Shown here one piece after another: positions 1 through 36,394 of a DNA stretch of 36,394 nucleotides (positions are counted from its first letter, which is position 1; each line of letters starts with the position of its first letter). The position numbers were made by a program, and so were the translations under genes. The stretch spans positions 1 to 36,394 of the forward strand of contig CALGTK010000432.1 of assembly GCA_937904325.1 (NCBI GenBank), given 5' to 3'. The notes under the pieces are model-generated. The model made no database searches. It saw nothing but the letters and a program-made list of their open reading frames with translations, and was not told the origin of the DNA. Source of the DNA: an uncultured Planctomyces sp. (GTDB lineage: Bacteria > Planctomycetota > Planctomycetia > Planctomycetales > Planctomycetaceae).

Positions 1-378
1 TTCTAACGCGGTCTCTATCGTCCGTCCCTTGGCGGCTGCAGTAACGGCCATGCCGCAGTAACAAACGGCCTTGATTGCCATTTTCGAACATTTCCAGCCA
101 GCAATCGACGCCTGGCAGGTCACTCGTCGCGCACCCGTCGGCGCGTGATCACGCTTCATCCGAACGCAGATCTGTTCCCGGAACCACTCTTGAGACAACC
201 CCTTGCGGACCGACTCGTTAACAATCGGATCGTCCATCTTTCAGATGAGTGGACGCTCGCAACCGATCGTCGATTGTGAACGTCCCGTACCTTGCGCGAT
301 CGCTGACGCACGGGCACCGGAATAACGCATCTGAGAGAAAACTTCGCGTTCTTTGAGAGTAAGCTGGTGGTCAGGCAT
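1..378 (-). pseudogene. Degenerate IS30-family transposase, N-terminal part, cut by window edge
   Basis: From an ATG at 378, preceded by GGAG at a normal distance, the minus strand encodes an IS30-like helix-turn-helix start (LTLKEREVFSQM, then IAQGTGRSQSTI). The frame stops at a TGA at 241-243. Directly after it the same frame resumes with IS30-like text (DPIVNESVRKGLSQEWFREQI, then RMKRDHAPTGARRV). The conserved stretch between the HTH and this segment appears deleted. Around positions 85-125 the similarity moves to another frame (QGRLLLRHGRYCSRQGTDDR), so there is also a frameshift. A stop, a deletion and a frameshift together point to a dead insertion-sequence remnant. The family call rests on remembered IS30 transposase motifs. 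The catalytic DDE part would lie left of the window, and I could not define terminal inverted repeats. Confidence 0.72.
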
Positions 379-783
379 CGCAGGAACTCCGTTGAACAGC
401 CGAATTATTTCATCAACTATCCAACTCCCTGCGGTGCCCGGTTTCCAGCAATAAACCGCCCCTGGAAAACAATCAACCCTGTAGCCCCGTTCGTCGCTCA
501 CGCGTTCGTCGCCGCACGCCAGATTCAGGGCAAAGGGCCGCAGAGGCAAACTCCCCTTTTGTCCGAACCTGAACTGATTTCATATCTGTTGAACTTCAGA
601 TGGAAATGCGTTTGGAGAATCATCTGAAGGAATTACATTTCCTGGGCAATCTGACTTTTGGATACACACTGGTACTTAGTTACTTAATCGTAGAAGATGA
701 TTCCTGAACGGTTCGGGTGCCAGATCCCGAAGTGTGGAATGTAATTGAAACTCACTTCGCAATCCCACGGAAAATTATAAGCG
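379..783. other. Intergenic, no convincing gene
   Basis: About 400 bases lie between the transposase remnant and the response regulator. Open frames here are short and look like shadows. A 9-base inverted pair (AATTACATT at 631-639, AATGTAATT at 738-746) flanks the stretch just upstream of the regulator. It could be an operator or chance. I could not identify an IS30 end repeat or a sigma-70 promoter with confidence. Confidence 0.4.
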
Positions 784-1455
784 ATGCAACCTAATTCGTT
801 GCCTCAAAAGCAGACCGTCTTCATAATCGACGATAACAAAGCGGTCCGGGACTCAATCGCGGCACTGGTCGACATTCGCGGGGTACCCGTTGAGACATTC
901 GCCAGTGGTGAAAAGTTTCTCGCGGAGTACTCGGACGCCGCACCAGGTTGTGTCGTCACCGACTTTCGCATGGAGCAAGGGATGACGGGGCTCGATCTGC
1001 AGGTCGCTCTGCGTGAACGAGGGTTCGAAATCCCAGTAATTGTCATCTCGGCCTACGCCAACGTGTCAAACGCCGTTCAGGCAATGCACAACGGTGCGAT
1101 CACGCTGCTGGAAAAAAACTGCTCATCCGATGAGCTTTGGAAGGCCATCATGGAAGCTCTGGTGACTGACAGCGAGCGTCGAGCGGCCAACCAGGCGAAT
1201 AAATCGCTCATCCAGCGTTTCGAACAGCTTAAACCGGAAGAGCTGGTCGTCATGCAGAGGGTGATCGACGGGCAACTCAATAAAGTCATCGCCAAAGAGC
1301 TTTCGATCAGTCTCCGAACAGTAGAAACACGACGTCACAACGTGCTGGAAAAAGTAGGAGTGGCATCCGTTCCTGAACTTGTCCGAATTTATGTCGAACT
1401 GGAACAGGTACTCGGACAGACACCGTTCCAGTACCTGATGAACCTGGCAGATTAG
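784..1455 (+). CDS. FixJ/NarL-type response regulator (receiver + LuxR HTH)
   Basis: This 223-residue protein has a receiver domain (about 11-125) and a LuxR-type helix-turn-helix (about 150-206). The acidic pair is D16/D17, the predicted phospho-acceptor is D60 (CVVTDFRM), the switch Ser is S89 and the conserved Lys is K111. The residue after K111 is Asn, where FixJ-like receivers usually have Pro. One extra residue follows the phospho-site (RMEQGMTGLD instead of RMPGMSGLD). The HTH segment NKVIAKELSISLRTVETRRHNVLEKVGV is typical of the family. The role is DNA-binding transcription control after phosphorylation by a histidine kinase. No kinase gene lies nearby, so the partner and targets are unknown. 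No clear SD precedes the ATG. Confidence 0.9.
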   Translation: MQPNSLPQKQTVFIIDDNKAVRDSIAALVDIRGVPVETFASGEKFLAEYSDAAPGCVVTDFRMEQGMTGLDLQVALRERGFEIPVIVISAYANVSNAVQAMHNGAITLLEKNCSSDELWKAIMEALVTDSERRAANQANKSLIQRFEQLKPEELVVMQRVIDGQLNKVIAKELSISLRTVETRRHNVLEKVGVASVPELVRIYVELEQVLGQTPFQYLMNLAD

Positions 1456-1531
1456 GAACAACGACTAAATTCGACTGACTCCAGACACCAGTGACTTTTC
1501 CCGCTAAGCAATCGCGGTAACAATCCGCGTC

Positions 1532-2476
1532 ATGAACCACTACACAGACCGACTTCATGCCACAATTGCGGACCGCAAAACCCCAGCGTTGGTTGGGCTT
1601 GATCCGCGACTGGACCAGCTGCCCGCATCGATCGTCGCCGCCGCTCGCGACCGGACGTCCAACGAAACAGATGCAGCGGCCAGCGCTTTCGACGAATTCT
1701 GTTCGAGAATTATAGACATCGTCGCCCCGTTAGTTCCTGCCGTTAAGCCTCAAGCTGCGTTCTTTGAACAATACGGACCAGCTGGGTGTCAAGCACTCCA
1801 GACAGTCATCCGCAAGGCGCGAAAGGCTGGACTTATTGTCATTTGCGATGCCAAACGCGGTGACATTGGATCGACAGCAGAAGCGTACGCAAACGCCTAT
1901 CTGGCCGGCGTTGATCCCGATGCCGCAATCTGGGCAGCCGATGCGTTAACGGTAAACCCTTATCTTGGCAAAGACACACTTGAGCCATTTGTCCGAGTCG
2001 CGACTGAACGAGGCGCCGGACTTTACGTCCTTGTCCGGACAAGTAACCCCGGCGCATCGACCTTCCAGGATCGTGAAACCAAGGGTCAAAAGCTTTACCA
2101 GCGAGTGTCCGACGTTGTTGAGAGTTTCAATATTGGAAGTGAAGGCGATTGCGGGTACGGACCAATCGGGGCCGTTGCAGGTGCGACGTATCCCGCTGAG
2201 CTGACAGAGTTACGTGCGGCCATGCCAAAGACGCCGCTACTTGTGCCAGGCTTTGGATCTCAGGGAGCCGGCGCCTCGGAAGTCGCGGGCGGTTTTGATC
2301 CTCGCGGTTTCGGAGCTTTGATTAACAGCTCACGCGGAATCAATTTCGCTTATAACAAAGCACCTTACAACGAACAGTTTGGACCAGATCAATGGGAACA
2401 GGCCGTCGAAGCAGCGACACAGGACATGATCGATGAACTCGCAGCAAGCACTCCGGCCAGTGAGTTGCAGTCTTAA
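1532..2476 (+). CDS. pyrF: Orotidine 5'-phosphate decarboxylase
   Basis: The enzyme converts OMP to UMP, the last step of de novo pyrimidine synthesis, in the cytoplasm. At 314 residues it fits the longer bacterial subfamily. The catalytic signature [15 protein letters not shown] is present, giving D106, K108 and D111. VGLDPRLD near the start, [12 protein letters not shown] at 71-82, VPGFGSQGA and [10 protein letters not shown] near the end match the substrate and phosphate-binding loops of the family. The ATG has no obvious SD. The next gene begins 18 bases after the stop, so the two are probably co-transcribed, although no functional link between them is evident. Confidence 0.95.
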
Positions 2477-2494
2477 CCAAAAGGAGCTCCAGCC

Positions 2495-3805
2495 ATGTTT
2501 CGCACACTCCATGCTAACCCGTTTCTCGGAGTGGCCGGGCTATTCGTTTTCCTGACAATTGCCAACGTCGATGCAACGGCTGACGACTGGCCGCAGTGGG
2601 GAGGTCCGAAGAGGGACCTGATCTGGCGAGAAACTGGAATCGTTGAGCAGTTTGCCGATTCGGGAGTTCTGCCGCGCGTCTGGGAGACACCGATCGGCGA
2701 AGGATACGGCGGTCCGTCAGTCGCCGACCGACGCGTCTACGTGATGGATCGGCTTCGAGAAGAACAGCGTGAACGAGTTCTGTGTCTCGAAGCGGCGACA
2801 GGCAAAGTCATCTGGCAGCACGCCTACGAGGCTCGATACTCCATCAGCTACCCGGCGGGGCCACGCTGCACGCCGGTTGTCGACGACGGTCGTGTTTACG
2901 TGGTCGGAGCAGTTGGCCACATGTTCTGCCTTAACGCCGACGACGGAACAGTCCTCTGGCAACGCAATTTCGTTGACGATTTCGGAACACAACTACCGAC
3001 ATGGGGAATGGTGGCATCACCACTGGTCGACGGTGACCAACTGATCACTCTTGTCGGTGGCAGCAAAAACAGCCTGGTCGTCAGTTTTGACAAGGCTACT
3101 GGAAAAGAACGATGGCGAGCCCTCCAGGATACTGCCGTTGGCTATGCACCACCTGTGATCTTTGAGTTTGGCGGACGGCGACAACTGATCATGTGGCATC
3201 CTGAGGCAGTCTCGTCGCTTGACCCGAACAGTGGAGAACTCATCTGGCAGGTTCCTGCCCGTATCCGCGCAGGGCTGTCAATCGCGACTCCTCGCAAGTT
3301 TGAAAACAAACTCTTTGTTGCCAGTTTCTACAACGGCCCACGCATGATCGAAGTCGCGGACGACGGAGCAAGTGCAAAAGTCGCGTGGGCTGGCAAAAGT
3401 GACAATGAAATCCGAACAGACGGAGTGCATCCCATCATGTGCACGCCGTGGTTTGACGGAAAAAACATCTACTCAATCTGTAGCTACGGCCAATTCCGGT
3501 GCCTCGACGCGACCAACGGAAACCGTCTTTGGGAAACACTCGATGCGACTGGCCAGGGCCGCTGGTGGAACGCCTTTATTATCCCGCAAAAAGATCGATT
3601 CTTCATCCATAACGAGCAGGGAGATCTCATCATCGCTCGCCTGTCGCCATCCGGTTACGACGAAATCAGCCGCGCGAAACTGATCGAGCCAACGCGGCCG
3701 GTCAAACGTCGGATGACGATCTGGTCGCATCCCGCTTTTGCTATGAGGAGCGTTTTCGCCAGAAACGACAAAGAGATCATCCGAGTGAACCTTGCAGGTG
3801 ATTGA
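2495..3805 (+). CDS. Secreted PQQ-like beta-propeller protein
   Basis: This 436-residue protein has a signal peptide (hydrophobic 10-23, likely cleavage after DATA at 29) and then DWPQWGGPKRD, the usual opening of planctomycete PQQ-repeat proteins. Repeats with the pattern 'A.TG...W' recur (LEAATGKVIWQ, LNADDGTVLWQ, FDKATGKERWR, LDPNSGELIWQ, LDATNGNRLWE), which builds a BamB/quinoprotein-type propeller. I see no separate catalytic domain or cytochrome motif. An AAGGAG SD sits 8 bases before the ATG. The role could be scaffold, binding protein or dehydrogenase-like; the sequence alone does not decide. It probably shares an mRNA with pyrF. Confidence 0.85.
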   Translation: MFRTLHANPFLGVAGLFVFLTIANVDATADDWPQWGGPKRDLIWRETGIVEQFADSGVLPRVWETPIGEGYGGPSVADRRVYVMDRLREEQRERVLCLEAATGKVIWQHAYEARYSISYPAGPRCTPVVDDGRVYVVGAVGHMFCLNADDGTVLWQRNFVDDFGTQLPTWGMVASPLVDGDQLITLVGGSKNSLVVSFDKATGKERWRALQDTAVGYAPPVIFEFGGRRQLIMWHPEAVSSLDPNSGELIWQVPARIRAGLSIATPRKFENKLFVASFYNGPRMIEVADDGASAKVAWAGKSDNEIRTDGVHPIMCTPWFDGKNIYSICSYGQFRCLDATNGNRLWETLDATGQGRWWNAFIIPQKDRFFIHNEQGDLIIARLSPSGYDEISRAKLIEPTRPVKRRMTIWSHPAFAMRSVFARNDKEIIRVNLAGD

Positions 3806-3973
3806 CGAATCGAAGTTGAAGGATCCCTTGCACACAGCCAGACGTTAAACTGCGACTCCACGCCCCGGGCGACATCGCCAGCTCTGCCCTGTTGAACATC
3901 ATCAAACTGGAGTGAGCAATAGTCTCAACGACTCGTTCCGGAAACTCAATAACTAAAAGAAGGAGCGTCCCTC

Positions 3974-6592
3974 ATGCGAGAGGGTCTACCAGATACACGA
4001 CACCTCTTCCCGCGCTGGAGTCTTAGCGGGCTACTCGCCACCGCCTTGCTGATCTGCCTCGCGCAGAACTCAAAGGCAGACTTCGAGCAGCGGGTCATCA
4101 CGGACGATGATGGCGAGCATAGCTACGCCATTTTCGTTCCGGAAAGCTATTCCGCCGACAAAAAATGGCCGGTCGTCCTGTTCCTGCACGGCGCCGGTGA
4201 GCGAGGCCGCGACGGCAAACGGCAATTAACCATTGGTCTGGCCCCCGCGATCAAAAAGCGACAATCTTCATTTCCATTTATCGCCGTCTTCCCTCAGTGT
4301 GAAGACACCAGTGCGAGATATCTTGCGGGCTGGCTAGCCGACAGTCCTGACGCAAAGCGAGCCCTCAAGATCCTCAACCAGGTTGAAAACGACTACTCGA
4401 TCGACACATCTCGCCGAATTTTGACCGGGTGGTCAATGGGTGGATACGGAACGTGGAGCGTCGCAGCGGCAACACCTTCCAAGTGGCAGGCAATACTTCC
4501 GTTGGCCGGTGGTGGCGCCGACCTCGCAGGTAAGTTAGTGGATGTTCCTGTCTGGGCGTTTCACGGATCTGAAGATGCCGCAATTCGACCGGCGCAGTCT
4601 CGACGAACAATCGCTGCACTACGGTCTGCAGGAGCCAAACCTCGATACACAGAAATAGCGGGCGGGAAGCACGATATCACGCACATCGTGTACGACACTG
4701 ACGCCGTCATTCAGTGGATGCTCGATCCGAAAGGAGATCATCCCAGAGCGTTGGCGCTCCGAGTGCCGATCGACGATGCAAGTGTAGACAATTCGCCATT
4801 CATTCCGGCGCTCGACCTCGAAGGAGCAGCAACCGTTCGACTCGGCAACACAATGCTGGACGCACTGGCAATGTCGATCCCGAATCTGCTTCCGAAAGAC
4901 TTGCTCCGCGGTTCGTTGGCTGACATCTATGACAGAACCGTTGTGGACGGTCGGCAATTCCAAATCACGTTTGGAAGCATCTCTTATGCCGCCGACCTCT
5001 GGCGGGTCCGACTGAATGCCTACCAGAAAGATCGACTCAATGTGCAGATTGGTGTGCAGAATGCAACCCTCAGAATCGGCGGCACATCAGTCACAGGAAG
5101 AGATCATTCGGCGTCGACAGGCCCCATCAATATCGTCATTGGTCACCGGGAACCTGTCTGGCTGAGCTTCGACGTTACGCCTTACATCAAAGACAGGCAG
5201 CTTCGACTTCGGCAGGTTAGTACGCGCTTCGACATTCCATTCAACAACTGGTACGTCACCGCGCCGGCCGGAGTGAGCGTACGAGGATTTGGCATGACCC
5301 GCGACAAAGTCTCACGCGGGCTTGTCGAAGGTCTTTATGGAAATAAAGCTCGCATCGAACAGGAAGTTCGCGGGCTTGTGCCGTCCCTGGTGACCGCGAT
5401 GGAAGAAAAACTTCAACTGGACCAGGCAAACTCAATAATTGGCAGCTTCTGGCCGTTGCCCGTTTACAGCCCTCGCGTTCATGTCTGGCCGCAGGAAGTC
5501 TCCACTGACGACGCCGGTATCTCGGTTGTGCTGGGCCTTACGGCAGCCGCAGTGACTCCAGAATCTGCTCCGGATAAACCATCCCGGCAGGTGGTGACAG
5601 ACGTAACCGCCCAGGACATCAACAAAACCACTGATCTACAGGTCTCCGTCGCACCAAACATGCTGGAAGGACTCACTAAACTACTTGTCGCCGCGGACGT
5701 CGCCAAAATTAACGTACTCGACATTCCGGATGCCGCCTTTGCAGGCCTCGGCGATCGAGCCGCACTCACACGAGCCATTCCGGAATTAGCCAGTCTGGGT
5801 CCGGACGTCGAACTTTCGGCCGTGCTTCATCTAGCCGACTCAATTGCGATCGGCGAAAACAAAGAAGCAGACGGTATGCAGTTTCAAGCTCCCGGGTTGC
5901 TGTTCAAGGTCTCGACCAGGTCCAGCAAAGCAACATCGTCATGGGAACCCTTTGCCAATCTTCGATATTCGGTTAACCAGGGGACAGTTACTTCGCTGGA
6001 GCGAGTGTCCAACGAAGCCCGAGCACTACAGCTTACGTGGGACAATCAGACTCAGATTGCTGTCGACGCAGATTTCGCCGACGGCTACTCACCGACTGAC
6101 AGTACGATAAATGAGCAAGTGCTGGCGGACCTGTTTCGAGAGTCCTGGACACAATGGACGCAGCAAGGCCCGGCTTCTCAGACGATCATCCCAGACTTCG
6201 ATCTGGGGCTGACTCGACTCCGCCTGTCAGACGTCTCGTGGAAGAACCCTGCACTATCCGTCACTTTTTCCGCGCCAGGGGTTAAACTTACGAACAGCAG
6301 TGACACGAATCTTGTCTACGAGACTAAAGGCCCGTTCAGCGGCTGGGGTGGTCCCTTTACGCTGAAACCGGGCAAGTCGCACGAGTACCCCATCGCATAC
6401 CCACTGATTTACCGTCGGCGAATCGATGGCCAGTATGTGCAGTACGCACTCGCGCCGGGGTCGCACTCAGAATACCGAGTCCCGCAGGCCGGCGGCAATC
6501 CGCGGTTGTTCAAGGCTCGCGAGGACCTGGACGTTGGAAACGTCGAAGCGACTACGGCAGAAACTGACGATCCCACGGACGAACAACAGTAA
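3974..6592 (+). CDS. Secreted esterase/peptidase-like alpha/beta hydrolase with large unknown C-terminal half
   Basis: This 872-residue protein begins with an N-terminal hydrophobic segment (about 17-30) that should act as a signal peptide. Residues 40-255 are an alpha/beta hydrolase of the predicted-peptidase/PHB-depolymerase-like class: oxyanion region LFLHGAGERGRDGKRQ, nucleophile S154 in TGWSMGGYGTW, probable acid D201 (HGSEDAAI) and probable base H233 (GGKHDITH). The remaining roughly 600 residues are rich in beta-strand-like segments and do not match a family I recognise. They contain no obvious catalytic motif or transmembrane helix. AAGGAG lies about 9 bases before the ATG. The following apbE-nqrM gene starts 6 bases after the stop, so co-transcription is likely. 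The substrate is unknown. Confidence 0.8.
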   Translation: MREGLPDTRHLFPRWSLSGLLATALLICLAQNSKADFEQRVITDDDGEHSYAIFVPESYSADKKWPVVLFLHGAGERGRDGKRQLTIGLAPAIKKRQSSFPFIAVFPQCEDTSARYLAGWLADSPDAKRALKILNQVENDYSIDTSRRILTGWSMGGYGTWSVAAATPSKWQAILPLAGGGADLAGKLVDVPVWAFHGSEDAAIRPAQSRRTIAALRSAGAKPRYTEIAGGKHDITHIVYDTDAVIQWMLDPKGDHPRALALRVPIDDASVDNSPFIPALDLEGAATVRLGNTMLDALAMSIPNLLPKDLLRGSLADIYDRTVVDGRQFQITFGSISYAADLWRVRLNAYQKDRLNVQIGVQNATLRIGGTSVTGRDHSASTGPINIVIGHREPVWLSFDVTPYIKDRQLRLRQVSTRFDIPFNNWYVTAPAGVSVRGFGMTRDKVSRGLVEGLYGNKARIEQEVRGLVPSLVTAMEEKLQLDQANSIIGSFWPLPVYSPRVHVWPQEVSTDDAGISVVLGLTAAAVTPESAPDKPSRQVVTDVTAQDINKTTDLQVSVAPNMLEGLTKLLVAADVAKINVLDIPDAAFAGLGDRAALTRAIPELASLGPDVELSAVLHLADSIAIGENKEADGMQFQAPGLLFKVSTRSSKATSSWEPFANLRYSVNQGTVTSLERVSNEARALQLTWDNQTQIAVDADFADGYSPTDSTINEQVLADLFRESWTQWTQQGPASQTIIPDFDLGLTRLRLSDVSWKNPALSVTFSAPGVKLTNSSDTNLVYETKGPFSGWGGPFTLKPGKSHEYPIAYPLIYRRRIDGQYVQYALAPGSHSEYRVPQAGGNPRLFKAREDLDVGNVEATTAETDDPTDEQQ

Positions 6593-6598
6593 TTCAAC

Positions 6599-7942
6599 AT
6601 GCCGAAATTAGCTGTTCCGAAAATCTCGACGTTCTACAGTAGCGTGTTGGTCTGCGGCCTTCTTGCTGTTTGCCTGTTTGCGCTGACTGGTTCTGGGGCA
6701 CCTCTGACGAACGTGATTACTGGCCAGACGATGGGAACCTCGTACCGAATCGTTCTGGCAGATTCGCAAGATGCCACAACACTCGCCGCAATGCAGGCAG
6801 ACATCGACCTGGCTTTGAACCAGCTCGAAGACCAGATGTCTACCTGGCGGCCAGATTCAGAACTGTCCCGCTTCAACGTTTCCACTTCGACCGACTGGTT
6901 CTCAGTTTCACGAGATACAGTGTTCGTCGTTTCCGAAGCAAAGAGAATCTGGCAACTCAGCGACGGAGCGTTTGATCCAACTGTTGCACCACTCATCAAA
7001 CTGTGGCACTTTGCCGAAGAACCAGGCGAGCAATCTCTTCCCAGCGAATCCGATATCAAGCAGGCACTTGCCGCCATCGGGTTCGATCAAATCAACGTGC
7101 GACTTGATCCTCCATCGCTCATGAAGAAACGCCCCGAAATTCAGTTGAATCTTTCAGCTATTGCCAAAGGATACGCAGTCGATGTCGTTTCGAAACTGCT
7201 GACAGAACGACTCGCGGAAGACCATCTACCAACCGCTCATCTGGTGGAAATTGGCGGTGAAATGCGAGGACGGGGACGAAAACCTGATGGTCGTTCATGG
7301 ACGGCTGGCATCGAGACTCCTGACGCCTTGCCGCGCCAGATTCATACGGCACTGCGACTGCACGACCGGGCACTCGCCACTTCAGGCGATTACCGAAACT
7401 ACTTCGAGGTCGATGGGCAGCGATACTCGCACACTATCGATCCAGCAACCGGTCGGCCAGTCACACACAACCTGACGTCCGTCTCCGTCCTTGCTGAAGA
7501 TTGCCTGACCGCCGACGCGCTGGCGACGGCGATCGAAGTTCTTGGGCCCGAGCAGGGAATGAAGCTCGCGGAACAGGAAGGCGTTTCAATTTATCAGATA
7601 ATTCGAAACGGCTCCAACTTCGATGTTCAGGCTTCGTCGTCTTTCCCCTTACTGGTGACCGCGGATTCGCCAACTGAATCCGCTAAGCAGGCTAATTCGG
7701 TCCTCGCCACAGTTCTGGCGGCTGTCGGAATATTTGCTCTGGCCATCGCCGGCATGGCAGTCGGAGTCGTTTTCAGCAACCGATCGATCAAAGGCAGTTG
7801 TGGCGGACTTGCCAGTATGCCGGGGCACGATGGAAAATCTATATGTGAATTGTGTACCGTTCCCGCCGAAGAATGCCGCGACGAAGAAATGCGGAAAATC
7901 CGCCGGCAAGCAGAATGCTCTGATACGGAATTCGAAGTTTAA
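6599..7942 (+). CDS. ApbE FAD:protein FMN transferase fused to an NqrM-like domain
   Basis: The 447-residue protein starts with a signal or anchor helix (about 13-30). Residues 38-350 are ApbE: TGQTMGTSYRI, STWRPDSELSRFN, LSAIAKGYAVDVV (185-197), VEIGGEMRGRG, SGDYRNYFEVDGQRYSHTIDPATGRP (262-287) and DCLTADALATA (301-311, metal-binding region). ApbE covalently attaches FMN from FAD to Thr/Ser of FMN-binding domains outside the cytoplasm. Residues 368-391 form a transmembrane helix followed by NRSIKGSCGGL and Cys 401, 416, 419 and 426. This is the layout of NqrM (formerly DUF539), the small Na+-NQR maturation factor. The two are normally separate genes. The downstream two-FMN-domain protein is a plausible substrate; no nqr genes are in the window. 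Confidence 0.9.
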   Translation: MPKLAVPKISTFYSSVLVCGLLAVCLFALTGSGAPLTNVITGQTMGTSYRIVLADSQDATTLAAMQADIDLALNQLEDQMSTWRPDSELSRFNVSTSTDWFSVSRDTVFVVSEAKRIWQLSDGAFDPTVAPLIKLWHFAEEPGEQSLPSESDIKQALAAIGFDQINVRLDPPSLMKKRPEIQLNLSAIAKGYAVDVVSKLLTERLAEDHLPTAHLVEIGGEMRGRGRKPDGRSWTAGIETPDALPRQIHTALRLHDRALATSGDYRNYFEVDGQRYSHTIDPATGRPVTHNLTSVSVLAEDCLTADALATAIEVLGPEQGMKLAEQEGVSIYQIIRNGSNFDVQASSSFPLLVTADSPTESAKQANSVLATVLAAVGIFALAIAGMAVGVVFSNRSIKGSCGGLASMPGHDGKSICELCTVPAEECRDEEMRKIRRQAECSDTEFEV

Positions 7943-7969
7943 CTTGCGTCTTTGCCTGAAGGTCTTCCC

Positions 7970-10234
7970 ATGCGATGTTTGATTTCGGTGTGTCTATGCC
8001 TTGGCGTTCTCTCCAGTTCGTTCGCTGCCGACGCAGTGCTCGTTGAGGCCGAAAGTTTTTCTTCCCATGGTGGATGGAAGCTGGATACACAGTTTATAGA
8101 CACAATGGGATCACCTTACCTGCTGGCCCACGGACTCGGTCGACCTGTTAAAGATGCCATAACAACTGCCGAAGTGCCGACCACCGGCAATTATCGAGTC
8201 TTCGTTCGAACCATCGACTGGGTAGGCAGGTGGAATGTCAAAGGACAGCCAGGACGTTTCGAAATTTCAATCAACGGGAAGCGTCTGAAGCAGACCTTCG
8301 GCACAAAGTCAGCCACTTGGACCTGGCATGACGGTGGTTCGGTAACAATTGACAAAAAGCAGATCTCGATCGGTCTCCATGACCTCACCGGGTTCGACGG
8401 GCGTTGCGATGCGATTCTTCTGACAAAGGACAATAAAACTCCGCCAAACGATCCGACCACCCTCGCAGACTGGCGACGTGAACAGCTCGGTCTGGAGAAA
8501 GCTCCCACGGCACGCGGTGACTACGATCTCGTCGTTATCGGTGGCGGATATTCAGGGATGGGCGCAGCTCTGTCTGCGGCCCGAATGGGCTGCAAGGTCG
8601 CACTGGTACAGAATCGCCCTATCCTTGGCGGCAATGGCTCCAGCGAAGTTAGAGTCTGGGCGAAGGGCAACATCCGCCGTGGTAAATACCCACGTATTGG
8701 CGAAATCATCGAAGAATTTTGCGACCACGCCGAAAAGTCACCTGGCACCTACGAAGAGTTCGGCGACGCAAAAAAAGAAGCGATCATTCGCGGCGAAAAG
8801 AACATTGATTTATTCCTCAACCACCACGCATACAAAGTTGATACCGAAGACAACCGAGTGGTTGCCGTCCACGCCTTCGACACGAGAACCAGTGAGCATT
8901 CCCGATTCGCAGGCAAACTCTTTTCAGACTGCACGGGACACGGAACAATTGGTTATCTCGCTCAGGCCGATTGGGAAATGGAACCCAAAGGCCGCATGGG
9001 CATGAGCAATATGTGGGCCTGGGCCAACGACGAAAAGCCACGCTCCTACCCGCACACTCCATGGGCTCTAGATCTGGACATGAAGGATTTCCCATACCCA
9101 AGAGCGTTCCATGGCCAGTGGTTCTGGGAAAGCGGATTCGACAAAGACCCGCTGGGCGGGGCCGAGTCGATTCGCGACTGGAACCTGCGAGCCGTCTATG
9201 GTGCATTCAACGCGATGAAGAATCGCGACGGTGCTGCGGAGCACAAAAATGCCTTCCTGACATGGATTGCCTACATTGGCGGCCCGCGTGAATCCCGGCG
9301 ACTGATGGGTGACGTCGTGCTGAATCAGGACGACGTAGTCGCCAAGAAAGATTTCCCCGATGGATGCGTGCCAAGTACCTGGTCGATTGATCTTCATTAC
9401 CCGAAACAGCAATACGCTGGCAAATTCAAGGACAACCCATTTATCTCCTACGCCGTCCACGATCGCCGTGTCGACCGAGCATACGGTTACCCGGTCCCCT
9501 ATCGGTGCTTCTACTCGCGCAACATCGACAACCTGTTCATGGCGGGTCGTTGCATCAGCGTGACGCATCAGGCCCTTGGCACCGTCCGCGTCATGAAAAC
9601 CTGCGGAATGATGGGCGAAGTTGTCGGCAAGGCGGCTTCCATCTGTACTCTTCAAAGTTGTACCCCGCGAGATGTCTACGAACGATATCTTGACGAACTC
9701 AAGGAACTACTCATTCTGCCAGGCAAGGCTCGTCGCGAAACTGTTTCTTCTGAAATCACTGTCCCCAGCGATGCATTGCCTCTCGCAGGCAAATTCGGCC
9801 CGCCCACGGGACTGCCTGTCAGCAACTTAAAAGGCCTGGTTATTGACGATCTCGCCGCCAGCAAGGAAGGCAAGTGGACCAACGGAACTGGCCTGAAGGG
9901 TTACATTGAAAACGGCTATCTCTACGCCAGCGCCAATAGCAATTCAAAGATCACTTACAGTTTCAATGCTCCCGCCACCGGCAGTTTTGACATTCGAATC
10001 AACGCTCTTGCACACGAAAACCGCGCAAGTAACGCGAAGGTCATGGTCTCAACAAAATCGGACAGCAGTACGCACACAGTCAACCTGAGAGCGAAAGCTC
10101 CACTGGAAAACAACTTTGTTAGAGTCGGGAAGTTCGACCTCAAAAAAGACGAACCAGTCTCAGTGATCATCTCCACTGAGGGAGCCAATGGAACGCTACA
10201 CGCCGACGCCGTTCAAGTCCTAGCTGTAGAATAG
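7970..10234 (+). CDS. Secreted FAD-dependent oxidoreductase with flanking carbohydrate-binding-like domains
   Basis: I start at the ATG at 7970, preceded by GAAGG at 7957-7961, rather than an in-frame TTG at 7952. The protein has 754 residues. MRCLISVCLCLGVLSSSFA is a clean signal peptide. Residues 25-155 look like a beta-sandwich of the CBM/NPCBM type (VEAESFSSHGGW, then GNYRVFVRTIDW). The FAD_oxidored-type core begins with YDLVVIGGGYSGMGAA (dinucleotide motif 191-196) and continues with PILGGNGSSEVRVW and a late FMAGRCISVTHQALGTVRVMKT region. The last 120 or so residues resemble the golvesin/Xly-type beta domain (ending GTLHADAVQVLAVE). The family is common in planctomycetes and its substrates, possibly sugars or polysaccharides, are mostly unknown. 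Its position between apbE and a membrane flavoprotein suggests a redox partner there. Confidence 0.88.
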   Translation: MRCLISVCLCLGVLSSSFAADAVLVEAESFSSHGGWKLDTQFIDTMGSPYLLAHGLGRPVKDAITTAEVPTTGNYRVFVRTIDWVGRWNVKGQPGRFEISINGKRLKQTFGTKSATWTWHDGGSVTIDKKQISIGLHDLTGFDGRCDAILLTKDNKTPPNDPTTLADWRREQLGLEKAPTARGDYDLVVIGGGYSGMGAALSAARMGCKVALVQNRPILGGNGSSEVRVWAKGNIRRGKYPRIGEIIEEFCDHAEKSPGTYEEFGDAKKEAIIRGEKNIDLFLNHHAYKVDTEDNRVVAVHAFDTRTSEHSRFAGKLFSDCTGHGTIGYLAQADWEMEPKGRMGMSNMWAWANDEKPRSYPHTPWALDLDMKDFPYPRAFHGQWFWESGFDKDPLGGAESIRDWNLRAVYGAFNAMKNRDGAAEHKNAFLTWIAYIGGPRESRRLMGDVVLNQDDVVAKKDFPDGCVPSTWSIDLHYPKQQYAGKFKDNPFISYAVHDRRVDRAYGYPVPYRCFYSRNIDNLFMAGRCISVTHQALGTVRVMKTCGMMGEVVGKAASICTLQSCTPRDVYERYLDELKELLILPGKARRETVSSEITVPSDALPLAGKFGPPTGLPVSNLKGLVIDDLAASKEGKWTNGTGLKGYIENGYLYASANSNSKITYSFNAPATGSFDIRINALAHENRASNAKVMVSTKSDSSTHTVNLRAKAPLENNFVRVGKFDLKKDEPVSVIISTEGANGTLHADAVQVLAVE

Positions 10235-10324
10235 TTCGTCACCAATGGCAGTATATCGGCAACAACGATCGACTCATCCTTCCGTGGTTCTCACAGATTT
10301 CCAGATACTGACGGGAAACTCGTC

Positions 10325-10363
10325 GGAGGAACAATAGTGTCATCACGCGGTGAAACGGCATGA
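10325..10363 (+). other. Possible 8-codon leader overlapping the next start (ATGA)
   Basis: GGAGGA at 10325-10330 is too far (29 bases) from the ATG at 10360 to serve it directly. It is well spaced from a GTG at 10337 that opens an 8-codon frame ending in TGA at 10361-10363. That stop overlaps the ATG of the flavoprotein gene in the classic ATGA arrangement. Translational coupling through this mini-frame would explain the remote SD. This is inference from spacing only. Confidence 0.3.
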
Positions 10364-12597
10364 CCTCTGATACCTCGCTGATGCTGCTACCTGTCGTTCG
10401 TGATAAATCTTTGACGCCTCGACAGCGACGTCCGATCCTGGCCATTGTCCTGCATACAGCCAGGTTGGCGATACTGGTCGGCATACTTCTCCTGCTGAGA
10501 AAACAGCACCAAAGCTATCTCGCTGCTGAAGCGTCGCGTGACCAGAAACCGGTCACCGTAAAGGTTTTGCAGGAGTTCTTTCCCAATGCTGTCGAAGGCG
10601 GACTGTTTGATCCCGACCGGCGAACTCAACAGGTTCTGGACGCTGCTAACTTGACACTTGGCTTTGTGGTTCAAACCTCTCCACAGTCGGACGGAATCGT
10701 CGGATTCTCTGGCCCGACCAATATCCTGATCGCCTTCGATAATGGCGAACGCATCATCGGTCTGAAAATTCTGTGGAGTCGCGACACCGTCGAGCACGTA
10801 GCTCTTATCGAGCGGGACGATAGATTTCTGAAGTCATGGCAGAGTGTTCTTTGGACCGAGGCCGCCAACCGTACTTCCGTGGACGGCGTGTCTGGAGCAA
10901 CTCTCACAAGTCTTGCAATCGCTGAATCAATCGGCAAACGGCTCGGTGGCAACGTCCCCTCACTGCGTTTCCCTGAAGACATTCAACTACATGAAATTAC
11001 CGCGAAATTTCCGACGGCCACCAGACTTGCCCCCGAACCGCGTCGCCCTGCCCTGAATCGAATTCTGAATGCTGGCGACTTGTTGCTCGGCTATGTATTT
11101 CGGACATCGCCCTCCGCTGACAATCTTGTCGGCTACCAGGGGGCTACCGACACGCTGGTCATGCTTGATGCTGACGAGAACGTCCTCGGCATCCAGCTAC
11201 GCAACAGTTTTGATAATGAACCCTATGTAGGTTACGTCAAAGAGGAAGAGTACTTTCTAAATCTCTTCAACGATCGCACGTTGGCCGAAGTCGCAACCCT
11301 TAACCTCTTTGAAGCACGTGTTGAAGGAGTGTCCGGTGCGACGATGACCAGCATGAATATCGCTGACGGTCTGGTCATCGCTGCAAAACACGCTGCAACC
11401 GTAGTCGAACAGACGTCCCCTGCTTCGTCAGCCAGAATGCCGAACAATCGACAAATCGCCACAGTGATTGTCGTCATGGGCGGATTGATCATAGGCCTGA
11501 GTCGTCTTCGTAAATTTCGAATCGTTCGACTCGGACTGCTGACCAGCGTCATCCTGGTCCTCGGATTACTCAACGGCGACATGCTTTCTCAGGCAACACT
11601 GATCGGTTGGACTCAAAATGACGTCCCGTGGGCCATTGCAACGGGACTGGTGACGGTTTCAATCGCGGCGTTGTTAATTCCAGTTTTCTCGAAAACTCAA
11701 ATCTACTGCCACCAATTGTGCCCTCACGGCGCGGTCCAGCAACTGGCAATGCGGCGTCTCCCCTGGCAACCGCGGATTCCACGTTGGCTAAGCCGCAACC
11801 TGCTACTCCTGCCATTCGGCCTGCTTATCTGGTGCGTTATCGTCAGTATGCTGCATCTGCCGTTCAGTCTGGTCGACCTCGAGCCCTTTGACGCCTGGGT
11901 TTATCAAGCCGCGGGGCCGGTGACTATAACCATCGCCATAGTCGGCCTGGCAACTTCCTTGTTCATCCCGATGGCGTATTGCCGGTATGGATGTCCCACT
12001 GGTGCATTGCTTCAATTCATTCGCTTCAACTCAAAAAGCGACATCTGGAATCGCACGGATTGGCTGGCAACGCTTCTACTCCTGCTAACTGTGGCCCTGC
12101 GATTCACCTTTCCTACGGGCTCACTTCCCGAGTTTTCCCCTGTTGAAATCGACGGGCAACTCAAATCACTTGTGTCCGAATATAAGAGTACTCTGCAATG
12201 GCTGACGGCCTTTTCCGTTGCTCTCTTTATTGGTTCAATCATCGCCGTCCCGTGGCTCGTTGCTCGCATCCCAACCGACTATTTTATAGCGACCGGCAGC
12301 GGACAGAACGAGTTTCGGAAACAGAGCCCAACCGCTTCGTTGCAGTGGCGAATCCTCAAGAATGTGATCGGTGTTGTACTTCTGGTCGCTGGTGCAGCCA
12401 TGCTTATTCTGCCAGGCCAGGGACTACTAACGATACTTCTTGGCGTCATGCTGGTAGATTTCCCTGGAAAGCGAAGATTGGAACTCCTGATCATCCGACG
12501 GCCATCAATTCGCCGGGTCGTGGGATGGATCCGCCGTCGAACAGGCCGGGATGAACTCCAGATTCCGGGTTCCAGCAGTGACTCCTCTTCAGAATGA
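10360..12597 (+). CDS. NosR/PceC-like membrane flavoprotein: two FMN-binding domains, CxxxCP iron-sulfur membrane domain, PGPGW-like tail
   Basis: The 745-residue protein has a first helix at about 26-46, then two external FMN-binding repeats. Repeat 1 ends in VDGVSGATLTS (T181 the likely FMN-linked residue) and repeat 2 in VEGVSGATMTS (T328). A polytopic domain follows (helices near 365-380, 388-405, 422-441, 480-500, 518-538, 567-580 and 612-632) with two CxxxCP motifs, C450-C454 and C541-C545, as in the polyferredoxin part of NosR, PceC and NapH. Residues 663-730 (LPGQGLLTILLGVMLVDFPGKRR) resemble the small PGPGW membrane family. Established for NosR-like proteins: electron transfer between a membrane quinol or cytoplasmic donor and external flavin. 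Here it is probably flavinylated by the ApbE encoded nearby. Confidence 0.87.
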   Translation: MTSDTSLMLLPVVRDKSLTPRQRRPILAIVLHTARLAILVGILLLLRKQHQSYLAAEASRDQKPVTVKVLQEFFPNAVEGGLFDPDRRTQQVLDAANLTLGFVVQTSPQSDGIVGFSGPTNILIAFDNGERIIGLKILWSRDTVEHVALIERDDRFLKSWQSVLWTEAANRTSVDGVSGATLTSLAIAESIGKRLGGNVPSLRFPEDIQLHEITAKFPTATRLAPEPRRPALNRILNAGDLLLGYVFRTSPSADNLVGYQGATDTLVMLDADENVLGIQLRNSFDNEPYVGYVKEEEYFLNLFNDRTLAEVATLNLFEARVEGVSGATMTSMNIADGLVIAAKHAATVVEQTSPASSARMPNNRQIATVIVVMGGLIIGLSRLRKFRIVRLGLLTSVILVLGLLNGDMLSQATLIGWTQNDVPWAIATGLVTVSIAALLIPVFSKTQIYCHQLCPHGAVQQLAMRRLPWQPRIPRWLSRNLLLLPFGLLIWCVIVSMLHLPFSLVDLEPFDAWVYQAAGPVTITIAIVGLATSLFIPMAYCRYGCPTGALLQFIRFNSKSDIWNRTDWLATLLLLLTVALRFTFPTGSLPEFSPVEIDGQLKSLVSEYKSTLQWLTAFSVALFIGSIIAVPWLVARIPTDYFIATGSGQNEFRKQSPTASLQWRILKNVIGVVLLVAGAAMLILPGQGLLTILLGVMLVDFPGKRRLELLIIRRPSIRRVVGWIRRRTGRDELQIPGSSSDSSSE

Positions 12598-12610
12598 CTC
12601 GAGACCGAGC

Positions 12611-13936
12611 ATGAATCTTTTCGCAAAGGCGGAAGCGAACAATCTCGACAAGGCAAAGCCGCTGGCCGCTCGCATGCGTCCTCGCAACCTTGACGAGTTT
12701 GTCGGTCAACAACATTTTCTCGGCGAAGGTAAACTGCTACGTCGAATCCTGGCAGCGGACCGTCTTTCTTCGGTGATCTTCTATGGACCACCCGGTTGCG
12801 GAAAGACGTCACTTGCAGAAGTCATCGCCGGCCAGACAAAGTCAGTTTTTGCTCGACTGAATGCGGCGTCTGCTGGCGTCAAGGAAGTCCGAGCGTTACT
12901 CGATCAGGCACGCGATCGCCTGACAACAGGTGGAAAAGGAACGTTGCTGTTCGTTGATGAGTTGCACCATTTCAACCGAACTCAGCAAGACGTGCTGCTA
13001 CCGGATGTCGAATCTGGGGTTGTGCGACTGATCGGAGCGACGACTGAAAACCCCTTCTTCTCACTGGTATCCCCGCTGGTTAGTCGAAGCCAGGTATTCG
13101 AGTTCAAGCCAGTCGAACCCGACGACGTTCGTAAAGTGCTTGAGCGAGCGCTGACGGACTCAGATAGAGGGCTCGGCTTTCTGAATGTTTCTGCGACTGA
13201 CGAGTCACTTAATTTTCTTGCCGAGGTTTCCGATGGCGATATCCGCCGAGCGTTGAGTGCCTTGGAAATCAGTGCCCTGTCTGTATCGGGATCGGAAATT
13301 GACCTGGCCCTTGCGCAGGAATCGATCCAGAAAAAGGCGATTCAATACGACGACGACGCGCACTACGACTCAGCCAGCGCTCTAATCAAGAGTATGCGGG
13401 GAAGCGATGCAGACGCAGCCGTTTACTGGCTGGCTCGGATGCTCGAAGCCGGCGAAGATCCACGGTTTCTCGCTCGTCGAATCGTCATTGCCGCCTCAGA
13501 AGACGTTGGAAATGCCGATCCTCAAGCACTTGTTATCGCCAACGCCGCCGCTCAGGCAACATTGATGGTGGGAATGCCCGAATGTCGGATCATGCTATCT
13601 CAGGCAGCGACTTATGTGGCACTGGCCCCGAAATCAAACGCAGCATATGCAGCCATCAACGAGGCGATGCAGGATGTCCGTGAACGGCGAGTGCTGCCAA
13701 TCCCAACTCACCTGAAAGATTCCCACTACAAAGGAGCCGAACGACTGGGGCATGGTGAAGGGTACGAGTACGCGCACAGTGGAGACGACGGCTGGGTCGA
13801 TCAGGATTACCTGGGTGTCGACAGAAGTTACTACCGCCCTGTCAATCGCGGATTCGAGGCCGAACTTCAGCAACGCATGGCGACGATCAATGAGCGGAAG
13901 TCGCAACCGTCAAACTCTGACAACGAGTCCACATAG
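12611..13936 (+). CDS. rarA: Replication-associated recombination protein A (AAA+ ATPase)
   Basis: The protein is 441 residues from the ATG at 12611. An in-frame ATG 60 bases upstream would overlap the previous gene and adds a tail not typical of the family. It begins MNLFAKAEANNLDKAKPLAARMRPRNLDEFVGQ, as RarA/MgsA proteins do. Walker A is GPPGCGKTS (59-67), Walker B is LLFVDELHHFN (112-122) and sensor 1 is GATTENP (142-148). The C-terminal part contains the tetramerisation and MgsA region (DAAVYWLARMLEAGEDPRFLARRIVIAASEDVGNADP, then LPIPTHLKDSHY). RarA acts at stalled replication forks with SSB and the replisome. It starts 13 bases after the flavoprotein stop, a likely co-transcribed but functionally unrelated neighbour. 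Confidence 0.95.
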   Translation: MNLFAKAEANNLDKAKPLAARMRPRNLDEFVGQQHFLGEGKLLRRILAADRLSSVIFYGPPGCGKTSLAEVIAGQTKSVFARLNAASAGVKEVRALLDQARDRLTTGGKGTLLFVDELHHFNRTQQDVLLPDVESGVVRLIGATTENPFFSLVSPLVSRSQVFEFKPVEPDDVRKVLERALTDSDRGLGFLNVSATDESLNFLAEVSDGDIRRALSALEISALSVSGSEIDLALAQESIQKKAIQYDDDAHYDSASALIKSMRGSDADAAVYWLARMLEAGEDPRFLARRIVIAASEDVGNADPQALVIANAAAQATLMVGMPECRIMLSQAATYVALAPKSNAAYAAINEAMQDVRERRVLPIPTHLKDSHYKGAERLGHGEGYEYAHSGDDGWVDQDYLGVDRSYYRPVNRGFEAELQQRMATINERKSQPSNSDNEST

Positions 13937-14106
13937 TACTCAGTCGCCAACCGAGACGCCGAGCCCAGCATTTTTACTGTTGAATTCTTCAGCCAGAATT
14001 CGTTTCGCAATCCAGTAGAATCGCAGCATCTGGCACTGATTCCGATCAGTCTGTACTCTGCTTCCAGCAAATTCTGAAAGAAAGAGTAAGTAATTAGTAA
14101 GTCGTG

Positions 14107-14307
14107 ATGCAGAATCAAGGAATCATACATCCTGCCCGTTCTATGAATGCGACGTCGCATCGGCGTGCCGGTGTGTCCACGCTTGATTATATTCTCGTTC
14201 TGGGAGTAATCCTGCCTCTGGTTGCATTTGCCATCCCTGCCGGTAAACGAATCATCCAGTTAAGCTACGAAATGGTCTGCACGCTGGTTGCATGGCCGAT
14301 AATGTAA
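14107..14307 (+). CDS. Small Flp-like (type IVb) pilin precursor 1
   Basis: This protein of about 66 residues has a basic leader (TSHRRAG) followed by VSTLDYILVLGVILPLVAFAIPAG. The pattern G22 then V-S-T-L-D-Y matches the Flp prepilin cleavage site, with an acidic residue at +5 and Tyr at +6; Asp replaces the usual Glu. A single hydrophobic helix follows, ending near IIQLSYEMV. The start could instead be the ATG at 14143, which leaves the leader intact. A second pilin-like gene and a prepilin peptidase follow directly, which supports the assignment. The family call rests on the motif and context. Confidence 0.68.
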   Translation: MQNQGIIHPARSMNATSHRRAGVSTLDYILVLGVILPLVAFAIPAGKRIIQLSYEMVCTLVAWPIM

Positions 14308-14382
14308 AACATTTCATCTCCGACTGGCTCAGTCCGAGACCGACAGCTATTCGTCGAATATTGCACGACAAGGAACAGTCTG

Positions 14383-14610
14383 ATGACTTCGAAGGTCACA
14401 TTTCGCGATTTGCTCCGCAAAGTCCACCGCGATGAGCGTGGCGCGGTCAGCCTGGAAACTATCCTCATCATTGGGGCAATCGCGATTCCAATTCTGATTT
14501 TCCTGATCAAGTTTGGCTGGCCTCGTATTCGCGACTACTTCAACCAGGGTCTGGACGAACTCGAAGAAGGCAGCAACGATGCCGCCTCAGGCGGTGGCGG
14601 ACGGATTTGA
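14383..14610 (+). CDS. Small Flp-like (type IVb) pilin precursor 2
   Basis: The 75-residue protein carries the leader KVHRDERG, cleavage expected after G20, and then AVSLETILIIGAIAIPILIFLIKFGW. Glu at +5 (E25) is the conserved residue of type IV prepilins; +6 is Thr rather than Tyr. After the helix comes RIRDYFNQGLDELEEG and a Gly-rich end (GGGGRI). AAGGAA lies upstream of the ATG at a workable distance. The gene sits 75 bases after pilin 1 and 99 bases before the peptidase. It may be the minor or major subunit; the sequence does not tell. Confidence 0.72.
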   Translation: MTSKVTFRDLLRKVHRDERGAVSLETILIIGAIAIPILIFLIKFGWPRIRDYFNQGLDELEEGSNDAASGGGGRI

Positions 14611-14709
14611 AGCCGGCAACACTCGCCGCAGCGAAGATGCATCTCTTGCTTCGAAAAACGTCCAGCACTTCCCAGTTATAGACCTTCTACAAGATCGATT
14701 AGGCCAGAA

Positions 14710-15252
14710 ATGATCGCGGTCGGTGTGCTTCTGGCTATGCTGGCTGTTTCTGCCTGGACCGACGCCCGTTCGCACACAATCTACAACTGGAACTGTTACC
14801 CGGGAATCATCGCGGGAGTCGTTTTGAACTCGGCTGGGCTTGGTCTCTCCGAATCCGGGACAACAGGCTTCTGGTTCGCAATTGCAGGCTTTCTAAGTTG
14901 CGGACTCATTATGCTGACGGCGTTTGTCTTCTTTGCGATGGGCGGCGGTGATGTCAAACTCCTGGCGATGATCGGGAGTTTCCTGGGGCTCCAGTCGGGC
15001 ATTGAGACTTTGCTCTGGACGTTCTCAATTGGGTTCGTCTTTGGCATCTCCGCCATCATCTGGCGTCACGGCTTTATTGGGATCGTTCGTCGCAGCCTTG
15101 AACATGCAGTCGCCGTCGCGAAAGCTCGAAGCTGGATCCCACTTCATCAAGACGAAAAGAAACCACTTGAGCAAGGTTTGTTTCTGGCCCCTTCAGCATT
15201 GATCGCTACCTGTATTGTCGTCTGGCCGGAACTCATACGCATTCTCATTTGA
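14710..15252 (+). CDS. Prepilin peptidase, A24 family (TadV/CpaA type)
   Basis: This 180-residue polytopic membrane protein carries the two catalytic aspartates of the A24 family: D18 in AWTDARSHTIYN and D81 in GGGDVKLLAMIG. It lacks the N-terminal methyltransferase domain and the zinc-binding cysteines of PilD, so it belongs to the short TadV/CpaA class that processes Flp pilins. Hydrophobic helices cover most of the chain, with a cytoplasmic loop around 125-150. It is the third gene of a small pilin module. The Tad ATPase (TadA), the inner-membrane TadB/C and the secretin are absent from this window and must be elsewhere if the pilus is functional. Confidence 0.85.
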   Translation: MIAVGVLLAMLAVSAWTDARSHTIYNWNCYPGIIAGVVLNSAGLGLSESGTTGFWFAIAGFLSCGLIMLTAFVFFAMGGGDVKLLAMIGSFLGLQSGIETLLWTFSIGFVFGISAIIWRHGFIGIVRRSLEHAVAVAKARSWIPLHQDEKKPLEQGLFLAPSALIATCIVVWPELIRILI

Positions 15253-15439
15253 ATGCACAAAATCCCCTTTTTGTTTCCGCGTCGCTACTCACGCGATGCA
15301 TTCCCAGCAAATCGAGCACACCTGAACGTCCTCACTGACCCGCAGCAAACATCGCATCTCCAGTCTCAGGGGTTTTCGCTCACTCGAGCACCTTGGCGAC
15401 TTAGTCAAAGTAGCCAAACCGAATAATTCAGCCTGATTT

Positions 15440-16312
15440 TCATGGTCTCTGGCGCTGAAGTTTGTTGAGCCAATCCAGTGATTGCTCTTGCCATGCGTCC
15501 CACATTGGGCCCTTATACCCATTCAGACCGTGGCCGCCTGAGGGAAGCTTCAGGTATTCGGTGGCAACGCTGTGTTGCTTGAGGGCGTCATGGAATGCCT
15601 GGCTGTTGGCAGGAACAACGACTCGGTCGTCGAGTGCGTGGGCAAGGTAGGTCGGGCATGTTTCGGCAGTAACCTGCTTCTCATTGGAAAACAGATTGAT
15701 CATTTCATCGGATGGCTGGTCTCCGAGCAGATTTCGTCTCGATCCTGCATGCGTCGACTTGTCCATCGTGACGACCGGATAGACGAGGATTGCAAAATCC
15801 GGCCGCGATGACTGCTGTGTCACTCGATCATCTGACTGGCTAACTCCGGAATCGAAGTGCGTCGCCGCGGTTGAGGCAAGATGTCCGCCGGCAGAGAAAC
15901 CGATGATCCCGATCCTTCTGGGATTAAGGTTCCAGGCTTTCGCGTTTGCTCTCGCGGTGCGGATTGCCCGTTGAGAGTCGAGCAGCGGAACATAGGAACG
16001 TCCCTTTGGCAGTCGATACTCCAGTACGAGTCCCGTGATTCCGTGCCCATTCAACCACTCGGCGATGCCGTGCCCTTCCCCGCCGGTGACGAGCCCTCCG
16101 TAACCGCCTCCCGGACAGATCACAATGGCCGTGCCGTTTGGCTTCGCTGGTCGATGCAGAGTCAAACGAACATCGACGTCTTCCGTTGTTCCATCGCCAA
16201 TCGGAGCCGGACCGCTCCAGAGCGACAGTGTCTCAGGCTTCACCAACGATCCGTCCGCTGCGTTAGCGCACAACGGGTCCAGAATCACCAAGAGCAACAT
16301 CAGAACACGCAT
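15440..16312 (-). CDS. Secreted alpha/beta hydrolase, acetyl-esterase/BD-FAE-like
   Basis: The 290-residue protein has a signal peptide (MRVLMLLLVILDPLCANA, then AD). Oxyanion motif ICPGGGYGGL (65-74), nucleophile S140 in GIIGFSAGGHLA, probable acid D229 (HALDDRVV) and base H261 (SGGHGLNG) give a complete triad. Such proteins act as acetyl- or feruloyl-type esterases on plant or algal polysaccharide side chains, or as general carboxylesterases. The substrate here is inferred only from the family. AAAGGA lies 6 bases before the ATG on the minus strand. It faces the prepilin peptidase gene tail to tail across about 190 bases. Confidence 0.85.
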   Translation of the reverse strand: MRVLMLLLVILDPLCANAADGSLVKPETLSLWSGPAPIGDGTTEDVDVRLTLHRPAKPNGTAIVICPGGGYGGLVTGGEGHGIAEWLNGHGITGLVLEYRLPKGRSYVPLLDSQRAIRTARANAKAWNLNPRRIGIIGFSAGGHLASTAATHFDSGVSQSDDRVTQQSSRPDFAILVYPVVTMDKSTHAGSRRNLLGDQPSDEMINLFSNEKQVTAETCPTYLAHALDDRVVVPANSQAFHDALKQHSVATEYLKLPSGGHGLNGYKGPMWDAWQEQSLDWLNKLQRQRP

Positions 16313-16704
16313 GGCCGATCCTTTGTGAAACTACAGTCGTCGATAGAAATTCGATCTCCAATCTTAACGTGTCGATAGTCCCACAAGCAGCCTCAACCGC
16401 AAATCAACTCATTGCTCTGATTCTTTGAAAACTCCACGGCAGGATTAGTCCGTGACCTGTCACAGCCACGAAGAACCGTTCGAAGCAAATCGCCTCGCAG
16501 CAGATTCCAGTAAAGCATTTTACAGCGTTCACATCAATGTGATGAATACGCGCATCAAACATCGGGAATACAGAAGACTCAGTAAAAAACGGGGTTGACG
16601 TTTATCTAAGTCGCAGGCTTCTCGTTTTCACTGAAGCATCCCTGAAGCAGATGCCGTGTCACCTGACGAGTTCGCGTCAGGCATTCCCTAAACTGCCGCA
16701 ACAC
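16313..16704. other. Intergenic, one hairpin, no gene seen
   Basis: About 390 AT-richer bases lie between two minus-strand genes. I see no credible gene. A short perfect stem (CCTGACG at 16662-16668 with CGTCAGG at 16675-16681) lies 23 bases downstream of the coiled-coil gene's stop on the minus strand and may help end its transcript; it has no clear T-run. The rest presumably holds the promoter of the hydrolase gene, which I could not pinpoint. Confidence 0.4.
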
Positions 16705-17409
16705 TCACGAATCTGCAGCTTCGAGTTCTTTCAGTGACTCACGTTCCTTCTCAATCGCTTCACGGAGTGAGAGGACATCTTTTCGAGCCGCTTGAATATC
16801 CGACCGCTGTTCGGGCGTCAGATGCATCGCTCCGTAAGCGTACTGCTGAAGTTCTTTCCCAGACTTACCGGCATCGCGACCGGCCTTTTGAGCTTTGGCT
16901 TTGGTCTGTCGCTGTTCGGCCGTCGGCACATCGTTCATGCGTTTCGTAGCGACCAGTTCCAGTTGCTCCAGATCTACAATCCTCATTTCAATGACCGCTC
17001 GCCGCTCGTCAAAATTCGGTCCAGCCTTCACGGTTGCCGTTGCCGGAACGTCGTCGACGGCGGCATCAGCATCAGCCCCTGGTAAAGAAACATCTTCCGA
17101 AGGTTCGTTCTCTTCTTCCGGCGTCAGAGAATATGTTTCTTCCTTCCCGGTCGGCTCAACAATTCCCAATCCCGCGTCCTCATGCATCTCCACAGGCGAT
17201 TTTTGAGTAACTTCTACCTGTTCCGCATCCGCAACTTCGTGGCCGGGATCCGCTTCATGCCCCGGGAATTCGTCCCTCATTTCTTGAAGTGTTGAAATCT
17301 CATCAACGATCTGCGACTTGATTTCAACATGCCCCAGCTCGTCGGCCACAACCCGAAGTCGACGAGCAATCTCAACAAGACGGCTAATACTTCCGGCAAC
17401 GTCAGACAT
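16705..17409 (-). CDS. Acidic coiled-coil protein of unknown function
   Basis: I do not recognise the family. From the ATG at 17409 (MSDVAGSISRLVEIARRL) it has 234 residues; an in-frame ATG at 17433 would add 8. It has no signal peptide or membrane helix. Residues 1-45 form a predicted helix, residues 50-130 are acidic and probably disordered (EEENEPSEDVSLPGADADAAVDD), and 140-234 are charged helices with heptad-like spacing (ERRAVIEMRIVDLEQLELVATKR, then SLREAIEKERESLKELEAAD). This fits a cytoplasmic scaffold or regulator. Neighbours give no functional hint. Confidence 0.65.
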   Translation of the reverse strand: MSDVAGSISRLVEIARRLRVVADELGHVEIKSQIVDEISTLQEMRDEFPGHEADPGHEVADAEQVEVTQKSPVEMHEDAGLGIVEPTGKEETYSLTPEEENEPSEDVSLPGADADAAVDDVPATATVKAGPNFDERRAVIEMRIVDLEQLELVATKRMNDVPTAEQRQTKAKAQKAGRDAGKSGKELQQYAYGAMHLTPEQRSDIQAARKDVLSLREAIEKERESLKELEAADS

Positions 17410-18031
17410 ACAAACGCCCCGCGGTCGAACCATGAAACAAACTGGTAAATGCCATGATGTACGATGCTCGTTGAATGATGCAACTAAGACATGCCTCGCA
17501 ACCGTGTCCCGAGGAATCCTCCAATCATCAAATCGACGCTCAGTTCACGTGACACAACACGCAACGTCGACCAATGATTTTCTATGAAACGGTTCAGGCC
17601 GCTATTCCTGACGTCGCCAGCATCGCCTGCCAAATCCAAGTCGACAACCTTCTGCATGGGTACCTGTTGTGGATTGCTGATGCCCGTCGCTCGTAACTTG
17701 TCTACCCTGAACAGGCCGTGGCTTTACTCGGGGTGTCGACGGTAATCCTGATCCGGCAGGGAACATTTGACGTCGAATTTTTGTCGAGCATTGCCGCCGA
17801 AATCAGCGTAAACCAGTATCAGGCCATGACAGCGGCAACGAAGACGACCACGAACAGCTCGTTAAGAATTCGAATACTCAAAATTGACACCTTCCTGGGA
17901 ATGTCTCATTCCACGGTAAATTCCGCCCTGGCAGTAAACCTAAACCCTTGCCAATAGTCGCGGCAGTTCTGACCGGTCGCTAGCCTTTCCAACTCGACTG
18001 TCCGTTGAAAACTATCTTTGGAGACTTTCGC
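17410..18031. other. Intergenic region with one interrupted reading frame
   Basis: About 620 bases without a convincing intact gene. In one plus-strand frame an ATG at 17574 gives 40 protein-like codons (FYETVQAAIPDVASIACQIQ, then LLHGYLLWIADARRS), a TAA at 17694-17696, and then 87 more open codons to 17957 (YPEQAVALLGVSTV and onward). This could be the remains of a gene broken by one nonsense mutation, or chance. I recognise no family. Confidence 0.3.
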
Positions 18032-19288
18032 ATGCGTCACCGAATTCAGACACAAGGTCTTGCCATAATCGTCGTCGCAGTTCTTGCCGGCGTTTCTCTA
18101 CTCGTTGAACGATCCAGCACAGCTCAACCGACCACAACGCGACTTCCAGGCGCGCGAGCCGAGGTCGACGCAGCTCAATTCCCCAGTCTTCAGGCAGCCA
18201 TGGATGCGATTCCGGAAGATGGCGGAGTTGTCCGGCTTCCGGCTGGAACTTTCGAGATCACAGAGCCAATCATCGTTACTCGTGGCGATGTGTTGCTGAC
18301 AGGTGCCGGGACGGCGACGCACATTGTTAACCGAAACGAAGACGGCAAACCAGCAATCATTCTTCAACACTCCGACGGGGGCGATGTCAAAAACGACGAC
18401 CGGCTATGGCGGATCATGCTCAGTAATCTGCGAGTGACCGGCAACGAAAAAAGCGGACACGGAATTCTGGCCGTTCAGATTCAGGAGGTCTTCCTGCAGG
18501 GAGTCACCGTCAGCGAGCACGGCGGCGACGGAATCCAACTCGACCATTGCTACGAAGACCCCAGAGTCAGCGACTCCCTCATTACCTATAACAAAGGTGT
18601 TGGCCTGAACCTGTTGGGCTGTCACGACATCGTCGTCTCGTCCAACCAGTTCGAAGAAAACCAGGATGCTCTGCACTGCCTCGACGGGTTCAATCTATGC
18701 ATGACAGGAAACTGTATCGACGACCATCTCGGCGAAGGAGTCGTCATTGAAAACACGTACGGTTCCGTACTCTCCGGAAACATGATCGAAGAATGCCACG
18801 GCACTGCGGTCGTCCTTGACAGAGACTGCTACGGCATCACCATCAGCGCCAATGTCATCGCCCACAACGGAGCCGGTATCGACCTTCGAGATGCTCACGG
18901 TTGCGCAGTGTCCGCAAACACGCTGACCATTCTCAAAACAAACGCTCTACGCATCGGCCCGAACAGCGGTCGCATCACAGTGACGGGGAACAACATTTCC
19001 AACAGCTACGTTGGTGAAGACACCGTCAAACGCCGAGTCGACGATCTTGCCGCAGCCGGTATCACGCTCGACGGAACTTCCGAGCTGGCCATCGTCGGCA
19101 ACTCCTTCGCCAGTGTCAGTCCTCACGCCGTCGAACTGACCGACAACCCAAGCAAACGAATCGTCTTCTCATCGAACGTCCTGACCGACGTCTCCAGCGA
19201 ACACAGCCACCTGAAGGACTCAGTGATCACCAACCAATTGATTTCAACACCAACGGAACAGGATAACTCGACCAAAACCCGGCAATAG
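18032..19288 (+). CDS. Exported right-handed parallel beta-helix protein
   Basis: I start at the ATG at 18032, which has GGAG about 8 bases upstream, rather than a TTG 27 bases earlier. The 418-residue protein has an N-terminal signal or anchor (LAIIVVAVLAGVSLL). Residues after 45 show the pectate-lyase-like opening (FPSLQAAMDAIPEDGGVVRLPAGTFEITEPIIV), then many rungs of the form 'I..N....' (VSSNQFEEN, MTGNCIDDH, LSGNMIEEC, ISANVIAHN, VSANTLTIL, VTGNNISNS, IVGNSFASV, FSSNVLTDV). These are PbH1/NosD-type repeats. Such proteins bind or cleave polysaccharides. I see no metal-binding cluster that would prove lyase activity. Confidence 0.8.
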   Translation: MRHRIQTQGLAIIVVAVLAGVSLLVERSSTAQPTTTRLPGARAEVDAAQFPSLQAAMDAIPEDGGVVRLPAGTFEITEPIIVTRGDVLLTGAGTATHIVNRNEDGKPAIILQHSDGGDVKNDDRLWRIMLSNLRVTGNEKSGHGILAVQIQEVFLQGVTVSEHGGDGIQLDHCYEDPRVSDSLITYNKGVGLNLLGCHDIVVSSNQFEENQDALHCLDGFNLCMTGNCIDDHLGEGVVIENTYGSVLSGNMIEECHGTAVVLDRDCYGITISANVIAHNGAGIDLRDAHGCAVSANTLTILKTNALRIGPNSGRITVTGNNISNSYVGEDTVKRRVDDLAAAGITLDGTSELAIVGNSFASVSPHAVELTDNPSKRIVFSSNVLTDVSSEHSHLKDSVITNQLISTPTEQDNSTKTRQ

Positions 19289-19328
19289 TTCGTAATATAC
19301 GATACGCAAGCCGTGATGGTTCTTTGCA

Positions 19329-19607
19329 ATGTCAGACTCAAACAACGTCAGCCACTGGATTGATCTGGTTAAGTACGGCGATTCAGCCGCTGCGAATCGC
19401 ATCTGGCAGCACTATTTTGAAAGGCTGGTTCAGTCTGTTCGCCGAAGACTCCTCGGCCAGAATCGGGCGGTAACTGACGAGGAGGATATCGTTCTAAGTG
19501 TTTTCGACAGCTTTTACGCAGCGGCAGAGAAAGGACGATTTCCTGATTTGTCGGATCAGAGCGATCTCTGGCCGTTGCTGCTGCGTTCGTCCCGCCGACA
19601 GTTGTGA
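19329..19607 (+). pseudogene. Truncated ECF-type sigma factor (region 2 only)
   Basis: The 92 residues match the start of planctomycete ECF-like sigma factors: HWIDLVKYGDSAAANRIWQHYFERLVQSVRRRL, then DEEDIVLSVFDSFYAAAEKGRFPDL and DLWPLLL. Intact members have roughly 180-200 residues with a region-4 HTH. Here the frame ends at a TGA just after DLWPLLLRSSRRQL, and nothing resembling region 4 follows in any frame I checked. It could bind core polymerase but should not recognise a -35 element. The next open frame (from 19612) is unrelated, so a deletion junction near 19590-19610 is likely. Confidence 0.68.
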
Positions 19608-19611
19608 AGCG

Positions 19612-19872
19612 ATGGTCTGGCAGAAGCTGGCGATTGATCTGATGCAACTTCGCAGAGCATTCCAGCCAGTCGAGCCTCACGACGACGCACTCACGTTTGA
19701 CGCTTCTGAAGTGTCAATCACGCTGATCACGGGAGAGCAAAACGTGGTCAATATTCGATACGGCCTTGCTCAACCCGCAAGCGGCGAATCCGGGAAAAAC
19801 CAGGGCAAGCCCGCGAGTCCAAAAACCAGTGAATCGCCAGGAGTAATCACCCCGGCAACAACCTATCCTTAA
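19612..19872 (+). CDS. Short unassigned reading frame, possible C-terminal remnant
   Basis: An ATG at 19612 opens 86 codons (VWQKLAIDLMQLRRAF, then ALTFDASEVSITLITG and NVVNIRYGLAQP) with a Ser/Pro/Lys-rich tail. The middle reads like a beta-rich protein segment, but I recognise no family. It begins 5 bases after the stop of the truncated sigma factor and runs convergently toward the porin gene. It may be the 3' end of a gene whose front was deleted, a real small protein, or chance. No good SD is visible. Confidence 0.3.
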   Translation: MVWQKLAIDLMQLRRAFQPVEPHDDALTFDASEVSITLITGEQNVVNIRYGLAQPASGESGKNQGKPASPKTSESPGVITPATTYP

Positions 19873-19898
19873 AACTGGAAACCGTAGAGTCGCTCGAA

Positions 19899-21353
19899 CT
19901 AAAATGTGTACTGGAAATGGGTGTAGAAGAAGTCGGCATCAGAGTTTGTTGGCACGCCGGGAGTCGTGTCGTAGTAGCGACCGGCAAAGAAGTGCGAGTA
20001 GGCGACACGGATTTGTGTCTGTTTGTTACACTGCCAGGTGAGCTGAAAATCCAATTCCTGGCCAATTTCGCGATCTCCCGCAGTGCCTGCTGTCGCGCCT
20101 GCGAAGGGACGATTCGCGCGCGTGTAGACGATGTCGCGGTCATTCGCCAGCAGAAAATAGTGAGCCCAGATGGTGAAGGTCAGCGTCTCAGCCGGCTTGA
20201 ATTTTATCCTCGCGTTGAAGTCCTGGATGTTCTGGCGGCTGAACAAGTCCATCCACCCGAGGTAGCTGTGGACAGCCGGCGTGTAGTAGTGAAAGCCGTT
20301 GCCAGCCGTACTCGAACCGGACCCGAAGTCGTAGTACAACCAGGCTTCCGGTTTCCAGCAGACGTCTTCGAACTTTTTGCCAATGCCGCTGACCACGAAA
20401 CCGGCGTTGTGGACTGTGCCATCCGGGTTCCGGCCAAACTGATAGCCACCTTCGACTTCGTACAGCCAGCTGTCTCTGTTGCCGTACCAGCGTGAGCCGA
20501 TTGTGTCGTACTTCGCCCCGTCAGTTCCTGAGGCGTTGTCGATGTCAAAGGCAAGCCAGTACAACTCCAGTTTTTGTTCTTCGAGCGACTTGTACGTCGT
20601 GTAAATGCCGTACTGCTGCTGGTTTTGATTGGTGTTATCGAACTTTGTAAAATTAGAAGAGTTGCGAAGAACCGGCCTGGTCCAGAAGGCGTCGATGTCC
20701 CAGTCGGGATCTCGCCACATGAAACGAACGCCGTCGCGGTTTCGTCTTCGGTTGGCCCAGTTGGGAGCCTGAATCAATCGGGCGACACCCAGTGCAAACT
20801 CCTGCCGGCCAAGCCGGGCGGTCAGCGTGCCTTCGCCGTCCACCAGCAGCGCATCGACATATGCCTGATAAAGATCGAACCGGTCTACTTCGTTGCTTCG
20901 CGGAGCAAAGGTCTCGCCCACGCTGGAAGCATCGATCATTTCGACCCGTATGCCCAGGCGGTCGTTCAGCTTTCCGGTCAGCCACAACCGCACCTGGTGC
21001 AAGACGTACTCGTCATCGAGACCGGTGAGTCCGGCTCCCCGCATATTGTGTTCGTTGTGGTAGCGGACGCGGTAGCTGCCGCCGATGTCGAACGAACTGC
21101 CTTCCCAGAGCGAGATCCCCTTCGAAGGACTGGTTGACTCGGCCGGAAAACAACCTTCGCTCCGAGTTCCCGCGCAGCCATCTTGTCCATTCTCGGAACA
21201 GCCCCCGCTGCGGCACTCGTTGCAGTCCGAAGCTGAGTCCCACCATTTCAAACGCGAGGGAAAATCGTCGAGCACTGACTGAATAGGATCCTGGCCAAAC
21301 GAATTCGCCGGACTTAACAAGAGCAGACACAAGGCAGACAGAAACAGTCGCAT
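19899..21353 (-). CDS. Alginate-export-family outer-membrane porin
   Basis: The 484-residue protein has a signal peptide (MRLFLSALCLLLLSPANSFG). From about residue 88 it reads as an antiparallel beta-barrel (FDIGGSYRVRYHNEHNMRG, then LHQVRLWLTGKLNDRLGIRVEMIDA and LTARLGRQEFALGVARLI), with alternating strands to a C-terminal Phe (FFYTHFQYTF), as expected for BAM-inserted barrels. The pattern fits the alginate_exp/AlgE-like porin family. Between signal and barrel lies a short Cys-rich stretch with C44, C47, C52, C60 and C68, unusual for a porin. The solute is unknown. It converges with the short frame ending at 19872. Confidence 0.78.
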   Translation of the reverse strand: MRLFLSALCLLLLSPANSFGQDPIQSVLDDFPSRLKWWDSASDCNECRSGGCSENGQDGCAGTRSEGCFPAESTSPSKGISLWEGSSFDIGGSYRVRYHNEHNMRGAGLTGLDDEYVLHQVRLWLTGKLNDRLGIRVEMIDASSVGETFAPRSNEVDRFDLYQAYVDALLVDGEGTLTARLGRQEFALGVARLIQAPNWANRRRNRDGVRFMWRDPDWDIDAFWTRPVLRNSSNFTKFDNTNQNQQQYGIYTTYKSLEEQKLELYWLAFDIDNASGTDGAKYDTIGSRWYGNRDSWLYEVEGGYQFGRNPDGTVHNAGFVVSGIGKKFEDVCWKPEAWLYYDFGSGSSTAGNGFHYYTPAVHSYLGWMDLFSRQNIQDFNARIKFKPAETLTFTIWAHYFLLANDRDIVYTRANRPFAGATAGTAGDREIGQELDFQLTWQCNKQTQIRVAYSHFFAGRYYDTTPGVPTNSDADFFYTHFQYTF

Positions 21354-21997
21354 GGGGCATGCTTTCGAAGAAGAGAATGGAGCTTCCGAGACGGTTTCGG
21401 CAAGTTCGCAGCGAAGGTTGACTGCAAATCCCGAGGCATCGGCACGGACGGTATATTCACCCCAACCCGTTCAGGACAACGCAGAGCCGGGCAAGACTGC
21501 CGGTCACGCAGCCGTGGAAGCCTGGCAAAGATTTCCCGATTAAAGCGAACTGTTAAAGTCAATCAACCGTCGCTGAGTGCCGGTTTAGAAAGCGAATTGA
21601 GCATATGCAATCCATAAGCGATCAGTTAACAACGTTGATGTTGCGTCACCGGGTTCTGCTTAACTGACCCAGTCGGAATTACCGATAAACCTGACTCATC
21701 GATCTTGGGTGTCGTGCTGCTCTCTGCCTCTCGCTTGAACATCGACGTTTATGCTCGGACAAAGAGTAAGTGGAATGCGGAAATCAATTCTCAACTGTTG
21801 CGCAATCATTTTCTCTGCCTGCGGTTTGCTTAAAGTCGAGGACCCAGCACTCGAAAACAGCAGCACTGTCGGCTTTCGACCGTGCCATGACTGCTTCTTT
21901 ACCATACCCAGTTTCGGTTCTGAGGCCGCCACACCGGATGAAAGCTGTATCGATCACCCACTGACCAGCGAAACGCCTCAGCGACTTAAGAGCAAAG
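21354..21997. other. Intergenic between divergent genes, no convincing gene
   Basis: About 640 bases separate the porin (minus) from the carrier (plus). Open frames on both strands here (for example 21751-22122 plus and 21784-22197 minus) overlap the carrier start and have no recognisable family or good start. The region presumably carries two divergent promoters, but I could not assign -35 and -10 boxes with confidence. Confidence 0.4.
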
Positions 21998-23284
21998 ATG
22001 CTCAGCCACCGCATCAAAAAACTGCTGCGAGTACCGCCGGATCGGCAGGTCCGGACCGGGCTGTTATTTCTGTTTTCGTTCGGCATGACGGGCGCGTATG
22101 TCGGCGCTCGTTCCGACGCTGATGCTGTCTTCCTCTCGCGCATCGGCATCGAGCGGCTGCCGGCCATGATTCTGGTTTCGGCCAGCGGCGTGGCCATTGT
22201 TACAGCTCTTTACGCTCGTATTCTGGCTCGACTTTCTTTGCGGCGAGTCATCTTCACCACGCACCTTCTGCTGGCAATGGTGACGCTGGCTCTCGCTTTC
22301 ATGCTTAAAACCGACGATCGGACGATCGGAATTCCGGCGGCCCTTTATCTGCTTGCTGAACTGCGAGGAGCACTTGGCTCGATCCAGTTCGCAACGCTGC
22401 TGAACGAGCTGTTTCGCAGCGAAGCTCCAGCTCGAGTTTCTGGCGTTGCCAGTTCCGGCTCGACACTGGCCGGCGTTGTTCTGGGAGCGGCGACTGGATG
22501 GGTGGCATCCAGATTCGGAGCGATCAGTGTCCTCTACATGATCGTGGTGATGGACGCTCTGGCCGGCTTCGTTGCTCTGCGTTGCCGATATCGAGACCTG
22601 GCTTCCGGCAAACCGCCAGCCACGCCGAGCGAACACACCATCTCCGGCAAAACGCTGGACGATGATGAAATTCTCACCCCTGCTCAAATTCTCAAGCAGG
22701 TTCCACTGGCAAGGTATCTGGCTGTGCTGGTCATTCTGAAAACGATCGTCGTTCTGCTGATCGAGTTCGAATGGAAATCCAAGGCCAGCGCGTACTACTC
22801 GTCCGAAGATGATCTGGCGAGTTTCTTCGGAGTGTTCTACGCGTCCACGGCCATGCTGACAGGATGTCTGCAACTCTTTGGAACCTCGCGAGTGCTGACG
22901 CGCCTCGGCATTCAGGCCGGACTCGCGGCGTTTCCCGGTTCATTGACCGTCGTTCTTTCGGCCGTTTTCTTAGTCGTCAAACCGACGGCCATGTTCTGGT
23001 GCCTGACCGTCGCCAGAGGCTGCGACGTCCTTCGAAGAGGCCTGACTGACACCGCTCTTAACATACTGTACTGGCCACTTGGTCCGACGATGCGTCGCCA
23101 GGTAATCGCTCTGAACGGAGGCTGGGTGAAGCCACTCACCGAAGCCCTTTCAGCGATTCTTCTGATTCCACTGACTGCGACACTTTCCGGCCGCGGCCTC
23201 GCTTTTACGATTTCCGGAATCTGCATCGTCTGGCTGATCTTCATTTACCGAGGCAGAGTCACGACCGGGTCATCTGACGAATAA
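21998..23284 (+). CDS. MFS-type membrane carrier, Npt (ATP/ADP translocase)-like
   Basis: This 428-residue protein has about 11-12 hydrophobic helices. The opening FSFGMTGAYVGARSDADAVFLSRIGIERLPAMILVSASGVAIVTALYARILARLSLRRV resembles the start of Npt1/Npt2-type carriers and related MFS proteins, where an 'R/D..FLSR.G...LP' element follows helix 1. A hydrophilic central loop (about 205-240) divides the two six-helix halves. Bacterial members outside obligate parasites have unknown substrates, so nucleotide transport should not be assumed. No SD is evident at the ATG. It stands alone, followed by an inverted-repeat element that may end its transcript. Confidence 0.7.
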   Translation: MLSHRIKKLLRVPPDRQVRTGLLFLFSFGMTGAYVGARSDADAVFLSRIGIERLPAMILVSASGVAIVTALYARILARLSLRRVIFTTHLLLAMVTLALAFMLKTDDRTIGIPAALYLLAELRGALGSIQFATLLNELFRSEAPARVSGVASSGSTLAGVVLGAATGWVASRFGAISVLYMIVVMDALAGFVALRCRYRDLASGKPPATPSEHTISGKTLDDDEILTPAQILKQVPLARYLAVLVILKTIVVLLIEFEWKSKASAYYSSEDDLASFFGVFYASTAMLTGCLQLFGTSRVLTRLGIQAGLAAFPGSLTVVLSAVFLVVKPTAMFWCLTVARGCDVLRRGLTDTALNILYWPLGPTMRRQVIALNGGWVKPLTEALSAILLIPLTATLSGRGLAFTISGICIVWLIFIYRGRVTTGSSDE

Positions 23285-23339
23285 CCCGGCAGGCTTCCAA
23301 CGTTGTTCGGCATTGAAATGTCTTCACGATGACAAGTCC

Positions 23340-23397
23340 CCTCTCCCCCAAAATCGAGGTGGAAACCTGATTAAAACTCAGCAATTTGGGGGAGAGG
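23340..23397. repeat. Inverted repeat CCTCTCCCCCAAA, intergenic element 1
   Basis: Perfect 13-base arms at 23340-23352 and 23385-23397 with a 32-base spacer. It begins 56 bases after the carrier gene's stop. The arms share the CCTCTCCCCC core with the next element, which marks a repeat family rather than a simple terminator. A T-rich stretch (ATTCTTCTT) follows, so termination is possible. Confidence 0.7.
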
Positions 23398-23456
23398 ATT
23401 CTTCTTGATCCTCACGGTGTCCACCAGTCTTGGGCTATCGCACCCCCTCACCCCAG

Positions 23457-23515
23457 CCCTCTCCCCCGCTGGCCAGTCTCACTCCAAAGTTGACACTGTT
23501 CGGCGGGGGAGAGGG
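23457..23515. repeat. Inverted repeat CCCTCTCCCCCGC, intergenic element 2
   Basis: Perfect 13-base arms at 23457-23469 and 23503-23515, preceded by ACCCCCTCACCCCAG. CCCTCACCCC...CCCTCTCCC intergenic palindromes are widespread in GC-rich bacterial genomes. It lies 60 bases from element 1 and shares its core. The function is unknown. Confidence 0.7.
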
Positions 23516-23856
23516 GGGCTTTCATGCTCCACAACGCAAAACCATGATTTGAGCCGAGCGCCTTTGATGAACTTCCCTCATCGGCAAACACGATACCTTC
23601 CACCAGCTCCGACGAATCGGCTCGCGAATGTGAAGCGAACTCTCCTCTTAACATTCTTCTCTGCCGCGCCACAACCCGACCACTCAACACGTAACTCACT
23701 ACTAAAACTCAACTTACCGCCAATCCATCACCCCCCAAAACAGCCGCCCAAAACTTCACCGATTCTTAACACAAACCTCGCGAGTTACTCGCGACAGGAC
23801 GTGATCCTTCCCGCCGATGAAATGGGAGCAACCTTTTAACTCGGTGGTAGGAACCT
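23516..23856. other. Intergenic, C-rich low-complexity stretch, no gene seen
   Basis: About 340 bases between the repeat pair and the small membrane peptide. The plus strand is C/A rich (for example around 23715-23760, ATCACCCCCCAAAACAGCC), so the open frames look compositional. A small palindrome CTCGCGAGTTACTCGCGA lies near 23778-23795. I see no recognisable coding region. Confidence 0.4.
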
Positions 23857-24021
23857 ATGAGCACTGACCTCTGTCACGACGACACCACAGCAGCGACATT
23901 CGGAGACACGATTGCCGAGCGAATCGCTACGGCAGAACGCGACGCTCAGGCAGCAATGCCGACGCTCGTGCTGCTTGTCCCTTGTCTGCTCGCTGGTATC
24001 TGGCTGCTCGTTTCCAACTGA
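23857..24021 (+). CDS. 54-residue single-pass membrane peptide
   Basis: An ATG at 23857 with TAGGAA just upstream opens 54 codons. The first 33 residues are polar and helical (FGDTIAERIATAERDAQAAM). The rest is one membrane helix (PTLVLLVPCLLAGIWLLVSN) ending at the stop. This layout resembles a tail-anchored small protein. It lies 70 bases before the PhoX-like gene and may share its transcript. I recognise no family, and the gene call rests on the coherent helix and SD only. Confidence 0.5.
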   Translation: MSTDLCHDDTTAATFGDTIAERIATAERDAQAAMPTLVLLVPCLLAGIWLLVSN

Positions 24022-24091
24022 GAAACTCTGCCCGGCAATTCCTTCAGAGTCCCGTCTTATCCGACGCTTTGAGACATAAGGTCTGCTCATC

Positions 24092-26056
24092 GTGCCTGAC
24101 TCCGAATCATTGTGTTACTACGAAGAAGATCACGTTTCGAACTCGTCGTCCGAGCCCGACTTCGCCACGATCCTCGACCGGGCTATCACTCGCAGGAACT
24201 CATTGAAGCAGCTTGCCGGCTGGATCGGAGTGACGACGCTGGGACTCAATGCGGATCGCTCGTCATCAAAGGCTGCGGCGAGCTTCGGCCAAACGGGCCT
24301 GACGTTCGAGGAGCTTGCCCGAGGATTCGACGAAACCTCCCGAGTCGCAGACGGGTACGACTGGCAGGTCATCGCCGCCTGGGGAGACCCGATCCTTCCC
24401 GGCGCGAAGCCGCTGGACGTTCACAACCAGACGGGCGACTCACAGTCGAAGCAGTTTGGCTACAACTGCGACTACATCGCGTTCATCCCCCTGCCCTCTG
24501 CTGATCCCAACGTCGAACGCGGACTACTCTGCGTCAACCACGAGTACACCGACACGAACCTGATGTTTCCCGGTCTGAAGACTCGCGACGACCTGGTGGC
24601 TCTGCCAAAAGAAATCATCGAAGCCGAAATGGCAGCGATGGGGCACTCGGTGATCGAAGTCGCGCGACAACCAAACGGCGACTGGAAGATCGACCAGAAC
24701 GGTCGACTCAACCGCCGACTGACAGCCCTCGCAACGCCCATTCGGATCAGTGGCCCAGCAGCGGGGCATCCACGACTTCGAACGTCGGAAGATCCAACCG
24801 GACGAAACGTCGTCGGCACACTGAACAACTGTGGCGGCGGAGTGACTCCCTGGGGCACGATGCTGATTTGCGAAGAGAACTTTAACGCGACTTTCAGCGG
24901 CTCTGCCGATACCACACCCGAAGCTGAAAATCACAAGCGATATGGCATCGACGGACCGAGCCGTTTCAGCCCTGCCTGGGCAAAGCACTTTCCACGATTC
25001 GACATCGAGCAGGAACCCAACGAGCCCAACCGCTTTGGCTGGGTGGTCGAATTCGACCCGATGAACTCCAGAAGCCGACCCGTCAAACGCACAGCTCTGG
25101 GCCGCTGCAAACACGAAGGCGCGGGCATCATCACCAACCATGACGGCCGGGTCGTCGTTTACTGCGGAGACGACGAGCGGTTCGAATATGTCTATCGCTT
25201 TGTGACTCGCCGAGCTTTCAATCCAGACAAACCACGAGCGAATCGTAACCTGCTCGACGATGGCACACTGTCCGTCGCGAAGTTTAATGATGCTGGCACC
25301 GTTTCCTGGCTGCCGCTCGTTTTCGGAACGGGACCGCTGACTAAAGAAAACGGTTTCGAAAGCCAGGCCGACGTTCTGATTGAAACTCGCCGAGCGGCAG
25401 ACCTGCTGGGAGCGACTCCGATGGACCGTCCCGAGGACGTCGAACCGTCAGCCGTCAACGGCTGCGTGTACGTCATCCTTTCGAACAATTCGAAACGCTC
25501 GGCCGATCAGACGGAAGCCGCCAACCCTCGCCCACACAACACGCACGGCCACGTTCTGGAGCTGATTCCAAAGAAAACGGAATCCGGCTTCGACCACGCC
25601 GCTGACACTTTTCAGTGGAATGTTTTTCTGCGAGGCGGTGACCCGAAAAGTGAGCACGGCGACGCGGTCTGTCACGACGAAGTTTCCGACGACGGCTGGG
25701 TTTCCCGCCCGGACAACGCCGCATTCGACAGCCGAGGCCGACTCTGGATGACGACGGACGGAGCGGGGGAATCAGCCGACACCGCGGACGGCATTTACGT
25801 CTGCGAAACCGATGGCCAGAATCGAGCCTGTACAAAGCTCTTTTTTCAGGGACCGCGAGGCAGCGAACTCAGCGGCGTCTGCCTGACTCCGGACGATCGA
25901 TCACTGTTCGTCTCGGTTCAGCATCCTGGCGAAGAAGAAGGCTCGGACTTTGAAAAGCCGTCCACTCGCTGGCCGAACTTCGATCCTCAATTGCCGCCTC
26001 GACCAGCCGTCGTCGCGATTCGCCATCGAAACCGGCAACCAATCGGCGATCGTTGA
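24092..26056 (+). CDS. PhoX-like (DUF839) Tat-exported alkaline phosphatase
   Basis: The 654-residue protein starts at a GTG; no early in-frame ATG exists. A twin-arginine signal (TRRNSLKQLAGWIGVTTLGL, R34-R35) points to Tat export of a folded metalloenzyme. PhoX landmarks are present: LLCVNHEYTDTNLMFPG (145-161), GTLNNCGGGVTPWGTMLICEENF (242-264, C247 and E261/E262), GRCKHEGAGI (337-346), VVVYCGDDERFEYVYRFV (354-371), then RPDNAAFDSRGRLWMTTDG and a closing LTPDDRSLFVSVQHPG. PhoX enzymes release phosphate from esters using Fe and Ca. Many DUF839 proteins are not tested, so phosphatase activity is inferred. Its Tat leader lies unusually deep, after about 30 polar residues, so the start could be further downstream at an unidentified codon. 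Confidence 0.82.
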   Translation: MPDSESLCYYEEDHVSNSSSEPDFATILDRAITRRNSLKQLAGWIGVTTLGLNADRSSSKAAASFGQTGLTFEELARGFDETSRVADGYDWQVIAAWGDPILPGAKPLDVHNQTGDSQSKQFGYNCDYIAFIPLPSADPNVERGLLCVNHEYTDTNLMFPGLKTRDDLVALPKEIIEAEMAAMGHSVIEVARQPNGDWKIDQNGRLNRRLTALATPIRISGPAAGHPRLRTSEDPTGRNVVGTLNNCGGGVTPWGTMLICEENFNATFSGSADTTPEAENHKRYGIDGPSRFSPAWAKHFPRFDIEQEPNEPNRFGWVVEFDPMNSRSRPVKRTALGRCKHEGAGIITNHDGRVVVYCGDDERFEYVYRFVTRRAFNPDKPRANRNLLDDGTLSVAKFNDAGTVSWLPLVFGTGPLTKENGFESQADVLIETRRAADLLGATPMDRPEDVEPSAVNGCVYVILSNNSKRSADQTEAANPRPHNTHGHVLELIPKKTESGFDHAADTFQWNVFLRGGDPKSEHGDAVCHDEVSDDGWVSRPDNAAFDSRGRLWMTTDGAGESADTADGIYVCETDGQNRACTKLFFQGPRGSELSGVCLTPDDRSLFVSVQHPGEEEGSDFEKPSTRWPNFDPQLPPRPAVVAIRHRNRQPIGDR

Positions 26057-26104
26057 GGTACGTCCGACGAAAGTTCCCGTTCCACTTGCGAAGGAACACG
26101 TTTC

Positions 26105-26186
26105 GTCATTCCCGCGCAGGCGGGAACCCAGCGAACCACATTGCCGCTGTGCGCAGAAACGGGATACCCGCCTGCCCGGGCATGAC
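26105..26186. repeat. Intergenic inverted repeat (GTCATTCCCGCG...GGCATGAC)
   Basis: Left arm GTCATTCCCGCGCAGGCGGG (26105-26124) pairs imperfectly with CCCGCCTGCCCGGGCATGAC (26167-26186). Near-identical 'GTCATTCCCGCGNAGGCGGGAA' palindromes occur between genes in many bacteria. It sits between the convergent PhoX-like and TolC-like genes and could serve as a two-way transcription stop. Confidence 0.7.
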
Positions 26187-26257
26187 ACGTTTCATTAACT
26201 CGCAGAAATTTCGAACTTCGACGCATGCATGCTCGACCGATTAGTTGGCCGATCCAC

Positions 26258-28099
26258 CTACTTGCTTGCAGGCGTTACGCCGGATGCGTCCGAGGGCCAG
26301 CCGAGGGCGTGGTGCAGCCTGAACTGCGCGACGTTGTAGTCACTGACCGATCGTAGATATTCGCGCTGGGCCTGGTCCAAAGCCTGCAGTGACTGCAGAA
26401 ACTCGATCGGCAGGCCCTGTCCTTCGTTAATTCGCTGGCGGTTTCGAGCGTACGACTGTTGAGCAGCTTTCACGGCAGACTGAGCGGTCTCGATCTGTCG
26501 ATGTCTTGATCGCGTCTGGCTGCGTGATTCGACAATCTCTCGCGAGATCCGATCCAGCGTTTCGATTTCGCGGTAGCGAGCCTGTTCGATCTGAGCCTGT
26601 GCGACTTCCTGAGCAGCGACGTCACCTCGTCCGAGATTTCGTAACTCCCACACAGCGGAAACATCGACATCGAAACGGTCATCAAAATTGCTGATGTTGT
26701 CTCCCAGCCCACCGCCGAAGCCGCCGTAGCTCATACCGAGCAGCACGCTCGGCAGTAACGGAGCGTACTGTTCGCGCTTCAGTCGTTCGCAGGCGGCGGC
26801 AACCAGTTGGCTGCGCTCTCCAACTTCCGGCCGGGACGACAACCCGATCGAAACCATCTGCTGAACCGTCGGCTCCATCGAAACAAGTTCGATGGGAGCC
26901 ACCTGCTGTTCGACCGGCACAACGCGCACAGGAGCATCCAGATGCAGAACCTCAGCCAGACGTGCAGCAGCAACCTGGACAGCCTCGTCCGCTCGCGCAA
27001 CGTCATTCCGCCGAATGGCCAGTTCAGTCGCTGCCCGGTCAGCGTCTGCCTGGGCACCCTGCCCGGTCTTCGCGAAGGAAGTCGTCAGACGCACCAGTTC
27101 GCCAGCGTTGTTACGAGTTTCGGTTGCAATCGCTTTTTCCTGGTGAGCACGCAGCAGCTCCAGATAGGCGGTCGACGCTCTGAGCATCTGATCGTGGTAC
27201 GTGCTCCAGGATTCGAAGTTGCTGGCTTCCAGATTCCGTTCGGCGATCCGCGGAGCGAACACGGCATCGCTGAGGTGAAATTCAGCCGATAGACCAGGCG
27301 TCTGATTCGTCCCCGCACCCACCGCCCGATTTCCGAAGCCGCCCTGGAGTGAGTTTCGGCTGACGTCGACAATCTGACCGTTTGAATTCTGAAGCGTTCC
27401 CTCGTGACGATTGAGACTGATCCCTGCGCGAATTGTCGGCAGCCACAAAGCTTCAGCCGCGTCAAGACGTGCGGAGGCTTCGGCGATTCGCTGATGAGCG
27501 AACGCGACTTGAGGGTTCTGGCCAGCCACCAATTGCAAAGCTGTCGACAGGTCCAGTTTCTGAGGATCGATGAACTCCTCGTCGCCAGTTTCGACAGATG
27601 AACCAGCCTGGCCGACTGAATCAGACGCCTCTGCCGCAGGTGCTGGAACAGGCGTCGGGACAAAGTTGATCGGCGTCAACACGTAACGGGAACCGTCGGC
27701 CGCGACCACTTCCTGCCCGGCAGCCGATGAAATCGTAGTTGCCACGTTGTCCGCGAGAAGTCCAGGCTCGGACTCACTCGACGAAGGAGCAGTGGAAGAA
27801 ACTGCATCGGTAAACACTGCGCCGGGAATTCCCGACACCGCCGTAGCCGCCACCGGCGAAACTCTTGAAAGGTCGACCTGATGCGAAACTGCGCTGGCCA
27901 TCAGAATAGGAGCGGATGCTGGCGTCGCGTTCTGCGCAGTGAACTTGCGAATGGCGACCGGCGTTTCCCGTTGCTTCGACTCGGTGAGAATGGTTTGAGG
28001 ACCGACACTCGCACAGCCAACCGGCAACACAACGGCACCTGTTAAAAAAAGTTGTCGCCAGCGAACCTGGCGGCCCTCACGATCAGAATGCACACCCAT
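26258..28099 (-). CDS. TolC-like outer-membrane efflux protein, probable lipoprotein
   Basis: I start at the ATG at 28099 (613 residues), which has GGGGAG 8-9 bases upstream; an in-frame ATG at 28123 would place a G9 tract inside the coding region. An N-terminal hydrophobic stretch ends in LPVGC (C29), an imperfect lipobox. A 150-residue Ala/Ser/Pro-rich linker follows, much longer than in TolC. Then come two outer-membrane-factor repeats: DLSTALQLVAGQNPQVAFAHQRI with long coiled coils (LVRLTTSFAKTGQGAQADADRAATELAIRRND) and SRPEVGERSQLVAAACERLKREQYAPLLPSVLLGMSYGG, closing with LQSLQALDQAQREYLRSVSDYNVAQFRLHHALG. It is the exit duct of the RND system encoded divergently next door. Confidence 0.88.
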   Translation of the reverse strand: MGVHSDREGRQVRWRQLFLTGAVVLPVGCASVGPQTILTESKQRETPVAIRKFTAQNATPASAPILMASAVSHQVDLSRVSPVAATAVSGIPGAVFTDAVSSTAPSSSESEPGLLADNVATTISSAAGQEVVAADGSRYVLTPINFVPTPVPAPAAEASDSVGQAGSSVETGDEEFIDPQKLDLSTALQLVAGQNPQVAFAHQRIAEASARLDAAEALWLPTIRAGISLNRHEGTLQNSNGQIVDVSRNSLQGGFGNRAVGAGTNQTPGLSAEFHLSDAVFAPRIAERNLEASNFESWSTYHDQMLRASTAYLELLRAHQEKAIATETRNNAGELVRLTTSFAKTGQGAQADADRAATELAIRRNDVARADEAVQVAAARLAEVLHLDAPVRVVPVEQQVAPIELVSMEPTVQQMVSIGLSSRPEVGERSQLVAAACERLKREQYAPLLPSVLLGMSYGGFGGGLGDNISNFDDRFDVDVSAVWELRNLGRGDVAAQEVAQAQIEQARYREIETLDRISREIVESRSQTRSRHRQIETAQSAVKAAQQSYARNRQRINEGQGLPIEFLQSLQALDQAQREYLRSVSDYNVAQFRLHHALGWPSDASGVTPASK

Positions 28100-28468
28100 T
28101 GAGCAATTCTCCCCCCCCCACATCCCTGGAATTTGCGCGAGATCCTCGGCAAATGCGAAAAGACGGCACGCTATTGACCCAGATCGTCATCCGGAGTTGG
28201 CAAAGTTCAACGATTCTGACGTTCGTACGGTTTCTGCGTGATCTAACGGCAGATCCCGAGTCTGTGACAAACCGGGAGTCGTCCTGTCCGACCTTCCAAA
28301 TAAGATAGCGTCGACGTTTCACGTGTGTCTGTCGGGAGTTAGACTGATCCGCCTCGCGCTTCGACCGGCACGGCTGCCACTCAAACGCCAGTAAATTCAG
28401 CGTCAAACTCTTCGCACTTTTCCCTTTTTCACGGTGTCGACCACCGCCACTGCCCGGAGTGATCCCTC
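28100..28468. promoter_or_regulatory. Divergent promoter region of the RND efflux genes
   Basis: About 370 bases separate the TolC-like gene (minus) from the adaptor gene (plus), so both promoters must lie here. I see no convincing sigma-70 boxes and no regulator gene beside it. A nine-base C run (28111-28119) forms the SD region of the TolC-like gene on the minus strand. Confidence 0.5.
28109..28119 (-). promoter_or_regulatory. G9 homopolymer forming the SD of the TolC-like gene
   Basis: On the minus strand nine G residues followed by AG precede the ATG at 28099 by a normal SD distance. Homopolymer runs of this length can slip during replication. Here slippage would change SD strength, or the frame if translation starts at 28123. 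Variation has not been shown. Confidence 0.5.
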
Positions 28469-29809
28469 ATGCGGAAATGTGACCGACTGATTTATTTCGC
28501 AACGCTGCTCACTGCCACTGGATTTTCGATGTCGCTCAGCGGTTGCAATCGCGCCGAATCGCCAGTCAAGACAAGCCGAACTGTCGACAACACGCCGACA
28601 GTTCGGCTTGTCGCGGCGGAGCGAACAACCATCGAGCGAACGACTACTCAGCCTGCGACGATTCATGCTTACCATCAGGCAAAGATTCATGCCAAAGTCG
28701 CTGGCTACCTGTCTGAGCTGAATGTCGACATCGGGCAGACCGTCAAAAAAGGCGACGTTCTGGGCGTGATCAGCGTGCCGGAACTGCAGATTTCCTACGA
28801 GCGAAAACAGGCGGAAATCCGAAGCCTTGAGGCCAGGCAGCAAAGCGCCGCCGCCGGAGTCAATCTCGCCCAGGCCGACGTGCAGGCAGCACAGGCTCAC
28901 CAGTCACAAGCCGCTGCTGAAGTCGCGCAAACAGACGCTCAACTGAATGCTGACACATCTGAGTTCAACCGAGTCACTCAACTGGTCGAGCAGAAAGCCG
29001 TTGCTGGACGACTTCTCGACGAAGCCAGACAGCAGCTGGAAGCATCGACGTCTGCGAAGGCTGCGGTGCAGGCCGCTCTGCAATCAACCGTCGCAGCCGT
29101 GACCGTGGCCAGGGAAAAAGCTGCTGTCGCCGAAGCCGCCGTTAAGGCCGCCGCCGCTCAGACAGACGTCGTCCGCAAAGAGCTGGAAGAACTGGCCACG
29201 ATGATGCAATACGCAATTTTGAAAGCTCCATTCAAGGGAGTCGTCACGCAACGGCATGTTGACCCTGGCGATCTGGTTCGCAACATCCAGGACGCTTCCG
29301 AACCTTCGCGCGAGCCACTCTTCGAAATCGCTCAGGTCGACCAGGTTCGACTTCGCATCGCCATTCCGGAAATGGAAGCTCCGCTGACCCGCGTCGGAAA
29401 TGCCGTTTCTCTGACGCTACGATCACTGCCAGATCGAGAATTCGAAGGCAAGATAAGTCGAATGTCCAGAAGGCTGGACGAAAGCACTCGCACGATGCAT
29501 GTCGAAGTTGACATGGACAATAACGAGGGACTTCTGATCCCAGGCATGTACGGAGAAGCCACGGTCACGCTTCAGCAAACTCCCGATGCCTTGATGATTG
29601 CGGCGACCGCCGTTCAGTTCGACAAAACCGGCAACAGCAGCGTGTACGTCGTTGAGGACGGAGCTGTGCGAATCGTGCCCGTCCGCACCGGCCACGACGA
29701 CGGCAGGCAGATTCAGATTCTCAGCGGCATCGACGAAACTGCAAAGATCACCGCCGGCCGAATCGGCCGCTTCAAGGACGGTCAGAAAGTCAGAGTGGAA
29801 GGAAGCTGA
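28469..29809 (+). CDS. RND efflux periplasmic adaptor (HlyD/MFP family), lipoprotein
   Basis: The 446-residue protein has a lipoprotein signal with lipobox LSGC (C26). The split biotinyl-lipoyl domain is at 66-103 (HAKVAGYLSELNVDIGQTVKKGDVLGVI) and 248-272 (AILKAPFKGVVTQRHVDPGDLV). Between them lies a long Ala/Gln-rich alpha-hairpin (about 105-245), which contacts the TolC-like duct. The beta-barrel and membrane-proximal parts follow (LRIAIPEMEAPL, then VSLTLRSLPDREFEGKISRMSR and VQFDKTGNSSVYVVEDGAVRIVPVRTG). The pump gene follows 109 bases downstream. A perfect hairpin lies inside codons 34-48. The hairpin domain is long for the family, consistent with the large TolC-like partner. Confidence 0.92.
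   Translation: MRKCDRLIYFATLLTATGFSMSLSGCNRAESPVKTSRTVDNTPTVRLVAAERTTIERTTTQPATIHAYHQAKIHAKVAGYLSELNVDIGQTVKKGDVLGVISVPELQISYERKQAEIRSLEARQQSAAAGVNLAQADVQAAQAHQSQAAAEVAQTDAQLNADTSEFNRVTQLVEQKAVAGRLLDEARQQLEASTSAKAAVQAALQSTVAAVTVAREKAAVAEAAVKAAAAQTDVVRKELEELATMMQYAILKAPFKGVVTQRHVDPGDLVRNIQDASEPSREPLFEIAQVDQVRLRIAIPEMEAPLTRVGNAVSLTLRSLPDREFEGKISRMSRRLDESTRTMHVEVDMDNNEGLLIPGMYGEATVTLQQTPDALMIAATAVQFDKTGNSSVYVVEDGAVRIVPVRTGHDDGRQIQILSGIDETAKITAGRIGRFKDGQKVRVEGS
28570..28612. repeat. Perfect 17-bp inverted repeat inside the adaptor gene
   Basis: GACAAGCCGAACTGTCG (28570-28586) is repeated exactly in inverse at 28596-28612 around a 9-base loop. It falls in the linker after the lipoprotein Cys, codons 34-48, where protein constraint is low. 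It could form a stable mRNA hairpin shortly after the start codon. Confidence 0.9.
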
Positions 29810-29918
29810 CTCCGAACAGTCCGGTCCAGCCATCTCCAGGCCGCTCGAACGGATTCAACTCCCTCACGGATGTTTGCTGCCCTAATCACTATGTACTTCC
29901 AGAAGCTGGCGCGACGAC

Positions 29919-32900
29919 ATGCACCTCATCAAGTTTGCTTTACGAAACCCTTTCGCCGTTCTCGCCCTCACGATTGCTCTGTGTTTACTCGGTGGAGCCA
30001 TCATTCCGGCGACTCCGATCGACATTCTTCCGGACTTTCAGAAGCCGGTGATCGTCAGTTTCTTCTCGTATCCGGGACTGCCAACTCAGGACATGGAGAA
30101 AAGCGTTTCGTCCCGCGTCGAACGTGCTCTGACTCTGGCCGGGCGGATTGAGCATCAGGAATCGCGAACCGTTCCGGGCGCGGCAGTCATCAAGATCTTC
30201 TTTCAGCCGGGGACCAACCCCAGCTCGGCGATGAACGACATCGTCAATCTTGAAGCCAGCGACATGTTTCACTTGCCGCCGGGCATCGAATGGCCATTCA
30301 CGCTGCGCAGCGAACCAGCGAACATGCCGGTCGTTCTGGCTGCGATCAGCGGCGAAGGCCTGAGCGAAATCGACCTGTACTCGATCGGCTATTACGCAGT
30401 TCGTAACCGCATGGGTGGTTTGAAGGGTGTGCAGATTCCGCACCCGTTCGGCGGTAAGTTCAAGCAGATGATGGTGTACGTCGACCCCAGCAAACTGCGA
30501 GCGTACTCGCTAAGCGCCCGCGACGTGGTTCACGCTCTGCGAAAGTCCAATCTCGTGCTGGCTTCCGGGACGGCGAAACTCGACAACACCGAATACCAGC
30601 TCCACCCTCTCAACACGCTGCCGACCACCGACGACATCGATAACATTCCGATCGTCGAGCGAAACGGAAACATGATTTTCATCCGCGACGTCGGCTACGC
30701 AAAGATCGACTCGGCCATTCAGTACAACATCGTTCGAGTCAATGGAGAACGCAGCGTTTACTGCCCGCTGTTGAGAGAACCAGGCGAAAACACGATCGAC
30801 GTCGTCGACCGAATTTACGAAGGTATCGCGGAAGAAATCCCGAAGATGAAGGCGCTCGGACAGGTTCCGGAAGCCGCGAACGTCACGCTCGTTAATGATC
30901 AGTCGAGCTACATTCGCAACGCCATGCAGAACCTTATCTACGAGGTCGGTCTCGGAGCAATTCTCGTCACCCTTGTTGTCTTTGTATTTTTGAGGCAGCT
31001 TCTGCCGACAGTCGCGATCATTGGAACCATTCTGCTGTCCATGCTGATTGGTGGCTTAGGATTCTGCTTTACCGGCAATACAGTCAACGTGATGACGCTT
31101 GGCGGTATCGCCCTGGCAATCGGAACGGTCGTCGACGCTGGGATCGTGGTCGTTGAAAACGTGATCCGCCATATGCAGATGGACAAGTCTCGTGCTGACG
31201 CCGCTCGAGACGGTGCGGTCGAAGTTGCGACTCCGATTCTTGCCGGCACGATCACCACGCTGGCCGTCTTCATTCCAGCCATATTCCTCAGCGGGATGAT
31301 TCGTTACCTCTTCGAACCATTGTCCGTCGCCGCCACATTCACCATCGGAGCGAGCTACTTCGTGGCGATGACCGTCGTCCCTGCGTTCTGTGCACGATTC
31401 GTCAGAACGAAAGTCAGTCGTCGATCAATAGATATTGAAAGTGCCGAAGCCAATCAACAATCAACTCTCAACTCTCAACCATCAACCCTTTATGGCCACC
31501 TGCTGAACTCGGCTCTGGCCATTCGACGTCTGGTTGTGGTGACGTCCGTCGCGCTTGTCGCCGGGGCGGCACTCCTGTTGCCGGGCATCGGCAGCGAGCT
31601 GTTTCCCCAAGTCGATGCGGGAACGTTCGAACTGCGACTGAAAACACGCCCCGGCACACGACTGGAAGATACCGAAGCTCTCGTCGCCAGAATCGAAGGC
31701 ACGATTCAGGACGTCGTTGGAAAAAAAAACATCAAAACGATCATCTCGAACATCGGCCTGCCCGTCGGAAAAGGAGCGGGGTTCTCAACGATCCTCAGCT
31801 CCAACTCGGGACCGGACACGGCCTATCTGATTGTAAATCTGAATTCAGAAGACCGAACAGTCAGCAGTGCCGAGTACGTTCGCCGGCTCCGTGCAAAACT
31901 TCACGATGAGTATCCCGAGGATCAGTTTCTGTTCGTGAATGGCAGTCTGGTCAACATGGCTCTGAACGAAGGAGTTCCTTCGCCAATCAACGTCCAGGTT
32001 TCCGCCGGAACGGTCGAGAAGTGCCGGGAAGTCGCCGAGATGCTGGTCGAAAAACTGACTCCCATCGACGGTGCATCGGACGTGCAGATCGCTCAGTCAC
32101 TGGATTATCCGCAGCTCGATATTCAGGTGGACCGCGTCCGGGCGAAGTACCTGGGCCTCGATCAGGAAGAGGTTGCTCAGACAATTCTGACCTGCCTGGG
32201 GTCGAGTGTCGGCTTTGCACCGACCATCTGGGTCGACCCGAAGACCGGCGTCGATTTCTTCATCGGTGTGCAGTACGAATCTAACGAAATCGAATCGCTG
32301 GACGAAATCCGCAACATTCCGCTCTCGCTGAATGCGAAGGACGGGCCGGTCACGATCCCTCTTTCGAACATCGCCACCGTTCGTCGAGTCAACATCCCCG
32401 GCGAAATCGCTCACTACAACATCGCCCGGGTAAACGATGTCTATGTCAACGTGGATGGCCGGGATGTCGGCGGAGTTGCCGCAGACGTCGAACGAGTTCT
32501 GTCCGGCATCGAGTTTGAAAATGGCGTTACTGTTACTGTCCGAGGCCCGGTCGCTACCATGAAAGAAGGCATGCAGATGCTGGGCACGGGCCTGGTCGTA
32601 GCCGCCATTCTTGTCTACCTGGTCATGCTCGCGCAGTTCAAATCATTTGTTGACCCGTTGATCATTATCCTGGCCGTTCCGCTGGGACTGGCCGGCGTTC
32701 TGGTCATGCTCTACGCGACGCAAACGACGCTCAACATTCAGTCGCTGATGGGGACGCTGATGATGATCGGCGTCGTCGTCAACAACTCAATCCTGCTGGT
32801 TGACTTCGCCAACCAGCTCCTCGCGCAAGGCATGTCTCCACGCGATGCCGCGCTCAAGTCTGCCGAAATCCGTCTGCGACCAATCCTGATGACCTCGCTG

Positions 32901-33080
32901 ACGTTGGTCGCTTCAATGGCTCCCTTGGCCGTGCACCTGGCTCCCGGTGGCGAGGCAATGATCCCTCTCGCCCGAGCGGTGATCGGCGGAATGGTTGCTT
33001 CCACAGTCCTGACGTTATTCGTGGTGCCGTGCGTTTACGCACTGGTGAAGCAACCTCAGCCGGCTACTGTGCAAGCGTAG
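29919..33080 (+). CDS. RND-family efflux pump inner-membrane subunit (AcrB/CusA-like)
   Basis: The 1053-residue protein has the RND layout: helix 1 (FALRNPFAVLALTIALCLLGG), a large external loop (PIDILPDFQKPVIVSFFSYPGLPTQDMEKSVSSRVERAL), helices 2-6 starting near 340, a second external loop, and helices 8-12. The helix-4 motif is AIGTVVDAGIVVVENV, with D406 present but the adjacent AcrB-type second Asp replaced by Ala, as in metal-type (HME) pumps. The helix-10 motif is MIGVVVNNSILLVDFANQLL, with Asn where AcrB has its relay Lys. A low-complexity insert (NQQSTLNSQPSTL, about 511-523) sits between helices 6 and 7. It works with the adjacent adaptor and TolC-like duct. The substrate is undecided. 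Confidence 0.93.
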   Translation: MHLIKFALRNPFAVLALTIALCLLGGAIIPATPIDILPDFQKPVIVSFFSYPGLPTQDMEKSVSSRVERALTLAGRIEHQESRTVPGAAVIKIFFQPGTNPSSAMNDIVNLEASDMFHLPPGIEWPFTLRSEPANMPVVLAAISGEGLSEIDLYSIGYYAVRNRMGGLKGVQIPHPFGGKFKQMMVYVDPSKLRAYSLSARDVVHALRKSNLVLASGTAKLDNTEYQLHPLNTLPTTDDIDNIPIVERNGNMIFIRDVGYAKIDSAIQYNIVRVNGERSVYCPLLREPGENTIDVVDRIYEGIAEEIPKMKALGQVPEAANVTLVNDQSSYIRNAMQNLIYEVGLGAILVTLVVFVFLRQLLPTVAIIGTILLSMLIGGLGFCFTGNTVNVMTLGGIALAIGTVVDAGIVVVENVIRHMQMDKSRADAARDGAVEVATPILAGTITTLAVFIPAIFLSGMIRYLFEPLSVAATFTIGASYFVAMTVVPAFCARFVRTKVSRRSIDIESAEANQQSTLNSQPSTLYGHLLNSALAIRRLVVVTSVALVAGAALLLPGIGSELFPQVDAGTFELRLKTRPGTRLEDTEALVARIEGTIQDVVGKKNIKTIISNIGLPVGKGAGFSTILSSNSGPDTAYLIVNLNSEDRTVSSAEYVRRLRAKLHDEYPEDQFLFVNGSLVNMALNEGVPSPINVQVSAGTVEKCREVAEMLVEKLTPIDGASDVQIAQSLDYPQLDIQVDRVRAKYLGLDQEEVAQTILTCLGSSVGFAPTIWVDPKTGVDFFIGVQYESNEIESLDEIRNIPLSLNAKDGPVTIPLSNIATVRRVNIPGEIAHYNIARVNDVYVNVDGRDVGGVAADVERVLSGIEFENGVTVTVRGPVATMKEGMQMLGTGLVVAAILVYLVMLAQFKSFVDPLIIILAVPLGLAGVLVMLYATQTTLNIQSLMGTLMMIGVVVNNSILLVDFANQLLAQGMSPRDAALKSAEIRLRPILMTSLTLVASMAPLAVHLAPGGEAMIPLARAVIGGMVASTVLTLFVVPCVYALVKQPQPATVQA
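31451..31487. repeat. Short CAA/CTC-rich simple repeat within the pump gene
   Basis: The stretch is built of overlapping ATCAAC, TCAACTC and CTCAACC units and is translated as an Asn/Gln/Ser/Thr-rich insert. Its composition differs sharply from the surrounding GC-balanced coding sequence. Similar 'caactctcaaccatcaac' tracts are usually intergenic. Confidence 0.65.
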
Positions 33081-33582
33081 CCAAAACTTCCATTGCGACT
33101 TCTGCGATTCTTTGTGGTTGAATTCCGCCGCAGGAATGCGCAAGTGGCGCAAAAGGGAAATACTCAGTGCTCTGGCTCACTCGCCAGTGCCTGGACCTGG
33201 TCAGGAATTGGGAACTCGGCCGCATGAACGAAATTCGCCGGTCCCAATAAACACGCGAACGGGCTCTCGGACAGCGACTGCCGTCAAAGTCAGCCCAACC
33301 GTCAAGCTCAACTGGCCAACCAGACCGACTTCTTACGCTGAATTTCTCGAAATTCGCGGCCAAACTGCCGGTCCTGCATCCGGCCGACGGCCGGACGACC
33401 GGTACAGCTTCTCCAATCGGAACACCAATGCCAGGTGATGCCGTCCATCCACGCCGCACACGTAATCTTAACATTCCTGGGCAGTCGATCATGACGATTC
33501 CACGGCCAACGGTGTTAAAGAACGGTCCAGCATCAGGATCGCACAGACCGCGAACCCTCGCTCAAACTGAAGGAACGACAGA
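33081..33582. other. Intergenic with nested palindrome, no convincing gene
   Basis: About 500 bases between pump and porin. Open frames exist on both strands (33112-33438 plus, 33064-33492 minus) but resemble no family and have no good SD. A nested dyad lies at 33368-33402: inner TCCGGCCG/CGGCCGGA around one A, outer CCGGTC/GACCGG. It may stop transcription from the efflux operon or be a protein site. Confidence 0.45.
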
Positions 33583-35175
33583 ATGCTCTTTAAACGACTG
33601 ACAACGGCCGCAATTGCGACGGCCGTCGGTCTGGGAGCCGCTGGATCGACACTGGCCGAAGAGGTCACTGTGAAATCCGAGGATCTCAGTGCCCTCATCC
33701 AACGCCTGGACGCTGCGGAAAAGAGGATCAAACAGCTTGAGCAGGCGCCGAAAGCACCTGCCGCACCTCAGGAGTTCGATGTTCCCGCATCATTGGCTAC
33801 CGGTAGTGGCGGGCAGGCAGTAATGCGACGAGCGTCGTCTTCTACACTGGATAATGACCCGATCATCGAGCGGTTGCAGACTCTCGAAAACAAGTGGGTC
33901 AATCTGGACGCCGCCGACAAAAAAAACAGCGACACGCTGGAAAACGGAGTCATCCTCGAGAAGTCCAAGAGCACCGTTTCGAACATCAAGATCGAAGGCC
34001 GAATTCACCTGGACTATTGGGCATTCCCCGAAACCGATGCCGGTACAGAGCAGTTCGAAGGTTCGGGGGCTCCGTTCAATCCACAGAATCCCCAGGACCG
34101 ATTCACGACTCGTCGCATGCGACTCGGAGTTTCTGGTGACATCAAAGACAACATGCTGTACGTCGCACAGCTTGAATTCGCCGGCGTTGACGATCCCGAA
34201 TTCCGCGACCTCTATATCGGCTTCAAAGATCTGCCATGGCTGCACACGCTCCTGATCGGTAACCAGAAGCGGCCTTACGGTCTCGATCATCTGAACAGCT
34301 CGCGTTACAACGTCTTTCTGGAAAGACCATTCGTGATCGAATCGTTTAACGAAGACGCTCGACGCATCGGGGTGGCTTCATACGGCCTGAGCGACGATCA
34401 GGCTTGGAACTGGCGATACGGTGTGTACAACATGGAAAAGGCTCACCCCGACGGACAGTACGTGGGTGACCACTACCAGCTCGAACTCGCCGGTCGCCTC
34501 GCCAACACCGCGTGGTACGATGAATGCAGCGACGGTCGCAGTTACGCTCACTGGGCAGCGTCTGGCACGTACGCCAGCCCGGATGGCACAGGCGGACCAA
34601 CCAGCAACAACGAAGCTCGATTCCGAACTCGACCAGAAGCCAGAACTTCACAACGTTGGCTTAACACTGGCCGAATCGCAGGAGCTGATAATTACGGCCT
34701 GCTCGGCCTTGAAGGTGTCGTCAATCTTGGACCGACACAGATCGTCGCTGAATGGCAGAATCTGTGGTTGGAGCGAACGGGCGGCAGCGATGTTCATTTG
34801 CATGGCGGCTACGTCTACTGGTCATACTTCCTGACCGGCGAACACATTCCCTGGAGTCGCAAGAGAGGCACCATTGGTCGGGTGAAACCGTTCCAGAACT
34901 TCTTCCTCGTCAACACTTGTGATGACTGTGTAGACGGCGGCTGGGGAGCGTGGAACGTGGGTGTCCGATATTCGTATGCTGACTTCAATGACGCTGGCGT
35001 CGCAGGCGGTGATGCAGACAGCATCACGTTAGCGCTGAACTGGCACTGGAACGCTCATGCGAAACTCCAGTTCAACTACGTCAACGGACGCGTTCAGGAT
35101 CGAGCAGCCGGACTGCCAGGCACTACGACAGGCAGTTACGACATCATCGGAGCTCGGTTCGCAGTCGACTTCTAG
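33583..35175 (+). CDS. Phosphate-selective-type porin (OprO/OprP family)
   Basis: The 530-residue protein has a signal peptide (AIATAVGLGAAGSTLA) and then a periplasmic coiled coil (SEDLSALIQRLDAAEKRIKQLEQ). A Pro/Ala linker leads to the barrel from about residue 130: IKIEGRIHLDYWAFP, then RFTTRRMRLGVSGDIKDNMLYVAQLEFAG, LHTLLIGNQKRPYGLDHLNSSRYNVFLERPFV and a C-terminal Phe (YDIIGARFAVDF). These match porin O/P strands. A loop near 445 carries a CDDC motif (NTCDDCVDGGWGAWN). GAAGGA lies upstream of the ATG. Planctomycete members often act as general anion porins, so phosphate specificity is not certain. The PhoX-like phosphatase 7.5 kb upstream would fit phosphate scavenging. Confidence 0.85.
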   Translation: MLFKRLTTAAIATAVGLGAAGSTLAEEVTVKSEDLSALIQRLDAAEKRIKQLEQAPKAPAAPQEFDVPASLATGSGGQAVMRRASSSTLDNDPIIERLQTLENKWVNLDAADKKNSDTLENGVILEKSKSTVSNIKIEGRIHLDYWAFPETDAGTEQFEGSGAPFNPQNPQDRFTTRRMRLGVSGDIKDNMLYVAQLEFAGVDDPEFRDLYIGFKDLPWLHTLLIGNQKRPYGLDHLNSSRYNVFLERPFVIESFNEDARRIGVASYGLSDDQAWNWRYGVYNMEKAHPDGQYVGDHYQLELAGRLANTAWYDECSDGRSYAHWAASGTYASPDGTGGPTSNNEARFRTRPEARTSQRWLNTGRIAGADNYGLLGLEGVVNLGPTQIVAEWQNLWLERTGGSDVHLHGGYVYWSYFLTGEHIPWSRKRGTIGRVKPFQNFFLVNTCDDCVDGGWGAWNVGVRYSYADFNDAGVAGGDADSITLALNWHWNAHAKLQFNYVNGRVQDRAAGLPGTTTGSYDIIGARFAVDF

Positions 35176-35313
35176 GATCCGGAATCTTTCCTGACACGAC
35201 ATCACGTTGGGTAGAGAAAGAAAACAGACAACTCGGCTGTACCGGCACGGTCAGCGAAGTCATCTGCTCCGCCCTCGTCATCTACCAACTAACACCTTCG
35301 TGGAGAAATCCCG

Positions 35314-35961
35314 ATGAGAACACTAGTGACGCTGGCTGTGGTCAGCATAACCATGTCGTCGGTCGCGATGGCCGACCACTGCTGCAAGCCGGCTGGCTGC
35401 AGCCCCGACCGAAACTGTCTGCCTGGCTGCAAGCCGGTTGTAAAAAGAGTCGACATCACAAAAACCTGTTACAACATCGAAACGAAAACGATCTGCATCC
35501 CGCCGACTCGCTTTCCGTGGGACCCCAGCCCGTGCGACGGCGTCTGCGGAATAGACGGTAATTGCGGAGCCAAAGGAGCCTGCGGAACCACCGGCAAATG
35601 TGCCTCTGGCGGAGGCTGTACTCCAGCCGGTCGATGCGGAGCCGGATGTGGCAACTCATCCAATTCTGGCGGACTTCTGTCTGGCCTGCGAGCGGCCCTT
35701 GGCATGAGCAACTGCGCGACCACCAAGTGCATCAAGGTTCCAAAGAAGTCGTCAAAGAAAGTCGGCGAGAAGTGCGTTTGCGAATGGGTAACCTGCAGCA
35801 ACGATGTCTGCGGCGGAGCTGGTTGCAAGCCAGCCTGTGCCGCTCCAAAAGTTGCACCGAAAGCTTCGGCTCCGGCTGCTCCTCCCAAAGAAGCAGCACC
35901 ACCGGCCGTTGCTCCGGCACCACCGGAAGCAGCCCGTCACAGCCTCTTCCCGCTGCGATAA
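35314..35961 (+). CDS. Cysteine-rich secreted protein
   Basis: The 215-residue protein has a signal peptide (MRTLVTLAVVSITMSSVAMA). The mature part begins DHCCKPAGCSPDRNCLPGCKP and contains about 28 Cys, mostly as Cys-Gly-x repeats (VCGIDGNCGAKGACGTTGKC, then GGCTPAGRCGAGCGN). A basic middle (IKVPKKSSKKVGEKCVCEWVTC) is followed by an Ala/Pro-rich tail (APAAPPKEAAPPAVAPAPPEA). I recognise no defined family; such proteins are common in planctomycetes and may be disulfide-crosslinked cell-surface or metal-binding proteins. GGAG precedes the ATG. A terminator lies about 155 bases downstream. It follows the porin by 138 bases and may be co-transcribed. Confidence 0.75.
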   Translation: MRTLVTLAVVSITMSSVAMADHCCKPAGCSPDRNCLPGCKPVVKRVDITKTCYNIETKTICIPPTRFPWDPSPCDGVCGIDGNCGAKGACGTTGKCASGGGCTPAGRCGAGCGNSSNSGGLLSGLRAALGMSNCATTKCIKVPKKSSKKVGEKCVCEWVTCSNDVCGGAGCKPACAAPKVAPKASAPAAPPKEAAPPAVAPAPPEAARHSLFPLR

Positions 35962-36116
35962 TTCGCGAACTACGAACTGACTCGGCCCGCACAGCAGTTG
36001 GACGTCGTGCGGGTCGGGCTTCGTCTCCGGTAAAGACGAGGCGCTATCGTCCGAGCTGAGACGCCCACCTTTGAGCTGTCTCCTTCTATAGAGAATACGG
36101 ATAATCCTTGCGATTC
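35962..36116. other. Structured 3' region before the terminator
   Basis: Two short stems lie here: CCCGCAC (35986-35992) with GTGCGGG (36007-36013), and TCGTCT with AGACGA around 36023-36041. They sit between the Cys-rich gene's stop and the strong terminator. The stretch may be a structured 3' UTR or a small RNA; I cannot separate these. Confidence 0.35.
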
Positions 36117-36155
36117 AAACTCCTCACCAAACCAGGTTGGTGAGGAGTTTTCTTT
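36117..36155 (+). terminator. Rho-independent terminator
   Basis: Perfect 14-base arms AAACTCCTCACCAA (36117-36130) and TTGGTGAGGAGTTT (36137-36150) enclose the loop ACCAGG, followed by TCTTT. It should end the transcript of the Cys-rich gene. The A-run on the left arm means it could also act on the minus strand. Confidence 0.85.
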
Positions 36156-36274
36156 CCGCAGCCGAAACCGTAAATGTCGACAGCGTAAACACGCCGACTG
36201 CGGCCGCCGACACAGATTCAGACGCCGGCGACGACGATGATGATTCCGAAGACGACAAGTCAGTACACGCATAA

Positions 36275-36394
36275 AACGCGCGGTCCGTCTATACCGACTA
36301 TCGACTCTCGCACCTGCCTGAGCTCATTCACGCTTACCGCATCGGCAAAGAACAGCTCGCCTTATTTGTGACGACTCTCGTCGCCGTGCTTGCA
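36275..36394 (+). pseudogene. Fragment of a SulP-family anion permease, runs off the window
   Basis: After a TAA at 36272-36274 the frame encodes [37 protein letters not shown] to the window end. This resembles the late transmembrane part of SulP sulfate/bicarbonate transporters (YRLAxPxEFIHxYxxGKEQL, then a helix). No start codon or earlier SulP helices precede it. Upstream of the stop, in the same frame, lies an acidic stretch (36161-36271, AAETVNVDSVN to DSDAGDDDDDSEDDKS). The piece therefore looks like a 5'-truncated remnant, or a gene with a rearranged front. The downstream STAS domain, if any, is outside the window. Confidence 0.6.

Follow-up and report, generated by a model that had tools for sequence, protein, structure and literature searches.

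A planctomycete membrane protein with two tandem FMN-binding domains, a NapH/PceC-like core and a fused PGPGW-type tail, and its candidate FAD oxidoreductase partner

The window analysed here is a stretch of 36,394 nucleotides from an uncultured Planctomyces sp. (contig CALGTK010000432.1), whose genome comprises 7,972,106 bases in 488 contigs; the nearest relatives in a similarity search of genome contigs are labelled Planctomycetota, Planctomycetaceae, Planctomyces and, in one case, Rhodopirellula sp. A single open reading frame on the plus strand (10360-12597) encodes a protein of 745 amino acids, hereafter the relay protein, which combines two FMN domains, a NapH/PceC-like core and a PGPGW-type tail. 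It is preceded on the same strand by genes for an ApbE flavin transferase fused to an NqrM domain (6599-7942) and for an FAD oxidoreductase of the PF12831 type (7952-10234), and followed, again on the plus strand, by the AAA+ gene rarA/mgsA (12551-13936). A large esterase-like protein encoded directly upstream of apbE (3974-6592) holds the same place in three of 80 related loci, all of them from close relatives. These 80 loci, the best of 426 found in genome contigs, were aligned with the window protein and form the basis of the comparisons below. A scan for promoters and terminators gave counts no higher than in shuffled sequence.

The part of the relay protein that precedes the membrane core contains two FMN-binding units. 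Pfam recognizes two stretches each of FMN_bind and Fer4_5 in the protein, as well as PGPGW; scored separately in a profile search of the genome, the FMN_bind domains at residues 65-198 (10552-10953) and at residues 205-350 (10972-11409), the latter adjoining the membrane core, reach 37.3 and 24.2 bits, above the cut-off of 22. By alignment, the first carries the flavinylation motif DGVSGAT at residues 175-181 (10882-10902; VDGVSGATLT with Thr181), and the second EGVSGAT at residues 322-328 (11323-11343; VEGVSGATMT with Thr328). Aligned with each other, the two repeats score 177, compared with a mean of 28 and a maximum of 48 in 500 shuffles. An AlphaFold2 model built on a 76-sequence alignment (mean pLDDT 87.7) shows the same order of elements, five strands and then helices, in residues 67-194 and again in 222-346. 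The top six Foldseek rows are RnfG and NqrC chains (probability 0.99-1.00, with E-values of only 0.0056-0.073, none at 0.001), and VIA-align places RnfG 7zc6_G on residues 209-348 (Z 11.0, rmsd 3.4, 130 aligned), RnfG 8rb8_G on residues 66-197 (Z 10.2, rmsd 3.3, 126 aligned) and NqrC 9u5g_C on residues 65-198 (Z 9.1, rmsd 3.0, 126 aligned). A direct search of solved structures with the relay protein sequence gave no match at E 0.1. The motifs are thus where the preliminary description had put them, and its two tandem FMN domains are confirmed by two Pfam domains above cut-off that each match RnfG/NqrC structures. A structure prediction with only one FMN fold would have counted against that description, as would homologues without the repeat 2 Thr; the model returned two folds, and the Thr is absent from none of the 81 aligned proteins.

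Both FMN_bind domains sit between the first transmembrane helix (residues 26-48, 10435-10503) and the second. Hydropathy and charge counts predict the N-terminus inside and, for the FMN domains by charge count only, an outside placement. The NapH/PceC-like membrane core (residues 360-585, 11437-12114) matches Fer4_5 (PF12801) with 38.3 bits against 22 and has several transmembrane helices by hydropathy and in the model; relatives without the fused tail stop near residue 580. Its two CX3CP motifs, at residues 450-455 (11707-11724) and 541-546 (11980-11997), fall in loops predicted, from their charge, to be cytoplasmic. Both cysteines of the first motif are present in all 81 aligned proteins and both of the second in 80, the remaining row being gapped. 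What had been called a NosR/PceC-like core therefore holds as a NapH/PceC-type core with two CX3CP motifs.

The Asp that opens the flavinylation motif is described as strictly conserved in a review, which also reports that a fumarate reductase was flavinylated with little change when Ala replaced this Asp (PMC12052999). The Glu found at this place in repeat 2 had been suspected of weakening or abolishing the modification, a suspicion that the relatives do not support. In the 81 aligned proteins position 322 is Glu in 71, Asp in nine and Gln in one, whereas the corresponding position 175 of repeat 1 is Asp in 65, Glu in nine, His in three, and Tyr and Gln in two each. The predicted acceptor residue of repeat 1 is Thr in 79 proteins and Ser in two (position 181); that of repeat 2, Thr328, is present in all 81 rows, and the adjacent G326 and A327 in 80 each. 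Since the 80 loci were picked by similarity to the whole query and so favour tandem forms, single-domain relatives were read separately. In six of eight such proteins (L151-L157 and L022, L157 being the same gene as L021) the sole site is of the Glu type, IEGVSGAT or VEGVSGAT; the other two have Asp-type sites (FDAVSGAS in L156, IDGVSGAT in L022), as do the more distant single-FMN relatives L163 and L164. Judged by the 71 Glu rows, the Glu-only sites of single-FMN relatives and the minor effect of the Asp-to-Ala exchange, Glu is the usual residue at the core-proximal FMN site of this family and no mark of decay at the sequence level, and the family argues against taking a flavin site to be dead because its motif begins with Glu. 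One relative from the same genus as the window (L005/L034) has VEGGFGATMT in repeat 2, the only row of the 81 in which G-A-T is not preceded by V-[ST]; in that species the site may work less well.

A single FMN domain had been taken to be usual in NosR/PceC-like proteins. This stands for the described NapH-like form, but in the present family two domains are common. Among 392 genomes of the phylum, 37 core matches were found at E < 1e-30 and sized by ORF length: 15 are of single size (435-493 amino acids), 17 of tandem size (562-672 amino acids), three have 898-915 amino acids, one is cut by a contig end, and the last is the window's own protein with its tail (747 amino acids in this count). 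The three long forms, on reading, each contain two FMN motifs and an ApbE part, which brings the split to 21 tandem against 15 single, a division that rests mostly on length, with some members read. The two-FMN design is therefore common among the relatives of the relay protein.

A quick tree of FMN domains (27 tandem proteins, nine single domains and two outgroup rows; SH-aLRT support only, seven of 62 inner branches starred) places repeat 2 of all 27 tandem proteins on one side of a branch (SH-aLRT 90). The single domains of L151-L157 join repeat 2 (SH-aLRT 93), whereas those of L163 and L164 do not. Repeat 1 does not form one side of a branch but needs three changes, its rows being interspersed with those of distant single domains and of the outgroup. 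In a tree of the core, single forms occur in several places, mostly near the base and with weak support. The outgroup rows are too distant and stay together in neither tree, which leaves the root unsure. Within these sequence comparisons the pattern agrees with a single old duplication that added repeat 1 as the outer domain; with an unsure root, loss of repeat 1 is possible too. One of the distant single-FMN proteins (L163:5751-7577) carries a nitroreductase-like C-terminal part at about residues 436-599, with NCBIfam matches below cut-off.

The adjacent ApbE protein scores 291.7 bits with PF02424 (cut-off 25.6), and its C-terminal NqrM domain 29.5 bits with PF04400 (cut-off 22). This fusion, also seen in L034, probably matures the relay protein; two further apbE genes in the same genome leave other candidates for this role. 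The genome also encodes NqrC, and its only NqrM match is the one in the fusion, which may therefore serve the Na+-NQR as well. ApbE lies in the same cluster as the relay gene, or is fused to it, in only 17 of the 80 loci, a count that also weighs against the reading preferred below. In L068, L069 (same contig as L160), L158 and L159 it is fused to the C-terminal end of the relay protein, so that substrate and flavin transferase form one chain.

The FAD enzyme begins with an apparent signal peptide, judged by eye, continues with a carbohydrate-binding-like module and the PF12831 part and ends in a golvesin-type module. Its model (pLDDT 78.5, weak in several stretches including 476-516) matches flavoenzymes over about residues 184-588, and among the fold rows are not only oxidases and dehydrogenases but also reductases (flavocytochrome c3, urocanate reductase). 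CBM35 modules also occur among the Foldseek rows. Compared with the C-terminal part of xanthan lyase (6f2p), the enzyme with both its ends gives Z 19.4 with 258 residues aligned within 25-760 at an rmsd of 26.9, so the match is not one rigid body. Insecticidal Cry proteins, the first Foldseek rows, were set aside as long gapped rows with TM-scores of 0.16 or less, which we think reflect only common beta-sandwich modules. From the two carbohydrate-binding-like modules our guess is that the enzyme acts on a glycan or on a compound derived from one.

A gene of this type, here FAD1 (above 35% identity), occurs in 44 of the 80 loci, and in 42 of these it shares the strand of the relay gene and lies upstream of it, no more than 293 bases away, the exceptions being L081 (789 bases) and L096 (1367 bases, other strand). 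FAD1 is also directly upstream in six of the eight single-FMN relatives. In 31 of the 80 loci no such gene was found in spite of room upstream, and the remaining five lie close to contig ends. Six of the 31 have instead a larger, divergently transcribed relative (PF12831 confirmed in L050, the other five assigned by BLAST). Against the pairing, 29 of the 80 loci show no relative of the FAD enzymes within the fetched stretch (BLAST, 1e-6). The larger relative is a second PF12831-type protein of 1129-1184 amino acids (L050:6507-9893 on the minus strand, L038, L053, L058, L061 and L080) whose gene points away from that of the relay protein; of the six contigs, four bear the label Verrucomicrobia.

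Across genomes the two proteins go together. With strict cut-offs, chosen afterwards (core E < 1e-30, enzyme E < 1e-190), 36 of the 392 genomes have both, one has the core only (G351, 79% complete), two the enzyme only (G200 and G393) and 353 neither. With the cut-offs as run (1e-10 for the core, 1e-100 for the enzyme) the counts are 38, 14, 14 and 326; the enzyme is thus absent in 14 of 52 core genomes, 13 of which have weaker core matches. Among 59 closer genomes, 22 have both, two the core only (G016 and G024), one the enzyme only (G045, whose weak core match at E 1.4e-7 was left uncounted) and 34 neither. All of these are raw genome counts in which related genomes are each counted. Of the 36 pairs, 25 lie within 5 kb, ten are not close and one, in G034, has a contig end between its genes, so that the pairing does not rest on linkage alone; in one of the ten (G271) the relay gene begins 433 bases from a contig end and may be affected by a break too. 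A conserved third gene that might name the substrate was sought in vain: among the ORF clusters listed, those in fixed places around the relay loci are the relay genes themselves, the FAD enzymes, overlapping frames and, in five tail-fused loci, rarA, and other recurrent clusters have scattered positions. Named strains with both the tandem form and the enzyme include Blastopirellula marina DSM 3645 (L060) and Rhodopirellula solitaria CA85 (L055).

The C-terminal tail of the relay protein (residues 605-745, 12172-12594) scores 23.3 bits with Pfam PGPGW (PF09656), exactly the cut-off of 23.3, and 25.6 bits with the NCBIfam model TIGR02611, below its cut-off of 70.6. It is 35-53% identical to unfused PGPGW-type genes. 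In a survey of 59 genomes, the window's own included, the match to the relay protein extends over the tail in the window's genome and in four of five others from its genus; the remaining one, a genome 59% complete, gave no match. Core and tail lie at two separate places in eight genomes (G008, G009, G011, G012, G016, G022, G027 and G031) and possibly in a ninth, G039, where the tail match covers only residues 660-739 (E 5.7e-8). The view that the PGPGW-like segment is usually free-standing is borne out by these separate genes in other genera. The matches of L035 and L036 begin at residue 10 and run to 743-744, and L128, with another genus code, has a further fused tail, although L128 and L036 may be one organism. 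As far as sequences tell, the attached tail reflects a lineage-specific gene fusion, present in the window's genus and in one or more lineages outside it. No redox motif was seen in it, and it is probably a passenger or anchor outside the redox path. A different fusion is present at L134:1444-2574 on the minus strand, where a PGPGW-type tail follows EF-hands in one ORF (PGPGW 21.6 bits, just below cut-off).

The downstream rarA/mgsA gene is thought not to be part of the electron relay system. In four of five relatives the match begins at codon 21, so the overlap with the relay gene is not necessary. Tail and rarA were also considered as an old gene pair and rejected: of 28 tail places, with flanks of about 1.5 kb or less, only the fused L125, L126 and L128 showed rarA. 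The adjacency thus goes with the fusion.

The two FMN folds, the conserved acceptor Thr (Thr or Ser in repeat 1), the cysteine pairs, the predicted topology and the computed pairing with the FAD enzyme lead us to regard it as probable that the protein is a NapH/PceC-type electron carrier whose two outer-face FMN domains, flavinylated by ApbE, link the cytoplasmic membrane to the secreted PF12831 enzyme encoded upstream. ApbE would attach FMN to both Thr residues, and electrons would hop, in either direction, along FAD enzyme, FMN1, FMN2 and core. The membrane-side station would be FMN2, similar to the sole domain of most one-FMN relatives, and FMN1 would be an added outer one; the membrane end would be the quinone pool, centres at the two CX3CP motifs, or both. 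It is plausible that two putative flavins in series make a longer wire.

Within this reading the direction of flow could be either of two. An inward flow, with the secreted enzyme oxidising a substrate, perhaps a glycan, and passing electrons through the FMNs into the quinone pool, has in our estimate only a little less than an even chance: it suits the carbohydrate-binding-like modules at both ends of the enzyme, and NapH-like systems are reported to work with oxidases as well as with reductases (PMC8238504), but the reductases among the fold rows, beside oxidases and dehydrogenases, are less favourable to it, and the predicted cytoplasm-facing CX3CP motifs would suit a cytosolic donor too. 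An outward flow, in which quinol or a cytosolic donor reduces the FMNs and these feed a reductive FAD enzyme, is a serious but somewhat doubtful candidate. It has the analogy with NosR and PceC, which are thought to feed their reductases (PMC5928378), and flavinylated fumarate and urocanate reductases have been described (PMC8238504), but no known terminal reductase was found among the 20 window proteins scanned.

An arrangement in parallel, the two FMN domains providing redundancy or electron storage rather than a series, appears unlikely to us. SaFMN3 has three highly similar FMN domains with one redox potential (PMC10339131), and models of multi-FMN proteins often resemble beads on a string (PMC11334425); the repeats of the present family, however, have diverged, with repeat 2 of the 27 tandem proteins on one side of a branch in a quick tree of few starred branches, which hints at different roles. 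That only repeat 1 carries FMN, with repeat 2 as a degenerate structural domain, is very improbable: the Asp-type sites of L022, L156 and the distant L163 and L164, the altered motifs VEGGFGATMT (L005/L034) and, in another row, IEGVSSATKTS, and the lower Pfam score of repeat 2 point that way, but are outweighed by its invariant Thr328 and near-invariant G326 and A327, by the single-FMN relatives with only a Glu-type site and by the minor Asp-to-Ala effect in an enzyme where it was tested (PMC12052999).

Building on the series relay between membrane and FAD enzyme, one may speculate, with considerable reserve, that Planctomycetota and Verrucomicrobiota share an undescribed extracytosolic flavin-only chain, from an FAD enzyme with carbohydrate-binding modules over two FMNs to a NapH-like core, which would couple outside glycan chemistry directly to the respiratory chain and in which the Glu-type FMN site would be the membrane-side station. 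The family in any case gains an apparent dedicated enzyme partner that is open to testing, and natural one-FMN and two-FMN proteins beside the same enzyme make the effect of a second flavin directly testable.

Already described are 2081 multi-FMN proteins from 1530 genomes and 1926 gene clusters in which a NapH-like protein has an N-terminal FMN domain (PMC8238504). Among the papers listed in a literature search, which were known flavinylation papers and unrelated ones, none deals with the tandem NapH-like family or its PF12831 partner, though supplementary tables may list the family. Likewise, the main text of PMC8238504 contains neither PF12831 nor words beginning with Planctomycet- or Verrucomicro-. 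SaFMN3, CbFMN4 and similar proteins share with the window protein more than one ApbE-type FMN domain, extracytosolic here by prediction, but the two characterised ones are soluble with similar domains (PMC10339131), whereas the present pair has diverged and is built onto a membrane core. PGPGW/TIGR02611 proteins are matched by the tail at the level of Pfam PGPGW; the window protein differs from them by the fusion to a relay. With NosR it shares an FMN domain and a membrane core with cysteine motifs, and the NCBIfam NosR model matches at E 1.2e-15; membership is rejected by the score (NF046105, 56.9 bits against a cut-off of 1000). The C-terminal 4Fe-4S ferredoxin domain of NosR gave no Pfam match up to E 1, the PGPGW tail following residue 585 in the window protein, and no nosZ was found among the 20 window proteins scanned; at 18005-19288 there is a match to NosD, but the generic Beta_helix model scores higher there. 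A role as transcription regulator, suggested by the NCBIfam model name 'transcriptional regulator NosR', was discarded, the Pfam matches including no DNA-binding domain.

The window protein has the traits of PceC/RdhC: an FMN domain outside (shown for PceC, PMC5928378, and predicted here), a membrane module with two CX3CP motifs, and no C-terminal Fe-S clusters. PceC, however, has one FMN domain and a reductive dehalogenase as partner (PMC5928378), whereas the window protein has two and an FAD oxidoreductase, and no rdhA was present among the 20 window proteins scanned. The NapH-like flavinylation systems (Meheust et al. 2021, PMC8238504), whose described partners are reductases or oxidases, share the Fer4_5 core with several helices and an ApbE nearby; from these the window protein is set apart by its second FMN domain and by its PF12831 FAD oxidoreductase partner.
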